In this document: positions 1 through 64,000 of the stretch, piece after piece | How positions within the stretch are numbered: position 1 is the stretch's first letter | How the letters are laid out: each line of letters starts with the position of its first letter | Assembly (NCBI GenBank): GCA_029255105.1 | Contig: JAQWWH010000031.1 | Coordinates: 26,716-90,715, forward strand | DNA: 64,000 nt | Source: Flavimaricola sp. | Lineage (GTDB): Bacteria; Pseudomonadota; Alphaproteobacteria; Rhodobacterales; Rhodobacteraceae | Direction: 5' to 3' | Notes under the pieces: model-generated | Seen by the model: only the letters and a program-made list of their open reading frames with translations | What the model was told of the DNA's origin: nothing | The model's database searches: none | Program-made: the position numbers and the translations under genes

Positions 1-502
1 GGGCGTAGCTGATCGATCCGAGGAAAAAGATCTGCTCGCCGCGGCCAATCTCAAGCCGGACAACAGCTCCAAGGTCGGCCCGAAAGATCACCCAAACGGC
101 CCCAAGGGCCCCGATCGCCAAGGCCAGTGTCATGCGCCGGGTCAACCGCTGGCGCAGCAACAGCCAACCAAAGCCGGCAGACATGACCGGTACAAGGGTA
201 AAGAGCGCCGATGTATTGATCGGAGAGGCCGTCTTGAGCGCCTCGAACATGGTGACAAAGTAGCAGCCGAAGAACCCGCCCAGCAGAACGTATCGCCAGG
301 GCGCGCGGAAGCTTGACGCCGAGACACCGCCCATGATCAGGCCCGCCCCACCGATCATTGCCGCCGCCAGCCAGAACCGCGCTGCATTCATTGCCACCGG
401 AGCAATTTCATTGGCGGCCAGCGCACCAAGGGAAAACGAGCCTGCAACGCAGACCGAAAAGGCCAGCATGGCCAGGTGTCCGATGGCTTGGGTTCGGTTC
501 AA
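1..502 (-). CDS. EamA/DMT-family membrane transporter (partial, C-terminus outside window)
   Basis: About 167 N-terminal residues of a drug/metabolite exporter of the inner membrane; the rest lies beyond base 1. The frame is not in the ORF track because it has no stop in the window. The translation is strongly hydrophobic with repeated helices (LGALAANEIAPVAMNAARFWLAAAM, then TSALFTLVPVMSAGFGWLLL), as in the first EamA half-repeat. The start is either TTG at 502 (MNRTQAIGHLAM) or ATG at 469. It lies 10 bases after the LysR stop, so the two are probably co-transcribed. The substrate cannot be told. Confidence 0.8.
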   Translation of the reverse strand, partial: MNRTQAIGHLAMLAFSVCVAGSFSLGALAANEIAPVAMNAARFWLAAAMIGGAGLIMGGVSASSFRAPWRYVLLGGFFGCYFVTMFEALKTASPINTSALFTLVPVMSAGFGWLLLRQRLTRRMTLALAIGALGAVWVIFRADLGAVVRLEIGRGEQIFFLGSISYA

Positions 503-512
503 TTCAGGCCCC

Positions 513-1391
513 TCAACAGGTCCACCCCTTCGCCGCGTCCTTCAGATAGGTCAGAAACGCCTGAACCTTTGGGGTCCGATGCAGGTCGACATGAGTCACC
601 AGCCAAAGCGGGACTGACCACTCCGGCTGGGCCGGAAGCACCTCGACCAGATCGTCAATCAACGATGCCTCCCAGACCGGGACGAAACCGATGCCCGCCC
701 CATACAGGATCGCGTCACGCATGCTTTGGTTGTCCATCGTCCGATAGGTGATCCTTGCGGCAGGCGCGTGTGCCACCAGCCAGCGGTTGAACGGGGCCCG
801 GCTGTTGTCGTTTTCATGGCCTACGAAGGAGTGGTTCGCAAAGTCATCGACGTCCTTTGGCAGCCCGTGGCGTTCGACATAGCCGCGCGACGCCGCCAAT
901 GTCATGTTCTGCACGAAAAACGGCTGGACCACGTTGTCCGGCTGATCGGGGGCAGCACCTGCGCGAATAGCAACATGGGCCTCGCCATATTCAAGGCGAA
1001 ACAAGCGGTCCCCGGTCAAAAAGCGCACCACGAGGCCCGGATGATCCTGCTGGAACCGGGCCATCACCGGCGTCAGCAATGGCGAAAAGCCCACGAGAGA
1101 CGTCACCAGCAACTCGCCCGAGATGCCTTCGCCCTGCCCGCGGATGCGCCCGGCAAGCTGGGTGAACTGGTCGTCCGTCGCCTGCGCCACCAGCAACAGA
1201 TCCGCCCCCGCTTCGGTCGCGGTATAGCCACGGGCATGACGCTGGAACAGCTTGACACCGAGTTGGGCCTCCAAGGCATCAATATGTCGGATGACGGTTG
1301 CATGATGAACGCCCAGCACCTCGGCCGCACCGCTGACGGTCCCCATCCGGGCCACCTGATAGGCCGTCCTGATTTCGTCCCAGCTATCCAT
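513..1391 (-). CDS. LysR-family transcriptional regulator
   Basis: About 292 residues, normal for LysR proteins. The N-terminal winged helix-turn-helix is clear (GTVSGAAEVLGVHHATVIRHIDALEAQLG, about residues 18-46), followed by a substrate-binding domain. The ORF opens at 1415, but ATG 1391 (MDSWDEIRTAY) has a GAGG box upstream and fits family N-termini better. It is followed at once by the DMT exporter gene and is divergent from the DoxX gene, so it probably controls one or both. The inducer is unknown. Confidence 0.88.
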   Translation of the reverse strand: MDSWDEIRTAYQVARMGTVSGAAEVLGVHHATVIRHIDALEAQLGVKLFQRHARGYTATEAGADLLLVAQATDDQFTQLAGRIRGQGEGISGELLVTSLVGFSPLLTPVMARFQQDHPGLVVRFLTGDRLFRLEYGEAHVAIRAGAAPDQPDNVVQPFFVQNMTLAASRGYVERHGLPKDVDDFANHSFVGHENDNSRAPFNRWLVAHAPAARITYRTMDNQSMRDAILYGAGIGFVPVWEASLIDDLVEVLPAQPEWSVPLWLVTHVDLHRTPKVQAFLTYLKDAAKGWTC

Positions 1392-1433
1392 GAGCGCCCT
1401 CGGGTCTTGGTGCATTTTTCAACATAAGTAGGT

Positions 1434-1446
1434 CTATTTTCGATAG
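1434..1446. promoter_or_regulatory. Candidate LysR-type operator
   Basis: CTATTTTCGATAG is a dyad containing a T-N11-A pattern, in the 154-bp gap between the LysR gene and the divergent DoxX gene. The assignment rests on position and symmetry only. Confidence 0.35.
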
Positions 1447-1545
1447 TTGCGTTCGCTAAGGCGGAAAGTCAATTTCTCTTTCAGCGGAAGCCGGTCGGTC
1501 ATGACCAGCCCCAATTCGCGGTAACTTACGTTGAAAGGAATTCAC

Positions 1546-1899
1546 ATGAACAGTGCCACGCGGTATGTATTTCTCGGGATCAAGGTCCTGCTTAGCCTCG
1601 CCTTCCTTGGGGCAGGTCTATCCAAGCTTGCTGGGGTCGAGATGATGGTCCAAACCTTCGACGGCATCGGCATCGGGCAGTGGTTTCGGTACCTCACCGG
1701 CCTGATCGAGGTTGGCAGCGTCGTCCTCCTCTGGGTGCCCGGATTTCAGGCCATCGGCGCGGGTCTTCTGGTCTGCACGATGATCGGAGCGGTCTTGTCC
1801 CACATCCTGATCCTCGGACCCTCTGCAGTTCCCGCGATCGTCCTGGGCGTTCTGGCCGGCGCGATCCTCTACCAGAACCGCGCCCAACTGGCCCGCTAG
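1546..1899 (+). CDS. DoxX family membrane protein
   Basis: A 117-residue inner-membrane protein with about four hydrophobic segments. Its N-terminal stretch, VLLSLAFLGAGLSKLAGVEMM, is the typical DoxX/DoxD-like signature, and the length fits. The ORF track starts at TTG 1531, but ATG 1546 is preceded by GAAAGGA at correct spacing. It is divergent from the LysR gene. Family members are small quinone-associated or redox-related membrane proteins with no agreed function. Confidence 0.85.
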   Translation: MNSATRYVFLGIKVLLSLAFLGAGLSKLAGVEMMVQTFDGIGIGQWFRYLTGLIEVGSVVLLWVPGFQAIGAGLLVCTMIGAVLSHILILGPSAVPAIVLGVLAGAILYQNRAQLAR

Positions 1900-1929
1900 G
1901 CCTTGCAGGCTTGACTCCCGGGGTCACCC

Positions 1930-1945
1930 GGGGGTAATTGCCCCC
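1930..1945 (+). terminator. Possible terminator hairpin after the DoxX gene
   Basis: GGGGGTAATTGCCCCC forms a five-pair G/C stem 30 bases after the DoxX stop. There is no clear T-run, so the call is weak. Confidence 0.35.
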
Positions 1946-1991
1946 AACTTCCGGATTGCGCGAGCTATCCGGTCCCCTGCCAGGTCAGGGG

Positions 1992-2030
1992 ATCGCCCCC
2001 CGTCAGCGCTGTTGCGCCCACGGGGGCGAT
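1992..2030 (+). other. Stem-loop upstream of ffh
   Basis: ATCGCCCCCCGT and ACGGGGGCGAT can pair across a 16-base loop, and TGGCATTTTG follows. It lies about 65 bases before the ffh start, so it could end transcription from upstream or fold in the ffh leader. The nearby CCAGGTCAGG recalls SRP RNA, but the conserved GGAAGGAAGCAGCC core is absent. Confidence 0.4.
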
Positions 2031-2094
2031 TGGCATTTTGGGCAGGCCTTGCTTATCTGGGTCAGAACGGCAATGGCACGAAGGAGCCTTGGAG

Positions 2095-3585
2095 ATGTTT
2101 GAAAATCTGTCCGAACGCCTTTCCGGCGTATTCGACCGCCTGACCAAGCAAGGCGCCCTGTCCGAAGACGACGTCAAGACGGCCCTGCGCGAGGTACGGG
2201 TGGCCCTGCTCGAGGCCGACGTGTCGCTGCCTGTCGCGCGCGATTTCGTGGCCGCGGTACAGGCCAAGGCAACCGGACAGGCCGTGACCAAGTCGATCAC
2301 CCCCGGCCAGCAAGTCGTCAAGATCGTCCACGATGCGCTCGTCGATACGCTGACCGGCGACAGCGATCCCGGCGACCTCAAGATCGACACCCCGCCTGCT
2401 CCGATCCTGATGGTCGGCCTGCAAGGTTCGGGCAAGACGACATTCACCGGCAAACTGGCCAAGCGGCTCAAGGAACGCGAAGGCAAGCGGGTGCTCATGG
2501 CCTCGCTCGACATTTATCGCCCGGCCGCCATGGAACAGCTGCAGATCCTGGGCGCCCAGATCGGGGTCGACACCCTGCCCATCGTCAAAGGGGAAACAGC
2601 CCTCCAGATCGCCAAACGGGCGCGGACGCAAGCCGCCATGGGCGGCTACGACGTCTACCTTCTGGACACCGCCGGTCGGCTCCAGATCGACGAGGCGCTG
2701 ATGGCCGAGGTCCAGCAGGTCCGCGATGCCGTCTCCCCGCGCGAGACGCTTCTGGTGGTTGATGGCCTGACCGGCCAAGTGGCTGTCGAAGTGGCGCAGG
2801 AATTCGACGCCAAGATCGGCGTCTCGGGGGTCGTGCTCACCCGGATGGACGGCGACGGTCGCGGCGGCGCGGCGCTCTCAATGCGGGCGATCACCGGCAA
2901 GCCGATCCGCTTCGTCGGTGTCGGCGAAAAACTCGACGCGCTGGAAACCTTTGAACCCTCGCGCATCGCCGGCCGAATCCTTGGCATGGGCGATATCGTG
3001 GCCCTTGTTGAAAAGGCGCAGGAAACCATCGAGGCCGAACAGGCCGAACGGATGATGCGGCGCTTCCAGAAGGGTCAGTTCAACATGAACGACCTCAGGA
3101 TGCAGCTTGAACAGATGCTCAAGATGGGCGGCATGGAAGGGATGATGGGCATGATGCCCGGCGCCCAGAAGATGAAAAGCCAGATGGACGCGGCGGGCTT
3201 TGACGATTCCATCCTGCGCCGCCAGATCGCCCTGATCAACTCAATGACCAAGCGGGAAAGGGCCCAGCCTGACATCCTCGCCGCCTCGCGCAAAAAGCGG
3301 ATCGCCAAGGGCGCAGGCCTCGAAGTGTCCGAGCTGAACAAGCTGATCAAACAGCACCGCCAGATGGCGGACATGATGAAGAAGATGGGCAAGATGGGCA
3401 AAGGCGGCATGCTCAAAAAGGCCATGGGCGGCATGTTCGGCAAAACCCCCGGCGCCGACGAGATTGCCGCCGCTCAGGCCCAGCTGGGTCAGGCCGGAAA
3501 ACTGCCCGGCGGTCTCGCCGGTCTTGGTCAAAAGGGGGGCATGCAGCTTCCCTCAGGCCTCTCGGGCTTTGGCAAGAAGAAATGA
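2095..3585 (+). CDS. ffh: Signal recognition particle protein Ffh
   Basis: A 496-residue SRP54 GTPase that binds 4.5S RNA and brings nascent membrane proteins to FtsY. The order is canonical: N domain (LSERLSGVFDRL), G domain with GLQGSGKTT (G1), DTAGRLQ (G3), TRMDGDGRGGAAL (G4 region), then a methionine-rich M domain (about residues 330-450) with many MGGMEGMMGMM-type runs. The ORF opens at 2038, but ATG 2095 follows TTGGAG and gives the conserved MFENLSERL start. It heads a block leading to the GNAT genes, aroQ and rpsP. Confidence 0.97.
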   Translation: MFENLSERLSGVFDRLTKQGALSEDDVKTALREVRVALLEADVSLPVARDFVAAVQAKATGQAVTKSITPGQQVVKIVHDALVDTLTGDSDPGDLKIDTPPAPILMVGLQGSGKTTFTGKLAKRLKEREGKRVLMASLDIYRPAAMEQLQILGAQIGVDTLPIVKGETALQIAKRARTQAAMGGYDVYLLDTAGRLQIDEALMAEVQQVRDAVSPRETLLVVDGLTGQVAVEVAQEFDAKIGVSGVVLTRMDGDGRGGAALSMRAITGKPIRFVGVGEKLDALETFEPSRIAGRILGMGDIVALVEKAQETIEAEQAERMMRRFQKGQFNMNDLRMQLEQMLKMGGMEGMMGMMPGAQKMKSQMDAAGFDDSILRRQIALINSMTKRERAQPDILAASRKKRIAKGAGLEVSELNKLIKQHRQMADMMKKMGKMGKGGMLKKAMGGMFGKTPGADEIAAAQAQLGQAGKLPGGLAGLGQKGGMQLPSGLSGFGKKK

Positions 3586-3588
3586 CAT

Positions 3589-3624
3589 GCCCTTCGCTTT
3601 GTCCCAAATACTCCCGCCGGAGGC
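3589..3624 (+). repeat. 36-bp intergenic repeat, copy 1
   Basis: GCCCTTCGCTTTGTCCCAAA followed by TACTCCCGCCGGAGGC, directly after the ffh stop. A second copy with one difference (T for C) lies at 19005-19040. It ends in GCCGGAGGC, which can form a small hairpin. Its role is unknown. Confidence 0.8.
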
Positions 3625-3727
3625 TGTGCTCCGCCATAGCCGTCCTGCGGCTTGGGCAGGGCGATCACGCACCGCTGGCAGAAACCGGTGTCGCGCGGCA
3701 GCGCGGCCTTTTAAAGGCCGACATCAC

Positions 3728-4237
3728 ATGACGGCCATCCCCACACTCACCACCGCGCGCCTTGTCCTCCGGCCACCCCTTGCGGCGGATTTCGAGGCCT
3801 ACGCTCCGATGATGGCCAGCGAACGGGCCCGTTTCATGGGCGGCCCCTTTGACCGGAAGACCGCCTGGGGGATGTTCTGCCATGACACGGCTGGATGGTC
3901 CCTTTTCGGGATGGGGTCACTGATGGTTGTCGACCGGGCGTCCGGCACGATCCTGGGTCAGGTCGGCATCAACCACGGCCCGTTCTTCCCCGAGCCAGAG
4001 CTGGGCTGGATGCTCTACGACGGGCAGGAAGGCAAAGGCTACGCGACCGAGGCTGCAGGCGCGCTGCGCGACTGGGCCTTTGCTACAACGCAGCTGGCCT
4101 CCCTCGTCAGCTATGTCGATGCGGGCAATCTTGCGTCGCGCAAGGTTGCCGAACGCCTTGGCGGCCAACTCGACCCGACGGCAGAACGGCAGGATCCGGA
4201 AGATCTGGTTTACCGGCACCTGCGGGGGCACAAATGA
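3728..4237 (+). CDS. GNAT N-acetyltransferase, RimJ/RimL type (tandem copy 1)
   Basis: A 169-residue Acetyltransf_3-type GNAT, predicted to transfer acetyl from acetyl-CoA to an unknown amine. It begins TAIPTLTTARLVLRPPLAADFEAYAPMM and carries the ELGWMLYDGQEGKGYATEAAGALRDWA acetyl-CoA-binding stretch and the late YVDAGNLASRKVAERLG motif. The ORF track opens far upstream in another context; ATG 3728 aligns with its paralogs. Its stop overlaps the next gene's ATG (ATGA), so the five copies are probably translationally coupled. Substrate unknown. Confidence 0.88.
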   Translation: MTAIPTLTTARLVLRPPLAADFEAYAPMMASERARFMGGPFDRKTAWGMFCHDTAGWSLFGMGSLMVVDRASGTILGQVGINHGPFFPEPELGWMLYDGQEGKGYATEAAGALRDWAFATTQLASLVSYVDAGNLASRKVAERLGGQLDPTAERQDPEDLVYRHLRGHK

Positions 4238-4740
4238 TCCCGACGCTCATAACCCCCCGCCTGACGCTTGGCACATTTGAGATGGCCCATTACGAGGCCT
4301 TCGCAGCCTTTGCAGCCTCGCCGAGATCACACTTCCTTGGCGGACCCAGCACGGACAAGCGCGAGGCTTGGGACAGCTGCATGATCCACCTTGGTCATTG
4401 GGTCGCGCGCGGGTATGGCGCCTTCTTCGCGACCGAGACGGCAACAGGCAAACCGGCCGGGCGTTTCTCTATCTGGCACCCGATCACGCTGGACGAGCCG
4501 GAACTGAGCTGGGTGATGTTCGACGGTTTCGAAGGTCAGGGGCTGGCGTCCGAGGGCGCAACGGCCGTGCGCGACTGGGCCGCCGCACAGGGCCTTCCCA
4601 CGCTCGCCTCCTACATCGCCGCCGACAACGATCGGTCCATCGGTCTGGCCCGGCGGCTGGGCTGCACCAAGGAAGGCACCCACACTTATCCAAGCGGCAC
4701 GACAGTTGATGTCTGGCGACACCCGATGGGGGCCGCATGA
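4234..4740 (+). CDS. GNAT N-acetyltransferase, RimJ/RimL type (tandem copy 2)
   Basis: A 168-residue paralog of the preceding gene: MIPTLITPRLTLGTFEMAHYEAFAAFAAS at the start, then ELSWVMFDGFEGQGLASEGATAVRDWA for acetyl-CoA binding, and YIAADNDRSIGLARRLGC near the end. It overlaps both neighbours by four bases (ATGA). The shared FLGGPSTDKREAWDS segment matches GGPFDRKTAWG in copy 1, showing that they are duplicates. Substrate unknown. Confidence 0.88.
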   Translation: MIPTLITPRLTLGTFEMAHYEAFAAFAASPRSHFLGGPSTDKREAWDSCMIHLGHWVARGYGAFFATETATGKPAGRFSIWHPITLDEPELSWVMFDGFEGQGLASEGATAVRDWAAAQGLPTLASYIAADNDRSIGLARRLGCTKEGTHTYPSGTTVDVWRHPMGAA

Positions 4741-5255
4741 GCGAAATGATCCACACCCGCAGGCTGATCCTGCGCCGCCCCGCCCCCCAGGATTGGGAGG
4801 CCGCCCGCGCATTCTCGATGTCAGAGCGGTCGGCAGGCCTTGGCGGCCCGCATACCCTTGGCAAGTCATGGCGGACCTTCGCCTCTGAACTTGGGCATTG
4901 GGAGATTTTTGGCTATGGCATGTGGGCCGTCACCCTGCGCGGCGAAGATACGGCCATCGGCCTTGTTGGTCCCTGGACCCCGCCCGACTGGCCCGAGACC
5001 GAGATTGGCTGGATGATCCTGGCCGACGATCTTGAAGGCACCGGCATCGCGACCGAGGCAGCAAAGGCAGCCATCACCCACGCCTGGGATGTCCTGAAAT
5101 GGGACACGATCGTCAACTATATCGCCCCGGGGAACACCCGATCGATCCGGCTTGCGGAAAAGCTGGGTGCCGTGCTCGACCCCGATGCACCGCAACCAAA
5201 ACCGGACGAACACACCCTCGTTTACCGTCATACAAAGCCGGAGGCAGAGGCATGA
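4737..5255 (+). CDS. GNAT N-acetyltransferase, RimJ/RimL type (tandem copy 3)
   Basis: A 172-residue GNAT (MSEMIHTRRLILRRPAPQDWEAARAF). The acetyl-CoA loop region reads EIGWMILADDLEGTGIATEAAKAAI, followed by YIAPGNTRSIRLAEKLGA. The gene overlaps copies 2 and 4 by ATGA. It is clearly homologous to the other four but diverged in the middle, as expected if each copy has its own substrate (inference). Confidence 0.88.
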   Translation: MSEMIHTRRLILRRPAPQDWEAARAFSMSERSAGLGGPHTLGKSWRTFASELGHWEIFGYGMWAVTLRGEDTAIGLVGPWTPPDWPETEIGWMILADDLEGTGIATEAAKAAITHAWDVLKWDTIVNYIAPGNTRSIRLAEKLGAVLDPDAPQPKPDEHTLVYRHTKPEAEA

Positions 5256-5764
5256 TCCCCGTCCTGACCACCGACCGGCTGACCCTGCGCGCCCCGCGAG
5301 TGGAGGACTTTGCCGCCTATGCCGGGTTCCGCGCCTCGCCCCGCACCGTCACCGTCGGCGGGCCGTTCAACGAACGTCAGGCGTTCCAACAGCTCTGCGC
5401 CATCCTGGGCCATTGGCATCTGCGCGGCTTTGGTCGCTGGATGATCGCCGACCGGAACACCGACGTACCGATGGGCATTGTCGGTCTTTATCATCCCGAA
5501 GGCTGGCCGGAACCGGAACTGGCCTGGTCCGTCTTTGACGGGGCAGAAGGCAAGGGCGTTGCCTACGAGGCCGCATTGGCCGCCCGCGCCCATGCCTATG
5601 ACGCGCTGCAAATGCCGCCGCTCGCCAGCCTGGTCGACCCGACCAACGCCCGCTCGGTCGCCCTGGCCCGGCGGATGGGCTGCACGCCCGAAGGAACCTA
5701 CGACCATCCCGACCATGGGACGCTGCACATCTGGCGCCACCCCAAAGAGGAGCGCCCGTCATGA
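5252..5764 (+). CDS. GNAT N-acetyltransferase, RimJ/RimL type (tandem copy 4)
   Basis: A 170-residue GNAT beginning MIPVLTTDRLTLRAPRVEDFAAYAGF. The central ELAWSVFDGAEGKGVAYEAALAARAHA is the acetyl-CoA region, and LVDPTNARSVALARRMGCTPEGTYDHP is the C-terminal motif. Its tail (YDHPDHGTLHIWRHPK) closely matches that of copy 2 (YPSGTTVDVWRHP), making these two the closest pair by eye. It overlaps copy 3 and copy 5 by ATGA. Confidence 0.88.
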   Translation: MIPVLTTDRLTLRAPRVEDFAAYAGFRASPRTVTVGGPFNERQAFQQLCAILGHWHLRGFGRWMIADRNTDVPMGIVGLYHPEGWPEPELAWSVFDGAEGKGVAYEAALAARAHAYDALQMPPLASLVDPTNARSVALARRMGCTPEGTYDHPDHGTLHIWRHPKEERPS

Positions 5765-6333
5765 CACTTGCACCCTGGGAAGCCCGGCCCGAAGGTCAGG
5801 CCGCCGTCGCGGTTGAGCGGATCGGGCAGTCCCTGCCCCGCATCGCCACCGACCGCACCTCGCTGCGCGGCCCTTATATGGAAGATTTCGATATCTATGC
5901 AGATATCGTCTGTTCCGAGCGTGGTCGCTTTGTCGGTGGCCCGATGACGCGGGACGAGGCCTGGGATGACTTTCTTCAAATGACAGCCAGTTGGCTGCTT
6001 CGCGGTGCGGGCCTCTGGACGGTCGAACTGCAACGGGACCGGTCGGTGCTGGGCTTTGTCGTCCTCAACCACGAGCGGGGCGACCCGGAACCAGAGCTTG
6101 GCTTTATCTTCACTCCAGAGGCCGAAGGGCACGGTTATGCCTTTGAGGCGGCCCGCTCTGCCCGAAACAATGCCTACTACGCTTTGGGCTGGGACACGCT
6201 GGTCAGCTACATCGACCCAGAAAATACCCGGTCGGTAAAGTTGGCCGAGCGGTTGGGCGCCCTGCGCGATCCGTCGGGCGACTTTGAAGGCGCCGCCTGC
6301 TACCGCTACCCCCGGCCGGAGCCAGAACTATGA
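5761..6333 (+). CDS. GNAT N-acetyltransferase, RimJ/RimL type (tandem copy 5)
   Basis: A 190-residue GNAT, longer than its paralogs because of an N-terminal extension of about 20 residues (MTLAPWEARPEGQAAVAVERIGQSLPRI) before IATDRTSLRGPYMEDFDIY. The acetyl-CoA segment is ELGFIFTPEAEGHGYAFEAARSARNNA, followed by YIDPENTRSVKLAERLGA. It is the last of the five overlapping copies; 78 bases separate it from the chorismate mutase gene. Confidence 0.87.
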   Translation: MTLAPWEARPEGQAAVAVERIGQSLPRIATDRTSLRGPYMEDFDIYADIVCSERGRFVGGPMTRDEAWDDFLQMTASWLLRGAGLWTVELQRDRSVLGFVVLNHERGDPEPELGFIFTPEAEGHGYAFEAARSARNNAYYALGWDTLVSYIDPENTRSVKLAERLGALRDPSGDFEGAACYRYPRPEPEL

Positions 6334-6411
6334 CGCGCCGTTTGACCATAGGCCCATGGGACCCGGTCTGGTGCAAAACCATGCCTCTTAATCGCCATTC
6401 CGGAGACATTC

Positions 6412-6708
6412 ATGACTGACCCTGTCGCCCTCGCAGCCGACCTTCTGAAGGGACACCGCGAAAGCATTGACCGCCTTGACGCGATCCTTGTCTTTACGCT
6501 GGCCGAGCGGTTCAAACACACCCAATCCGTCGGGCGGCTTAAGGCCGAACACGACCTGCCGCCGTCGGACCCTGTCCGGGAAGAGGCGCAGATTGCCCGG
6601 CTCACCGATCTTGCGAAGCAGGCCGACCTCGACCCTGAATTCGCCAAGAAGTTTCTGGCCTTCGTGATCCAGGAAGTCATCAAACACCACGAAACCCACC
6701 AGGCGTAG
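6412..6708 (+). CDS. Chorismate mutase, AroQ type
   Basis: A 98-residue cytoplasmic helical protein of the AroQ class, converting chorismate to prephenate for Phe/Tyr synthesis. The first-helix pattern REsIDRLDAILVFTLAERFKHTQSVGRLKAEHDLPPSDPVREE matches the family's R...D...L..R.....VG..K......DP.RE pattern. CGGAG lies ahead of ATG 6412. Its place between ffh/GNAT and rpsP is, from memory, the usual one in Rhodobacterales. Confidence 0.92.
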   Translation: MTDPVALAADLLKGHRESIDRLDAILVFTLAERFKHTQSVGRLKAEHDLPPSDPVREEAQIARLTDLAKQADLDPEFAKKFLAFVIQEVIKHHETHQA

Positions 6709-6762
6709 GGGGAGACCCCCGCTACCCCTACACCACCCATTGCCATCTAAGGAGACATTACC

Positions 6763-7155
6763 ATGGCCATGAAAATCCGGCTCGCCCGTGGCGGCTCGAA
6801 AAAGCGCCCTCACTACGCAATCGTTGCAGCCGACAGCCGCATGCCGCGCGACGGCCGCTTCATCGAGAAGCTGGGCACTTACAACCCGCTTCTGCCCAAA
6901 GACAGCGAAGAGCGCGTAAAGATGGACGTCGAAAAGGTCCAGGCCTGGATCGCCAAAGGCGCCCAGCCCACCGACCGCGTCGCCCGCATGCTTGAGGCCG
7001 CTGGCGTTCTGCCCAAGAAAGAGCGTGCAAACCTCAAGAAGGGTGAGCCCGGCAAGGCCGCCAAAGATCGCGCCGAGAAGAAGGCCGCTCGCGACGCAGC
7101 CCCCGCCGAGGAAGCCCCGGCCGAAGCAGCCGCAGAAGAAGCCGCTGCCGAGTAA
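6763..7155 (+). CDS. rpsP: 30S ribosomal protein S16
   Basis: A 130-residue S16 with the classic start [41 protein letters not shown]. The bacterial core is about 80-90 residues; here an Ala/Lys/Glu-rich tail ([25 protein letters not shown]) is added, which is common in alphaproteobacteria. AAGGAGA precedes ATG 6763; a second ATG at 6769 is possible. It is followed by rimM, trmD and rplS. Confidence 0.97.
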
Positions 7156-7165
7156 ACAGTTCCAT

Positions 7166-7191
7166 CCGGGGGCCCATAGCCGGGCCCCCGG
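7166..7191 (+). other. GC-rich stem-loop between rpsP and rimM
   Basis: CCGGGGGCCC pairs perfectly with GGGCCCCCGG over a six-base loop, 10 bases after the rpsP stop. There is no T-run, so it may be a weak terminator or an RNA-processing or stability element that sets S16 against RimM/TrmD output (inference). Confidence 0.55.
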
Positions 7192-7218
7192 ACCACTCAT
7201 TCACATGACAGGCACACA

Positions 7219-7725
7219 ATGAGCCAGGACAAGATCGTCGTCGGGGCCATATCGGGCGCTTTTGGCGTTCATGGAGATGTGCGCCTGAAATCCTTTTGCG
7301 CCGATCCGGAGGCCATCGCTGACTACGCCCCGCTGACCACCGAGGACGGCAAGGTCTTTCCCAAGCTTGTCATCGTCGGCCAGACGACCAATGCACTGGT
7401 CGCCCGGATCGAAGGCGTGAGCAGCAAGGAAGCCGCCGATGCCCTCAAGGGCGTGACCCTGATGGCCGGGCGCGACAAGCTGCCGTCCCTTTCCGATGAT
7501 GAATTCTACCATGCCGATCTGATCGGATTGGCAGTCCATGACACCGGCGGCACCCTTTTGGGCCATGTCAAAGATGTGCTGAACCACGGTGCGTCAGACA
7601 TCCTTGAGGTTCAGGGGCCTGACTTGAAGGCCACGGTCCTTCTCCCGTTTACCCAACGCGCTGTCCCAACGGTCGATCTTGCAGCAGGGCGTATCGTGGC
7701 GGACCCACCAGAGGGGCTTTTCTGA
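7219..7725 (+). CDS. rimM: 16S rRNA processing protein RimM
   Basis: A 168-residue 30S-maturation factor that binds S19 and helps fold the 16S head. The N-terminal barrel reads [22 protein letters not shown], with the usual GxxGVxGxVRLKS pattern. The C-terminal PRC-barrel begins at [37 protein letters not shown] and ends [28 protein letters not shown]. Length and position after rpsP are standard. Confidence 0.96.
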
Positions 7726-7789
7726 ACCCCAGACTTGCATCGTGGACCGACGCGCCCCACTCTAAAGACGGTCTTGTCTGTAGGTTTCG

Positions 7790-8638
7790 ATGTCCCCACA
7801 CCGTCCCCGACGTATTCTGATCCATCCGGGCTTTCACAAGACCGGGACAAGTTCGATCCAGCATTTTCTCTGGGTGAACAGACGCAATCTGCGGGACCAT
7901 TTGGCGACCCTCCAATTGCGCCACCTCAAACCTGTTGCCCAGCTTTGCATGCGTTTCGCACGCAGCCGCAATCCGTTGCTGTTGTCCGATCTCGTCGAAG
8001 TGCTGGATGAGGCCCTATCGCTAGAAGACCTGTCGCCAGAGGCAAATGACCCCCGCGACATAGTAGTCAGCTGCGAGGCATTGTCCGGTCATTGCCCCAG
8101 CTGGCCGGGCGTGATGGACTATGGGACGGCACCCTATACCGTCTCTGTCGTGGCAGGATATTTTGCCGAACGGTTCCCGGGCGCTGAAATCGTCGTAGTC
8201 TACTCAACCAGAGAGCCGGAACCATGGCTCCACAGTGCATGGGGGCATCATTTGCTTGGCCAGAGGTTGCGTGCCGGGTTTGAGGAATGGGCCCCGATCT
8301 ATCGGCCTGCATCTGACCTGCAAAGTGTCGTGTCAGACGTCGCCGGCGCCATTGCGCCCCATCAGGTCTTTACCCTGCCGCTGGAGGAAAGCAGAACCCA
8401 CCCGAAGGGACCAGGCGGCGCCTTGCTGGAATTGATCGACCTGCCTGCTGAAGTGCGCGACCAATTGACCCCGGTTGGTCAGGGCAACACAGGTCCGCCC
8501 CCAGACCTGATATCCGAGTATCTTGCCCTGAACCGATCGGCGCTGACAGATGCCGACGTCAGGACCCGCAAGGCCGCCCTGTTAGAAGAATACAAGGTCG
8601 GTGGTTGGGCTCCGCCCGCCGACCCGACAGCAGGCTAG
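7790..8638 (+). CDS. Sulfotransferase-like protein (tandem copy 1)
   Basis: 282 residues with an N-terminal P-loop-like motif, ILIHPGFHKTGTSSIQHFLW, resembling the 5'-phosphosulfate loop (PKxGTT type) of PAPS-dependent sulfotransferases. A later VVYSTREPEPWLHSAW resembles the 3'-phosphate-binding R.P..W..S segment. It may be a carbohydrate or surface-polymer sulfotransferase, or a nucleotide-binding relative. The acceptor is unknown. It lies, with a homologous neighbour, between rimM and trmD, where no such gene is expected. No signal peptide is seen. Confidence 0.68.
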   Translation: MSPHRPRRILIHPGFHKTGTSSIQHFLWVNRRNLRDHLATLQLRHLKPVAQLCMRFARSRNPLLLSDLVEVLDEALSLEDLSPEANDPRDIVVSCEALSGHCPSWPGVMDYGTAPYTVSVVAGYFAERFPGAEIVVVYSTREPEPWLHSAWGHHLLGQRLRAGFEEWAPIYRPASDLQSVVSDVAGAIAPHQVFTLPLEESRTHPKGPGGALLELIDLPAEVRDQLTPVGQGNTGPPPDLISEYLALNRSALTDADVRTRKAALLEEYKVGGWAPPADPTAG

Positions 8639-8644
8639 CGGCAG

Positions 8645-9478
8645 ATGCCCCAACCCCAAAGTCGCCGACGGATCATCGTCCATGGCGGCTTTCACAAGAC
8701 AGGCACATCCTCGATCCAGGCGGCACTTAATCAGAACGGTCCGCTGATCTGGCCGCACTACGCGCTCGTCCTGCCCGGCCGCATTCCTGACGTTCTGAAA
8801 GCGGCCACCTTTCAATCGCGCATAGGCGACCCGTTCTCCCTGTCCGAATACGCCTTTAGGCTGCAGACGTTTCTTGGAACGCTGGTTCTTGGCCGAAAGC
8901 GCAGGCTTTGTATAAGCGCAGAGGATCTCTGCGGTTTGATCCCGGGCCGCAACGGTCAAGATGGCTATACGGCCGCGCCAGAATTGATGGCGACGACCGC
9001 CCGTGTCCTCGAAGAAGTCTGCGGTCCCGAATTTGACATCACGTTTTACCTGTCGCTTCGGCGGTCCGAAGCGTGGCTGCGCAGCACCTACTTTCAGAAC
9101 CTCCGGCGGTCCCGTCTGACAATGGACATGGAAAGCTACGTAGATATTCTTCGACCAAAGGTTGACCTGCAACATTCCGCAGCAGAAATCGCCAAGGCCG
9201 TGGCCCCTCATCGCGTCGTTACAACCTGGCTGGAGGACACAAGCCCCCTGCCGCTGGGTCCAGCAACGCCAATCGTCGACTTGCTGGGCCTGCCCAGAGC
9301 GACAAGAAAGGCGATGACAGCGGCCGGGCCCCGGAATGCAAGCCCAACAAAAGAGATCGTGGACCAGATGTTGGCAATGAACCGTAGCGGTCTTGATGAC
9401 GACTTGCTGATGGCTCGAAAGCTGGCCTTGTGGAACAAACAAAACCTTGAGCAACGACCTCCTACCCTGACGGCCTGA
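8645..9478 (+). CDS. Sulfotransferase-like protein (tandem copy 2)
   Basis: 277 residues, paralogous to the gene six bases upstream. RRIIVHGGFHKTGTSSIQAALNQNG is the 5'-phosphosulfate-loop-like motif, and FYLSLRRSEAWLRSTYFQNLRRSR matches the second nucleotide-binding region. The C-termini of the two proteins are also alike (LALNRSALTDADVRTRKAALLEEY and LAMNRSGLDDDLLMARKLALWNKQ). It ends 52 bases before the trmD start. The pair is probably co-transcribed with rimM and trmD. Confidence 0.68.
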   Translation: MPQPQSRRRIIVHGGFHKTGTSSIQAALNQNGPLIWPHYALVLPGRIPDVLKAATFQSRIGDPFSLSEYAFRLQTFLGTLVLGRKRRLCISAEDLCGLIPGRNGQDGYTAAPELMATTARVLEEVCGPEFDITFYLSLRRSEAWLRSTYFQNLRRSRLTMDMESYVDILRPKVDLQHSAAEIAKAVAPHRVVTTWLEDTSPLPLGPATPIVDLLGLPRATRKAMTAAGPRNASPTKEIVDQMLAMNRSGLDDDLLMARKLALWNKQNLEQRPPTLTA

Positions 9479-9530
9479 CCGGCATAATGGGGACGTTCCC
9501 ATCGGCCCCTACTTGGCGTATGTGGGCGCA

Positions 9531-10370
9531 ATGACTGACGATGCCAAATCCACTTCCGCCCCGCGGGCCATGGGCCGCAAATCCATCCGTCCGACCTTGC
9601 GCCCGCGCGAGCTGATGACCGACGACCCCGATCTGGCCGGCAGCTGGATGGCACAGGTGATCACGCTGGTCCCTCAGGCGTTCCCTGGTGTGCTTGGCGA
9701 AAGCCTGACGGGGAAGGCCCTGCAGGACGGGCTGTGGCAGCTGCGCACCCATGATCTGCGCACCTTCGGGGAGGGCAGGCATCACAACGTCGATGACACT
9801 CCTGCAGGCGGCGGGGCCGGGATGGTGCTGCGGGCCGATATCGTGGGCAAAGCTATCCTTGAGGCCAAATCACAGGCGCGGGGGATCACCCCTTTGATCT
9901 ACCTCTCACCCAGGGGACGGCCCTTCGACCAGGCCATGGCAAGAAGCCTTGCCCGCGCGGACGGGGTCATCCTGCTCTGTGGGCGGTTCGAGGGTGTGGA
10001 CGAGCGTGCGCTCGAACATTTCGGGGTCACCGAGGTCTCATTGGGCGACTTTATCCTGACGGGTGGCGAGATCGCCGCACAGGCCTTGATTGACGCGACC
10101 GTCCGGCTTATACCCCGCGTGCTTGGGAATCAGGCGTCCACTGAAGAGGAATCCTTTTCTCATGGGCTTTTGGAACATCCCCAGTATACAAAACCGGCCG
10201 TCTGGGAAGGTCGCGCGATACCCGAAGTGCTTCTGTCGGGACATCACGCGAAGATAACTGCCTGGCGGAAGGCGATGGCCGAAAGGCTTACGAAAGAACG
10301 ACGACCTGATCTCTGGCGGGCATACTGTGCGCAGCACGGCTTGAACCCGGATGAAGACCAAGAGCTCTGA
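9531..10370 (+). CDS. trmD: tRNA (guanine-N1-)-methyltransferase TrmD
   Basis: The SPOUT methylase that makes m1G37 in tRNA. The trefoil-knot motifs are present: [31 protein letters not shown] and [32 protein letters not shown]. The catalytic-site loop [15 protein letters not shown] is intact. ATG 9531 ([20 protein letters not shown]) gives 279 residues, with about 38 residues ahead of the conserved [14 protein letters not shown] shorter form from ATG 9570 is possible. Confidence 0.96.
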
Positions 10371-10422
10371 GGACGCGACAACATCCGTGGGCAAACCACG
10401 CGCATCAAAAGGAGCAGATCAG

Positions 10423-10806
10423 ATGGACCTGATCGCACAACTGGAGGCCGAGCAAATCGCCTCCCTCGGGAAAGACATTCCCGACTTCAAGGCCGGCGAC
10501 ACCATTCGCGTCGGTTTCCGCGTGACAGAAGGCACCCGTACCCGGGTTCAGAACTACGAGGGCGTTTGCATCAGCCGCAAGAATGGCTCGGGCATTGCCG
10601 GATCGTTCACCGTCCGCAAGATTTCCTTTGGCGAAGGCGTTGAGCGGGTTTTCCCCCTGCACTCCACCAACATCGACAGCATCACCGTGGTTCGCCGCGG
10701 TCGCGTCCGTCGTGCCAAGCTGTACTATCTGCGCGATCGTCGGGGCAAGTCTGCCCGGATCAAGGAGATGACGAACTACAAACCTGCGGCAAACGCCGAA
10801 GCCTGA
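10423..10806 (+). CDS. rplS: 50S ribosomal protein L19
   Basis: A 127-residue L19, at the 30S/50S interface. [64 protein letters not shown] is unmistakable. The ORF opens at 10351, but ATG 10423 ([13 protein letters not shown]) follows AAGGAGCAG and gives the normal length. A short Ala-rich tail follows the conserved core. Confidence 0.97.
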
Positions 10807-10817
10807 GGAGAGATGAG

Positions 10818-11039
10818 ATGAAAGACGGCATTCACCCCGAGTACCACCTCATCGACGTCAAGATGACCGATGGCACTGTGATCCAGATGAAGTCCACCTG
10901 GGGCAAAGAAGGCGATCAGATGTCGCTTGAGATTGATCCCCTGTCCCACCCGGCCTGGACCGGTGGCGGCACACGCCTGCTTGACAGCGGCGGCCGGGTA
11001 TCGAAGTTCAAGAACAAGTACGCAGGCCTGGGCTTCTAA
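10818..11039 (+). CDS. rpmE: 50S ribosomal protein L31
   Basis: A 73-residue L31: [50 protein letters not shown], ending in [16 protein letters not shown]. It has no cysteine, so it is a C-minus form that cannot bind the zinc held by CxxC-type L31. GAGGAGAG precedes the start. It is the last gene of the block, followed by a strong terminator. Confidence 0.96.
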
Positions 11040-11067
11040 GCTTTCGCCAGCAGAACGATACGAACCA

Positions 11068-11095
11068 AAAAACGCCGCCCTTCGGGGCGGCGTTT
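11068..11095 (+). terminator. Rho-independent terminator after rpmE
   Basis: AAAACGCCGCCC, TTCG, GGGCGGCGTTT: a long GC stem with the very stable UUCG tetraloop and a short T-run. It ends the ribosomal-protein block. Confidence 0.9.
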
Positions 11096-11113
11096 GTCGT
11101 TCGGGGGGTGGGG

Positions 11114-11139
11114 GTAAGGTGGGTTCAAACCCACCTTAC
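11114..11139. repeat. 26-bp palindromic repeat, copy 1
   Basis: GTAAGGTGGGTT followed by CAAACCCACCTTAC is a near-perfect dyad between the convergent rpmE and DEAD-helicase genes. A second copy lies at 11161. It may also act as a bidirectional terminator. Confidence 0.8.
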
Positions 11140-11160
11140 TCAAACAAACCGTGCCTTTGC

Positions 11161-11186
11161 GTAAGGTGGGTCAAGACCCACCTTAC
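11161..11186. repeat. 26-bp palindromic repeat, copy 2
   Basis: GTAAGGTGGGTC followed by AAGACCCACCTTAC is the same REP-like dyad as at 11114, with a compensatory change (TT/AA to TC/GA) that keeps the pairing. It ends five bases before the helicase stop. Confidence 0.8.
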
Positions 11187-11190
11187 CTCC

Positions 11191-12480
11191 TCACGCGGCC
11201 TGATGCGCCCGGCCCTTGCCTGGTGCACGCCGACGTCCGCCGCCCGCCGCCGGCCGGCCGCCCGCATTGGCAGCGCCCTTACCGCCACCGCCACCAAAGC
11301 GCCGTCCCTGGCCGCCACCGCCGCCACTGCGCTTCTTGGGCGCACCGATGACTTCCCAGGGCCTGCCAGAGGCGACGGGGATATCGGCCTTCATTGCCTT
11401 TTGGATGTCCTTCAGCTCGCCCATTTCCTCGGGCGAGCAAAAGGCGATGGCGGCCCCATCCGCACCGGCGCGGGCCGTCCGGCCAATCCGGTGAACGTAG
11501 TTTTCAGCCACATTCGGCAGTTCGTAATTGTAGACGTGGCGCACCTCAGGGATGTCGAGGCCACGGGCCGCGACATCTGTCGCCACCAACACGCGAACCT
11601 TGCCTTCCTTGAAGTCCCGGATCGCCCGGTCCCTTTGTCCCTGGCTCTTGTTGCCGTGGATGGAGGCAACGGCAAAGCCCTTGCTCTCAAGCAATTTCGA
11701 CAGCTTTTCCATTCCGTGCTTGGTCCGGCCGAAAACCAGGGCCCGCTCATCCCGGTGCGCATCAAGCAGTTCAATCAACAGATCGACCTTGGCCTTCTGT
11801 GCAACGAAGTGCACCGACTGGCTGATCTTGGCCACGGCCTGGCCTGGTGGATTGACCTGCACCCGTACAGGTTCGCGCAGGAAGGCGGCTGCCAGCTCTT
11901 CCATTTGTTTGGGCATGGTGGCCGAGAACAGCATGGTCTGCTTGTCCGCAGGCAGCAGCGGTGCGATGCGGCGCAGGGCGTGGATAAAGCCCATGTCCAG
12001 CATCTGGTCCGCCTCGTCCAGTACAAGGAACCGTGTCTCGGAAAGGGTAACGGCACGGCGGTCAAGAAGGTCGATCAACCGGCCCGGCGTGGCGACCAGA
12101 AGGCTGACCCCCCGTTCCATCCGACGGATCTGACCGGTGATGCCGGCCCCGCCGACGACCAGGGCGACCTTCAGGTGGGTGCCTTGGGTATAGGCGGTCA
12201 GATTGTCTGATATCTGCTTGGCCAATTCGCGTGTGGGGGCAAGGACCAGGGCCTTGGCGCCTTTTGGCACCGGACGACCACCGTCTTTGATGAGGGCGTC
12301 GATCATCGGCAGGCCAAAGGCCGCCGTTTTGCCGGATCCTGTCTGGGCAAGGCCCATGACATCACGGCCATTCATGGCGTGCGGGATGGCCTGACTTTGG
12401 ATCGGGGTCGGTTCGGTAATCCCTTGTTCGGCAAGGGCAGCAATCAGTCGGGGCGCAAGGCCCAGCATGTCGAAATCCAT
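11191..12480 (-). CDS. DEAD-box ATP-dependent RNA helicase, RhlE-like
   Basis: About 429 residues. The motifs are in order: Q motif (GITEPTPIQSQAIP), I (AQTGSGKT), Ia (PTRELAKQ), II (DEAD), III (SAT), IV-VI (LVFGRTKHG, ATDVAARGLDIP, HRIGRTARAG). The C-terminus is a basic Gly/Arg-rich tail (RSGGGGGQGRRFGGGGGKG), typical of RNA-binding tails. ATG 12480 (MDFDMLGL) has an AGGATA box upstream and is preferred over the longer ORF. It probably remodels rRNA or mRNA in the cytoplasm. Confidence 0.94.
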   Translation of the reverse strand: MDFDMLGLAPRLIAALAEQGITEPTPIQSQAIPHAMNGRDVMGLAQTGSGKTAAFGLPMIDALIKDGGRPVPKGAKALVLAPTRELAKQISDNLTAYTQGTHLKVALVVGGAGITGQIRRMERGVSLLVATPGRLIDLLDRRAVTLSETRFLVLDEADQMLDMGFIHALRRIAPLLPADKQTMLFSATMPKQMEELAAAFLREPVRVQVNPPGQAVAKISQSVHFVAQKAKVDLLIELLDAHRDERALVFGRTKHGMEKLSKLLESKGFAVASIHGNKSQGQRDRAIRDFKEGKVRVLVATDVAARGLDIPEVRHVYNYELPNVAENYVHRIGRTARAGADGAAIAFCSPEEMGELKDIQKAMKADIPVASGRPWEVIGAPKKRSGGGGGQGRRFGGGGGKGAANAGGRPAAGGGRRRAPGKGRAHQAA

Positions 12481-12891
12481 TCGGATATCCTGTTCATAAA
12501 TCGGGGGGCCTTTGAGCAGGCCCGCAATAAGGGTCGTGCCCGCAGATCCCATTGCAGGATGCGGACGGCAAAAGGGTTGCGCCGTGAACCTGATCTCAAG
12601 ACCGGATTGTCCCGAAACCGTCCTGGCGCGGCCCCTTGCGTGAAGATGGGAACCTCAGTCGACACATCGCCCTGCACTCACATCGCGGTAACGCGACAGC
12701 GCGCTGCTCACGCGGCAGCTGGGTCAATGGTTAGGTGGCACATGGCCCTTGTGCGACACAAAGTCAATGGTCGTGACGTCAAAGCAGCCCTTGTGGCATC
12801 CTCTGCCTTCCCCTAGTGGCCACCCAGACATAGACTGACGCAATCTGTGCCGCGACAAAGACGGCAAAGGTAAAAGTGAAGGGCTGGGGCA
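12481..12891. other. Divergent intergenic region (helicase / mipZ)
   Basis: A 411-bp gap between divergent genes. No convincing gene is seen; the ORFs here lack family features. It holds a perfect dyad TTGTGCGACACAA at 12749-12761, a possible operator. Two GTCAATGGT direct repeats flank it, at about 12723 and 12763. Promoters for both genes must lie here. Confidence 0.45.
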
Positions 12892-13701
12892 GTGGCGCAT
12901 ATCATCGTTGTAGGCAATGAAAAGGGCGGCGCGGGTAAATCAACCGTTGCCATGCATGTGGCGACCGCCCTTGCCAGAATGGGCCACAAGATCGGGTGCC
13001 TCGACCTCGATCTTCGCCAGAAATCGCTGGCCCGCTATTTTACCAACCGGCGTGCCTTTATGGCTGACCAGGGGCTCGACCTGCCGACCCCGTCCTATGT
13101 CGATCTGCCCGAGATCTCCAAAGAGGAGATTGGCCCAGGTGAAAACGTCTTTGACCACCGCCTTTCGGCCGCAGTGGCCGGGCTGGAACCGGAAAGCGAT
13201 TTCATCCTGATCGATTGCCCCGGGTCTCACACTCGGCTCAGCCAGGTGGCCCACAGCCTGGCCGACACCCTGATCACGCCGCTGAACGACAGCTTCATAG
13301 ATTTTGACCTGTTGGCCCATATCGGGACGGACGGCGAAACCATCACAGGGCCGTCGATCTATTCGGAAATGGTTTGGAATGCCCGCCAGCTACGGGCCCA
13401 GGCCGGGCTTGCCCCCATTGACTGGGTGGTCATTCGCAACCGCCTGGGTGCGCAGAACATGGTGAACAAGCAAAAGATGGAAGCGGCCGTGGCCAAGCTA
13501 TCGCGCCGGATCGGTTTTCGGACTGCGCCGGGCTTCAACGAACGAGTGATCTTTCGCGAGCTGTTTCCCCGAGGGCTAACCTTGCTGGACCTGCGCGACA
13601 TTGGAGTAGAGCGGCTTAATATCTCGAACGTCGCGGCCCGACAGGAAATGCGCGACATGATCAAGGCGTTGAACCTGCCCGGCGTCTCTGTCGACTTTTG
13701 A
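12892..13701 (+). CDS. mipZ: Division-plane positioning ATPase MipZ
   Basis: A 269-residue ParA/MinD-type ATPase that forms a gradient from the poles and keeps FtsZ at mid-cell in alphaproteobacteria. The deviant Walker A is VGNEKGGAGKST; the switch/Walker B region is FILIDCPGSHTRLSQVAH. The MipZ-specific pattern IGCLDLDLRQKSLARYFTNRR and the C-terminal FNERVIFRELFPRGLTLLDL separate it from plasmid ParA. The start is GTG 12892 (MAHIIVVGNEKGG); no in-frame ATG fits. It stands alone, with no partner parB. Confidence 0.93.
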   Translation: MAHIIVVGNEKGGAGKSTVAMHVATALARMGHKIGCLDLDLRQKSLARYFTNRRAFMADQGLDLPTPSYVDLPEISKEEIGPGENVFDHRLSAAVAGLEPESDFILIDCPGSHTRLSQVAHSLADTLITPLNDSFIDFDLLAHIGTDGETITGPSIYSEMVWNARQLRAQAGLAPIDWVVIRNRLGAQNMVNKQKMEAAVAKLSRRIGFRTAPGFNERVIFRELFPRGLTLLDLRDIGVERLNISNVAARQEMRDMIKALNLPGVSVDF

Positions 13702-13728
13702 GGCCGCATCACGGCCGGCCCGCCAAGA

Positions 13729-14145
13729 TCAAAGTGCGCGACGCCCTTGGCGCAAAGCCATCCGCACCAACTTGACCGCCATTCCTGGCGACAGGGCGAC
13801 CTGAGGTTTCGATACCTTTACCCCCTTTGGTGCGGCCGCTGTGGCATTGGGCCGCACCTCGGTCGGTATTTTGGGAAGGCGGCTCGACGCGACGAAGCGA
13901 CTGGGGTCGACCTGCTTTTCGTTGGTGCTAAGCCGAACCGCTAGCGGCACTAGACCAAAGAGGCCAACGGCACCACCGATCTTGGAAAACACGCCAAAGA
14001 TAGTCTGGCCTTCGCCAAGATTGTTCACCGTACCGCTCCAGATTTGGAGAACCGCGCCCACGCCCAGGATTGCGACCGCCAGGCAAAGGTAGGGCCAGGG
14101 TCCAAGAGCAAAGACCTTTCTCAAGAAAGACGGACCGGTTTTCAT
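13729..14145 (-). CDS. Hypothetical membrane protein
   Basis: 138 residues, not recognised. Two hydrophobic segments are seen (WPYLCLAVAILGVGAVLQIW and IGGAVGLFGLVPLAVRL), then a basic, Pro/Ala-containing cytoplasmic-type tail (SSRLPKIPTEVRPNATAAAPKGVKVSKPQ...RMALRQGRRAL). ATG 14145 (MKTGPSFL) has GGAG upstream. It is convergent with mipZ, with only 27 bases between them. Function unknown. Confidence 0.6.
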   Translation of the reverse strand: MKTGPSFLRKVFALGPWPYLCLAVAILGVGAVLQIWSGTVNNLGEGQTIFGVFSKIGGAVGLFGLVPLAVRLSTNEKQVDPSRFVASSRLPKIPTEVRPNATAAAPKGVKVSKPQVALSPGMAVKLVRMALRQGRRAL

Positions 14146-14245
14146 CGCACTCTCCAAGACTGATGGAGAAAGAAGTACCCCACAAATGGGGCAGGTCCAT
14201 GACCCAACAACGGAGCTTGAATGGCGAATTGAGGCGGCGCGCTGT

Positions 14246-15391
14246 CTAGCCGACCCGCCGCCCCCCGCACCAAGTCGTCCTCACCAAGGGTGTTCTTCCG
14301 TGGGTTGAAACCTGAATAAGGTCAGCGGCCTGCGCAACCACGATCTGCCCCCGGTCAGCCAGATTAGCCGCCAAAGCCGGTGCCCGGCTGACCGTCGCAA
14401 CAGCGCGCGGCAGGTCCCCCCAGATCTCGGCCAGACGGAAGGCGGCATTGAGCAATCCAGCCGGAACGTAGTCCGATGACAGGATATCCAGCAGCCCCCG
14501 TTCCGCCAGATCGGCAGCCGAGACATTGCCCGAATGCGAGCCGCCGCGAATGAGGTTGGGGGCGCCCATCATGACGGCGATCCCCTGTTCGCGGCAGGCC
14601 TCGGCCGCCTCGACTGTTGTCGGAAACTCTGCCAGCCGGATTCCATGGCCAGCAGAGACAAGGACCTGCTCGGCCGTGGTGTCATCGTGGCTGGCGAGAA
14701 CGGCCCCGAGCCGGGCGGCGGCGGCGACAGATGCTGCCTCATGCGCCGCGCCAAGGCGTGCCTGCAACTCTTTCTGCCGATCGACGTGGTCGTCAAAGTC
14801 GGCATCTGACAGCCCGTGCTTGCCGCAGACATAGTCCTTGTACTTCGTGATATCGCGAAACTGGCGCTGGCCCGGAGTATGGTCCATCAGGCTTATGACG
14901 CCCACCGCGTCATCGGTCCCGAACTCTGCCAGTTCCTCGATCAGGGTTTCCGAACAGACCTCGGCCCGCAGGTGGATCAGGTGGTTGATCCGCAACGCCC
15001 CTGCTTCGCGCAGACCGCGCATTTCAGAGGCGAGGGTCCGGGCATACTTGCCATAGTTCGCCTTGCTCGAAGACACGACCGACCCCACGCGCATTGCATC
15101 GAACACGGTGGTGATCCCGCACATCGCCAGCTCACCGTCATGGGCCAGGATCGCCGCGTCATGGGGCCAGTTGACCCGGGGGCGCGGCTGGATGTGACGT
15201 TCAAGGTTGTCGGTGTGCAACTCGACCAGACCGGGCAGGAGGTAATCGCCACTAAGGTCGATCGCACCCCGCGGCACATGTGACCCTTCGCCGATCCCGG
15301 CAATCTTGCCATCGGCAAGCAGGACCCAACCCGTCATGACCCGGTCGGGCAGGACAAGTCTGGCGTTGGCCAGACACGTCTGGGATGTCAT
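14246..15391 (-). CDS. phnM: Alpha-D-ribose 1-methylphosphonate 5-triphosphate diphosphatase PhnM (copy 1)
   Basis: About 381 residues of the amidohydrolase superfamily. PhnM removes diphosphate from ribose-1-methylphosphonate 5-triphosphate, making the C-P lyase substrate. Metal-site motifs: LLPGLVELHTDNLERHIQPRP (HxD/N type), HTPGQRQF and LASHDDTT. NLIRGGSHSGNVSA and ILSSDYVPAGLLNAAF are characteristic of PhnM. The ORF opens at 15442, whose ATG overlaps that of the divergent DUF1045 gene; ATG 15391 is preferred. A second homolog lies at 22091. Confidence 0.92.
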   Translation of the reverse strand: MTSQTCLANARLVLPDRVMTGWVLLADGKIAGIGEGSHVPRGAIDLSGDYLLPGLVELHTDNLERHIQPRPRVNWPHDAAILAHDGELAMCGITTVFDAMRVGSVVSSSKANYGKYARTLASEMRGLREAGALRINHLIHLRAEVCSETLIEELAEFGTDDAVGVISLMDHTPGQRQFRDITKYKDYVCGKHGLSDADFDDHVDRQKELQARLGAAHEAASVAAAARLGAVLASHDDTTAEQVLVSAGHGIRLAEFPTTVEAAEACREQGIAVMMGAPNLIRGGSHSGNVSAADLAERGLLDILSSDYVPAGLLNAAFRLAEIWGDLPRAVATVSRAPALAANLADRGQIVVAQAADLIQVSTHGRTPLVRTTWCGGRRVG

Positions 15392-15440
15392 GACGGTGTC
15401 ATCCATTTCAGTCATCCGGGCAGATATCGCGGAGGTGTCC

Positions 15441-16127
15441 ATGTCACAGTTCGTCCGTTTTGCAATCTACTACCTGCCACCCGACGGCCCTTTGGCCGAA
15501 TTCGGGGCAAGATGGTTGGGGTGGGATGTTGGCGTCGGGCAATCCGTGGCCCATCCGACAAACACGCTGAGAGAGGCCCGCGTCGAAGAAGTGACCCGGA
15601 CGCCCCGCAAATATGGCTTTCACGGCACCCTCAAGCCCCCTTTCCGGCTGGCCGAGGGGACGGACGGCTCGCAGCTTCATGCCGCAGTCCGGACTTTGGC
15701 GGCCAGCCTTGCGCCGGTCACGCTGGATCGGTTGCGCCTTGCCCGCCTTGGGCATTTTCTGGCGCTGGTACCTGACGGCGACACGACCGCCCTTGGCCAG
15801 CTTGCAGCCCGCTGCGTGACCGAACCCGACCGGTTCCGCGCCCCTGCGTCCGAGGCCGAACTGGCCAGACGCCGAGCAGCCGGGTTGAGCGCACGGCAGG
15901 AGGACATGTTGCGCCACTGGGGCTATCCCTATGTTCTGGAAGAATTCGGCTTTCACCTTACCCTCACCGGACGCCTGCAGCCCGACGAAATGGACGAGGT
16001 CGAAGCTGCACTTGCCTTGGCGCTGCCCGACTTGCCCAGCCCCTACATCATCGACCAGATTGCCCTTGCAGGCGAACGCAGCGATGGTCGGTTCCAGCTT
16101 ATCCATCGCTACGCACTCACCGGATAA
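15441..16127 (+). CDS. DUF1045 phosphonate-locus protein, 2H phosphoesterase fold
   Basis: A 228-residue protein of the DUF1045 family, found with C-P lyase operons. Two HxT motifs of the 2H phosphoesterase superfamily are visible: YGFHGTLKPPF (about residue 60) and FGFHLTLTGRL (about residue 174). Such enzymes open cyclic phosphates or cut phosphodiesters, so it could act on the cyclic ribose phosphate made by C-P lyase (inference). It is divergent from phnM, and its end overlaps the end of phnN by 19 bases on the other strand. Confidence 0.88.
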   Translation: MSQFVRFAIYYLPPDGPLAEFGARWLGWDVGVGQSVAHPTNTLREARVEEVTRTPRKYGFHGTLKPPFRLAEGTDGSQLHAAVRTLAASLAPVTLDRLRLARLGHFLALVPDGDTTALGQLAARCVTEPDRFRAPASEAELARRRAAGLSARQEDMLRHWGYPYVLEEFGFHLTLTGRLQPDEMDEVEAALALALPDLPSPYIIDQIALAGERSDGRFQLIHRYALTG

Positions 16128-16651
16128 AGAACCCGAAGGGCCTGAGCGACCGCCTCTTCCAGCGTTCCGTCATTTTGGATGTTGTAAGACGGGACGCCTT
16201 GCGCGAGCGGCTTGTCCGCCTGCTTCAGCCGGGCGGCAATCTCGGCCGCCGTTTCGCGGCCTCGCCCTGCCAGCCGCTGGGCCAGAACCTCGGGACTGGC
16301 CGTCACGTTCAGGACGGTAAGCTCGCCAAAGACAGCCTGTGCCTCTTGCAGCACCCCCCGGGACAGATTGACCAGCCCGTCGCGACCAGACCGAACCGAC
16401 AGCCGGGCGGCCTCGGGTATTCCGTAGAACAGGCCATGTGCTTGCCATTGCAGGCAAAACCCGCCCGCCTCGGCCAGACTTTGAAACGTCTGTTCCGACA
16501 CCGGCTCAAAGTCCTCGCCACCCCGCTCCGGGTCGCGGGTGATCACCCGGCGGACAACAGCCAGGTCGGGCCGCTGCCCGGCAAGCGCCGTCATCAGGCT
16601 GTCCTTGCCAACGCCCGACGGGCCGACGACCGCGATCATCCGGCCCGCCAT
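16109..16651 (-). CDS. phnN: Ribose 1,5-bisphosphokinase PhnN
   Basis: A 180-residue kinase of guanylate-kinase type that turns ribose 1,5-bisphosphate into PRPP, the last step of phosphonate use. The P-loop is VVGPSGVGKDSL; VRRVITRDPERGGEDFEPVSEQTF is the acceptor-binding region and SYNIQNDGTLEEAV closes the fold. Its ATG overlaps the phnL stop (TGATG), so it is the last gene of phnGHIJKLN. Confidence 0.95.
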   Translation of the reverse strand: MAGRMIAVVGPSGVGKDSLMTALAGQRPDLAVVRRVITRDPERGGEDFEPVSEQTFQSLAEAGGFCLQWQAHGLFYGIPEAARLSVRSGRDGLVNLSRGVLQEAQAVFGELTVLNVTASPEVLAQRLAGRGRETAAEIAARLKQADKPLAQGVPSYNIQNDGTLEEAVAQALRVLYPVSA

Positions 16652-17334
16652 CAGGCGGCCTGTAGGGGGGCGAAGCCAGTTACATCTACGACACGGTCGC
16701 AGACCCTGTCACGGGCCGCTTCGTCATGGAAAATGCCCATGATCGCCGCCCCACGATCCTTGGCCTCTTCGATCAGGGTCAGCACGACCTCACGGTTTGC
16801 GGCGTCCAGACTGGCCGTCGGCTCATCCAGCAGCAGGACGGGATAGGGGTGGGCAAAGCCGCGGGCAATGTTGACCCGCTGCTGCTCGCCCCCCGAAAAG
16901 GTTGTCGGCGACAGGGACCAGAGGGTCTGGGGAATGTTCAACCGGGTCAACAGGTCACGGGCGCGGGCCAGAGCGGCCTCACGATCCTCGCCCACAGCCA
17001 GCAAAGGCTCTGCCACCACCTCAAGGGTCGGAACACGCGGGACAACGCGCAGGAACTGGCTGACATAGCCCATGACCTCGCGGCGCAGGGCGAGGATCTC
17101 GCGCGGGGCGGCCTGCGCCACATCAAGGCCCGCCACCACAACCTTGCCCTTTGCGGCAAGGTAGTTGCCATAGACCATCCGCATCAGGGTCGACTTGCCA
17201 GCGCCCGAGGCACCAACGAGGGCCACGCATTCGCCCTTTGCCACCGACAGGGATGCGTTGCGCATAACCTCGATCACCGCCCCACCCTGATTGTGCAGGG
17301 TAAAGGTCTTTGACACATCGCTCAGGGCGATCAT
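16651..17334 (-). CDS. phnL: Phosphonate C-P lyase system ATP-binding protein PhnL
   Basis: A 227-residue ABC-type ATPase that works with the PhnGHIJ core rather than with a permease. Walker A is VGASGAGKST; the signature FSGGEQQRVNIARG and Walker B PVLLLDEPTASLD are intact. MGYVSQFLRVVPRVPTLEVVAEPL is typical of PhnL. ATG 17334 (MIALSDVSKTFTLHNQ) with GGAG upstream is preferred over the GTG at 17352. Confidence 0.94.
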   Translation of the reverse strand: MIALSDVSKTFTLHNQGGAVIEVMRNASLSVAKGECVALVGASGAGKSTLMRMVYGNYLAAKGKVVVAGLDVAQAAPREILALRREVMGYVSQFLRVVPRVPTLEVVAEPLLAVGEDREAALARARDLLTRLNIPQTLWSLSPTTFSGGEQQRVNIARGFAHPYPVLLLDEPTASLDAANREVVLTLIEEAKDRGAAIMGIFHDEAARDRVCDRVVDVTGFAPLQAA

Positions 17335-17400
17335 GGGTTCCACTCCGGTCACAGCAGGGACCTCCGTTCAGTCATGGATAGGGTCAAGCACACCAACATG

Positions 17401-18171
17401 TCAGACCTGCAACACGGACGAGACAAGAAGCTGGGTATAGGCATGCTGCGGATCGTCAAGGACCTGATCGGTCAGGCCGGCCTCAACCACATGGCCGTCT
17501 TTCATCACCATCAGGCGATCGGCCAGCAGGCGGACAACGGCCAGGTCATGGGTGACGATGATCGCGCTCAGACCCATGTCGCGGACAAGGCCACGCAAAA
17601 GGTCAAGGAGGCGGGCCTGAACGCTGACATCAAGGCCGCCGGTTGGTTCGTCCATGAACACCAGCCGGGGGCCGGTCACAAGATTGCGGGCAATCTGCAG
17701 ACGCTGCTGCATGCCGCCCGAAAAGGTCGTGGGGCGGTCGTCGATCCGGGTTTCGCTGATCTCGACCCGGCCCAGCCAGTCGATGGCAGTGTCGCGGATG
17801 TCGCCGTAGTTGCGGGCACCCACAGCCATCAACCGTTCGCCCACGTTGCCACCCGCGCTGACGCCCATGCGCAGCCCGTCCCGGGCATGTTGATGGACAA
17901 AGGCCCAATCGGTGCGCGACAGCATCCGGCGGGCCGGCTCGGACATAGTCAGCGTATCTGTCGGACCATCGGCGCGGGTGTCAAAGATCACCTGACCACT
18001 GTCGCAAACCAGATGGCCCGCCATGCAGTTAAGAAGGGTGGACTTGCCCGACCCGCTTTCCCCCACAATCCCCATGACCTCACCCGGCCAGAGGTCAAAG
18101 GACACGTCGGCACATCCGATATGGGGGCCATAGCGCTTGGTCAGGGCGCGAACCGACAGCAATGGGGTCAT
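17401..18171 (-). CDS. phnK: Phosphonate C-P lyase system ATP-binding protein PhnK
   Basis: A 256-residue ABC ATPase that docks on the PhnGHIJ core. Walker A is VGESGSGKST, the signature FSGGMQQRLQIARNL, Walker B RLVFMDEPTGGLD and the H-loop IIVTHDL. Its ATG overlaps the phnJ stop (ATGA). The 66-base gap to phnL holds nothing notable. Confidence 0.95.
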   Translation of the reverse strand: MTPLLSVRALTKRYGPHIGCADVSFDLWPGEVMGIVGESGSGKSTLLNCMAGHLVCDSGQVIFDTRADGPTDTLTMSEPARRMLSRTDWAFVHQHARDGLRMGVSAGGNVGERLMAVGARNYGDIRDTAIDWLGRVEISETRIDDRPTTFSGGMQQRLQIARNLVTGPRLVFMDEPTGGLDVSVQARLLDLLRGLVRDMGLSAIIVTHDLAVVRLLADRLMVMKDGHVVEAGLTDQVLDDPQHAYTQLLVSSVLQV

Positions 18172-18998
18172 CGGGCAGCCTCCTGACGATGCGTGCAGTA
18201 ATCAGTGTCCGAGCAGACAAACAGGCGGCCGCCTTCATCGTCCACGATCACCTCGTCCAGATAGCTGTCCTGGGCACCACACAGCCCGCAAGGGTGATCC
18301 GCCTTAGAGGCCTCGAAAGGATGATCCTCGAAATCCAGGCTCACCGCCTTCGTATGGGGGGGCAAGGCATAGATGCGCTGCTCGCGGCCCGCGCCAAACA
18401 ACTGAATCGCCGCCATCTCAAGCTTGGGGTTGTCGAACTTGGGGATCGGCGACGGGTCCATCACATAGCGACCCTCGACCTTCACCGGATAGGCATAGGC
18501 CGTGGCGATATGGCCATGGCGGCTGATATCCTCGTACAGCTTCACATGCATGAGCCCGTATTCCTCCAGCGCATGCATCTTGCGGGTCTCGGTCTCGCGC
18601 GGCTCAAGAAAGCGCATCGGTTCCGGGATCGGCACCTGATAGACTAGGATCTGCCCCTCTTTCAGCGGCTCCTCGGGGATGCGGTGGCGGGTCTGGATGA
18701 CCGTGGCCTCGCCCGTCACCGTCGTCGTGGCCACCCCTGCCGTGCGCTCAAAAAACTTGCGGATCGACACGGCGTTGGTCGTGTCATCGGCCCCCTGATC
18801 GATCACCTTCATCGTATCGTCGGGCGTCAGCACCGCCGCCGACACCTGAACCCCACCGGTCCCCCAACCATAGGGCATCGGCATCTCGCGGCTGGCAAAG
18901 GGAACCTGGTAGCCCGGGATCGCCAGACCCTTGAGGATGGCCCGGCGGATCATCCTTTTGGTCTGCTCATCGAGATAGGCAAAGTTATACTCTTGCAT
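18168..18998 (-). CDS. phnJ: Alpha-D-ribose 1-methylphosphonate 5-phosphate C-P lyase PhnJ
   Basis: A 276-residue radical-SAM enzyme that breaks the C-P bond, giving methane (from methylphosphonate) and ribose cyclic phosphate. The C-terminal PCGLC...FVCSDTDYC gives the C-x2-C-x21-C-x5-C set needed for the 4Fe-4S cluster and thiyl radical. GWGTGGVQVSAAVLTPDDTMKVIDQGADDTTNAV is a family hallmark. The ORF opens at 19061, but ATG 18998 (MQEYNFAYLDEQTKRMIRR) is the proper start. An intergenic repeat lies just ahead. Confidence 0.97.
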   Translation of the reverse strand: MQEYNFAYLDEQTKRMIRRAILKGLAIPGYQVPFASREMPMPYGWGTGGVQVSAAVLTPDDTMKVIDQGADDTTNAVSIRKFFERTAGVATTTVTGEATVIQTRHRIPEEPLKEGQILVYQVPIPEPMRFLEPRETETRKMHALEEYGLMHVKLYEDISRHGHIATAYAYPVKVEGRYVMDPSPIPKFDNPKLEMAAIQLFGAGREQRIYALPPHTKAVSLDFEDHPFEASKADHPCGLCGAQDSYLDEVIVDDEGGRLFVCSDTDYCTHRQEAAR

Positions 18999-19004
18999 GG
19001 CCCT

Positions 19005-19040
19005 GCCCTTCGCTTTGTTCCAAATACTCCCGCCGGAGGC
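19005..19040. repeat. 36-bp intergenic repeat, copy 2
   Basis: GCCCTTCGCTTTGTTCCAAA followed by TACTCCCGCCGGAGGC; 35 of 36 bases match the copy at 3589. It sits in the 75-bp phnI-phnJ gap, in reverse orientation to the operon. Confidence 0.8.
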
Positions 19041-19073
19041 ATCCACCGCCATGCAGGGCACACCAACCAGGGG

Positions 19074-20168
19074 TCATTCCGCCGCCTCCTGCATCGCAGC
19101 AAAAGCCGCACCCGCCTCGCGGCGCAGTTTGCGAACCAGTTCCAGCTCGGACTGAAAGTCGACGTAATGGGGCAGCTTGATATGCTCCAGAAATCCCGTC
19201 GCCTGGATGTTGTCGCAGTGATACAGCACAAAGGCCTCGTCCTGTGCGGGCGCGCCCTCGTCGTCCTCGCCCAGTTCCTTCCAGCGCAGCGCCCGGTCGA
19301 CCAGCGCCATTGAAATCGCCTTGCGCTCGGTTTGGCCAAACACCAGACCGTAGCCCCGGGTGAACTGGGGCGGCTCGGTCTTGGATCCCTTGAACTGGTT
19401 GACGGTCTCGCATTCGGTGACGATCACTTCGCCGATCTCGATGGCAAAGCCCAACTCGGGTATCTCCATCTCGACCGCAACTGCGCCGATCCGCAACTCA
19501 CCCACGAAGGCGTGGTTGCGGGCGTAGCCGCGCTGGGTCGAATAGGCCATGCCAAGGACAAAGCCTTCGTCACCGCGCGTCAGGGATTGCAGGCGCAGGG
19601 CCCGGTCGGCGGGCAGTTCCATCGGCTCGCGCGTCAGATCGGGCGGGATGCGATCCTCGGGCACGGCCTCTTCGATCAGACCTTCGCGGTTCAGAAAGCT
19701 TGTCACATGCGGCACGTCGCCCGCCGGTGCCTCGGCAACGGGGGCTGGGGGCACCTGCCCTTCTGCCGCCAGCTTGAAGTCCAGCAAGCGGTGCGTGTAG
19801 TCGAAGGTCGGCCCAAGCACCTGCCCGCCCGGCAGATCCTTGAAGGTCGCCGAGATACGGCGGTCGCAGGCCATATGCGCCGTCTCGATGGGCAAGCTCG
19901 ACCCGAACCGGGGAAGGGTCGTGCGATAGGCCCGGATCAGAAAGATCGCCTCGATCAGATCGCCGCGCGCCTGTTTGATCGCCAAAGCAGCCAGATCCGG
20001 GTCAAAAAGCGACCCTTCAGCCATCACCCGGTTCACCGCGAGGCCAAGCTGCTCGCGGATCTGAGGCACGGTCAATTCGGCCACGCCGGTATCACCGCGC
20101 CGCTCTTCGGCCAGCCAGGCATGGGCGTTGTCGATCGCCCGCTCGCCACCCTTTACAGCCACATACAT
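19074..20168 (-). CDS. phnI: C-P lyase core subunit PhnI
   Basis: A 364-residue subunit of the PhnGHIJ core. With PhnG, PhnH and PhnL it attaches the phosphonate to the ribose of ATP, displacing adenine. The start MYVAVKGGERAIDNAHAWLAEERRG and FSSxPIETAHMACDRRISATFKDLPGGQVLGPTFDYTHRLLDF-type core are typical. The C-terminal HCDNIQATGFLEHIKLPHYVDFQSEL is also conserved. Its ATG overlaps the phnH stop (TGATG). Confidence 0.97.
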   Translation of the reverse strand: MYVAVKGGERAIDNAHAWLAEERRGDTGVAELTVPQIREQLGLAVNRVMAEGSLFDPDLAALAIKQARGDLIEAIFLIRAYRTTLPRFGSSLPIETAHMACDRRISATFKDLPGGQVLGPTFDYTHRLLDFKLAAEGQVPPAPVAEAPAGDVPHVTSFLNREGLIEEAVPEDRIPPDLTREPMELPADRALRLQSLTRGDEGFVLGMAYSTQRGYARNHAFVGELRIGAVAVEMEIPELGFAIEIGEVIVTECETVNQFKGSKTEPPQFTRGYGLVFGQTERKAISMALVDRALRWKELGEDDEGAPAQDEAFVLYHCDNIQATGFLEHIKLPHYVDFQSELELVRKLRREAGAAFAAMQEAAE

Positions 20169-20746
20169 CAGACAGCCTCCGCCACAGTGACCCGGGTCGA
20201 GCGTGGCAATGCGGCCACCTGCGATCCATGGGTGAACAGGAAATCAAGCCCAAGTGGGAACATCCGGGCATTGGCCTGAAACGGCGCAATGTCGGGCAGG
20301 TTCAGCCCAGCCTCTGATGCGATCCCCGGCCCGGTCAACCGTGCGCCCGCGGCGGCAAGGCCCGCCATCTCGACGATCAGGGTTGCGGACCGGTCGGGAT
20401 ACTCGGACGTCCCGAAGGGAAAGGCATCCAGCGACGGCAGTTCCCCCCATGTTCCCACGGCAAACATGCACTCTCCAGCGCCCACCAGCGGCGCACCGGT
20501 GTGAAAGGTCACCCAGTCGCGCACATCCTGACAATCGGCAGCGCCCGCCAGGAACAGCGGGGTTTCGGGATCGCAGAGCGTGAGGATGACAGTCCCCGCC
20601 GCGACCGACAGAGGGGCGGGCGGTTCGGCACCGGTCAGATCCTCGATCCGGCCGGGGCGGGCCATGGCATCCATTATCGCCCGAAAGGCCATTGCAGATT
20701 GGCGCGGCGGGTCGTTCAGTCCGCCTTGAAGGGCTGTTGCCTGCAT
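20168..20746 (-). CDS. phnH: C-P lyase core subunit PhnH
   Basis: A 192-residue core subunit. ALQGGLNDPPRQSAMAFRAIMDAMARPGRI is the family's opening; SATLIVEMAGL and the late FPLGLDFLFTHGSQVAALPRSTRV also match. The tandem TTG-ATG at 20749/20746 leaves ATG 20746 as the likely start, overlapping the phnG stop. Length is normal. Confidence 0.95.
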   Translation of the reverse strand: MQATALQGGLNDPPRQSAMAFRAIMDAMARPGRIEDLTGAEPPAPLSVAAGTVILTLCDPETPLFLAGAADCQDVRDWVTFHTGAPLVGAGECMFAVGTWGELPSLDAFPFGTSEYPDRSATLIVEMAGLAAAGARLTGPGIASEAGLNLPDIAPFQANARMFPLGLDFLFTHGSQVAALPRSTRVTVAEAV

Positions 20747-21198
20747 CAATCCTCTCCTCGCACCATCGTAAAGAATTCCACCTTCGTGGCGGCCGCCTTT
20801 TCTGCCCGCGCTTTACGCTTGGCCATGCGGTCTGCCGCGATGGGATCAAGGACAGTCGCGCGCACCTCGCCAGCTCGGGCGGTCTGCATAAGGGCATCGA
20901 CAAGGGCGGCGGCCTCTGCATCGACAAGACTGCGCCCCTGGACATAGCCGTGCCCGACCTCGCCACCTGCCAGACGGATCGAACAACGGCTGACCGTCAC
21001 CTCGCCAAGGTTGAACGGCGCGCCCGTGGCCCCGGCCCGACCCCGGACCATCACGCTGCCCACCTCGGCAGGGCGCAGCACGACGTGATCCGGGCGCTCT
21101 CCCAGGGCCGCCAGCAAAGCACTGACCCGCCCCGCAGGCGCTGAGGCCAGGGTTCCCATCCAGGCCTTGCGCTCGGTGTTTTCCGCTGTCGCCGTCAT
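20746..21198 (-). CDS. phnG: C-P lyase core subunit PhnG
   Basis: A 150-residue core subunit and the first gene of phnGHIJKLN. KAWMGTLASAPAGRVSALLAAL, LRPAEVGSVMVRGRAGATGAPFNLGEVTVSRCSIRLAGGEVGHGYVQGR is diagnostic. ATG 21198 is preferred over the TTG at 21207. Transcription starts in the 74-bp gap shared with the divergent phnF, so it is probably repressed by PhnF. Confidence 0.95.
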   Translation of the reverse strand: MTATAENTERKAWMGTLASAPAGRVSALLAALGERPDHVVLRPAEVGSVMVRGRAGATGAPFNLGEVTVSRCSIRLAGGEVGHGYVQGRSLVDAEAAALVDALMQTARAGEVRATVLDPIAADRMAKRKARAEKAAATKVEFFTMVRGED

Positions 21199-21216
21199 AC
21201 TAGACAACTCCGCCCA

Positions 21217-21236
21217 TTAGTATACAACTAGACTAA
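21217..21236. promoter_or_regulatory. Candidate PhnF operator between phnG and phnF
   Basis: TTAGTATACAACTAGACTAA has symmetric ends (TTAGT/ACTAA) and an inner TAGT/ACTA pair; a further ACTAGACAA lies 13 bases upstream. GntR/HutC-type repressors bind such short dyads in divergent promoters. Binding is inferred from position only. Confidence 0.45.
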
Positions 21237-21272
21237 TCCTAACGGAAAGCCGCCCCCGGGGGAACAAGAGAA

Positions 21273-22010
21273 TTGCAAAGTTTTTATGACGACACCCCCA
21301 GGACCCCGCTTTGGCAGGCCATCGGCGACGAGGTGCGCGGTGATATCGCAGCAGGCCGCTACAAGCCGGGCGACAAGCTGCCGACCGAGGCCGCATTGGC
21401 CAGCCGGTTCGGGGTCAACCGGCACACCGTCCGCCACGCGCTTGCCGCCCTTGTCGATGAAGGGTTGGTCCATACCCGTCGCGGGGCCGGGGCCTTTGTC
21501 ACGACACGTCCCGTGGACTACCCGCTTGGACGCCGGGTCCGTTTTCACCAGAATCTCGTTGCAGCGGGACAAACGCCAGACAGACAGGTGACCGGACTGG
21601 AGGGGCGTAGCGCTGATGAGACAGAGGCACGGATGCTTGAACTGGCGCCGGGCGGAAAGGTCTATTGCTATGACGGGCTTTCGCTTGCGGATGGGCAACC
21701 CGTCGCCCTGTTCCGGTCGGTCTTTCCGGCGGCCCGGTTTCCCGGCCTTCTTGATATTCTGCGCAAGGAGCGCAGCGTGACGCGGTCGCTGGCCCTGTGC
21801 GGCGTCCCTGATTACACCCGCCGGTCAACCCGGCTGACCGCACGACTGGCCAGTGCGACCCAGGCCCTGAACCTGCGCATTCGCGAAGGTGCGCCCATCC
21901 TGATGTCGAGCAGCCTGAACATCGACCCCGATGGACGCCCCGTCGAGTTCGGATTGACCTGGTTTGCGGGCGAAAAAGTCGCGCTGACACTTTCGGAAAA
22001 AGATTTTTAG
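21273..22010 (+). CDS. phnF: Phosphonate operon regulator PhnF (GntR/HutC family)
   Basis: A 245-residue GntR repressor. The winged HTH reads TPLWQAIGDEVRGDIAAGRYKPGDKLPTEAALASRFGVNRHTVRHALAALVDEGLVHTRRGAGAFV, followed by a UTRA ligand domain (about residues 95-240). The frame opens only with TTG 21273; the nearby ATG at 21286 is out of frame, so TTG is the likely start. It is divergent from phnG and followed by a phnM homolog. Confidence 0.93.
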   Translation: MQSFYDDTPRTPLWQAIGDEVRGDIAAGRYKPGDKLPTEAALASRFGVNRHTVRHALAALVDEGLVHTRRGAGAFVTTRPVDYPLGRRVRFHQNLVAAGQTPDRQVTGLEGRSADETEARMLELAPGGKVYCYDGLSLADGQPVALFRSVFPAARFPGLLDILRKERSVTRSLALCGVPDYTRRSTRLTARLASATQALNLRIREGAPILMSSSLNIDPDGRPVEFGLTWFAGEKVALTLSEKDF

Positions 22011-22090
22011 GCCTTTGCCGCTTTGTCACATAACCGAGATATCCACAGGCTAGGCGCGGCAAACGCTCGTGCTTCTTGAGGTAGATCGGT

Positions 22091-23287
22091 ATGCAGGACA
22101 GGCTTCCCCCTCTTCGCCTGACAGGCGCAATGACCCTGCGCGACGGGGTCATGCAACAGCGCACCGTGGCGATCGCCAACGGGCGCATAGCGGCGGGTCC
22201 GTTTCCCGCGATTGACCTGACGGGCTACTATGTACTGCCTGGGATCATCGACCTGCATGGCGACGCCTTCGAACGGCACATCGCCCCCCGCCCGACGGCC
22301 CCCTTTCCCGCGTTGACCGGTTTGCGTGGCGCTGACCGCGATGCCGCTGCCAATGGCGTGACCACCGCCTGGCTGGCCCAAAGCTGGTCATGGGAAGGCG
22401 GCATGCGAAGCCCCGAGTTTGCCGAAGTACTGATGAAGACCCTTGACGACTACCGGTCCGAGGCGATGACGGACCTGCGTATTCAGATCCGCTATGAAAC
22501 CCACGAACATGGCAGCGCCGACCGTCTGCTGGCAGCTGTTCGACGCCATGCCATCGACTATGTCATCTTCAACAACCACCTCGACGAGGCGGTCAAGATG
22601 GCCACGCTTAACCCTGCAAACCTGTCGGATTGGGCAAGCAAGAGCGGTCGCACCTCGGCCGAATTGCTGGAGGTGGTGACAAAGGCCAAACAGCTTTCGA
22701 AAGAGGTACCGCGCAGGCTCGCCGGTTTGGCGGATGCCTTTGACGTGCTGGGCGTTCGCTATGGATCCCACGACGATCCAGAGGCTGAAACCCGCGAGTT
22801 CTACTCCATGATCGGGGCCAAGATCTGCGAATTCCCCTTGACCCAAGAGGCCGCAGCGGTGGCCCGCGCCGTCGGCGATCCGGTCCTGATGGGTGCGCCG
22901 AATGTGGTCCGGGGTGGCAGTCAGTCTGGCAATATCGCAGCCATCGGCCTGATCCGGCGCGGTCTTTGTGATGCGCTTGTGTCGGACTACTTTTATCCTG
23001 CCCTGTCACAGGCCGCCTTCCGCCTCGTGGACGACGGCGTTCTGGACCTGCCCGCCGCATGGGCGCTGATCTCGCGCAATCCGGCGCGGATCATGGGGTT
23101 GCCGGACCGCGGCGTGATCGAGTTGAACAGGCGCGCTGATCTTACCATCGTCAACCAGCAGACCAAGGTTGTCGAAGGCACGATCAGCAATGGCCGCCTG
23201 ACCTGTCTTGGCGGCGCGGCAGCGGCCCGTTTCATGGGCCGGTCCGCGGTGGCAGAGCGGATGGCAGAGCAGGTCGCGGCCGAGTAA
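22091..23287 (+). CDS. phnM: PhnM-like diphosphatase (copy 2)
   Basis: A 398-residue amidohydrolase homologous to copy 1 but clearly diverged. Shared features: YVLPGIIDLHGDAFERHIAPRP (metal site), ANGVTTAW, VRYGSHDD, VLMGAPNVVRGGSQSGNIAA and ALVSDYFYPALSQAAFRL. Here the first metal motif is HGDAFERH, against HTDNLERH in copy 1. It lies 80 bases after phnF on the same strand, so it is probably expressed with the regulator. The two copies may act on different substrates (inference). Confidence 0.88.
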   Translation: MQDRLPPLRLTGAMTLRDGVMQQRTVAIANGRIAAGPFPAIDLTGYYVLPGIIDLHGDAFERHIAPRPTAPFPALTGLRGADRDAAANGVTTAWLAQSWSWEGGMRSPEFAEVLMKTLDDYRSEAMTDLRIQIRYETHEHGSADRLLAAVRRHAIDYVIFNNHLDEAVKMATLNPANLSDWASKSGRTSAELLEVVTKAKQLSKEVPRRLAGLADAFDVLGVRYGSHDDPEAETREFYSMIGAKICEFPLTQEAAAVARAVGDPVLMGAPNVVRGGSQSGNIAAIGLIRRGLCDALVSDYFYPALSQAAFRLVDDGVLDLPAAWALISRNPARIMGLPDRGVIELNRRADLTIVNQQTKVVEGTISNGRLTCLGGAAAARFMGRSAVAERMAEQVAAE

Positions 23288-23307
23288 CCGGCCGCAGCCA
23301 ACCCAAC

Positions 23308-23925
23308 TTAACCCTCGTACTTTTCCAGGAATGCAAGCGCTGGCAGGGTCCGGAAATCGGCAAGTGTTTCGCGCAGCCTGTCGTGGTCCCAATCCCACCA
23401 GCCCAGCGCGATGATCCGGTCGGCCACATCGGCGGGCTGCCGGTCCCGCAGCTTTACCGCCGGAATGCCTGCCACGATTGTATAGGGGGCCACATCCCGG
23501 GTCACGATGGCGCCCGATGCGACGACCGCCCCGTCCCCGATTGTCACCTCTGGCTTGATCTGGGCGCCGTGGCCGATCCAGGTATCATGCCCGATCCGGG
23601 CGCGGCGCGCCTTGCGATGAGCAAAGAAGGCCGGGTCGTTCTCGGCGTCATCCCAATAGTCGGCCGACCGATACAGAAAGTGGTGCAGCGCAACGGTCTC
23701 AAGCGGATGGTCCGTCGCTCCGATCCGGACGCAGGAGGCGATATTGGCAAACTTTCCGATGCTCGCATTCGCGATATCGGTCTGCCGGTCGCAATAGGCG
23801 TAGTCGTCAAAGGTCGAATAGGCGATCCGGCTTCCCCGCCCGATTTCGACGTAGCGGCCAAAAGTGACCTCGGTCAGGTCGCAATCGGGGTGAACGACCG
23901 GCTCGTCAGGCGAAAGTCGCGCCAA
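23308..23925 (-). CDS. Phosphonate-locus hexapeptide-repeat transferase
   Basis: A 205-residue left-handed beta-helix protein of the LpxA/CAT superfamily. Hexapeptide turns are clear: RYVEIGRGSRI, IGKFANIASCVRIGATDH, IGHDTWIGHGAQIKPEVTIGDGAVVASGAIVTRDVAPYTIVAGIPAV. This subfamily is often found with phn genes. It is probably an acetyltransferase acting on a phosphonate or intermediate, as PhnO does in other bacteria (inference). It begins one base after the phnE stop. Confidence 0.85.
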   Translation of the reverse strand: MARLSPDEPVVHPDCDLTEVTFGRYVEIGRGSRIAYSTFDDYAYCDRQTDIANASIGKFANIASCVRIGATDHPLETVALHHFLYRSADYWDDAENDPAFFAHRKARRARIGHDTWIGHGAQIKPEVTIGDGAVVASGAIVTRDVAPYTIVAGIPAVKLRDRQPADVADRIIALGWWDWDHDRLRETLADFRTLPALAFLEKYEG

Positions 23926-23926
23926 T

Positions 23927-25246
23927 TCAGTTCCCCTTGCCCTTGATCAACCGGCTGCGCAGCCATCCCGACAGGGTGTCCATCAGCATCACCATGAGAA
24001 CCACAAGAGTGATGTAGTAGGCAACCTCTTCCCAGTCCTTCTGGGTCTGCATGGCCTGTGTCAAAAGCAGGCCAATGCCACCGCCCGTGATCGCCCCGAT
24101 AATCGTGGCGCTACGGGTGTTGGATTCAAAGAAGTAGAGGATCTGACTTAGCAGGACCGGCGTCACCTGCGGGATGACCCCGAAGCGGTAGCGCTGCAGG
24201 ACAGAGGCCCCGGTCGACTGAATCCCTTCGATCTGCTTGTCGTCAACGTTTTCGAGGGCCTCAGAGAAGATCTTGCCAAAGCTGCCCGTGTCGGTGACCA
24301 GAATGGCCAGCGCACCGGTCAGCGGGCCCGGACCAAAGGCCCGGCTGAGCACAATGGTCCAGATCAGCGCATCGACGCCGCGGACAAAGTCGAACACCCG
24401 GCGCACAGCAAAGCGCACGGCGACAAGGGGGGCAAAGTTGCGCGCCGCCAGAAACGCCAGGGGCAGCGCGATGATCGCACCGCCAAAGGTGCCCAGAAAG
24501 GCCATCAGGATCGTCTCGCTGATCGCCCAGGCCACATCGGCATGGCGCCACATTGAATTGCGCCAGAAATCCTCCCACATCCCGCTCAGGTTCGACCGCT
24601 CGGGGTCAAGCTGCGGGCCGGTCAGAAGGCTGACAAAGCCATGATCGTGGTACGGGCTGTCCAGGGTGAACCAGAACAGCTCCCACCCCGGGAAATAGCG
24701 AAACACTTCGGTCTTGGATCGGGTCATGGTCAGGCGACCCGCGTCCGTCGTGATCGCCACACGGGTGCCAGAGGCATTGATCCATTCGGGCGGGGTGTCG
24801 CCCAGATTGCTTTGGATCCGGCCATCGACCAGTCGTGCCTCGAACGTGCCGTATCCGGGGATGACATAGCTGACGCCGTTGTCGGGCAGAAAGGTGATGA
24901 TGTGCCCGTCTTCAAGGTCGATCACCAGCGCTTCGCCAGCGTCGGACACCCATTCAGGCCGCGTGCCATCGGGGTAAGTGCCCTTGCGCTCTCCCTCGAT
25001 GGCGTAGGCCAGTTCACCCGACCGGTTGTCGCGGGTGACGTGTGTCTTGTAGCTCCAACTGTCAGAGGCAAGCGTGACGGCGTTGTCCATCCGCGCCCGT
25101 TCGGCCAGCCCAAGAATGTCGAAGGAAAAGAAGATGTAGGTAAAATAGATGAGGATGGTCGCAGGCACCGCAAGGCTGACCAGCCGCTTGCGCCGCAAAA
25201 ACCGGAAGGCGCTTTCGCGCAGGGGCCCGAGGTCGGTGGTGGTCAT
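23927..25246 (-). CDS. phnE: Phosphonate ABC transporter permease PhnE (long form)
   Basis: A 439-residue inner-membrane permease. The C-terminal half has the usual PhnE region, with AISETILMAFLGTFGGAIIALPLAFLAARN and the EAA-type loop FSEALENVDDKQIEGIQSTGASVLQRYRFGVIPQV. Between the first membrane helix and the second it carries about 160-170 residues of soluble, mostly beta-type sequence (DSWSYKTHVTRDN...RLTMTRSKTEVF), so it is far longer than a standard PhnE. It overlaps the shorter phnE by four bases. Confidence 0.93.
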   Translation of the reverse strand: MTTTDLGPLRESAFRFLRRKRLVSLAVPATILIYFTYIFFSFDILGLAERARMDNAVTLASDSWSYKTHVTRDNRSGELAYAIEGERKGTYPDGTRPEWVSDAGEALVIDLEDGHIITFLPDNGVSYVIPGYGTFEARLVDGRIQSNLGDTPPEWINASGTRVAITTDAGRLTMTRSKTEVFRYFPGWELFWFTLDSPYHDHGFVSLLTGPQLDPERSNLSGMWEDFWRNSMWRHADVAWAISETILMAFLGTFGGAIIALPLAFLAARNFAPLVAVRFAVRRVFDFVRGVDALIWTIVLSRAFGPGPLTGALAILVTDTGSFGKIFSEALENVDDKQIEGIQSTGASVLQRYRFGVIPQVTPVLLSQILYFFESNTRSATIIGAITGGGIGLLLTQAMQTQKDWEEVAYYITLVVLMVMLMDTLSGWLRSRLIKGKGN

Positions 25247-26115
25247 GCCTGATCCCCTTTTGTCAGTCTGTTGCGATAGTGGCTGGAAATCTGGTCAAAG
25301 AGGACGATCGTCCCGAACAGCATCAGAAAGATGGCGGCGGCCTCGTCAAACCGGCCCTGGCCCCAGGTCATGGCGTTCTTCAGCTCGTAGCCGATGCCAC
25401 CCGCCCCCACAAAGCCAAGGATCGCCGAGGCACGAATGTTGATCTCGAACCGAAGGAGGGCATAGCTGAGGTAGTTCGGTGCAACCTGCGGCATCACCCC
25501 CAAGAGCATGCGTTGGGCCCAGTTGACCCCGACGGATTCGAGGCCTTCGACAGGCTTGAGGTCGGCGTTTTCGGCCACTTCGGAAAAAAGCTTGCCCAGC
25601 GCACCGGCGGTATGGAACGCGATGGCAATCATCGCAGGGACCGGGCCACCGCCCAGAATAAAAATCAGGACAAGCGCAATGACAATCTCGGGCACTGCCC
25701 GCATCACATCCATGATGCGGCGGAAGAGAGGGGTCAGGCGGGGCCAATAGGCCAACCCGCGGGTCGACAGGAGTGACAGGATGATACCGGCCACCGCCCC
25801 GACCAGTGTCGATACGGCTGCGATATTGATCGTCTCAAGCAGCGCACCAAAGTAGGTGACCATATGGCCGGACAACTGGCCCCGCTTTTCCCAAGCCTCG
25901 GAAATCACGCCTTCAGGAAAATCGCCAAGCTGGCCAAGTCCATTCCAGAACCCACCCGCGTTCCGTTCGTCCGCGATGTTGAAACCGCCGACCATCAGCA
26001 GGATGAAGATGAGAACCGTGATGCCGCCATACAGCCTGCGGCGCTGCACGAGCGCTGCATAGGAGCGGCGCGTGTCATTCAGGCTGATGCCCCCGGAAAG
26101 GGTCTGGTCGGTCAT
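25243..26115 (-). CDS. phnE: Phosphonate ABC transporter permease PhnE
   Basis: A 290-residue permease, the normal PhnE length. Hydrophobic helices begin at GGITVLIFILLMVGGF. LLETINIAAVSTLVGAVAGIILSLLSTRG and the EAA-type loop FSEVAENADLKPVEGLESVGVNWAQRMLLGVMPQVAPNYLSY are typical. It forms the channel with the second, longer PhnE and is fed by PhnD and PhnC. Confidence 0.95.
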   Translation of the reverse strand: MTDQTLSGGISLNDTRRSYAALVQRRRLYGGITVLIFILLMVGGFNIADERNAGGFWNGLGQLGDFPEGVISEAWEKRGQLSGHMVTYFGALLETINIAAVSTLVGAVAGIILSLLSTRGLAYWPRLTPLFRRIMDVMRAVPEIVIALVLIFILGGGPVPAMIAIAFHTAGALGKLFSEVAENADLKPVEGLESVGVNWAQRMLLGVMPQVAPNYLSYALLRFEINIRASAILGFVGAGGIGYELKNAMTWGQGRFDEAAAIFLMLFGTIVLFDQISSHYRNRLTKGDQA

Positions 26116-26137
26116 GCTATGGTCCCCGATACGAAAA

Positions 26138-26166
26138 CGCGGGCCCCGGCCTGGCCGGGACCCGCG
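26138..26166 (-). other. Stem-loop after phnD
   Basis: CGCGGGcCCCGGCC and GGCCGGGaCCCGCG form a long GC hairpin in the phnD-phnE gap. Such structures often protect binding-protein mRNA and let phnD be expressed above the permeases (inference). Confidence 0.6.
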
Positions 26167-26182
26167 AACTTATGGTGTTGGC

Positions 26183-27088
26183 TTAGTTGGACTGAGCCTG
26201 ACGAACAGCGATGATGCTTTCGTAGTAGGAGTGGTCGATCGGAACGAAGCCGGAGGTCTCGCCCGAGGCCACGCCGTAGGCGCAATTGGGGTCGTTTGCG
26301 TGCAGGTCTGCGACCAGCTGGGTCATGGTGGCGCGAACGTCCTCGGGCAGGCTGTTGCGCAGAACAACGGGGCCTTCGGGGATCGGCTTGGAGATCCAGA
26401 TCTGGACAAGGTCGTTCATGTCGACAAGGCCGGCATCCACAGCGCGACGCAGGGCGCCCGAGTTGTAGCCGTCTTCCCAATCGCCCTGAGCGTCGGCCCA
26501 GGTCACGCCGGCGTCGATGTCGCCGTTGTTGACCGCAACGATCGTCTGCTCGTGGCCACCGGTGAAGAGAACCTCACCAAAGTACTCGCCCGACGCCATC
26601 GAGTACCCCTCGGCAGGAATCTCGACCGACGGGATCAGGTAACCGGAGGTGGAGTTGGGGTCGCCAAAGCCAAACTCCTTACCAGCCAGATCGGCGAGCG
26701 AAGTGATAGCGCTGTCGGCGCGCGCGATGCCGATGGAATGGTAGGTGTAAGAACCATCGAGGTTCGCCTTGACCAGTACGGGGCTGACCGCCTCCGGATC
26801 TTCGAGGTAGACGGCGGCGTAGCCGGAGGCACCGAGCCATGCCATGTCGATGGTTCCGCCAAGAAGCCCCTGAAGAACACCGTTGTAGTCGGCGGGGGCG
26901 AACAGCTTGACGGGAACGCCAAGCGCTTCTTCAGCGTAGACGCGCAGGCACTCGTTGCTGTTCAGACGGTCCTGGGCGTTTTCGCCACCTAGAAGGCCGA
27001 TGCGGAATTCGGTGATCGCATGGCCTTCGGCCGAGGCGACAGAGGCGAGGGCCGTGGTGGCCAGCGCGAGGGCGATGATCTTTTTCAT
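26183..27088 (-). CDS. phnD: Phosphonate ABC transporter substrate-binding protein PhnD
   Basis: A 301-residue periplasmic binding protein with a clear signal peptide, MKKIIALALATTALASVASAEG. The PhnD pattern follows: FRIGLLGGENAQDRL, YNGVLQGLLGGTIDMAWLGASGYAAVYLED, FGFGDPNSTSGYLIPSVE, VLFTGGHEQTIVAVNNGDIDAGVTWAD. The ORF track runs 91 codons upstream; ATG 27088 is the signal-peptide start. It lies between phnC and the permeases. Confidence 0.96.
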   Translation of the reverse strand: MKKIIALALATTALASVASAEGHAITEFRIGLLGGENAQDRLNSNECLRVYAEEALGVPVKLFAPADYNGVLQGLLGGTIDMAWLGASGYAAVYLEDPEAVSPVLVKANLDGSYTYHSIGIARADSAITSLADLAGKEFGFGDPNSTSGYLIPSVEIPAEGYSMASGEYFGEVLFTGGHEQTIVAVNNGDIDAGVTWADAQGDWEDGYNSGALRRAVDAGLVDMNDLVQIWISKPIPEGPVVLRNSLPEDVRATMTQLVADLHANDPNCAYGVASGETSGFVPIDHSYYESIIAVRQAQSN

Positions 27089-27152
27089 AGTCTTTCTCCG
27101 GTTGGGTGGGTCCGCCTGGATGTCCAGGCGGGGTCGTGAAAGGGAAACGGGG

Positions 27153-27956
27153 TCAGTTCGCAGCGACGCGGGGGCGTTCGATTGCGTCGATCTGGGTCGA
27201 GGTGGCCTCTTCCGAGAAGTCGGCACCCGCACCGTAGATATCGCGGGCAACGCCGGTGGTGAGTTGGGCGGGCGTGCCGTCAAACACCATCCGCCCGCCG
27301 CGCATCCCGATGACCCGGTCGCAATACCGGCGGGCCGTATCGAGGGTGTGCAGGTTGGCAATCACCGTGCGCCCGTCTTCTTCGTGAATGCGGCGCAAGG
27401 CATCCATGACGATCTGGGCGTTCATTGGGTCAAGGCTGGCGATGGGTTCATCGGCGAGGATAATCTTGGGGTCCTGCATGAGGGCCCGCGCGATGGCGAC
27501 CCGCTGCTGTTGCCCGCCCGACAGGGCCTCCGCCCGCTTTTCTGCCTGCTCGGCAATGCCAAGGCGGTCGAGAATGTCGATGGCCCGGTCAATGTCGGAC
27601 TGGGGATAGAGGTTGAACATTGTCGCAAGGGTAGAGCGGCGGTTCAACGTGCCATGCAGGACGTTCGAGACGACATCCATTCGGGGCACAAGGTTGAACT
27701 GCTGAAAAATCATGGCGCATTCAGACTGCCAATGACGCTTGTCCGCCCCACGCAGGGACGTGATGTCGCGCCCCTCGAACTCGACTGTGCCCGATGTCGC
27801 ATCGGCCAGCCGATTAAGCATCCGAAGCATGGTGGATTTACCGGCCCCAGAGCGACCGATCACACCGATCATGGCTGGTTTGCTGACCTCGAACCCGACG
27901 CGATCAACGGCTGTCTTGCTGCCAAATACCTTGGTCAGCTCTGTCACTTTCAGCAT
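27153..27956 (-). CDS. phnC: Phosphonate ABC transporter ATP-binding protein PhnC
   Basis: A 267-residue ATPase of the importer. Walker A is [10 protein letters not shown], followed by the Q-loop [21 protein letters not shown], the signature [15 protein letters not shown] and Walker [54 protein letters not shown] is typical of PhnC. It is first in phnC-D-E-E-transferase, downstream of a Pho-box-like site. Confidence 0.95.
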
Positions 27957-28020
27957 CAAGTCATCCCCACTTGGTTGCAGGGGGGATAGGCGGGACTGGA
28001 AACTGAAATGTATCAGCTGA

Positions 28021-28038
28021 GTGAATTTTTAATGACAC
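28021..28038 (-). promoter_or_regulatory. Candidate Pho box upstream of phnC
   Basis: On the minus strand the site reads GTGTCATTAAAAATTCAC. The first half matches six of seven bases of the CTGTCAT consensus; the second half (AATTCAC, 11 bases on) is poor. It lies about 65 bases before the phnC start. PhoB control of phnCDE is common in the family. Confidence 0.35.
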
Positions 28039-28134
28039 CGCACCCTTTGCAGTAGGTTTTGGAATAGGACTCGGGCCCCGGTACGGTCCTAGACTGAGCG
28101 TCGAATCGGTCATCACGCCTGGGGGGCAGTTCTG

Positions 28135-28350
28135 ATGCTGACAACGACGACACATGACACAGGCCTTGCCCATAAGGTCGCCGCACTTTCCACCGAAGAG
28201 GCGCAGGTCTTCCTGCGTACCGAATTGGCCGAACGCAGGCTGCACAGCGTGGTCCGGGTACTGAACTCTGATGTCCTGTCGAGTGACCCATCCAGACGCA
28301 CGACAGCCCTGGCCGCCCTTGCCAAAATCGGTTTTTCGGGCAACGCCTGA
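28135..28350 (+). CDS. Small hypothetical protein
   Basis: 71 residues, soluble, not recognised: MLTTTTHDTGLAHKVAALSTEEAQVFLRTELAERRLHSVVRVLNSDVLSSDPSRRTTALAALAKIGF. Predicted mainly helical. A GGGGGGCAG box lies seven bases before ATG 28135. It stands alone between divergent phnC and the PHP gene. The composition looks coding, but there is no family assignment. Confidence 0.5.
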   Translation: MLTTTTHDTGLAHKVAALSTEEAQVFLRTELAERRLHSVVRVLNSDVLSSDPSRRTTALAALAKIGFSGNA

Positions 28351-28480
28351 CGATCTGCTGCCGACATGGCCGCCCGAAATGCGATCTGAAACTGCGGGCT
28401 GTGCTTTCGGGTCGCCCCGGGTGTCACTCAACCGTTAAGTTTTGCTGCGATTGGAGCAGGACAAATTTCGGAGCGCACCC

Positions 28481-29398
28481 ATGACTGACATCTTTTCGGC
28501 TCCCGGCACATTCTGGCGGGGCAATCTGCACACCCACTCTACCCTTTCAGATGGGGTTCTGGCCCCCGAAGAGGTCTGCCGTCGGTACAAGGCCGAAGGC
28601 TATGACTTTCTGGCGCTGACCGACCATTTCATCGGTCTTTTCAACTACCCCATTGCAGATACCCTGCCGTTCCGGGACGACAGCTTTACCACCATCCTCG
28701 GGGCCGAGATCCATAGCGGTGCCATGCAGAACGGAGAGTTGTGGCATATCCTTGCCGTTGGCCTGCCCGCTGACTTCGCCCCCTCGACTTCGCCGGACTT
28801 TGCGGCACATCCGGACCAGGAGACCGGCCCCGAGCTTGCCGCTCGCGCCCGGGCTGCCGGTGCTTTCGTCGCAGTGGCCCACCCGCAATGGTCCGGCATG
28901 ACCCTCGACGATGCCCGCAGCATCGAGGCCGCACATGCGGTTGAAATCTACAACCACGGATGCGCTATGGGGTGCGACCGCCCGGACGGTTTCCACACCG
29001 CCGATCTGCTTTTGTCAGAAGGGCGCAAGCTGACCCTTGTGGCCACAGACGACGCCCATTTTTCCGAACCTGACCACTTTGGTGGATGGGTCATGGTCAA
29101 GGCGGAACGGAACGACCCCGAGGCCCTTTTGCAGGCCCTGAAAGAGGGGATGTTCTATTCCAGCCAGGGGCCGGAACTGCGTGGGATCACCATCGCGGAC
29201 GGCAAGGTGATTGTCACCTCCAGCGCGGTATCCGCTGTCATCGTTCAAGGACATGGCAGCGCCGCGACCGCCCGCCATGGCCAAAGCATGACCGTGACGG
29301 AGGTGCCGCTATCCCGCTTTGCCAATTCGCCCTGGATCCGCATCACCGTCATGGACAAGTCGGGCAAGCGGGCCTGGTCAAACCCAGTCTGGCTCTGA
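28481..29398 (+). CDS. PHP-domain phosphoesterase
   Basis: A 305-residue metal-dependent hydrolase. PHP motifs in order: NLHTHSTLSDGVL, FLALTDHF, ILGAEIHSG, FVAVAHPQWSG and LVATDDAHFSEPDHFGGWVMV, giving the His/Asp/Glu ligands of a trinuclear site. PHP enzymes of this kind remove phosphate from phosphomonoesters or open cyclic phosphodiesters. ATG 28481 follows CGGAG. It heads a locus with a TIM-barrel protein, a metallophosphoesterase, a Ugp-like importer and a 2H phosphoesterase. A role on an imported organophosphate is inferred; it might also supply the missing PhnP step. Confidence 0.88.
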   Translation: MTDIFSAPGTFWRGNLHTHSTLSDGVLAPEEVCRRYKAEGYDFLALTDHFIGLFNYPIADTLPFRDDSFTTILGAEIHSGAMQNGELWHILAVGLPADFAPSTSPDFAAHPDQETGPELAARARAAGAFVAVAHPQWSGMTLDDARSIEAAHAVEIYNHGCAMGCDRPDGFHTADLLLSEGRKLTLVATDDAHFSEPDHFGGWVMVKAERNDPEALLQALKEGMFYSSQGPELRGITIADGKVIVTSSAVSAVIVQGHGSAATARHGQSMTVTEVPLSRFANSPWIRITVMDKSGKRAWSNPVWL

Positions 29399-29489
29399 AC
29401 GGCCCGGACCGACCAATTCGTCACGAAACGGTCACCGGCCGGACCTATCCCGAAGCCATCCCTCCCCGAATCTCTGACGGAGAATGGCA

Positions 29490-30140
29490 ATGACTGGAAC
29501 TGACCTGCCGGTGATCGGCGCGGCGCTGACCGTGACCGAACTTGAGACCTATAGATCCTGGCTACTGGACAAGCAGCGCGACCTTGAGTTGCAGACATTT
29601 CATTCAGCAGAGGTGCTGAACAGCGACTGGCGCCCCTTGGCCGAGGAAGCCCGCAAGCAACTTGACGGATACACCGGCCGCCTTGGCATCCATGGTCCCT
29701 TCTGGGGTTTCACGATCCACAGTCTTGACCCTGATGTCCGGGCGGTGGTCGCCCGCCGAATGGACCAGGGTCTTGACGTCTGCGCCGCTGTGGGCGCAAC
29801 CCAGATGGTGGTGCACTCGCCCTATTCGACCTGGGACTACAACAACCTGGACAATAATCCCGGTGCGCGGGACCGAGTAATAGAAAATGTCCACGACACT
29901 CTTGGCGCAGCCGTCAAGCGGGCCGAGGACCAGGGCGTGACGCTGGTGATCGAGAACATTGAGGATATCGATCCGATGGCGCGCAAGGCCCTCGCCGAGA
30001 GCTTTGGTTCCAAGGCAGTCCGCCTTTCGATTGATACCGGCCACGCGCACTATGCACATATCTCGACCGGCGCCCCGCCGGTGGATTACTTTGTCACCGC
30101 CGCCGGTGAGATGCTGCATCACATTCATCTGCAAGATTGA
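29490..30140 (+). CDS. Sugar phosphate isomerase/epimerase-like TIM-barrel protein, cut short by in-frame TGA
   Basis: 216 residues from ATG 29490 (GACGGAG at good spacing; ATG 29484 is too close). It belongs to the xylose-isomerase-like / AP-endonuclease-2 superfamily: RLGIHGPFWGF, MVVHSPYSTWDYNN, VTLVIENIEDIDP, VRLSIDTGHAHYAH and EMLHHIHLQD carry the usual His/Glu/Asp metal ligands. The frame stops at TGA 30138, just after HLQD, where relatives continue with the last barrel strand. The same frame resumes and runs to 30314. Either a nonsense mutation, a readthrough event, or a sequence error explains it. Confidence 0.78.
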   Translation: MTGTDLPVIGAALTVTELETYRSWLLDKQRDLELQTFHSAEVLNSDWRPLAEEARKQLDGYTGRLGIHGPFWGFTIHSLDPDVRAVVARRMDQGLDVCAAVGATQMVVHSPYSTWDYNNLDNNPGARDRVIENVHDTLGAAVKRAEDQGVTLVIENIEDIDPMARKALAESFGSKAVRLSIDTGHAHYAHISTGAPPVDYFVTAAGEMLHHIHLQD

Positions 30141-30314
30141 GAAGGCTATGCCGATCGGCATTGGGCCCTTGGCGACGGTACGGTCCGGTGGGCCGCAGTC
30201 TTTCGGGCCATCGGTCGACTGACAATCAAACCGCGCCTGATTTTGGAGCTGCGGGACAAGAGCGGCATCCCCGCCTCGATGGCGCTGCTGGAACGGGAGG
30301 GTTTGGGACAATGA
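30138..30314 (+). other. In-frame continuation after TGA: C-terminal part of the TIM-barrel gene
   Basis: After TGA the same frame reads EGYADRHWALGDGTVRWAAVFRAIGRLTIKPRLILELRDKSGIPASMALLEREGLGQ and stops at 30314. GYADRHWALGDGTV is the typical C-terminal segment after HLQD in this superfamily. The final TGA overlaps the next gene's ATG (ATGA), as expected of an intact coupled gene. The tail shows no further decay. Confidence 0.8.
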
Positions 30315-31129
30315 CCATCGACACTCTGAAGCTGATCGTGATCAGCGACCTGCATCTTCTCGCGGAGGGCAAGACCTCAATGGGGCTCGATACCGCCGAT
30401 CGGTTGCGGACCTGTGTGGCCGCCATCAACGACCGGCACACTGATGCAGACCTGTGCGTTATCGCCGGCGACCTGGCCGATCTGGGAGAGCGGGCAGCAT
30501 ACGATCTGTTGAAAGAAATACTGCAGGATCTTGTCATCCCGGTTGCGATCACCATCGGTAACCATGACGATCGCGAAACGTTTCTGAGCGTCTTTGGCCA
30601 GTCCGAAGCCGCCGAGACCGGGTTTGTGGACAAGGTCATCGACATGGCTGGGCAGCGCGTCATCCTCCTCGATAGTGCCATCGCCTTTGGTGTGCATGAA
30701 GGAGCGCTTTCCCCCGAACAACTGGAGTGGCTAGGCGACAGGCTGAAAGAGGCGAAAGATCGCCCCGTTGTCGTGGTTCTGCACCACCATGCCAATCCGC
30801 TTCACACGAATGTGGACCGGATCATTCTTTCCAACGGGGCAGAGTTCGCGAGCGTCCTGAAGCGGCATCCCGACATCCGGCAGGTCATCGCGGGGCATGT
30901 CCACTATACCTCGACCGCGATCTGGCACGGGTTGCCCTTCACCACGCTGGCGGGCGGGCATTACAACGTCACGATCCCCCTCGACGCTCCTAAAGCTAGG
31001 ATTGCCCGGCTGTCAGGCCCAGGCCAGATGGCGATTGTACTGTCGGACGCGGACCAGACATTGGTCCACTTTGACAACTTTATCGATGATCATCGCGATC
31101 TTGATCTGGTTGACGGCATTTCCGCCTGA
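30311..31129 (+). CDS. Calcineurin-like metallophosphoesterase (GpdQ/CpdA type)
   Basis: A 272-residue class III phosphodiesterase. The dinuclear metal motifs are complete: ISDLHLL, IAGDLADLG, TIGNHDDRE, VVLHHHANP and IAGHVHYTS. Relatives split cyclic nucleotides (CpdA) or glycerophosphodiesters (GpdQ). The ORF track opens upstream in the tail of the previous gene; ATG 30311 overlaps that gene's last stop by ATGA. No signal peptide, so it acts in the cytoplasm on imported substrate. With the Ugp-like importer next to it, a phosphodiester substrate is likely (inference). Confidence 0.9.
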   Translation: MTIDTLKLIVISDLHLLAEGKTSMGLDTADRLRTCVAAINDRHTDADLCVIAGDLADLGERAAYDLLKEILQDLVIPVAITIGNHDDRETFLSVFGQSEAAETGFVDKVIDMAGQRVILLDSAIAFGVHEGALSPEQLEWLGDRLKEAKDRPVVVVLHHHANPLHTNVDRIILSNGAEFASVLKRHPDIRQVIAGHVHYTSTAIWHGLPFTTLAGGHYNVTIPLDAPKARIARLSGPGQMAIVLSDADQTLVHFDNFIDDHRDLDLVDGISA

Positions 31130-31193
31130 TCCGCGCAAAGAACCGGGCGAACGGCCGGCGCCGTCGTCCGGTTGAAACATTGCCGATTCAAAA

Positions 31194-31222
31194 CTGTCAA
31201 CCAATCCATAAACGACTGTCAC
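31194..31222 (+). promoter_or_regulatory. Candidate Pho box upstream of the Ugp-like operon
   Basis: CTGTCAA at 31194 and CTGTCAC at 31216 are exactly 22 bases apart, twice the 11-base Pho repeat, with a poor middle unit (TCCATAA). It ends 57 bases before the binding-protein start, a fair place for a PhoB site. Confidence 0.5.
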
Positions 31223-31279
31223 CCAGCGCCCATATCCCAGCCTTGTTGGAAGAACACCTCATGATCTGGGAGCTGATCC

Positions 31280-32608
31280 ATGAACATCAAAATCACGACA
31301 CTTGCGCTGCTCGCGACCACCGGCATGGCCGGCGCGGCTGCGGCCCAAACATCCTTTGAATATTGGTACGGCCTGTCCGGCGATCTGGGCAATGTGGTGC
31401 AGGAAACATGCAACCGCTTTAACGCCAGCCAATCCGAGTATGAAATCGTCTGTGTCGGCCAGGACGGCTACGAAGCCGCCGTGCAGAACACGATCGCAGC
31501 CTTTCGGGCGGGCCAGCACCCGACCATCGTGCAGTCCTTTGATGCAGGCACGGCCGACCTGATGCTGTCGGGCGAATTCTACCCCGTCCAGCAGATGATG
31601 GCGGACTACGACATTGCGATCGACTGGTCCAACTACTTCCCCGGCATCTCGAACTACTACGCCGCCTCTACCGGCGAACTGTTTTCCATGCCCTTCAACT
31701 CGTCCACCCCAGTCTACTACTATAACGAGGACATGTTCGCTGCCGCAGGCATCGAAGAAGCCCCGTTGACCTGGGAAGGCTTTGCTGAGGCGCTTGTCGC
31801 CATCAAGGATTCGGGTGTTGAGTGCCCCTATGCCTATGCGCCGTCGACCTGGATCGACCTCGAGCAGTTTTCAATGGCCCACAACATTCCCGTGGCGTCC
31901 AACGACAACGGCTACTCCGGCCTTGACTCCGAACTGCTGTTCAACACGACCCAGCATGTTCAGCACATGGAAAACATCCAAAGCTGGATCAACGACGGCT
32001 ACGCCCAGATCCGCACTGCCCAGTCCGGCCTGTCGGCCCGGGAAAGCTTTGTCCAGGGCGAATGCGCGATCTTCTTTTCGTCGATCGCCGACCACAACAC
32101 CGTGGGCAAGATCGCGCCCGAAGGCCTGAACTGGGAAGTTCAGATGATCCCCGTCTACGAAGGGTTCGAGCGGCACAACACCGTTGTCGGCGGCGCCTCT
32201 CTTTGGGTTCTTTCGGGCAAGACCGAGGAAGAGTATCGCGGTGCGGCCGCCTACCTGTCCTTCTTGGCCACACCCGAGAGCGAAGAGTTCTGGGCAACCA
32301 ACACCGGCTACATCCCGGTGACCCAGACAGGCTATGACGCGCTGATCGAAAAGGGCTTTTACGACGCGGCCCCCTATGCGGGTCGCGAGATCGCCATCCA
32401 GTCGCTGACCTACACAGCCCCCAACAACCTAACGCGGGGCATTCGTCTGGGTGGCTTCATTCAGATCCGTTCTGAATGGACCAACGAAGTGGGTGCCGCC
32501 CTTGCCGGTCAAAAGACTATGCAGGAAGCCCTCGATACCGCTGTCGAGCGCGGCAACGTCATCCTGGATCGTTTTGCCCGCACCTACGCTGGGAAAACTT
32601 TCCCCTGA
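31280..32608 (+). CDS. UgpB-like ABC transporter substrate-binding protein
   Basis: A 442-residue periplasmic protein with signal peptide MNIKITTLALLATTGMAGAAAAQ. It resembles E. coli UgpB throughout: FEYWYGLSGDLGNVVQETCNRFNAS, QDGYEAAVQNTIAAFRAGQHPTIVQSFDAGTADLM, MPFNSSTPVYYYNEDMF, IGGASLWV-like VVGGASLWVLSG, GYIPVTQTGYDAL and LDTAVERGN. UgpB binds glycerol-3-phosphate and glycerophosphocholine. Here the substrate is probably a related phosphate ester. A Pho-box-like site precedes it and a stem-loop follows it. Confidence 0.92.
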   Translation: MNIKITTLALLATTGMAGAAAAQTSFEYWYGLSGDLGNVVQETCNRFNASQSEYEIVCVGQDGYEAAVQNTIAAFRAGQHPTIVQSFDAGTADLMLSGEFYPVQQMMADYDIAIDWSNYFPGISNYYAASTGELFSMPFNSSTPVYYYNEDMFAAAGIEEAPLTWEGFAEALVAIKDSGVECPYAYAPSTWIDLEQFSMAHNIPVASNDNGYSGLDSELLFNTTQHVQHMENIQSWINDGYAQIRTAQSGLSARESFVQGECAIFFSSIADHNTVGKIAPEGLNWEVQMIPVYEGFERHNTVVGGASLWVLSGKTEEEYRGAAAYLSFLATPESEEFWATNTGYIPVTQTGYDALIEKGFYDAAPYAGREIAIQSLTYTAPNNLTRGIRLGGFIQIRSEWTNEVGAALAGQKTMQEALDTAVERGNVILDRFARTYAGKTFP

Positions 32609-32628
32609 TCGCGTCACAGACCGAATGG

Positions 32629-32656
32629 AAGGGCGGCCCGGTTCGGGGCCGCCCTT
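32629..32656 (+). other. Stem-loop between ugpB-like and permease genes
   Basis: AAGGGCGGCCC and GGGCCGCCCTT pair perfectly over a six-base loop. No T-run follows; it is probably an mRNA-stabilising or partial terminator element favouring binding-protein expression. Confidence 0.65.
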
Positions 32657-32695
32657 CGCCTTCCGGACCCGCAACCATCCCGTCAGGAGCCCCCG

Positions 32696-33577
32696 ATGCG
32701 TCGCGCCTACTTCAAGAACAACTGGATTGCCGCCCTGGTCGTGGCTCCGCAACTCCTGATCATCTTTGTGTTCTTTTACTGGCCCGCCAGCCAGGCGGTG
32801 TATTGGGCCTTTACCCTTGAGCAACCTTGGGGCGGCGGCAACACCTGGGTCGGGCTGGACAACTTCCGCCAAGTGCTAGGTGACCCTGTCTACTGGCAAT
32901 CCGTGACTGCCTCGATCATTTTTGCCCTGTCCTCAACGGTGCTGGCCATGGGGATGGCCCTCATTCTGGCCTTGTTCGCCGACCGGCAGTTGAAAGGCTA
33001 CAAGATCTTTCGCATCGGGCTGATCTGGCCCTATGCAATCGCCGCCCCTGCTGTCGGGCTGGCCTTCAGGTTTGTCTTCAACCCCAACGCTGGCCTTTTG
33101 TCATTTGTAAACAAAGCCATGCCAGGTCTATGGGACCCGACCCTGAACGGAAACCAAGCGCTGATCATGGTCATCGTCGCCGGATCGTGGAAGCTGATTT
33201 CCTACAACTTCATCTTCTTTCTTGCAGCCCTGCAGTCGATCCCCCGCAGCCTGGTCGAGGCCGGAGCAATGGATGGCGCGGGCGTGCTGCGCCGGATGCG
33301 CGACATCCAGTTGCCCCTGCTGGCACCAACGTTCTTCTTCATCCTCGTCATCAACATCACGGACAGTTTCACCGACAGCTTTGGCATCATCGACACCCTC
33401 ACGGGGGGTGGCCCTGCCCGGGCGACCGACCTGATGGTCTACAAGATCTATTCGGATGGCTTTCGCGGCTTTGACTATTCAGGTGCCGCCACCCAGTCGA
33501 TCATCCTGATGGTCCTCGTCATCGCCCTGACCTTTGTCCAGTTCCGCTACATCGAGCGACGCGTGCACTACACCTGA
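32696..33577 (+). CDS. UgpA-like ABC transporter permease
   Basis: A 293-residue inner-membrane permease of the MalF type with about six helices. AALVVAPQLLIIFVFFYWPASQAVYWAFTLEQPWGGGNTWVGLDNFRQVL is the usual N-terminus; the EAA loop is VEAGAMDGAGVLRRMRDIQLPLLAPTFFFIL. FTDSFGIIDTLTGGGPARATDLMVYKIYSDGFRGFDYSGAATQSIILM closely follows UgpA. GGAG lies 12 bases upstream. Confidence 0.93.
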   Translation: MRRAYFKNNWIAALVVAPQLLIIFVFFYWPASQAVYWAFTLEQPWGGGNTWVGLDNFRQVLGDPVYWQSVTASIIFALSSTVLAMGMALILALFADRQLKGYKIFRIGLIWPYAIAAPAVGLAFRFVFNPNAGLLSFVNKAMPGLWDPTLNGNQALIMVIVAGSWKLISYNFIFFLAALQSIPRSLVEAGAMDGAGVLRRMRDIQLPLLAPTFFFILVINITDSFTDSFGIIDTLTGGGPARATDLMVYKIYSDGFRGFDYSGAATQSIILMVLVIALTFVQFRYIERRVHYT

Positions 33578-33589
33578 GAGGACGGCGCC

Positions 33590-34519
33590 ATGATCGAACG
33601 CACCCCCATCCTGAATGTCGCCACCCACCTGATCCTGATCACAGGGCTGGCGCTGCTACTCTTGCCGGTCTGGATCGCCTATGTGGCGGCGACACATGAC
33701 CTTCAGACGGTCAATTCGGCCCCGGTCGAGATGTGGCCGGGTGACCAGCTTTGGATCAATGTCCAGGCTGCCTGGACCCAGGCCGATTTTGGGCCAAAGT
33801 TCATCAATACTTTCATAGTTTCGGTGGGCGTTGTGGTCGGCAAGATCACTATTGCCGCCATCACCGCCTTTGGGATCGTCTTCTTCAATCACCGGCTGCG
33901 GATGGCGATCTTCTGGCTGATCTTCATCACCCTGATGCTCCCTCTCGAGGTGCGCATCGTGCCGACCTACGCGGTCGCCGCCAACGCCTTGATGCCCTTT
34001 CAGACAATTCTGGACTGGACTGGCATGACATGGCTGATCGAGCAGGCATCGGGGGTCCGGGTCGATCTTCAATGGAACATGCTTAATTCCTACACCGGGC
34101 TGATCCTGCCCTTGATCGCTACCGCAACCGGGACATTCCTGTATCGCCAATTCTTTCTCACGATCCCCGATGAACTGGTAGAGGCAGCCAAGATGGACGG
34201 GGCCGGACCCTTGCGCTTCCTTTGGCAAGTGCTGATCCCCCTGTCGCGAACCAATATCGCGGCACTCGCGACCATCATGTTCGTATACTCCTGGAACCAG
34301 TATCTCTGGCCCCTACTGATCATCACGGACCGGGCCAACTATGGTCTTGTCGTCGTGGAACTTGGCAATCTGGTGCCTGATGCCATGACCACCGGGGGGG
34401 GCGTCCCCAACTGGCATATCGCGATGGCTGCCACCCTCATGGTCATGATCCCGCCAATCCTCGTCGTCATTTTCATGCAGCGCTGGTTCGTGCGCGGCCT
34501 TATTAACACTGACAAGTAA
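33590..34519 (+). CDS. UgpE-like ABC transporter permease
   Basis: A 309-residue permease of the MalG type. [48 protein letters not shown] is UgpE-like; the EAA loop is [30 protein letters not shown], followed by [15 protein letters not shown]. It pairs with the UgpA-like protein 12 bases upstream and is followed by the ATPase gene at 10 bases. Confidence 0.93.
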
Positions 34520-34529
34520 GGAGCCTCCG

Positions 34530-35642
34530 ATGGCCGATATCTCCATCCGCAAGGTCCGCAAATCCTACGGCAAGGACGAAGTCGTCCACGGCGTCGACCT
34601 TGACATCCGCAACGGCGAATTTGTTGTCATTCTTGGCCCTTCAGGCTGCGGAAAGTCGACCCTTCTGCGCATGATCGCAGGCCTCGAGGACATCAGCGGA
34701 GGCGAGATCGCGATTGCCGATCAGGTTGTGAACGCCCTTGAACCCCGCGAGCGTGGCTGCGCGATGGTGTTCCAGAACTATGCGCTTTACCCCCATATGA
34801 CCGTGGCCGAGAACATCGGATATGCCCTGCGTGTCGCCGGCATGCCAAAGGCCGAGCGTCGCAAGAAGGTGGAAGAGGTCGCCGCCTCTGTCGGCCTGAT
34901 GGAGTTCCTGGATCGCAGGCCCGGCCAGTTGTCCGGTGGGCAGCGGCAACGGGTGGCAATGGCCCGCGCCATCATCCGCGAACCCAAGGTGTTTCTGTTT
35001 GATGAGCCGCTATCCAACCTTGATGCAAAGCTACGTGTCCAGATGCGCCACGAGATCCGTCGTATTCACAATCGGATCGGTGCGACCAGCGTTTTTGTGA
35101 CCCACGATCAGCACGAAGGGATGACCCTGGCGGATCGTATCGTGATCATGAACAGGGGAACGATCGAGCAGGTCGGCACCCCGTCCGAGATTTACCACAA
35201 CCCGGCCTCCACCTATGTGGCAGGTTTCGTCGGCAGCCCGGCCATGAACTTTCTTCCTGCACAAATCTCGGCATCCCGGCAGGGGGTGACGCTTGGAGGT
35301 GGCCAGACGATAGCTGTCGACGCACCGGCCGTTGCGGGGCGGGATGGCAAGCTCGTCCAGATCGGTCTCAGGCCCGAAGAGATTGCCATCGCCGCTCCTG
35401 GAGCACCTGGTCTTGTCACGCGGTTCGAGTTCGTCGAAGAGTTGGGGGCCGCCCGATTGTATCACCTGACCTACGAAGATTTGACCCTGTCCGTCCTGTC
35501 GACCGAATATCGCCATTATACCCCCGGCGAGGACGTGATCCTGCAGATACCAGCCTCTGCCGTGCATTTGTTCGACGCCGATACAGGCCGCAAACTGGCC
35601 CAAACCGCGAAAGGCAAGGCGGCTGAGGTTACCTTGGCATGA
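34530..35642 (+). CDS. UgpC-like ABC transporter ATP-binding protein
   Basis: A 370-residue sugar-type ATPase. Walker A is GPSGCGKST, the signature [15 protein letters not shown], Walker [13 protein letters not shown] and the H-loop FVTHDQ. The C-terminal TOBE region (about residues 240-350) reads [18 protein letters not shown]...[19 protein letters not shown] precedes ATG 34530. It overlaps the DUF1868 gene by ATGA, tying the 2H phosphoesterase to the transporter operon. Confidence 0.94.
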
Positions 35643-36352
35643 GCCGCGATCGCACCACCGCGAAAAGGTACCTGACGGGCGAACTGACAGGCGGCGAACG
35701 ACCCTCGGCTGTGGGCGAAAAGTTTCAGGTGGACGGCGTCGTCATGCCATTTCCCGGCAACACCTTCATTTGTCATATCGACGAGGCATCCGTTGCCCAC
35801 GCGGCCCTGTCAGCGGCGCAACAGCGGCTCAGGGATGGCCGGTTGCACCGGGCGTTTTCATTCCTGCCACCGTCGAGCTTTCACATGACGGTCTTTGAAG
35901 GCGTGACCAACCTCGCCCGCTCGGCGCCGGAATGGCCGCGCAGGTTGCCAAGCGAGGCCCCTGTCAGCGCCGTGACCGATGATTTTATGGTCGCAACCGA
36001 GGGACTTGCCCTTCCCCGCGATATCTCAATCAAGCTGGACAACATCTTTGGCGGGTTCTCCGTCGGCGTGTCGGGGGCAACCGACGAAGAAGAGCATCGC
36101 CTACGGGTGGCGCGCGCCAGCCTGCGTGAAGCCACTGGCATACACAAACCAGATTTCGACACCTACGGGTTCCACATCACATTGGGCTACCTTCTTCGCT
36201 GGCTGGACCCAGACGAGGCCGAGCTTGTCCTGGACCTGTCCGACGAGGTCGCAAAGGCTCTGATCGATACCCTCCCGACGATGACGCTAAAAGAAGTCAC
36301 CTTCTGCACTTTTGACGACATGCACGCCTTCGTACCCGTCCGCAGGTTCTAG
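35639..36352 (+). CDS. DUF1868 protein, 2H phosphoesterase superfamily
   Basis: A 237-residue cytoplasmic protein with the two HxT motifs of 2H phosphoesterases, [11 protein letters not shown] (about residue 83) and [11 protein letters not shown] (about residue 180). The [21 protein letters not shown] start is typical of DUF1868. 2H enzymes cut 2',3'-cyclic phosphates and related phosphodiesters. It overlaps the UgpC-like gene by four bases, so it probably acts on what that system imports (inference). Confidence 0.85.
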
Positions 36353-36552
36353 AAACACGGTTCTGCCCGATGCCTGTCCGCGCATCTGGCGGATGGCGCA
36401 CCAATGTAGAAAGTGACGCGCCTGCGCCCCAGTCGCGCCACAACTCTGTCCCTTTGCAGGACCACGATCAGCCTAGACAATAAACCTCGCCAAATTTGCC
36501 GCGATCTGCCGCACTGGCGGTCAATCCTCGATCAAAGAGAATTGGACAATGA

Positions 36553-37665
36553 ATGGCATCACAACCCAGACTGAGCATCTTTGACGGCCTGCGTGGCCAT
36601 CTTCTGATTGGCATGGTCCTGGTTCACCTGAGCGTGGACCCTGACATCGACTGGCTGCTGTACCTGTCGCATTCCAAACTGCTCTTTCTGCGGGACGCGG
36701 AGTTCTTCGTGTTCATCTCGGGCCTCCTCGTCGGCTATCTGTGGTATCAGAAGTATACGTCGCAGGCGGAAAAGAAGGCGTTTCTGTCGAACCGGCTTTC
36801 GACGATCTATCGGTATTACCTGCTATCCGCCTTCCCAATCTTTGTGCTTAGCCTGCTTGCGGGGAATACGTTCTCCATGACAGTCATCAACATTCTAACC
36901 ATGCAAAGCGGTGGAGCTTACTCGGATGTATTGCCGATCTACTTCATCTGCTTTCTCATCCTGGGCCCCTTTGTCCTGGTCGAGGCGCTGAACCGTCCCT
37001 CGATCCTGTTTGCGGCGTCCTTTGGCATCTATGCCGCGTCACAGTTGACGGCGTTGCAGGGCTTTTTCGGGTTTTCGGGGGCGTTCGTCGCCTTTGATAT
37101 TGCGGCGTGGCAATTCCTGTTCATCTCTTCGCTTCTCGTCGGCCGCCACGCGCTTCAGATCCCCAGCTATGTGCGTGGCCTGGACGCCAAGGTGATCGTC
37201 GCGCTTTTGGCCGTCATCACGGTGACCTTTGGATACCTGCGGATCACGCCCTTTTTCCCCGATCCCATGGACCCGGGCCATCAGCTTGTGGGAAGCACGG
37301 CTCGATTCGGGTTGCACCCCCTATACCTGCTCAGGATCGCGCTGATCGTTGCCTTCGTCTCGATCATCCTGATCCGCGAAGACGTCTGGCTGCGCCCGCT
37401 TCACCGACTGGGTCATTGGTACTTTAACCTCAGCGTTCTACGAAACGTGGGCAAGTACTCGATCCAGATGTTCGTATTCCATGTCTACGTTCTGGTCATC
37501 TACCAAGTCGTTTTCAGCTGGGCCGACCTGATGATCAAGACCCTTGCCGCCCTCGCCCTTGTCGTCCTGTTCATCGCCGTGCCAAACGTTGTCGTCGGGT
37601 TGCGCCGTCGAGCAGCGATCAACGACGCGCCTGAGGCATCACAACAGAAACGCAGGGTCGCCTGA
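36553..37665 (+). CDS. OpgC-like membrane acyltransferase
   Basis: A 370-residue polytopic membrane protein with about ten helices. LSIFDGLRGHLLIGMVLVHLS and DAEFFVFISGLLVGYLWYQKY match the OpgC family, which adds succinyl groups to osmoregulated periplasmic glucans. YSIQMFVFHVYVLVIYQ is a late conserved helix. The tail is basic. It starts at ATG 36553; an out-of-frame ATG lies at 36549. There is a 200-bp gap from the DUF1868 gene, so it may be a separate unit. Confidence 0.82.
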   Translation: MASQPRLSIFDGLRGHLLIGMVLVHLSVDPDIDWLLYLSHSKLLFLRDAEFFVFISGLLVGYLWYQKYTSQAEKKAFLSNRLSTIYRYYLLSAFPIFVLSLLAGNTFSMTVINILTMQSGGAYSDVLPIYFICFLILGPFVLVEALNRPSILFAASFGIYAASQLTALQGFFGFSGAFVAFDIAAWQFLFISSLLVGRHALQIPSYVRGLDAKVIVALLAVITVTFGYLRITPFFPDPMDPGHQLVGSTARFGLHPLYLLRIALIVAFVSIILIREDVWLRPLHRLGHWYFNLSVLRNVGKYSIQMFVFHVYVLVIYQVVFSWADLMIKTLAALALVVLFIAVPNVVVGLRRRAAINDAPEASQQKRRVA

Positions 37666-37691
37666 GCGGCCCTGCAAGATTGTCAGGCCAA

Positions 37692-38150
37692 CTAGACGTC
37701 CTCCATTTTGGCATAAAGGAACGTACGAAGGTCCATAACCTCCTTGCTGTCCAGCGATACATAGACCAGCCCCATATTGGTACGCTCTGTGACCATGGGG
37801 CCGGGGTACGGCAGATAGCTCAGCTCGCGCGATCCGAAGGAGGGCGAGGCGGTTCCGACCTGCCATTCGGTGGTCAGCTTTACGTCCACCAGCTTGAGGG
37901 ACAGCCCCCCGTCGACGCCCGGCTTTTCGAGCGGGACGCCGGCCAGCCGCAGGTAGGACATCTTGTCCTTGGCCTGGATAAACCCATCGATGAACTGTGC
38001 CGTCAGGACCTGAAGCTCGGCGGCGACATCGGCCTGATGCATATGGCTGTGCAGGTGGTCCTGTGGATGGTTGTGATCGTGGGCATGTGGATGATCGTGG
38101 GCATGGCTGTGCCCACTCTCATGGTCGTGGTGATGATGGTCGTGGGGCAT
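37692..38150 (-). CDS. Histidine-rich protein, candidate metal (nickel) donor for the guanidine hydrolase
   Basis: 152 residues. The first 40 are almost all His, Asp, Ser and Pro (MPHDHHHHDHESGHSHAHDHPHAHDHNHPQDHLHSHMHQ), with about 18 histidines; the rest is a compact domain (ELQVLTAQFIDGFIQAKDKMSYLRLAGVPLEK...LVYVSLDSKEVMDLRTFLYAKM) that I do not recognise. Its ATG overlaps the hydrolase stop (TGATG). His-rich tracts of this kind occur in nickel carriers such as HypB and UreE. Since guanidine hydrolases need nickel, a chaperone or storage role is likely (inference). Confidence 0.85.
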   Translation of the reverse strand: MPHDHHHHDHESGHSHAHDHPHAHDHNHPQDHLHSHMHQADVAAELQVLTAQFIDGFIQAKDKMSYLRLAGVPLEKPGVDGGLSLKLVDVKLTTEWQVGTASPSFGSRELSYLPYPGPMVTERTNMGLVYVSLDSKEVMDLRTFLYAKMEDV

Positions 38151-39418
38151 CAGTCCCTCATCTTTGCGCGGGTGGTCCAGCGTTTGCCGTGGGTGGCCTC
38201 GGAATAGTCACCCATCGGCAGGCTCACAGGCTTGTCGATGTGCCGGCGATGCTTGCCCAAGGTCCCGTTGGACACCATGGCCCCCAGAACATCCACGATG
38301 ACGCGGGTGCCCATTAGGGCCGTAATCTCGGACTGGTCGTAGGGGGGCGAAACTTCGACAAGTTCCATCCCGCAGATACCTTCGGCGGCAACCTTGGAGG
38401 CCAACGCCAGCGCCTCACGCGGGAGGAAGCCGCCAGGCTCTGGCCAGCCTGTGCCCGGAACGAAACCACAGTCGATGCTGTCGATGTCGAAGGACATATA
38501 GACCATGTCCACCCCGTCCCACGCCATTTCGAGCGCCATTTCGGCGGTCTTGTCGATGCCCATCTTTTCCATGTCCGACATGGTGATGATGTTTGTATGA
38601 CGCTCACGCGCGACCTTCACCGCCTCGCGCGGGACCTGCCAGCCGCCAATGCCGACCTGGACAAGGTTCTTGGCCGGAACGTTGGGCAGGTTGGTCGAAT
38701 GGAACCAGGGTGTGGTGTGCATCCTCTCGTCCAGGTCCTTTTCCTGAATGTCGGCGTGACGGTCGAAATGGACGATCCCGATCTTCTTGGAGGTGCATTC
38801 CGCAATGCCCCGCACACAAGGAAAGCCGATAGAGTGGTCACCCCCGATGATGATCGGCATGGAGCCTGAGGAAAACACATGGCTGACCGCCCGGCTGATC
38901 TGGTCAAAGGTCTTTTCGATATTGCCGGGGATCGTGAAGATGTCACCTGCGTCACACAGGCTCATTTCCTCACGCAGGTCGACGCCGATCTCGTAGTTGT
39001 AGGGCGTGTAAAGGGCGCTGATCTTGCGCACGCCCTGTGGTCCGAACCGGGTGCCGGGGCGGTAGGTGGTCCCACCGTCAAAGGGCGCGCCGAGGACGGT
39101 TGCGTCATACTCACCCACTTCAGTCACATCCTCGGCGTAGGGGGCCTTGAGGAAGGTGTTGATGCCTGCATAGTGCGGCAATTCTCCCCTGGCAAAGGTG
39201 GGGATATTGCGATCCTCGATGCTGTCGGCGGCGGTCAGCCCCATGCGGAGGGCCCATTGCCGCTCTTTTTCCCATTCGCCTTCGGGAATATCGGCCTCTT
39301 TCTGCATGGCCTTCCAACCCAGCAATTGGCTGAGGTCCGGGTGGTGGAACTGCCGGTCGCGGACCTTGCGGTCGGCGGGGTGGTGCGATCGGCTGCGGTC
39401 ACTGGGGCCGAAGAACAT
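38150..39418 (-). CDS. Guanidine hydrolase, GdmH-like (ureohydrolase family)
   Basis: A 422-residue arginase-fold enzyme. Metal-site motifs: GGDHS (192-196), HFDRHADI (about 217-224) and SFDIDSID (309-316). The DRHAD form replaces the usual DAHxD of arginases and agmatinases. QEKDLDERMHTTPWFH and GFVPGTGWPEPGGFLPREAL fit the nickel-dependent guanidine hydrolase subgroup (from memory). It is longer than agmatinase (about 310). AGGAGG precedes ATG 39418; the ORF opens further up. The gene lies in an operon led by a guanidine-I riboswitch, so guanidine to urea plus ammonia is the likely reaction. Automatic annotation would probably say agmatinase. Confidence 0.85.
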   Translation of the reverse strand: MFFGPSDRSRSHHPADRKVRDRQFHHPDLSQLLGWKAMQKEADIPEGEWEKERQWALRMGLTAADSIEDRNIPTFARGELPHYAGINTFLKAPYAEDVTEVGEYDATVLGAPFDGGTTYRPGTRFGPQGVRKISALYTPYNYEIGVDLREEMSLCDAGDIFTIPGNIEKTFDQISRAVSHVFSSGSMPIIIGGDHSIGFPCVRGIAECTSKKIGIVHFDRHADIQEKDLDERMHTTPWFHSTNLPNVPAKNLVQVGIGGWQVPREAVKVARERHTNIITMSDMEKMGIDKTAEMALEMAWDGVDMVYMSFDIDSIDCGFVPGTGWPEPGGFLPREALALASKVAAEGICGMELVEVSPPYDQSEITALMGTRVIVDVLGAMVSNGTLGKHRRHIDKPVSLPMGDYSEATHGKRWTTRAKMRD

Positions 39419-40169
39419 TGGTTTCCTCCTGGATGGTTTGAAACGGGATGCCGTTGTTTCTGGCATCGAAATCGTAGGTGATGGTGGCGCCGTAGGCCTC
39501 GGGCGCTTGCGGGTCCCAGCGCGGTTTGTCGAAGACAAGGACCCGGTCGCCCAGCTTGAACCCTTCGGACAGGTCGTGGGTGACCATAAAGACGGTCATC
39601 TTTGTCTCGGCCCGCAGGGCCTGCAGAAAGTCATGCATCGCCAGCCGGGTGCCCGGATCAAGCGCGCCGAAGGGCTCGTCCAGCAACAGGATACGCGGAC
39701 GGCTGGCGAGGGCCTGACCAATGGCAAGCCGTTGCTGCATCCCGCCTGACAGGGCCGACGGATATTGATCCGCCACATGCGACAGGCCGATCCGGGCCAG
39801 CGTCTCGTCCGCGCGTTCGCGTGCCGCCGCTTTGGCCCTGCCCCACAGACTGCCAAGCCGCGTCGTGCGAAACGCCTCTGCCGCGACCAGATTGTCGCGA
39901 ACGGTCATATGCGGAAAGACAGAGTAGCGCTGGAACACCACCCCCCGGTCCGGACCGGGTTCCCGGGCCGGTGCGGCCCCCGCAATGCTGATTTCGCCCC
40001 GGGTTGGCTGCTCTTGCGCCAGAAGCAGGCGCAGGAAGGTGGACTTGCCACAGCCCGATGCCCCGACGATCGAGATGAATTCCCCTTCGGCCACATCGAT
40101 GTTGACCCGTTCGAGGATCGGGCGGTGGCCGTAAAACTGGAACAGATCGCGGACCGAGACAAAGCTCAT
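39399..40169 (-). CDS. ABC transporter ATP-binding protein (taurine/nitrate type), probable guanidine importer
   Basis: A 256-residue ATPase of the SsuB/TauB/NrtD group. Walker A is GASGCGKST, the signature LSGGMQQRLAIGQAL, Walker B RILLLDEPFGALD, the H-loop FMVTHDL. GVVFQRYSVFPHMTVRDNLV is the Q-loop. ATG 40169 overlaps the permease stop by ATGA; the ORF track starts upstream of this. Its 3' end overlaps the hydrolase start by 20 bases, which ties transport to hydrolysis. Confidence 0.92.
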   Translation of the reverse strand: MSFVSVRDLFQFYGHRPILERVNIDVAEGEFISIVGASGCGKSTFLRLLLAQEQPTRGEISIAGAAPAREPGPDRGVVFQRYSVFPHMTVRDNLVAAEAFRTTRLGSLWGRAKAAARERADETLARIGLSHVADQYPSALSGGMQQRLAIGQALASRPRILLLDEPFGALDPGTRLAMHDFLQALRAETKMTVFMVTHDLSEGFKLGDRVLVFDKPRWDPQAPEAYGATITYDFDARNNGIPFQTIQEETNVLRPQ

Positions 40170-40981
40170 AATCCGCCCTCCCCGACCCAGGGGTAAAGCC
40201 GGTTTGACAGCCAGCGCAGGGCCCAGTCCATCAGGAAGGCCAGCAAGGTGATCCAGGCGACATAGGTCAGGATGATGTCCATCGCCAAATAGCGCCGGAC
40301 AAGGAAGATGCGGTAGCCAAGCCCGTTTTCGGCGGCAATCGCCTCGGCTGCGATAAGGAAAAGCCAAGCAGGACCAAGCGACAGGCGCACGGCCTGTATC
40401 AGGCGCGGCATGATCTGCGGCAAGGCAACCCTGAGAGCGATGACCGCGCTTGAGGCGCCAAGGGTTTGTGCCTTGATCAGCTGTTCGGACGGGATCTCGA
40501 TCACCCGTTGCGACAGGTCGCGGATCAGGAAGGGGGTTATTCCGATGACGATCAGGGCGACCTTCGACAGTTCACCCAGACCGAAGGTTATAAAGAGTAT
40601 TGGTAACAGAGCGAGAGGAGGCACCATGGAGACGACAGCGGTAAACCCTGCAAGCCCCGCCCGGATCAGAGGGATCAGGCCAATGGCGAGGCCAGAGATC
40701 AGGCCTATGCTGGCCGCAATGCCGACGCCGATGGCAAGCCGCTTAAGGCTGGCCGCCGTGTCATCCCAAAACAGGATGCGCCCCGACCGCCGGTCCCCTT
40801 CCGTCACCAGACGCTCGGCCGTGGCGACGATCTGGGAAGGGGCGGGCAAGAGTTTGTCCGCCGGGTTTTCCGCCCGGCGGATATCAGAGCCAATGGCATA
40901 GGCCAGGACGACTGCCACAAATGGCAGGATCATCAGAAAGGCTGCGAAGGCCCGTCCTGGATGTCGATTTATCCAGCGCAT
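40166..40981 (-). CDS. ABC transporter permease (taurine/nitrate type), probable guanidine importer
   Basis: A 271-residue inner-membrane permease with about six helices, of the SsuC/TauC/NrtB type. LAYAIGSDIRRAENPADKLLPAPSQIVATAERLV precedes the core; the EAA loop is KAQTLGASSAVIALRVALPQIMPRLIQAVRLSLGPAW. It follows the binding-protein gene after 24 bases and overlaps the ATPase gene. Confidence 0.92.
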   Translation of the reverse strand: MRWINRHPGRAFAAFLMILPFVAVVLAYAIGSDIRRAENPADKLLPAPSQIVATAERLVTEGDRRSGRILFWDDTAASLKRLAIGVGIAASIGLISGLAIGLIPLIRAGLAGFTAVVSMVPPLALLPILFITFGLGELSKVALIVIGITPFLIRDLSQRVIEIPSEQLIKAQTLGASSAVIALRVALPQIMPRLIQAVRLSLGPAWLFLIAAEAIAAENGLGYRIFLVRRYLAMDIILTYVAWITLLAFLMDWALRWLSNRLYPWVGEGGL

Positions 40982-41005
40982 GTCAGGGCCCCTGGCCTTT
41001 TGCCC

Positions 41006-42061
41006 TTACAGTCCGCCGTCAGCCGCCATCTGCATGTAGGTCGTGTCAAAGCGGAACTGCACGTTGTTGGCATCCCCTGTGACCGTACCGTCCGGGTAGG
41101 CCACGCCGACAAAGTCCGCCGAAGGCGCACCTTCGCCAAGGATGCCCTTGTCGAACAGGAACTCTGCCACGCTGACCATGGTGGCGGGCAACTCTGCACT
41201 TTGGGTAAAGGCGACAGCGGCGACGGGGTCGTAGAACATTTCGGTCGAGGCGAGCTGGGCGTTGTAGCCCGCCAGATCGGTACCCGAGGCTTCGGCCATT
41301 GCTGTCAGCGCCTCTTCGTCGCCGGCCACCATGAGGGCCATGGTTTCGTACCAGGCACCCACAAGGGCCTTGCCAAAGTCGGGGTTTGCCTCAAGCACCT
41401 CGGTGTTGACGACCATCAGGTCGATGATCTCGCCGGGGATGTCAGAGCTGTCGAAAAGCATGTTTGCCCCCGGCTCTTCCATGATGGCACTGACGAGGGG
41501 GTTCCAGGTGACGACGGCCTGAACCTCATCGGCGGCAAAGGCGGCGATCATGTCGGCGTCAGAGGTGTTGATGACCCCGTCGAGGTCCCGTTCGGACAGG
41601 CCTACGCTGTCCAGGCCCCGCGCCAGCAGGTAGTGCGAGACGGACAACTCCACCAGGTTCACCGGCAGGCCGGCGAGCGAGGTCAGGTCGCCTTCGCCCT
41701 TGAGGATGACGGCGTCGTTGCCGTTGGAATAGTCGCCCACGATCAGGGCCGTGGTGTCGACACCGCCGCCGGAAGGAATGGACAGGGTGTCCATGTTCGT
41801 CGCGGACACGCCGTCAAACGCGCCAGCTGTGTATTGGTTGATCGACTCGATATAGTCGTTGATCTGCACAATCTCGACATCGATGCCGTATTTGTCGGCC
41901 CAGCGATCCATGATGCCGCTGTCTTCCATGTAGCCCCAGGGCATCCAGCCGACATAGATCGACCAGGCAATACGGAATTCGGTCTTTTCCTGTGCGATGG
42001 CAGCAGGGGCCGTCAAAATGGACGATGCGGCGGCGGTCAATAGTAGCGTTCTAAATGTCAT
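41006..42061 (-). CDS. ABC transporter substrate-binding protein, probable guanidine binding
   Basis: A 351-residue periplasmic protein with signal peptide MTFRTLLLTAAASSILTAPAAIAQ. FRIAWSIYVGWMPWGYMEDSGIMDRWADKYGIDVEIVQINDYIESINQYTAGAFDGVSATNMDTL is the SsuA/TauA/NrtA-like start. The ORF runs 85 codons upstream through the riboswitch; ATG 42061 with CAGGAG is the real start. It is the first gene under the riboswitch, so guanidine or a derivative is the likely ligand. Confidence 0.9.
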   Translation of the reverse strand: MTFRTLLLTAAASSILTAPAAIAQEKTEFRIAWSIYVGWMPWGYMEDSGIMDRWADKYGIDVEIVQINDYIESINQYTAGAFDGVSATNMDTLSIPSGGGVDTTALIVGDYSNGNDAVILKGEGDLTSLAGLPVNLVELSVSHYLLARGLDSVGLSERDLDGVINTSDADMIAAFAADEVQAVVTWNPLVSAIMEEPGANMLFDSSDIPGEIIDLMVVNTEVLEANPDFGKALVGAWYETMALMVAGDEEALTAMAEASGTDLAGYNAQLASTEMFYDPVAAVAFTQSAELPATMVSVAEFLFDKGILGEGAPSADFVGVAYPDGTVTGDANNVQFRFDTTYMQMAADGGL

Positions 42062-42149
42062 GGCAATCTCCTGATCCGTACGTTCCACCAAGGTGACGTC
42101 AGAAGGCGGCCATAGGCAGAACGGGACGAGAGACAGGCCAACCTTTGCA

Positions 42150-42262
42150 GTGCTCTCCCGGGTTTTTGCCCCGCCGTGTACCCAGCGCGATTTGGCCCGC
42201 CGGGCGGCGTCTCTCGGTCCTGACCCGCGGAAAATGCGGCGGAACCCTAGACACCCTGCAGG
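42150..42262 (-). ncRNA. Guanidine-I (ykkC) riboswitch
   Basis: On the minus strand the leader carries the conserved blocks in order: GTCTAGGGTTCCG, then GGTCAGGACCGAGAGACGCC, then ACACGGCGGGGCAAAAACCC, then CCGGGAGAGC. These match the guanidine-I class (CUAGGGUUCCG ... GGUCCGAGAG ... ACACGGCGGGAUAAAAGCCCGGGAG). It ends about 90 bases before the binding-protein start. It is an ON switch for guanidine in known cases. The edges are approximate. Confidence 0.93.
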
Positions 42263-42418
42263 TTCAATTGGTCTTGTGACGGACAGATTCGCAAAGGAAA
42301 GGCTGGGCCATGTCACCAGCCATGCAAAGCATTGCCTGTATTTTGTGCGGCTGGGGCTAAAATGCCCCCTGCTCAGGCGCTCTCTGCCTGAAGATGCCGC
42401 CGCTTTAGGCGATTGGTG

Positions 42419-42964
42419 TCAGGGCGTCGTGCGACACCAAAGGCCTTCGATCAGCACATCGGACTTCTGCCCGACGTGAAACACAAAGTATGTGGCGGTT
42501 GCACTTGGCCGGACCATGACGCCGGGCCGGACCGCCAACTCTGCCGCGGACAGAAATCCGCTATCCTGCGGTAAGGGTGCGGCGTTTACCATTTGGGCTG
42601 GCGATACCACCACATCGACCTCGGGCCGTCCACGTGCAAGCGATCCCGCTGTGATAAGGACAGGTTGAGCATTGGGATGACGGTTGAGAAAGTCCTCATC
42701 AAGGTCAATTCGGTCTACCATCATCACCGGGACATAAGCACCCGATGCAAGCCGGACCTTGTCGCGACGACGCAGCGCCTCGAGCGGCATCAGTCCGATG
42801 TCAGTCAACACACGGGCCTTGCCCTGAAAACCAGGCAGGTCCCATGGTCGCTTTTGTGGAGCAGGTCTTTGCTTGGCAACAGTTTGAACCGGAGCCGGCG
42901 CTTGAGCCAGAACGCGTGCAAGAACTTCTGCCTCGCTCATCATGCTTTTCTCGATGCCACCCAT
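42419..42964 (-). CDS. Hint-domain (Hedgehog/intein-like) protein
   Basis: 181 residues. FQGKARVLTDIGLMPLEALRRRDKVRLASGAYVPVMMVDRIDLDEDFLNRHPNAQPVLITAGSLARGRPEVDVVVSPAQMV follows the Hint fold common in roseobacters, but the usual catalytic Cys at the start of the domain (CFxxGT) is replaced by FQGKAR. Autoprocessing is therefore doubtful. A Pro/Gln-rich segment of about 40 residues precedes it. ATG 42964 has AAGGAG upstream. Function unknown. Confidence 0.65.
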   Translation of the reverse strand: MGGIEKSMMSEAEVLARVLAQAPAPVQTVAKQRPAPQKRPWDLPGFQGKARVLTDIGLMPLEALRRRDKVRLASGAYVPVMMVDRIDLDEDFLNRHPNAQPVLITAGSLARGRPEVDVVVSPAQMVNAAPLPQDSGFLSAAELAVRPGVMVRPSATATYFVFHVGQKSDVLIEGLWCRTTP

Positions 42965-43218
42965 GGATAAATGCTCCTTCACTGCAAAAACGATGACCAA
43001 AAGAAGTGACTAAAGATACGACCGCCACTGCGGCGTCACCGGGTCGAGTTTCTGTATGGCGGAACAAGATGGCTTGGGCAGGACGAGATATTGGCAAGAC
43101 TGCGAGCTTCGGGACACCGCAGGAACGGACAGTTTCCAATAGAGCTACCTTGAAGATCTGACAGTTGGTCAAGTCATGAAATAAGCATCAACTGGCATGA
43201 GGGCGTCGGATCAAAAGA

Positions 43219-44682
43219 TCAGGAGGCCTTTCTGTCGATCTTCTTCTCGTCCAGGCCACCGTCGTGCAGCGTGAAGATGCCGCGCTTGGAGGCGCTTGTC
43301 GTACCATCTTCTGTCTTGTCAGAGGCCTCGCAACGAGCGACTTCGAGGAGGAATGTCGTACCAGGACCCTTGTTCTTGATGTAGTCGATCAAGCCATCGT
43401 GCGCTTCCATGATGCGCTTGGAAATGTTCATCCCAAGCCCGGTCCCGCCGAAATGCCGATTGTCGGAAGAGTCGACTTGGCTGAACTGGTCGAAGACCCT
43501 GTCGTGATCGTCCTCGGAGAGTCCGATCCCCTCGTCGACAATCTCGATGCGTACAATCTGGTTTTCGACCGTTGCCCGGACAATGATCTTTCCTTCGGGA
43601 TATGAAAACTTGGCCGCATTGGACAGCATATTGGCCAAGACCTGCTCGACCCTTGTTTGATCGGCACGGATGAAAACATCGTTCGGGGGGGGCTCCAATT
43701 CTACGGAGACCTTGCAAGTATGCGCGAAGGGGGTGTTCGCGTTGACGGCATTTGTAAGGAGCTGGGCCAGGTTGACCGGCTTAAACTTGAAGGCCATCTT
43801 GCCAGACTCGATGCTTTGCAGGTCGAGGATTTCCTCGATCAGCAAATTTAGGCGCACACTGTTGCGCTGTGCAATCGTCAGGACGCTGCTGACCTTGTCA
43901 GGAATTTCGCCCAGCGCGCCAGAGTTGGCGATGTCGAGCGAGCCTTTGATGGATGCCAAGGGAGTCCGCAACTCATGGCTGACCGTGGACAGGAACTCGG
44001 ACTTGGCACGATAGGCCATCTTTGTCTTTTCATGCTCGACCTTGAGGGCGTCCAACGCTTGAACATTGGCACGATAGAAATTCAGGTAGATGCGCGAACA
44101 GTCCACGATGAAGTATAGGACAAAGATGCTCGTGAAGAACTGCGTCCAGAGTTCCGATTGCAGTGGCGCACTGGTCATCCAGATGTCGCGGATCGGGATA
44201 AACAGAAAGACTAGCCCATAGATGATGAGTCGCAGCACAAGTACGGACACCAGGTGGTGGTTGTTCATTGCAGCAAACAGTGCGGCCGCAAACAGTAAGA
44301 ACAAGGGCATGAAATGGGTCGTAGGTCCCTGGCCCATCGCGATGCCGAGCGAGAAGAAGCTGATCACGCTCGCACTAAGGATGGTGCCAAAGTATATCTT
44401 GTAAAGAAAGCGCTTGGCGGTTCGACTATCCTGGCCGCGCCAACGGCGGATCTGAAGGAAGATCCAGTAGTCGTAGGCCTCGGACAAAACGATCAGCACC
44501 AGCGTCGTGATCGCAATCCACGCCTCGTAATAGAACGCCGCAAGGCCGATCGCAGCGGCAAAAATCATTTGCCGCTGCGCAAACAGCCTCAGACCGACAG
44601 CCGAATAGTGCCGCATCTGACGGATCAGCTTTTGCGTCTCTTCAGATGATGAACCAGCGTTGGCCTGGGTAGGCGATGTCAT
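43219..44682 (-). CDS. Membrane sensor histidine kinase
   Basis: 487 residues. The N-terminal half has about six membrane helices (MIFAAAIGLAAFYYEAW ... FFTSIFVLYFIVDC) and little periplasmic sequence, so it may sense membrane or lipophilic signals. A short coiled coil leads to the HisKA box (AKSEFLSTVSHELRTPLASIKGSLD) and the HATPase domain (NMLSNAAKFSYPEG, DEGIGLS, GGTGLGMNISKRIM). No receiver or response regulator gene is adjacent. It is divergent from the AHL synthase gene. Confidence 0.92.
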   Translation of the reverse strand: MTSPTQANAGSSSEETQKLIRQMRHYSAVGLRLFAQRQMIFAAAIGLAAFYYEAWIAITTLVLIVLSEAYDYWIFLQIRRWRGQDSRTAKRFLYKIYFGTILSASVISFFSLGIAMGQGPTTHFMPLFLLFAAALFAAMNNHHLVSVLVLRLIIYGLVFLFIPIRDIWMTSAPLQSELWTQFFTSIFVLYFIVDCSRIYLNFYRANVQALDALKVEHEKTKMAYRAKSEFLSTVSHELRTPLASIKGSLDIANSGALGEIPDKVSSVLTIAQRNSVRLNLLIEEILDLQSIESGKMAFKFKPVNLAQLLTNAVNANTPFAHTCKVSVELEPPPNDVFIRADQTRVEQVLANMLSNAAKFSYPEGKIIVRATVENQIVRIEIVDEGIGLSEDDHDRVFDQFSQVDSSDNRHFGGTGLGMNISKRIMEAHDGLIDYIKNKGPGTTFLLEVARCEASDKTEDGTTSASKRGIFTLHDGGLDEKKIDRKAS

Positions 44683-44931
44683 GTTCTATCCGTTCAATGT
44701 GCGGATAATCGCTCAACCAAGAGCCATTTCCGTTCAAAATGCTATTCGTCCGATTTGCGTTGTGCAACTATGGGTTGCGGTTCGGCTACGGCGCAATGAT
44801 CAAATTAGCGGTCTCATACTGTGGGTTTCTCAACACGATAATCAGATATTGCAGGTAGTTGTGGGCGCTAGTGTGGCCAAAACATGTAACTTCCGTTTTT
44901 TTGGGATCAATAATAAGTTTGAGGCATTTTG

Positions 44932-45687
44932 ATGGGCATACCCGTAGAGGCGCAGGCGACAGCCAGGGCACTCGCAGTATTTCCAGAGTTGGTTCCGCAA
45001 GACAGTCTGTGGACGGACTCTCGACAACCATTGCGTCGGCTCAAGCGGTCAAAGCCGGTTGTGGTCAATCACGATATTTCGCCCAATCACGCGCGTTTGC
45101 GCGCAAGTACCTTGTCGTTCAGCAACCTCCATCATCATGGCGAGTTGATGATTGACTACCTGCGTGCGCGTCGGGAAACATTCATCGACACCAAGGGATG
45201 GGACCTGCCCCAGGTGGACGGTATGGAATTCGATCAATACGACACACCTTACGCGCGCTGGATCGTTCTTCATGAGTATGGAGAAGTGATGGCCGGAGTG
45301 CGGTTGATCCCCACAGATCGTACCTGCGGCCTTCACAGCTACATGATACGGGATGCGCAGCTGGGTCTTCTGCCCAACATTCCAAGTGACCTTTTGTATA
45401 TGGACGCGCCGACAAAACCCTACATCTGGGAGGCGACGCGCCTCTTTGTCGTGCCGTCTGTTCCTTCAAATCGGCGGATCGCAATCCAGACGCTTCTGAT
45501 GCAACAGATGTCATCGACGGCCCGAGATCTTGGCGCGAGCCATGTCATCGGGATCGTGCCGGCAGTGTTCAGCCGGTGGATGACGCGGTTGGGTCTCCTA
45601 AGCGCGTTGCCGGTGGGCCGGTTTATGGATTTCGACAACGAAAAAAGCCAGGCCGCCCTGATGAACGTATCGCTACAATCCTCCTGA
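44932..45687 (+). CDS. Acyl-homoserine-lactone synthase, LuxI family
   Basis: 251 residues. After an extended N-terminus of about 70 residues come the LuxI signatures: YLRARRETFIDTKGWDLP (R..F....W), MEFDQYDTPYARWIVL (D..D), GVRLIPT and YIWEATRLFV (E..R). The enzyme makes an N-acyl-homoserine lactone from SAM and acyl-ACP. ATG 44932 is one codon after the ORF's TTG; GAGG lies eight bases upstream. No luxR gene lies next to it. The A+T-rich 249-bp gap to the kinase gene must hold its promoter. Confidence 0.9.
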   Translation: MGIPVEAQATARALAVFPELVPQDSLWTDSRQPLRRLKRSKPVVVNHDISPNHARLRASTLSFSNLHHHGELMIDYLRARRETFIDTKGWDLPQVDGMEFDQYDTPYARWIVLHEYGEVMAGVRLIPTDRTCGLHSYMIRDAQLGLLPNIPSDLLYMDAPTKPYIWEATRLFVVPSVPSNRRIAIQTLLMQQMSSTARDLGASHVIGIVPAVFSRWMTRLGLLSALPVGRFMDFDNEKSQAALMNVSLQSS

Positions 45688-45709
45688 CGACCTATCCAAA
45701 TGGGGCGGT

Positions 45710-45742
45710 TCCCGCGGCTTAGGACTATTCTGAGCCGCGGGA
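45710..45742 (+). terminator. Probable terminator after luxI
   Basis: TCCCGCGGCTTAG and CTGAGCCGCGGGA form a 13-pair stem (one G-U) over a seven-base loop, 23 bases after the luxI stop. No strong T-run follows. Confidence 0.6.
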
Positions 45743-46271
45743 GAGCGTCGGATGAATTCCGCCGATTGCCCAAAAATTAGGCGCCGCAAAGGTGGCACTT
45801 TCCAGCCTGCCAGATCAACGACACAATCCCGACACCAACACGCCCAGGTTGTTAAAGGCAGCCGAAAACCCGGTGCCATCCCAATGGCCCCGGATCGCCG
45901 CCGATAGACGATACCGTCAGAATGCCACGTTTCCAGACGAGCGGATTGGCGGTGAAGCGCGGTCGAGTGGTGCGGGCGCCTTACCCTGCCGGCCTTCAGT
46001 CGGCCGCAGGCGCCGCAACTTGCCTCCTTCCCGGCTGTTCGCTACCGTTTGAATTCACGGGTGCCGGAGCGCGCCTCGGTCCTGTGGCGTAATCGGCGGT
46101 GAAATGTCCGGGCTGGCGTCGATCATCGTTGCTTCGACTGCCTGTTCTGCAAGGGTTGGAATTTCGCGCATCGCGAAGTTGGCGCGTCGTTGGAAGGTTC
46201 ATAAAGATGTTCGACCCCGCCCAACACCGGAACGGACAAGGCGCGACATGAGTGAAGAGTTGGTTTGAAGA
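45743..46271. other. Intergenic region without recognised genes
   Basis: About 530 bp between the AHL synthase terminator and the DUF6165 gene. Short ORFs on both strands show no family features. The DUF6165 promoter should lie near its 3' end. Confidence 0.4.
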
Positions 46272-46664
46272 ATGACAACAAAGGTAAGCGTTCCGGTCTC
46301 GTTCGGTGAACTTTTTGATAAGATCACCATCCTCAGGATCAAGTCAGAGCTGATCCACGACCCCGAAAAGCTTCGGAACATAAACACGGAACTGGCCGCT
46401 CTTTCGAGCGCGGCCAAGGAATGTGTCCCTGATGCGCCCGACGTTTCTGACCTGGTCGAGACCCTTTACAAGATAAATCGACGCCTCTGGGATATTGAGG
46501 ACGGCAAGCGCGATGCAGAGCGTCGGAAAGCCTTTGACGCCGACTTCATCGAATTGGCCCGGCAGGTGTATATTCAGAACGACCGTCGGGCCGACATCAA
46601 GCGGCAGATCAACCTCGCCCTGGGGTCAGAGATCATCGAAGAGAAGTCCTACGGCAAGTATTGA
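46272..46664 (+). CDS. DUF6165 family protein
   Basis: A 130-residue soluble, helical protein. VPVSFGELFDKITILRIKSELIHDPEKLRNINTEL is the recognisable N-terminal pattern of this family, and LVETLYKINRRLWDIEDGKRDAERRKAFDADFIELARQVYIQNDRRADIKRQINL is strongly charged and helical. Members are often near lipopolysaccharide or surface-sugar genes; here an LpxL-like gene is convergent 40 bases away. Function unknown. Confidence 0.82.
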   Translation: MTTKVSVPVSFGELFDKITILRIKSELIHDPEKLRNINTELAALSSAAKECVPDAPDVSDLVETLYKINRRLWDIEDGKRDAERRKAFDADFIELARQVYIQNDRRADIKRQINLALGSEIIEEKSYGKY

Positions 46665-46704
46665 GACCCATCTAGCCCTCGCTCCTCGCCTCCTGAGCCC
46701 CGTT

Positions 46705-47583
46705 TCAACTGCGCTGCGCCGCGAGCTTCCACCGGCGATGCGTCCACATCCATTGTCCCGGATGTTTGCGGACCATCGCCTCAAGGCTATCGTTCAACGC
46801 CTGCGTCATGACATCGGGATCATCGACAGGGACCGGTGGCTCAAAGACCAGATCAAAGGTCAGACCGTCAGGCTGCCGGACACCATAAACAGGGATGAGG
46901 ACGGCGTTGTACCTGATGGCCAGCCGTGCGGCCGAGGTTGACGTGGCCGCCGGCAGACCAAAAAATGTCAGCGGCGCGCCGTTGTGAACATGCTGATCCG
47001 CCATGATTGCAATGCTGTTTCCGCCCTTGAGATGGCGCACCATGTCCGACGTGCCTGTGGCGCCACGGGCAAATGTGGGGCCAATCTCTTCCAACGCGTT
47101 GCGATGGTAACGCTCGAAGAACGGGTTGTTGAAGGGACGGTACAAAACACCGACCGAGTAGCCCTTTGCCCGCAGCGCCATCCGGGGTGCTGCATAATTA
47201 CCAAAGTGGCCCGAGAAGAAGACAGTCGGTCGCCCGGCCTCGTACGCCTCGAGGAACGCTTCCCAACCCGGACCACCAAGTGGCAGTCGCGCGCAATGGG
47301 CCGAGAACTCTGCAAGAGAGTAGTTCTCGATCGTGGTCCGCCCCATGTTGTCGGTGACCGACTGGCAAAGCAGACGCACGTCCGGTTCGGACATGTCTGG
47401 CCAGACGAGGCCAAGGTTTTCCCGGACCCTATTGTTGTACGAGGATATCGGCCCAACCAGCCGGGCCATTACCTGGCCAAAGAACCGCACCCGTTGCGGA
47501 TAGGGCATTGCCATCGCTGCCGCGATAAATCCCCGCGCCGCCCAAAAGGAGATCCAGTCCAAGGGGATATTGCGACGTTTCAT
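46705..47583 (-). CDS. Lysophospholipid/lauroyl acyltransferase, LpxL-HtrB family
   Basis: 292 residues. WISFWAARGFIAAAMAMPYPQRVRFFGQVMARLVGPISSYNNRVRENLGLVWPDMSE, FFSGHFGNYAAPRMALRAKGY, GVLYRPFNNPFFERYHRNALEEIG and FGLPAATSTSAARLAIRYNAVLIPVYG follow the family, and QWMWTHRRWK is the standard end. In most members the catalytic motif is HFxNWE/D; here it is HFGNYA, without the acidic residue. It may acylate lipid A or another membrane lipid. Activity is uncertain. Confidence 0.85.
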   Translation of the reverse strand: MKRRNIPLDWISFWAARGFIAAAMAMPYPQRVRFFGQVMARLVGPISSYNNRVRENLGLVWPDMSEPDVRLLCQSVTDNMGRTTIENYSLAEFSAHCARLPLGGPGWEAFLEAYEAGRPTVFFSGHFGNYAAPRMALRAKGYSVGVLYRPFNNPFFERYHRNALEEIGPTFARGATGTSDMVRHLKGGNSIAIMADQHVHNGAPLTFFGLPAATSTSAARLAIRYNAVLIPVYGVRQPDGLTFDLVFEPPVPVDDPDVMTQALNDSLEAMVRKHPGQWMWTHRRWKLAAQRS

Positions 47584-47783
47584 TGACTTTGCATCTTATG
47601 TTCCATCAGGCCTTGCCTCCGGCGGTCCGCGCGCACATTCGAAATCGGGTGTTTTGAAGCATCACACCTGCGAAGGAACCGTCGGGCACCCGCGCTCCGC
47701 CGAAAACTGGTATCGAGGGCGACACCGTGGCAGCACGCACCCGCCACCCTGAAAAGGTTTGCCCGCACGACGTCCAAATGGCG

Positions 47784-48599
47784 CTAGAGGGGTTCAAAGA
47801 AGCTGTCCCGATCAATCAGGCCCACTGCGGCCAGCCCCCTGACGCACCAGCCGGCAATGTCCAATTCCCACCAGCGTTTTGAGACGGACCAGTTTCTGGG
47901 CCGAGCATGGTGGTTGTTGTGCCAGCCTTCGCCCCAGGTCAGCACCGCGATCAGTATGTTGTTCGAGGAATTGTCCTTCGTCTCGTAGTTTCGATAGCCG
48001 TGTCCGTGCGCGATTATCGTTGAAAGGTTTGTTGTCGTAATTTGAAGGCTGGCTGGGATCAAGAAACCAAAGACGACCAGTACCGGATCAATCAGGACTA
48101 GAAGTGCTACCCATCCCCCCACGACAAGTAGGTAGTAGCGGTGCAGTTCTCGCTGGAAGGGGTCTCGCAGGACATCCTTTACCCGCCAACCCTCGACAAA
48201 GGGGTCCGGCCCTTTCCAAAGAAGGCTCCACCCATGTTGCTCAGGGCCATGAGGATCCCCTTCAGCGTCCGAATGCGCGTGGTGTGTGCGGTGGGTCCCG
48301 ACCCAACCCAAAGGGCTTCCAGTCATCCCGATAGCGGCAAAGACCGAAAAGGCGCGCTCGATCATCGGGTGAAGTTTGAAGGCCCGGTGGCAGATGCTGC
48401 GGTGGACGGTCACGGCCATGCCAAGGCAGGAGGTCGCGAAATAGACGACGAGGGCAAACAGCCAGAGCCCTCCCACTGGTCTCGAAAAGAAGGCCCAAAT
48501 AGCCATCGCCGCACCGCCGAACTGGACCGACTGTGCGATCCAAAGCCTCGGCTCGAACGACCGTCCCACCAATCGACCCATGCGTAGACGCAGGCTCAT
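47784..48599 (-). CDS. Acyl-CoA/fatty-acid desaturase, delta-9 type
   Basis: 271 residues with four membrane segments and the three His boxes of membrane desaturases: HRSICH (HxxxxH), HRTHHAH (HxxHH) and HNNHH (HxxHH). GWVGTHRTHHAHSDAEGDPH and NILIAVLTWGEGWHNNHHA are very typical. It introduces a double bond in acyl chains at the membrane. ATG 48599 (MSLRLRMGRL) has GGGAG upstream; the ORF opens 20 codons earlier. It is 200 bases from the acyltransferase gene on the same strand. Confidence 0.92.
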   Translation of the reverse strand: MSLRLRMGRLVGRSFEPRLWIAQSVQFGGAAMAIWAFFSRPVGGLWLFALVVYFATSCLGMAVTVHRSICHRAFKLHPMIERAFSVFAAIGMTGSPLGWVGTHRTHHAHSDAEGDPHGPEQHGWSLLWKGPDPFVEGWRVKDVLRDPFQRELHRYYLLVVGGWVALLVLIDPVLVVFGFLIPASLQITTTNLSTIIAHGHGYRNYETKDNSSNNILIAVLTWGEGWHNNHHARPRNWSVSKRWWELDIAGWCVRGLAAVGLIDRDSFFEPL

Positions 48600-48996
48600 G
48601 ACCGTGCTCCCCCAGCCAGTCCACACACTAATACTACCATTTGATGTGCCAAAACGCAATTTTACACATTACTGGTCGCGAGAGCCGTGGCGACCAGATG
48701 ACGCGCTTTCGGCGACGTCCCGACTTTATGGTTCCGCGTCGCCGTGTCAGCCCGCGCAAGTTCAGGTGACCAGCAGTCCATGGATCGAAACCACCTTTGC
48801 AAGTTCGGACCCGTTGGCCCCGCAGGGGGCCTGGGCGCAAAGGTGCCTTGATCCCAGTTCACGAACCACCTGGCGTCCAAGCCAACGCGCTTGACTCGAA
48901 TCCGCAGCGGCCATATGACACCGATGTCATGACACCGATGTCACAAAGCTTCGGACATGATGGACCTCTGGAGGGAGGTCGCGGGAGGAGGGATCA
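48600..48996. other. Divergent intergenic region (desaturase / LacI regulator)
   Basis: 397 bp with no recognised gene. It contains a perfect 8-bp inverted repeat, CTGGTCGC...GCGACCAG, at 48672-48697, and near its end the twin operator-like palindromes listed separately. Promoters of both flanking genes must lie here. Confidence 0.5.
48916..48943. promoter_or_regulatory. Twin LacI-type operators
   Basis: TGACACCGATGTCA occurs twice end to end (48916-48929 and 48930-48943). Each copy has symmetric TGACA/TGTCA arms around a CCGA centre, like LacI-family sites with a central CG. It lies 54 bases before the lacI-type gene, so autorepression and control of the sugar operon are likely. Confidence 0.7.
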
Positions 48997-50079
48997 ATGG
49001 CCACCATCTATGACGTTGCAAAACGTGCGGGCGTTTCACCCAAGACGGTCAGCCGCGTGCTGAACGGCGACGCCCCGGTCGGGCGCGAAACGCGCACCGC
49101 GGTTGAGCAGGCCATCGCAGATCTGGGCTATGTCCCGTCCAACGCCGCCCGCATGATGCGATCAAACCGGTCAGGCCTGATCGGCCTCATCACCGGAGCG
49201 ATTTCGCAGTCGCCGCATATCGACGAACCCAAAGGCCTGCCTGACCTTTACATCGTTCAGGGCGTCCAAAGCACCATCGCGCAATCTGGCAAGACGCTGA
49301 TGATCGCCGATACTGGCGGCCGGTTCGACCGGGTCGCCCCGTTGCTTCAGACTTTCCTGCAACATCGGGTCGAAGGTCTGATCTACGTTGCCGACTACCA
49401 TCAGGAAGTGGTCCTTCCGGCGATGCCCAAGGACAGCCCATTGGTTCTGGCCAACTGCTTTGACCGGATCGGCACCCCCGCCGTGCTGCCCGATGACCGC
49501 AAGGGTCAGCAAATGCTGGTCGAACGGATCATCAAGGCGGGCCATCAGCGCATCGGCTACCTGACCCTGCCCCGCAACATGTGTGCGACCAAGCTGCGGA
49601 CCGAGGGCTACAAGACCGCGCTTGCGTCTGCGGGGATTGCCTTTGATCCCAGCCTTGTCCTGCCCGCCTATGCCGAAAGTCAGGGCCAGAACAGCCAGCT
49701 TTTGTGGGACGCCATCGACCGGCTCTTGTCCCTTGACGTGCCACCGACCGTTCTGTGCTGCGGTAACGATGAAATGGCGATGCGGGTCTATGGAATCCTG
49801 AGGACACGGGGCATCCGGGTCCCCGAAGAGATGTCCATCGCAGGCTACGACAACCATGTCTCGATCGCCGAGACCCTGTTCCCGCCGCTTTCGACAGTCG
49901 GGCTGCCCTATGCAGCCATGGGCGTCCGGGCGGCAGAAAGACTGCTTTCGCTGATAGAAGGCGAAACACCCCAAAGCTCTGACCCAACGCTGGTGTCGGG
50001 GCCTATCTCCTGGCGGTCCTCTGTGACCGAACAGTCAACTTTGCACTACCTGAAATCCAAAGGGAGGACGACCCAATGA
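48997..50079 (+). CDS. LacI-family transcriptional regulator of the sugar operon
   Basis: A 360-residue repressor. The N-terminal HTH and hinge are textbook: MATIYDVAKRAGVSPKTVSRVLNGDAPVGRETRTAVEQAIADLGYVPSNAARMMRSNRSGLIGLI. A periplasmic-binding-protein-like sugar domain follows (GHQRIGYLTLP, GYKTALASAGI, CCGNDEMAMRVYGILRTRGIRVPEEMSIAGYDN). GGGAGGAGG precedes ATG 48997. Its stop overlaps the binding-protein ATG (ATGA), so regulator and transporter form one operon. Confidence 0.95.
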   Translation: MATIYDVAKRAGVSPKTVSRVLNGDAPVGRETRTAVEQAIADLGYVPSNAARMMRSNRSGLIGLITGAISQSPHIDEPKGLPDLYIVQGVQSTIAQSGKTLMIADTGGRFDRVAPLLQTFLQHRVEGLIYVADYHQEVVLPAMPKDSPLVLANCFDRIGTPAVLPDDRKGQQMLVERIIKAGHQRIGYLTLPRNMCATKLRTEGYKTALASAGIAFDPSLVLPAYAESQGQNSQLLWDAIDRLLSLDVPPTVLCCGNDEMAMRVYGILRTRGIRVPEEMSIAGYDNHVSIAETLFPPLSTVGLPYAAMGVRAAERLLSLIEGETPQSSDPTLVSGPISWRSSVTEQSTLHYLKSKGRTTQ

Positions 50080-51338
50080 AACACCTGAAACTGACCGCCG
50101 GCGCCTTGGCGCTTGGCACTATTCTGGCTGGCCCCGCGCTGGCGCAGACTGAACTGACCATGTGGTATCATGGCGCTGGCAACGAAGTTGAGAGCAACAT
50201 CATCAACCAGATCGTCGCCGACTTTAACGCCAGCCAGTCCGACTGGTCCGTATCGCTCGAGTCTTTCCCCCAGGGTGCCTACAACGACAGCGTCGTTGCA
50301 GCCGCGCTGGCCGGCAACCTGCCCGACATCCTTGACGTCGACGGTCCCGTCATGCCGAACTGGGCATGGGCCGGCTACATGCAGCCGCTTCCCATCGATG
50401 AGAGCTTGATCGCCGACTTCCTCCCCGGCCCGAAAGGCTATTGGGATGGCGAGCTTTATTCCATCGGCCTCTGGGACGCCGCTGTTGCCCTTGTGACCCG
50501 CCAGTCGACCCTTGATGCCCTGGGTCTGCGCACCCCGAGCCTCGACAATCCCTGGACCGGCGACGAATTCATGGCCGCACTCGACGCTGCCAAGGCCTCG
50601 GGCGATTTTGAATTTGCCTTCGATCCCGGCATGGCCTGGACCGGCGAGTGGTACCCCTATGCCTTCAGCCCGTTCCTGCAGTCCTTTGGCGGCGACATCG
50701 TTGACCGTTCGACCTACATGACCGCCGAAGGCGCGCTGAACGGCGATGCGGCCATGGCATTTGGCGAGTGGTGGCAGAGCCTGTTTGCCGATGGTTACTC
50801 CCCCGGCACCAGCCAAGACCCCGCCGACCGCGACAACGGCTTTGTCGAAGGCAAGTATGCCTTTAGCTGGAACGGCAACTGGGCCGCTCTGGGCGCGCTG
50901 AATGCCCATGACGACACCCTGTTCCTGCCCGCACCTGACTTTGGCAACGGACCCAAGATCGGTGCAGCAAGCTGGCAGTTCGGCGTCTCGGGCACATCCG
51001 AGTATCCAGAGGGTGCAGCCGCATTCATCGAGTTCGCTCTGCAAGACCAATACCTTGCTGACTTCTCGAACGGCATTGGCCTGATCCCGGCCACCGCAGC
51101 CGCAGCACAGATGACCGAGAACTACGCCGACGGTGGCCCGATGGCTGTGTTCTTTGATCTGACCGAAGCTCAGGCCCTCGTCCGTCCGGTCACCCCCGGC
51201 TATGTCGTTGCCGCCAAGGTGTTTGAGAAGGCCCTGGCCGACATCGCGAACGGTGCCGACGTGGCCGACACCCTCGACGCCGCTGTCGACGAAATCGACA
51301 ACGATATCGAGGCCAATGGCGGCTACGGCCACATGTAA
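50076..51338 (+). CDS. Sugar ABC transporter substrate-binding protein
   Basis: A 420-residue family-1 periplasmic binding protein with signal peptide MKHLKLTAGALALGTILAGPALAQ. TELTMWYHGAGNEVESNIINQIVADFNASQSDWSVSLESF and LPDILDVDGPVMPNWAWAGYMQPL are typical; aromatic-rich stretches (WTGEWYPYAF, FSWNGNWAALG) suggest sugar stacking. With a GH32-like glycosidase in the operon, a fructose-containing oligosaccharide or sucrose is a fair guess. Confidence 0.93.
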   Translation: MKHLKLTAGALALGTILAGPALAQTELTMWYHGAGNEVESNIINQIVADFNASQSDWSVSLESFPQGAYNDSVVAAALAGNLPDILDVDGPVMPNWAWAGYMQPLPIDESLIADFLPGPKGYWDGELYSIGLWDAAVALVTRQSTLDALGLRTPSLDNPWTGDEFMAALDAAKASGDFEFAFDPGMAWTGEWYPYAFSPFLQSFGGDIVDRSTYMTAEGALNGDAAMAFGEWWQSLFADGYSPGTSQDPADRDNGFVEGKYAFSWNGNWAALGALNAHDDTLFLPAPDFGNGPKIGAASWQFGVSGTSEYPEGAAAFIEFALQDQYLADFSNGIGLIPATAAAAQMTENYADGGPMAVFFDLTEAQALVRPVTPGYVVAAKVFEKALADIANGADVADTLDAAVDEIDNDIEANGGYGHM

Positions 51339-51346
51339 TCCTCCCT

Positions 51347-51376
51347 TGGGGGTCCGGCAGCGATGCCGGGCCCCCA
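51347..51376 (+). other. Stem-loop after the sugar-binding-protein gene
   Basis: TGGGGGTCCGGC and GCCGGGCCCCCA pair (one G-U/mismatch position) over a six-base loop, eight bases after the stop. As with the other binding-protein genes here, it probably favours expression of the first gene. Confidence 0.65.
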
Positions 51377-51401
51377 CTCTTCTCTCTCAGGAGCATCCGC
51401 A

Positions 51402-52481
51402 ATGACAAAGGGCACCAAGCTCACCCAGTCGAACCGCGCAGGATGGGCATTTGCCCTGCCCGGCTTTGGCCTGATGGTGGTTTTCATCATCCTGCCCTTT
51501 GTCTTTGCGATTGCGCTTTCGTTCACCAATCAGCGCCTGATTTCGCCCAACCCAACCAAGTTCGTGGGCCTTGCCAACTACCAGCAGCTTCTGGGCCTTG
51601 GCACGATCACGCTGGAGAGCGAGCGGGACGAGAACGGCGCGATCGTCTACGATGAAGACGGCGAGGCGCAGTTTCCCCGGCTGCGCGGATATACCCGCAA
51701 CAACCCCGATTATCCCCGCATCGACGGCATGCGTGAATGGTTCTCCTGGGGCAATGAAGAAAGCCGCACTTATGTGCTGGCCCGTGACGTCGTGTTCATG
51801 AAAGCCATTGTGAACACAGTGCTGTTCGTTCTGGTCGTGGCCCCGGTTCAGGCGGGGCTGGCCTTATGTCTGGCGCTGTTGATCAACCAGCGCCTCCGCG
51901 GCATCAACGTCTATCGCGCCATCTATTTCATGCCTGTTGTGGTCTCGATCGTGGTCGTTTCCCTGCTCTGGCGGTTTATCTATGATGGCAATGACGGGCT
52001 ATTGAACAACCTGCTCAGCGGACTGACCTTTGGGGCCTTTGAGGGCCGAGACTGGCTTGGAAGCCCCTCGACTGCGCTCGGGTCGATCATGGTGATGTCG
52101 ATCTGGCAGGCGGTCGGGTTTCACATGGTGATCTGGCTTTCGGGCCTGCAAACCATTTCGCCGACGCTATACGAGGCCGCCGATATCGAAGGTGCCGGCA
52201 AATTGCAGACCTTTCGCTATGTCACCTGGCCGGGTCTGCGCAATACGGCTGTTCTGATCCTGATCGTGATCACCATGCAGGCCTTTGCCCTGTTTGCGCA
52301 GATCGACGTAATGACCAATGGCGGCCCATTGGACAGCACCCAGACCATCGTATTTCAGGCCGTCGAACGCGGCTATGGCAAGCAGGATATTTCGGGCGGC
52401 TCGGCCATATCCGTGATCCTCTTCGTGATCGTGCTGACCATCAGCCTGATCCAGCGCTACCTCACCCGGGAGAAGAACTGA
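51402..52481 (+). CDS. Sugar ABC transporter permease (MalF type)
   Basis: A 359-residue permease. WAFALPGFGLMVVFIILPFVFAIALSFTNQRLI begins the membrane part. A soluble insert of about 70 residues follows (LGLGTITLESERDENGAIVYDEDGEAQFPRLRGYTRNNPDYPRIDGMREWFSWGNEES), recalling the periplasmic loop of MalF. The EAA loop is YEAADIEGAGKLQTFRYVTWPGLRNTAVL. ATG 51402 follows CAGGAG; the ORF opens upstream. Confidence 0.93.
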   Translation: MTKGTKLTQSNRAGWAFALPGFGLMVVFIILPFVFAIALSFTNQRLISPNPTKFVGLANYQQLLGLGTITLESERDENGAIVYDEDGEAQFPRLRGYTRNNPDYPRIDGMREWFSWGNEESRTYVLARDVVFMKAIVNTVLFVLVVAPVQAGLALCLALLINQRLRGINVYRAIYFMPVVVSIVVVSLLWRFIYDGNDGLLNNLLSGLTFGAFEGRDWLGSPSTALGSIMVMSIWQAVGFHMVIWLSGLQTISPTLYEAADIEGAGKLQTFRYVTWPGLRNTAVLILIVITMQAFALFAQIDVMTNGGPLDSTQTIVFQAVERGYGKQDISGGSAISVILFVIVLTISLIQRYLTREKN

Positions 52482-53359
52482 TGGCAACTGTAACCGGAGA
52501 CAACCACCGCCTGCGTCTGGCCGTGCGCTATGCCGTGCTGACGCTGATCGCGATCATCTTTATCTTTCCACTGGTTTTCATGGTGATGTCGTCGCTGAAG
52601 CCCGATCAGCAATTGCTTGCCGATACCGGCTCTTTGCGGGCGTTCCTGCCGGTAGGCGATCTGAGCTTTGACAACTACCGCGACGCCTTCAAGCGGGCGC
52701 CGGTAGGCCTGTTCGTGTTCAACTCCATGCTCGTGACCGGCGTGACGGTTGTCCTGTCCTTGCTGATCTGTTCGCTGGCCGCGTTTTCCTTTGTGTTCCT
52801 GAACTGGACCGGCAAGGGCATCGTCCTGTCGATTATCCTTGCGACCCTGATCGTGCCGTTCGAAACCATCGCCATCCCCCTGTTGCTGATCGCGTCCAAG
52901 TTGCCGTGGATCGGGTTTGATGGGCTGACATTCGGCTGGCTCAATTCCTACCGCGTCCAGATCGTGCCCTTTATCGCAGATGGTCTGACGATCTATCTGT
53001 TTGTGCAGTACTTGAAAGACCTGCCAGGAGAGCTGATCGAAGCCAGCCGAGTTGAGGGGGCCACCTGGCTACAGATCTACCGCCGGGTTGTGATGCCGCT
53101 GTCCGGCCCGGTGCTGGCCACGGCCGCAATCCTGAAGTTTCTGGTGATGTACAACCAATACCTTTGGCCGCTTATCGTGGTGCAGCAGGAAAGCTACCGC
53201 CCGGTGATGGTCGGTCTGCAATACTTCTTCCAGCTTAACATCGCGTGGGGCGAGGTGATGGCCTACCTGAGCCTGATCACCATCCCCGTGCTCACCTTCT
53301 ATCTTGTCTTGCAACGCGCCTTCATCGCCTCGATCGCATCGACCGGCGTCAAGGGCTAG
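52481..53359 (+). CDS. Sugar ABC transporter permease (MalG type)
   Basis: A 292-residue permease. YAVLTLIAIIFIFPLVFMVMSSLKPDQQLLAD opens it, the EAA loop is IEASRVEGATWLQIYRRVVMPLSGPVLATAAI, and LKFLVMYNQYLWPLIVVQ follows. Its ATG overlaps the stop of the first permease by one base (TGATG). It pairs with that protein in the channel. Confidence 0.94.
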   Translation: MATVTGDNHRLRLAVRYAVLTLIAIIFIFPLVFMVMSSLKPDQQLLADTGSLRAFLPVGDLSFDNYRDAFKRAPVGLFVFNSMLVTGVTVVLSLLICSLAAFSFVFLNWTGKGIVLSIILATLIVPFETIAIPLLLIASKLPWIGFDGLTFGWLNSYRVQIVPFIADGLTIYLFVQYLKDLPGELIEASRVEGATWLQIYRRVVMPLSGPVLATAAILKFLVMYNQYLWPLIVVQQESYRPVMVGLQYFFQLNIAWGEVMAYLSLITIPVLTFYLVLQRAFIASIASTGVKG

Positions 53360-53384
53360 CCCCCAACAATTCGGAGCTTAAACT

Positions 53385-54371
53385 ATGGTTCTTGCCCTCA
53401 AAGACCAATGGATCTGGGACAGCTGGTATGCCCACGACGGGACCCGCTGGCACGGCTACTTCCTCAAGGCTGACAAGTCGCTTGGCGATCCCGAATTGCG
53501 CCACTTCAACGTGAGCCAGGGACATGCCGTCAGTGATGACCTCATCAACTGGGAGCATCTTGGCACCTGCCTCGCCCCTTCGGACGGGCCCGCCTTTGAC
53601 GACACAACCACTTGGACGGGGTCGGTGTTGCAAGACGACGAGGGCCTTTGGCACCTGTTCTATACCGGTGGCGGATCGGCCGAAAAGGGCCTGTACCAGC
53701 GGATCGGGCATGCCACCTCAACCGACATGCACAACTGGCAACGCGTCGGCGATGGCCTGTGCCTCGACATGACGGGCCCGGTGGCGGACCTTTATGAAAA
53801 GGACCATGCGGTCGGTCACTGGCATGACCGGGCAATGCGGGATCCTTGGGTGATGAAGGACCCCGATGGCGACGGCTGGCTGATGTATTTCACCGCCCGC
53901 GCGCCGGGTATCGAAGAACCGAACGCCGGCGGGGCCATCGGCTTTGCCACTTCGCCCGACCTCTACAACTGGACGCTTGAACCGCCTGTCTACACCGGAT
54001 CCTTCGGTCAGCTTGAGGTGCCGCAGGTCTTTGAAATCGACGGTCAGTGGTATTGCCTGTTCTGTACCGCCTCGGTCCACTTTTCCAAGGAAGTGGCCGC
54101 CAAGATGACGCCGGTGACCGGCACTCACTACCTGATGGGCGACAGCCCGCGCGGGCCATGGCGTTTGCCCGACGGGCCGTTTCTGGACGGGGACCTGCCC
54201 TGTCGTCGCTATGCCTCTCGTCTGGTCGAGACGAAGAATGGTTGGGTCATCATGGGCTTTGCCGATAGTGGTCCAGACACCTTCATCGGGCACGTCATGA
54301 ACCCCGAACCCGTCGAGGTCGGCGTAGGCGGCCTCTTGACAGTGCGGCGCATGTCGCAAGCAGCGGAGTAG
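53385..54371 (+). CDS. Glycoside hydrolase, GH32/GH68-like five-bladed propeller
   Basis: A 328-residue cytoplasmic glycosidase without a signal peptide. DQWIWDSWYAHDGTRWHGYFLKA holds the likely nucleophile Asp, MRDPWVMKDPDGDGWLMYFTAR the RDP motif that fixes the sugar, and FGQLEVPQVFEIDGQWYCLF the candidate acid/base Glu. It probably hydrolyses a fructosyl linkage in the imported sugar (inference). The neighbours are the permease and ATPase genes, with 25- and 5-base gaps. Confidence 0.8.
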   Translation: MVLALKDQWIWDSWYAHDGTRWHGYFLKADKSLGDPELRHFNVSQGHAVSDDLINWEHLGTCLAPSDGPAFDDTTTWTGSVLQDDEGLWHLFYTGGGSAEKGLYQRIGHATSTDMHNWQRVGDGLCLDMTGPVADLYEKDHAVGHWHDRAMRDPWVMKDPDGDGWLMYFTARAPGIEEPNAGGAIGFATSPDLYNWTLEPPVYTGSFGQLEVPQVFEIDGQWYCLFCTASVHFSKEVAAKMTPVTGTHYLMGDSPRGPWRLPDGPFLDGDLPCRRYASRLVETKNGWVIMGFADSGPDTFIGHVMNPEPVEVGVGGLLTVRRMSQAAE

Positions 54372-54376
54372 ACGCA

Positions 54377-55468
<1,092 letters not shown>

Positions 55469-56561
55469 GCGGGAACAGACGGAGGCGCCGGATCAGTCCG
55501 AAAGATTACGCGCCTGCAGCGCGGGCGCCTGCCATGGGAAAGGTGACCAAAGGGCCAAAGCTCTCTCATGGCCGCGGACAGTCGTGCGAAACGATTGGAC
55601 ACGCCCAAGTTTCGTCTCAAACGGTGAATTTCGTTGTATGGCCGAATTCAATCGGCCCCAATCCCAAGGTCCAACTGACCCCCGGCCATTCAATGGCACT
55701 TCGGCACTTGATACCGCAGCGGAAAGTCCTGAATAGCGCATCATGAGCTAACCTGTTGCAAGGTTTTCCAATGTTGATGCGCCGAATGTTTGTTCCGGCT
55801 TTTGCCATCCTCTTTATCGCAGCATGCTCCGGCAATGGGTGAGATCAACCACATGCGGCGGGGGATAACGGCCATTCCCGACGCCGTTCGACACCCGCGC
55901 CTCGATCAAGCTGCAGCGATCGCATCGATCCGTCTAGTAGCCTTGCACCGCCCCAGAACGGCCTCGCGGAGTTCGAGACCGGTGCCCCTCCCGGGGGAAC
56001 AGTTGAACGCAAGCAAAGACCACCGGCGCAACCGGCAGTGGTTTGGCTTTGGGCGTTTGCCAATATGACAACGTCCCCAAGGTAGTGGCCTTCAGATACG
56101 ATCCCTCTGAGTACGGGGGCGTTTTGAACATTGGAGGGCTGATAGCGGACTAGTGTGCCCTTCGGCTCGCCTAATCAAGAAGTCGGCCATCAGACTTGGT
56201 GCGTATTGGCCGTCTCGAGATTGCCAGTTAAAATGGAGATCATCTACTTCGCGACCGTCTCGTCGCGGTGGCACAGCCGCTTTGATGAGGCCCAGCGCAG
56301 CAAGCAGACCGCAAAGTAGAAAAGGCCGATTGCACCTTGTATCCAACGACTGACCCCAAGGGCGGTAGAGCGGACCTTCGCTGCTCGCACAAAACTATCG
56401 CTTGTCGTTATTGGAAGCCGACATTCATTCGATCATTCGGCCAGATGCTGGTGATGGAGGCCAAGCGATAAACAAATCGGTGGCACATCCAGCAAGTGGA
56501 TTGGCGCGAAGGGCATTTGGCTGTGCAATTTCCTTCCTATACACTGGATTTAGGAGGCCCA
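55469..56561. other. Long decayed intergenic region
   Basis: About 1.1 kb without a clear functional gene. Short ORFs on both strands look random. It contains the 23-codon lipoprotein-like ORF (listed separately) and CGGACCTTCGCTGC at 56371-56384, which recurs at 58225-58238. It looks like a region of gene loss ahead of the AraC and IS remnants. Confidence 0.5.
55771..55842 (+). CDS. Possible micro-lipoprotein or lipoprotein remnant (23 aa)
   Basis: MLMRRMFVPAFAILFIAACSGNG: a basic start, a hydrophobic core and a lipobox (FIAAC), then a stop after only four more residues. CAAGG lies upstream. It is too short for the ORF track. It could make a lipid-anchored peptide, or be what remains of a lost lipoprotein gene. 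Confidence 0.4.
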   Translation: MLMRRMFVPAFAILFIAACSGNG

Positions 56562-56765
56562 ATGCAGCGATCATCCTATCTTCCAACAGTCCATGTGGGC
56601 AAAGTCTGGCGGTTGATGTTGGCCGATCTTGGACTCAGCGCCGTGGCAGTCTTGCGCCGTGCGGGCCTGCCGAGTGGGCTGTTGCACGGTGACGGCAGCC
56701 GCATCACGCTGGATGAATTCTACGCACTTTGGGAGAGCTTTGACACAGCTGCAGATCACGCGTCA
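56562..56765 (+). pseudogene. AraC-family regulator, truncated N-terminal remnant
   Basis: About 68 codons: MQRSSYLPTVHVGKVWRLMLADLGLSAVAVLRRAGLPSGLLHGDGSRITLDEFYALWESFDTAADHA. This is the start of the arabinose-binding-type N-terminal domain of AraC regulators (LRRAGLP...ITLDEFYALWE.....). TAGGAGG precedes ATG 56562. After ADH the similarity stops and reverse-strand IS21 sequence begins. The C-terminal HTH is absent, so it is inactive. Confidence 0.7.
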
Positions 56766-56868
56766 TGTAGGATGCTGCGAGGCGCTCGTGTTCAGTCAGG
56801 TGGTCGAGGAGCGCGATCGTCATCGCAGGATCGCCGAAGACTGTGGCCCATTCGCTGAAGCTCAGATT
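56757..56868 (-). mobile_element. IS21-family istB remnant
   Basis: On the minus strand: NLSFSEWATVFGDPAMTIALLDHLTEHERLAASYM. This matches the C-terminal part of IstB, the IS21 helper ATPase (typical TNLSFSEWPxVFGDxKMTTALLDRLTHH). Only about 36 codons survive; no istA, terminal repeat or target duplication is seen. It interrupts the AraC gene. Confidence 0.7.
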
Positions 56869-56957
56869 AAGGGGCCTCGGATACCGCCATTCGTACCCAT
56901 GAAAGGAGACCGGTGCTATCCGTGACGACCTAGGGATTCAGTAGCAACGCTTTGTCC

Positions 56958-58001
56958 TCAGAAAGGGGCCTCAATGCCAAGTTTTGCCGCTTCACGGCGC
57001 AATTCATCGGCTGTGTCGCCTGGCAAGCTGATCCCGTCCTTGCGCAGTTTGGTGTCTGACAGGGCTTCCAACTCACCAGGATAGTAGATTTGCTCGACCT
57101 TTGGCTGAGGCTTGGTCGCCTTGAGCTGGTCAATCATCCGCTCCATGTCGGCTTCAAATTCAATCAACGGGCGACAAGCGTCGATCCTGATCGCCATCAC
57201 AAAATGGCCAACCCCGCTCATTCCGTCGGGCATATAGGGGCCAATGACCGAGGTTCCGAATTGGCTTCCGCTAAGTACACCGGACAGCATGTCCATGATC
57301 GTTGAAATCGCATAGCCCTTGTGACCGGCCATCGGCAGGATCGTGCCAGCTATGCCGGCGGCGGGATCAACGGTGGCGTTGCCGTCAGCATCAATTGCCC
57401 AAGTGTCGGGGATAGCCTCGTGGCGTTGCCTTGCTAGGTAGAGCTTTCCGCGCGCTACAGCGGTATTGGCTATGTCCAAAATCATCGGTGGATAGCGCCC
57501 GGCGGGTGCCGCCCAGGACCACGGATTGTTGCCAACGCGCTTTTCCATCCCACCCCAGGGCGCCATGGCAGGGCTGGCATTGGTGGAAACGAACCCAATG
57601 CATCCGGCTTGGGTCGCCATCTTGCTAAAGTACATGGCCGTGCCAAAATGCCCTGAGTTGCGCACCGCGACCGCGCCCAATCCATGGGTTTTGGACAGGT
57701 CGATTGCCCGGGTCATTGCGGCCTTTGCCACGACCTGACCCATGCCGCCCTGACCATCCATTGTTGCAATCGCTCCGAAGCCGCCGTCTTCCTGCGGGAC
57801 TGCATTGCCATTCATCGCACCGCTGCGAAGTCGTGCGGCATACCAAAACAAGCGCATGATCCCATGGGACTGATGCCCCCAAAGGTCTGCCTGAACCAGC
57901 GTGTCTGCCACAAGGTCAGCCGCGTCACGGTTCACCCCCATGGCCTGATAGCAGGAGGATGCAAAGCCTGTCAGGGCTTGATGAGAAATGGGGTTCGACA
58001 T
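56958..58001 (-). CDS. Ldh-family (malate/L-lactate dehydrogenase type) oxidoreductase
   Basis: About 347 residues of the LDH2/MDHG family, NAD(P)-dependent enzymes that use malate, ureidoglycolate, lactate or similar 2-hydroxy acids. WGHQSHGIMRL, AVRNSGHFGTAMYFSKMA, FVSTNASPAMAPWGGMEKRVGNNPWSWAAPA, GTILPMAGHKGYAISTIMDMLSGVLSGSQFG are clear marks. The ORF opens at 58025 and ATG 58001 is also possible; neither has a strong ribosome site. Isolated in a decayed region; substrate unknown. Confidence 0.9.
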   Translation of the reverse strand: MSNPISHQALTGFASSCYQAMGVNRDAADLVADTLVQADLWGHQSHGIMRLFWYAARLRSGAMNGNAVPQEDGGFGAIATMDGQGGMGQVVAKAAMTRAIDLSKTHGLGAVAVRNSGHFGTAMYFSKMATQAGCIGFVSTNASPAMAPWGGMEKRVGNNPWSWAAPAGRYPPMILDIANTAVARGKLYLARQRHEAIPDTWAIDADGNATVDPAAGIAGTILPMAGHKGYAISTIMDMLSGVLSGSQFGTSVIGPYMPDGMSGVGHFVMAIRIDACRPLIEFEADMERMIDQLKATKPQPKVEQIYYPGELEALSDTKLRKDGISLPGDTADELRREAAKLGIEAPF

Positions 58002-58025
58002 TTTGAGGGGGTCGCTTCTTGTCAT

Positions 58026-58331
58026 TGATGGACGCTACGAAACCGCCCCGCTCGCCTCAAGCAGATTTGTTCTGGCAATGCCGAAGCGGAGTACTTCCCG
58101 CTCTTGTTGTCGGAACAGCAGTTGTGATTTCTAAGGCAGATTGTTGACCCCGCGACAGACCTCCCGCCAGGTATCACGTTCCGAGATATCTCGGAGTACC
58201 AGACGCAGCACTACGTTCGGAAACCGGACCTTCGCTGCGGTTTGCACCGGGGTCCGCCGTGCGAACAAAACCACCTTTCATCGCAGTTGCACCAATGGCA
58301 GGTTTCGCGCCGAAAGCCTGCTTCAGCAAGA
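58026..58331. other. Intergenic region without recognised genes
   Basis: 306 bp between the Ldh-family gene and the LysR gene. It carries the second CGGACCTTCGCTGC (58225-58238) and no supported ORF. Confidence 0.45.
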
Positions 58332-59210
58332 CTAGAGCGTCCGGTCCTCCAGCAGATCCGCAAGCACCGGGTTCGGGAAGCGGCGGGACAGGGTGACGGC
58401 GAAAAACGTCTCGCCGATGCCCGGCAGACGGTCTGCTTCGATCAATCTGCCGTTGGTGAGTTCATCCTGAACGACGATGGGCGGCAGGACCGCCAACCCC
58501 ACGCCTTCGCGCGCAAGAAGACGCATCATTGCCATATCTTCGACTTCCGCCGCGATTTGAGGTCGGATCCCAAGCCGCTCGGTCAGAGCGTCGAACCCAA
58601 TCCGCACACCAGTGTCAGATGTTGGGAGGATGATCGGCAAACCGGCCAAAAGGTCATTCAATCCGGAAATGCCGCCCAACAATTCCGGCGTGCCCACAAG
58701 GCTGACAGGTTGTTCTGACAGCCGGTGCGAAACAAAGGGCGTGGAAGCATCGCGCAAAGGGGCGCGGTTGATCAGCACGACATCAAGATTGAGCGCCTCC
58801 AGCGCCTGCAACAACTGCGCACTTGTGCCGGACCGCAGGATGATCTCGACATCCTGCCGTCCCAAGATCGGTCGCAGGAACTCCATATGAAAGTTGCGCG
58901 ACAAGGTGGCCAAGGCCCCAATCCGTACGGCCTGACGGCTGCGGCCTTTTTCTTGCAACGTGCCGATCAACTCACGCCCCGAGGAAAAAATGGCGTCCGC
59001 ATGATCCAGCGCGATACGGCCTGCTTCCGTCAGGATCAATTGCCGCCCCCGCCGTTCAAACAAGGCATGGCCCAGCGACGCCTCCAACTGCTTGATCTGA
59101 ACTGAAACGGCAGATTGCGACAGATTGAGCCGCTCTGCGGTGCGGGTGAGGTTTCCGTCATGCGCCACGGCCCAGAAATACCGAAGGTGATGATAATTGA
59201 GTTCTGCCAT
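58332..59210 (-). CDS. LysR-family regulator, probable controller of dabBA
   Basis: 292 residues. The start MAELNYHHLRYFWAVAHDGNLTRTAERLNLSQSAVSVQIKQLEASLGHALFERRGRQLILTEAG is of the NhaR-like LysR group. The ligand domain includes VRIGALATLSRNFHMEFLRPIL and ILPTSDTGVRIGFDALTERLGI. It is divergent from dabB with a 107-bp gap holding an A+T-rich palindrome, so it probably controls dabBA, perhaps in response to carbon status (inference). Confidence 0.9.
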   Translation of the reverse strand: MAELNYHHLRYFWAVAHDGNLTRTAERLNLSQSAVSVQIKQLEASLGHALFERRGRQLILTEAGRIALDHADAIFSSGRELIGTLQEKGRSRQAVRIGALATLSRNFHMEFLRPILGRQDVEIILRSGTSAQLLQALEALNLDVVLINRAPLRDASTPFVSHRLSEQPVSLVGTPELLGGISGLNDLLAGLPIILPTSDTGVRIGFDALTERLGIRPQIAAEVEDMAMMRLLAREGVGLAVLPPIVVQDELTNGRLIEADRLPGIGETFFAVTLSRRFPNPVLADLLEDRTL

Positions 59211-59213
59211 ACG

Positions 59214-59243
59214 ATATATAAATAAGAACGTTTTTAAATAAAC
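59214..59243. promoter_or_regulatory. A+T-rich palindrome in the LysR-dabB gap
   Basis: The stretch ATATATAAATAAGAACGTTT then TTAAATAAAC is strikingly A+T-rich in this G+C-rich DNA and centred on AAGAACGTTTTT, a near-palindrome. It directly abuts the LysR start, fitting an autoregulated LysR operator and the divergent promoters. Confidence 0.5.
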
Positions 59244-59317
59244 AATGAATTTTTCTTCCCTTTTCGGCGCTGCTACTCAGCCCGTGTTCCGCCGTCCAGT
59301 CAGAAGGAAATCAGGCC

Positions 59318-60877
59318 TTGTTTGTCGCGTTTTTGCCCCTCATCGCCCCGGCCATTTGTATTGGCCTGACGTATCTCGCCTTTCGTGGACCCAAGATGCG
59401 GCCGTTCGAGGTGCTACAACAGGTAAAGATCGGCGCGCTCGCCGCCTTGGCCGTCGCCGCAGTCTCAGCCCTCATCCTCATTCTGGCCGGTTCGGCAACC
59501 AGCCCACTCATCGGCGCAGGCGGCCTTGGCCTGTCGGTCCGGCTCGATGCGGTCAGCGCGGTGATGCTGCTGCTTGTGGCTTTCGTGGGCTGGGTCGTTC
59601 TACGCTATGCGGCCACCTACATGGACGGCGAAGATCGCCAAGGGCCATTCACCGGCTGGCTTTGCCTGACACTGACTGCGGTGATGCTTCTGGTCGTGTC
59701 CGGCAACATCCTGCAATTCGCCCTCGCCTGGATCGCGACCAGCCTGTCGCTGCACAAGCTGCTGTTGCACTACCCCAACCGCGTTGCCGCACAGCGCGCA
59801 GCACGCAAGAAATGGGTCACGGCCCGGCTGGGAGACGCGGCGATGCTGGTCGCCATGGGTCTTCTCTTTGCGACATATGGAACGGGCGATCTGGCCACAA
59901 TTCTGGACGCCGCACGCAGCGGGCAAGACGCCGATTATTCCACATGGATCGCAGCCTGCCTCACCGTTGCGGCCATCCTGAAATCCGCGCAATTTCCTAT
60001 GCACGGTTGGCTGACCGAAGTGATGGAAACGCCAACGCCGGTCTCAGCCCTGCTGCACGCGGGGGTCATTAACGCTGGCGGCTTCCTTTTGATCCGCTTT
60101 GCCGACGTCATGTTGCTGTCGCCCGCCGTGCTGGCGGTGCTGGTGATGATCGGTGGGTTCACCGCGCTCTTTGGCGGTCTGGTGATGCTGACCCAATCGG
60201 CGGTGAAGACCTCACTGGCATGGTCCACGGTCGCGCAGATGGGCTTCATGATCTTCCAATGTGGCCTGGCACTCTTTCCGCTGGCCCTCCTGCACATCGT
60301 GGCGCACTCGCTTTACAAGGCCCATGCTTTCCTGGCGTCGGGCGGCGCGGTAGACGGAGTGGCGGCGATCCGGCGGCCTGGCCCTGTGGCAATTCCCAAC
60401 GGGGTTGCTGTGGGTCGCGCGTTTCTGATCGCGCTCGTGATTTACGGCGCCGTGGGCTTTGTCTTCGGCCTTGCGGGCAAGTCGCCTCAGGCCATCGCTT
60501 TGGGTGCCATCCTGATCTTCGGCGTGGCTTATCTTCTGGCACAAGGTCTGGCCGACGCCGCCCCGCGTGTGTTGACACAGCGCACCGCCGTCTATTCGGT
60601 CGCGGCGACTGTTGGGTACTTTGGTTTGCAAACTTGCGCAGAGTGGCTGACGGCAGGCACCCTGCCGGCCTCACCAGCACCGGGCCCACTGGAATGGGCG
60701 CTACTCGTGCTCGCCCTCTTCAGCTTTGGCCTCGTGGCCGTGGCGCAGGCCATGTTCCCGCTCTGGGCCTATCATCCCGCCACAGCCGGGCTGCGCGTGC
60801 ACCTGTCCAACGGGCTTTATGCCAATGCTGTTTTTGACAGGCTGCTCGGCGGCTGGTCGCGCAAACACACGTCCTGA
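59318..60877 (+). CDS. dabB: DabB: proton-conducting membrane subunit (NuoL/MrpA-like)
   Basis: A 519-residue polytopic membrane protein of the proton-conducting membrane transporter family. LDAVSAVMLLLVAFVGWVVLRYAATYMDGE, LKSAQFPMHGWLTEVMETPTPVSALLHAGVINAGGFLLIRFADVML and TSLAWSTVAQMGFMIFQCGL carry the channel Lys, His and Glu residues. It is often called NADH dehydrogenase subunit L, but the adjoining DUF2309 gene identifies the DAB system. The start is probably TTG 59318, with AGAAGGA upstream; no in-frame ATG gives a full N-terminus. Confidence 0.92.
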   Translation: MFVAFLPLIAPAICIGLTYLAFRGPKMRPFEVLQQVKIGALAALAVAAVSALILILAGSATSPLIGAGGLGLSVRLDAVSAVMLLLVAFVGWVVLRYAATYMDGEDRQGPFTGWLCLTLTAVMLLVVSGNILQFALAWIATSLSLHKLLLHYPNRVAAQRAARKKWVTARLGDAAMLVAMGLLFATYGTGDLATILDAARSGQDADYSTWIAACLTVAAILKSAQFPMHGWLTEVMETPTPVSALLHAGVINAGGFLLIRFADVMLLSPAVLAVLVMIGGFTALFGGLVMLTQSAVKTSLAWSTVAQMGFMIFQCGLALFPLALLHIVAHSLYKAHAFLASGGAVDGVAAIRRPGPVAIPNGVAVGRAFLIALVIYGAVGFVFGLAGKSPQAIALGAILIFGVAYLLAQGLADAAPRVLTQRTAVYSVAATVGYFGLQTCAEWLTAGTLPASPAPGPLEWALLVLALFSFGLVAVAQAMFPLWAYHPATAGLRVHLSNGLYANAVFDRLLGGWSRKHTS

Positions 60878-60898
60878 TCCAGCGAAAGGATTGATCTG

Positions 60899-63304
60899 AT
60901 GAACACCGCATCCCCGCTCTCAGCCGCTGTTGTCACCTCGGCCAGCGACACCGCCGCCCGCGCCATTCCCCCGGTCTGGCCGCTGGCCTCGTCGGTTGCG
61001 GTGAACCCTTATCTGGGCCAAACCGGCGAAAGCCTGGCACAGGTGGGCGCACGTCTGGCCCGGGTCGGCGGCGTGCCGGTGACGATGCCGCGCGCGCACT
61101 ACAATGCGCTCATCGCCGATGGCACCATCACCGATGCCGACATCATCGAAGCCCTTGATGCGCAGAACGCAGGCGACGCCCCCAGTCTGGCCGAGGTCAA
61201 GCGCAGCGCCGCTGTCCCGGCCAGCCCCCCTGCGCCACAGCCCACCATCGCAGACCTCGCCGCCAAAGCCTCTGGCATTGACTGGCCCGGCATCCTGGCC
61301 GACCGGTTCGGACACTGGGCGGCAGGCTATTTCGATCAGGGGCAGGCGCTTTGGGCCGCCCCGCGGCGGCGCGGCGCGTATGACGCCTGGCGGCAGAACG
61401 CCACCCATGATCTGACCCCTGAAATTGCGGGTCTTGCGGGCTTTGCGCAATTTGTCAGTGAAACCCCCGACCGGGCCGAAGATGCGCTTCTGCGCGCGGC
61501 CAATAATTTGGGCCTAACCGGGGACATGCTTGAGACCTATCTGCACCAACTGCTGTTTTCGCTGGGCGGATGGGCGCAGGTTGCCCGCTACCAGCTTTGG
61601 CAGGCCGAACTTGCCGACGGCACAGATCAGACGATCACCGATGTCCTGACGATCCGGCTGTTGTGGGAAGAGGCGCTTCTTGCCCAATACAAGGATCAGA
61701 TCGGCGACAAATGGGACCAGACCAAGGCGACCCACGCCGCTGCCGTCACGCCCGACCGGGACCTGACGATCAACGCCATCCTGCAAGAGGCATGGGAGCG
61801 TGCCGTTCAGCGCGATTTGGCCGCAATCCTCGCCGCCGCTCCGCCCGTGCAGACCGAAGGCCGGCCAGTTCTTCAAGCCGCCTTTTGCATCGACGTGCGC
61901 TCCGAGGTGTTCCGCCGCGCGCTTGAGGCCGTGAAGCCCGGCATTCGTACCTTGGGCTTTGCGGGCTTCTTTGGCCTGACCGCCTCGCACAAAGGTTTTG
62001 CGTCGGACGTGGATGAGCTGCGCCTTCCGGTGCTTTTGAACCACGGCGTCACCTCCACCTCCGAAGGGGAGAACCTGAGCGCCGAACAGACCGCCCGCTT
62101 CAAAGCCCGCGCCAAGCGTGCCTGGGGCCGGTTCAAACTGGCCGCGGTGTCGTCATTCGCCTTTATCGAGGCGACAGGGCCAATTTATGCGGGCAAGCTG
62201 GTCAAGGATGCGCTGAACATCGCGCCCAAGGCCGCAGGCAATGGCCCGGCACCGCGCCTTGATCCCCCTTTGCCACTTGACGCCCAGATCGACGCGGCCG
62301 AGACGATCCTGCGCGCCATGTCGCTGACGACCGATTTTGCGCGCCTTGTGGTGTTGGCCGGGCACGGGGCCAACGTGGTGAACAACCCCTTCGCCAGCGG
62401 TCTGAATTGCGGGGCTTGTGGTGGCTACGCGGGCGACGTTAACGCCAGGCTTCTGGCCGGGTTGCTAAACGCGCAAGATGTCCGGACGGGCCTGGCGGAT
62501 CGGGGGATCAAAATCCCAGCCGACACATTGTTTATGGGCGCGCTGCACGACACTACGACCGATGCGGTCACGCTTTTTGATGCCGACCATCCCGCTGCCG
62601 CGCATCAATCCGACATCCGCCAAGCCAAGGACTGGTTCGCCCAGGCCGGCATTGTCACCCGCTCAGAACGGGCTCTGCGCCTGCCACGTGCGGACGGCGA
62701 CGCCACAATCGAACTGCGCAGCCGCGACTGGGCCGAAACTCGCCCCGAATGGGCGCTCGCCGGGTGCAAGGCCTTCATCGCCGCCCCACGCCAGCGGACA
62801 GCCGGCAAGAGCCTCGCCGGGCGCGCGTTCCTGCATGAGTATGTCTGGACACAGGACACTGATTTCGGCGTGCTGGAACTGATCATGACCGCCCCCGTTG
62901 TCGTGGCCAGCTGGATCAGCCTGCAATACTACGGCTCTACCGTCGCACCGGACGTTTTTGGCTCCGGCAACAAGCTCTTGCACAACGTTACAGGTGGCAT
63001 CGGCGTGGTCGAAGGCAATGGCGGCACCGTGCGCGCGGGATTGCCATGGCAGTCTGTGCACGAGGGCGAAAGCTACGCCCACGACCCGCTGCGTCTTTCC
63101 GTCTGCATTGAGGCCCCGCGCGAGGCGATGACGGACATCCTGCGGCGGCACGACGGCGTGCGTGCACTGTTCGACAATCACTGGCTGCATCTGTTCGCGC
63201 TGGATGAGAATGGTCATATGGCCGCGCGCTATGCGGGGAATCTGGCGTGGTCGGAGATGGCTTTGGATACCGGGGATGAGGTTGATTTGAAGGCGGCTGG
63301 GTGA
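60899..63304 (+). CDS. dabA: DabA: inorganic carbon transport subunit (DUF2309)
   Basis: An 801-residue protein of the DUF2309 family, a zinc-bearing, carbonic-anhydrase-like protein that with DabB drives one-way conversion of CO2 to bicarbonate using the proton gradient. Zinc-site residues are visible: FCIDVRSE (Cys, Asp; about residue 330), [22 protein letters not shown] (His about 488, Cys about 503). LHDTTTD and [20 protein letters not shown] are also family marks. It starts 21 bases after dabB with GAAAGGA upstream. Confidence 0.95.
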
Positions 63305-63789
63305 GGGATCAAGAATTCCGAGGTGGACCGATATCTGCCCCCAGATGCAAAACAACACTTCTCGGAAAACCTGAGCCATCCAGCATCACTCAACACATTG
63401 AAATATTCAATTTCGGACTGCGTAAAGGGATTCAGGCCTTTTTTGAAAGTGCTTTAGTCGAGCGCACCAAAAGGTTCAGACCCTGGCTTGTTTTGCCAGG
63501 GTCATCGCGTCGCCGAAATCAGAAGGTTTTGTCCTGCTCAAAAGGTGCTGGGCTTTCTACAAACCAGCCGATCATGCCTATCGCAAGATTGGTTGAATTG
63601 GATCCCACGCTGCCGTTAGCCCGGTAGAACACTTGGGTAAGTTCTGGGCTGTCCATGCTTGGGGCGTGCGATGGGTATGACGAATATGCTGTGATCCAAC
63701 TAATAGCGGCAGAGAGCCCTGAGCGGCCATCGCTTTGGTATGCCTGCGTTCTCTTTGGGTGCCTTTGACTTGACGATATCGATGTTTCT
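63305..63789. other. Intergenic region after dabA
   Basis: 485 bp. GACCCTGGC-TTGTTTT-GCCAGGGTC at 63479-63503 is a perfect 9-bp stem with a T-rich loop, probably the dabBA terminator. A minus-strand ORF over 63519-63935 reads smoothly in part (SGLSAAISWITAYSSYPSHAPSMDSPELTQVFYRANG), but I do not recognise it and it overlaps the TetR-type gene. Confidence 0.45.
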
Positions 63790-64000
63790 TCAAACCGGCG
63801 CCAATAACGCCGCCTCAGCAAGTCTTCCGATCTGGCTCTCATAATCCTTTTGGGACCAGCCACAGTCGCGGACCAGCTGCTCCCAATTTTCAACCGACAA
63901 GAGCGTCCACAGTAGATCGGTTGCAACGTCCTCATTTAGGTCGGGCCTGAGCATCTTGTCCGCTGCCAAAGCCTGAACTGCGGCCGCGCACCCGTGCCTG
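63790..64000 (-). CDS. TetR-type regulator, C-terminal part (partial)
   Basis: About 69 C-terminal codons, running off the window end and therefore missing from the ORF track: HGCAAAVQALAADKMLRPDLNEDVATDLLWTLLSVENWEQLVRDCGWSQKDYESQIGRLAEAALLAPV, then TGA. The pattern DVATDLLWTLLSVENWEQLVRDCGWSQKDYESQIGRLAEAALL is typical of the C-terminal ligand domain of TetR/AcrR proteins. The DNA-binding domain is outside the window. Confidence 0.65.
   Translation of the reverse strand, partial: RHGCAAAVQALAADKMLRPDLNEDVATDLLWTLLSVENWEQLVRDCGWSQKDYESQIGRLAEAALLAPV

Follow-up and report, generated by a model that had tools for sequence, protein, structure and literature searches.

A probable recent nonsense mutation in a PF01261 TIM-barrel gene of Flavimaricola sp.

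Belinky et al. (2021, PMC7918605) report that in-frame stop codons are common across bacterial genes and seldom persist for long, and argue that some are partly read through. Our literature search on internal stops in metagenome-derived assemblies found no paper. For the protein concerned here, TTHB071 (3ayv) gives the best PDB fold match; the other nearest structure is MJ1311 (3wqo), which is D-tagatose 3-epimerase-like.

The gene described here occupies 29484..30314 on the plus strand of a 64,000-nucleotide stretch of a Flavimaricola sp. contig (the window), encodes a sugar phosphate isomerase/epimerase-like TIM barrel (PF01261), and would comprise 276 codons if read through. It is interrupted by an in-frame TGA at 30138..30140 (codon 219), directly 3' of barrel strand 7. 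As an earlier note on this DNA had described, the ATG at 29484, the TGA and the 57 sense codons that follow it (30141..30311) share one frame, and the final TGA of the gene (30312-30314) overlaps the ATG of the adjacent phosphoesterase gene (30311-30313) in the form ATGA. The intact tail contains the ADRHW motif, a helix (residues 236-244), strand 8 (251-254), an ELRD segment and the last helix. A single PF01261 match in the read-through frame spans the TGA (Pfam, residues 45-269, E 2.6e-28), with 99.8 bits against a curated cut-off of 31.1, and homologues align over the site without a break or indel. The single Pfam match and the gap-free alignment rule out a frameshift, which the earlier note had also rejected, as well as a gene fusion or two separate genes. 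No backup copy of the gene was found in the same genome at E 1e-20.

When the read-through frame is modelled with AlphaFold (mean pLDDT 92), the TGA falls just after strand 7 (211-216), and the helix, strand 8 and the last helix all lie beyond it. Under the standard code translation ends after strand 7, and the product lacks the complete eight-strand barrel. The invariant residues 3' of the TGA include A223, D224, R225, H226, W227, G230, G232, W236 and E255. The gene shares with TTHB071 the fold, the DRH motif and the C-terminal E-R segment. In this superfamily, the DxH and last-strand Glu positions serve in metal binding. A nonsense mutation at codon 219 would halt translation after residue 218 and leave a product without strand 8, the last helix and the ADRHW and ELRD segments. 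Because this tail, with its invariant ADRHW, its strand 8 and its conserved ELRD, is integral to the enzyme, the 218-residue product should be dead, and we infer that it is most likely inactive.

More than 90 homologues read through the TGA site without a stop, contrary to the possibility raised in the earlier note that relatives all end at HLQD. The alignment with relatives that it had proposed gave the replacing codon as mostly Ala, found in 79 of 92 aligned matches (48-75% identity); the remainder have Ser, Asn, Thr or Val, apart from the query itself, and the only rows with TGA are the window. A stop, Cys, Trp or Sec at the site was found in none of the more than 90 homologues. The TGA was likewise absent from further homologues in a search that covered 397 family genomes and 385 genomes from the class; a plasmid search returned homologues at 69% identity or less only. 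Among about 155 listed PF01261 members from the assembly and its relatives, this gene alone has an internal stop. Since no relative shares the TGA, the stop arose on this lineage. The gene is present in 99 of the 397 family genomes, and the single further genome from the genus that was searched lacks it; it can therefore be regarded as accessory.

Two other homologues carry stops of their own. One, from another genus (G314, contig C11, 62000-67000), has a TAA at codon 217 (HVHL-stop-DADGYADRHW) followed by an intact tail. This TAA lies two codons upstream of the position of the window's TGA; the codons, residues and contexts all differ, and the two stops are unrelated. The other (G306, contig C2, 28500-31500) has an earlier TAA, and its protein is unrecognisable beyond about query residue 180; this copy is an ordinary decayed pseudogene. 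That two of the three stops lie only two codons apart is mildly curious, with a chance of about 5% by our own estimate.

The tail is conserved, as the earlier note had held, and beyond chance: 14 of its columns are invariant across 83 distinct relatives (at least 64% identity), and the query retains all of them. At the 95% conservation level (18 tail columns) the query shows no departure, and at the 90% level (25 tail columns) it shows 2; 18 of the 83 relatives depart at as many conserved tail columns. Third-position GC is 0.70 in the tail vs 0.71 in the body. The retained invariant residues and the matching third-position GC are also expected from residual function or from a base error. The further statement that the tail shows no decay calls for slight qualification, because the terminal branch of the query is longer in the tail than expected from the body (0.37 vs 0.11, with the tree fixed from the full protein). 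Among 38 sequences this shift is the largest by share and the fourth largest by ratio, and residues private to the query occur at 3 of 57 tail sites vs 1 of 211 body sites (one-sided p 0.03). The acceleration test is weak and was chosen from several measures, and gives a weak hint of relaxed constraint on the query branch; it fits a young real lesion weakly better than a base error.

The frequency of internal stops in the assembly was surveyed over 266 domain matches from three large families, of which two contained one: the TIM-barrel TGA, and a TAG in an ABC ATPase. The latter is a two-domain sugar ABC-transporter ATPase of the same genome (G000 contig C79:52556-53017), with the in-frame TAG in the context SLSGGN-stop-QKVVIGRWL and an intact sequence afterwards. 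No further clear internal stop emerged when the window was scanned by coding score, a weak method here, as shadow frames reach nearly the same scores.

Taken together, the TGA is probably real and of recent origin, a nonsense mutation that arose in an accessory gene of metabolism. As a lineage-specific disabling change that removes essential parts, it would make the gene a pseudogene. The retention of the invariant tail residues suggests that the stop is young, and too little time for decay since the mutation is the best explanation for a tail that still looks coding. The low rate of internal stops elsewhere in the assembly speaks for the nonsense allele, as does the damage to the gene in other lineages, namely the codon 217 stop and the decayed copy described above. 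Of the three origins offered in the earlier note, a very recent mutation fits best, and stop readthrough and base error stand as rivals only. The homologues, the missing selenocysteine genes and the local internal-stop rate favour a young nonsense allele over recoding.

It is unlikely, though it deserves attention, that the organism's gene is intact and that the TGA stems from faulty sequencing or assembly, or from an allele of a minority strain that entered a draft or metagenome-derived consensus: the assembly is a draft of 106 contigs with 92.6% completeness, several expected tRNAs were not found in it, a second internal stop occurs elsewhere in it, and the tail is nearly intact. Against this, 264 of the 266 domain matches lack an internal stop, which speaks for a generally clean consensus, and the site lies mid-contig. 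Moreover, two or three substitutions separate TGA from each of the codons that relatives have at the site. Were only one base miscalled, the true codon would have to be an unusual one; under either history this lineage must have passed through a sense intermediate, which mildly disfavours a one-base error. We give still less weight to a real but leaky stop, at which near-cognate decoding (classically by tRNA-Trp at UGA) would produce small amounts of full-length protein, the gene being kept as a down-regulated allele. The tail frame and invariant residues are retained, the Ala, Ser, Asn, Thr and Val of relatives indicate that an inserted residue might be tolerated, and the published survey argues for partial readthrough of such stops (PMC7918605). 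However, the TGA is conserved in no relative, the 38 tRNAs found include no dedicated suppressor, and the tail changes faster on the query branch. The base after the TGA is G, and this is not known as a notably leaky context, which also counts against readthrough. An extension of the same idea appears very improbable: the TGA would be kept in place as a leaky attenuator whose low readthrough still yields enough full-length enzyme, and together with the codon 217 stop of the other genus it would mark a hot spot behind strand 7 at which incomplete termination is tolerated or even useful.

We regard programmed selenocysteine insertion at the TGA as having almost no chance of being correct. It is favoured by the codon being TGA and by the continuing frame, and by nothing else. 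A selC/selB system and a SECIS-like hairpin after 30140, which the earlier note had suggested looking for, came out negative on every component checked. In the genome (92.6% complete), selA is absent, and neither selB nor tRNA-Sec gave a match above the cut-off or gathering score, respectively; those sub-threshold tRNA-Sec matches read by ARAGORN turned out to be ordinary tRNAs, and the sub-threshold selB matches presumably stem from other translation GTPases. The sequence 3' of the TGA folds no better than shuffles (z of 0.12-0.15 for two stretches starting at the TGA, and 0.55 for a longer stretch), and an Rfam search after the TGA gave no match. The homologues have Ala rather than Cys at the site, and the Ala alone argues strongly against selenocysteine. 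No sign of a TGA-reassigned code or of a suppressor tRNA was seen: TGA is a normal stop, indeed the commonest in the window (ending 24 of 38 long ORFs), and no UCA anticodon occurs among the 38 tRNAs, in which tRNA-Trp is represented by CCA only. Equally remote is a regulatory coupling, in which a TTG (30137-30139) overlapping the TGA in the phosphoesterase frame would allow a restart, giving a phosphoesterase with a 58-residue N-terminal extension. The corresponding 330-aa frame (30137-31129) is open, but chance leaves the equivalent frame open in 39 of 83 relatives, and an ATG belonging to the phosphoesterase itself lies at 30311, about where its homologues start.

The genes flanking the interrupted one are intact. 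Upstream lies a CehA/McbA-type PHP metallohydrolase gene (28442..29398, plus strand; NF038032 above cut-off), and the next gene encodes a calcineurin-like, SpdA-like phosphoesterase (30311..31129, plus strand; PF00149 E 7.9e-17; NF050112 E 2.3e-63, below the NF050112 cut-off), with intact Ugp-like glycerol-3-phosphate ABC transporter genes 3' of it. Of 85 related loci, 17 have the TIM-barrel and phosphoesterase genes side by side, in several cases with identical spacing, and Ugp genes come next in 7 of the 85. Over 23927-36352, the PHP hydrolase, TIM barrel, SpdA-like phosphoesterase and Ugp transporter genes are found with a 2H-phosphodiesterase gene (PF08975) and, by sequence impression, phosphonate-type ABC transporter genes on the minus strand; the stretch looks like a cluster for organophosphate or phosphonate use.

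The case is mainly cautionary, as recoding is readily assumed when an intact tail follows an in-frame TGA. If full-length protein were detected, the locus would serve as a clean test case for UGA being read through naturally in a bacterium of Rhodobacteraceae type. The gene resembles bacterial selenoprotein genes in having an in-frame TGA with a conserved tail, but differs from them in that no Sec machinery, no hairpin and no Cys homologues at the site were found. Unlike the PF01261 barrels of TTHB071 and MJ1311, it is interrupted by a TGA at codon 219. The stops surveyed by Belinky et al. (PMC7918605) are common to two or more genomes, whereas the TIM-barrel TGA occurs in a single genome; like those cases, it is one internal stop in a metabolic gene with an intact, conserved frame after it, and the interrupted TIM-barrel gene is an ordinary case.
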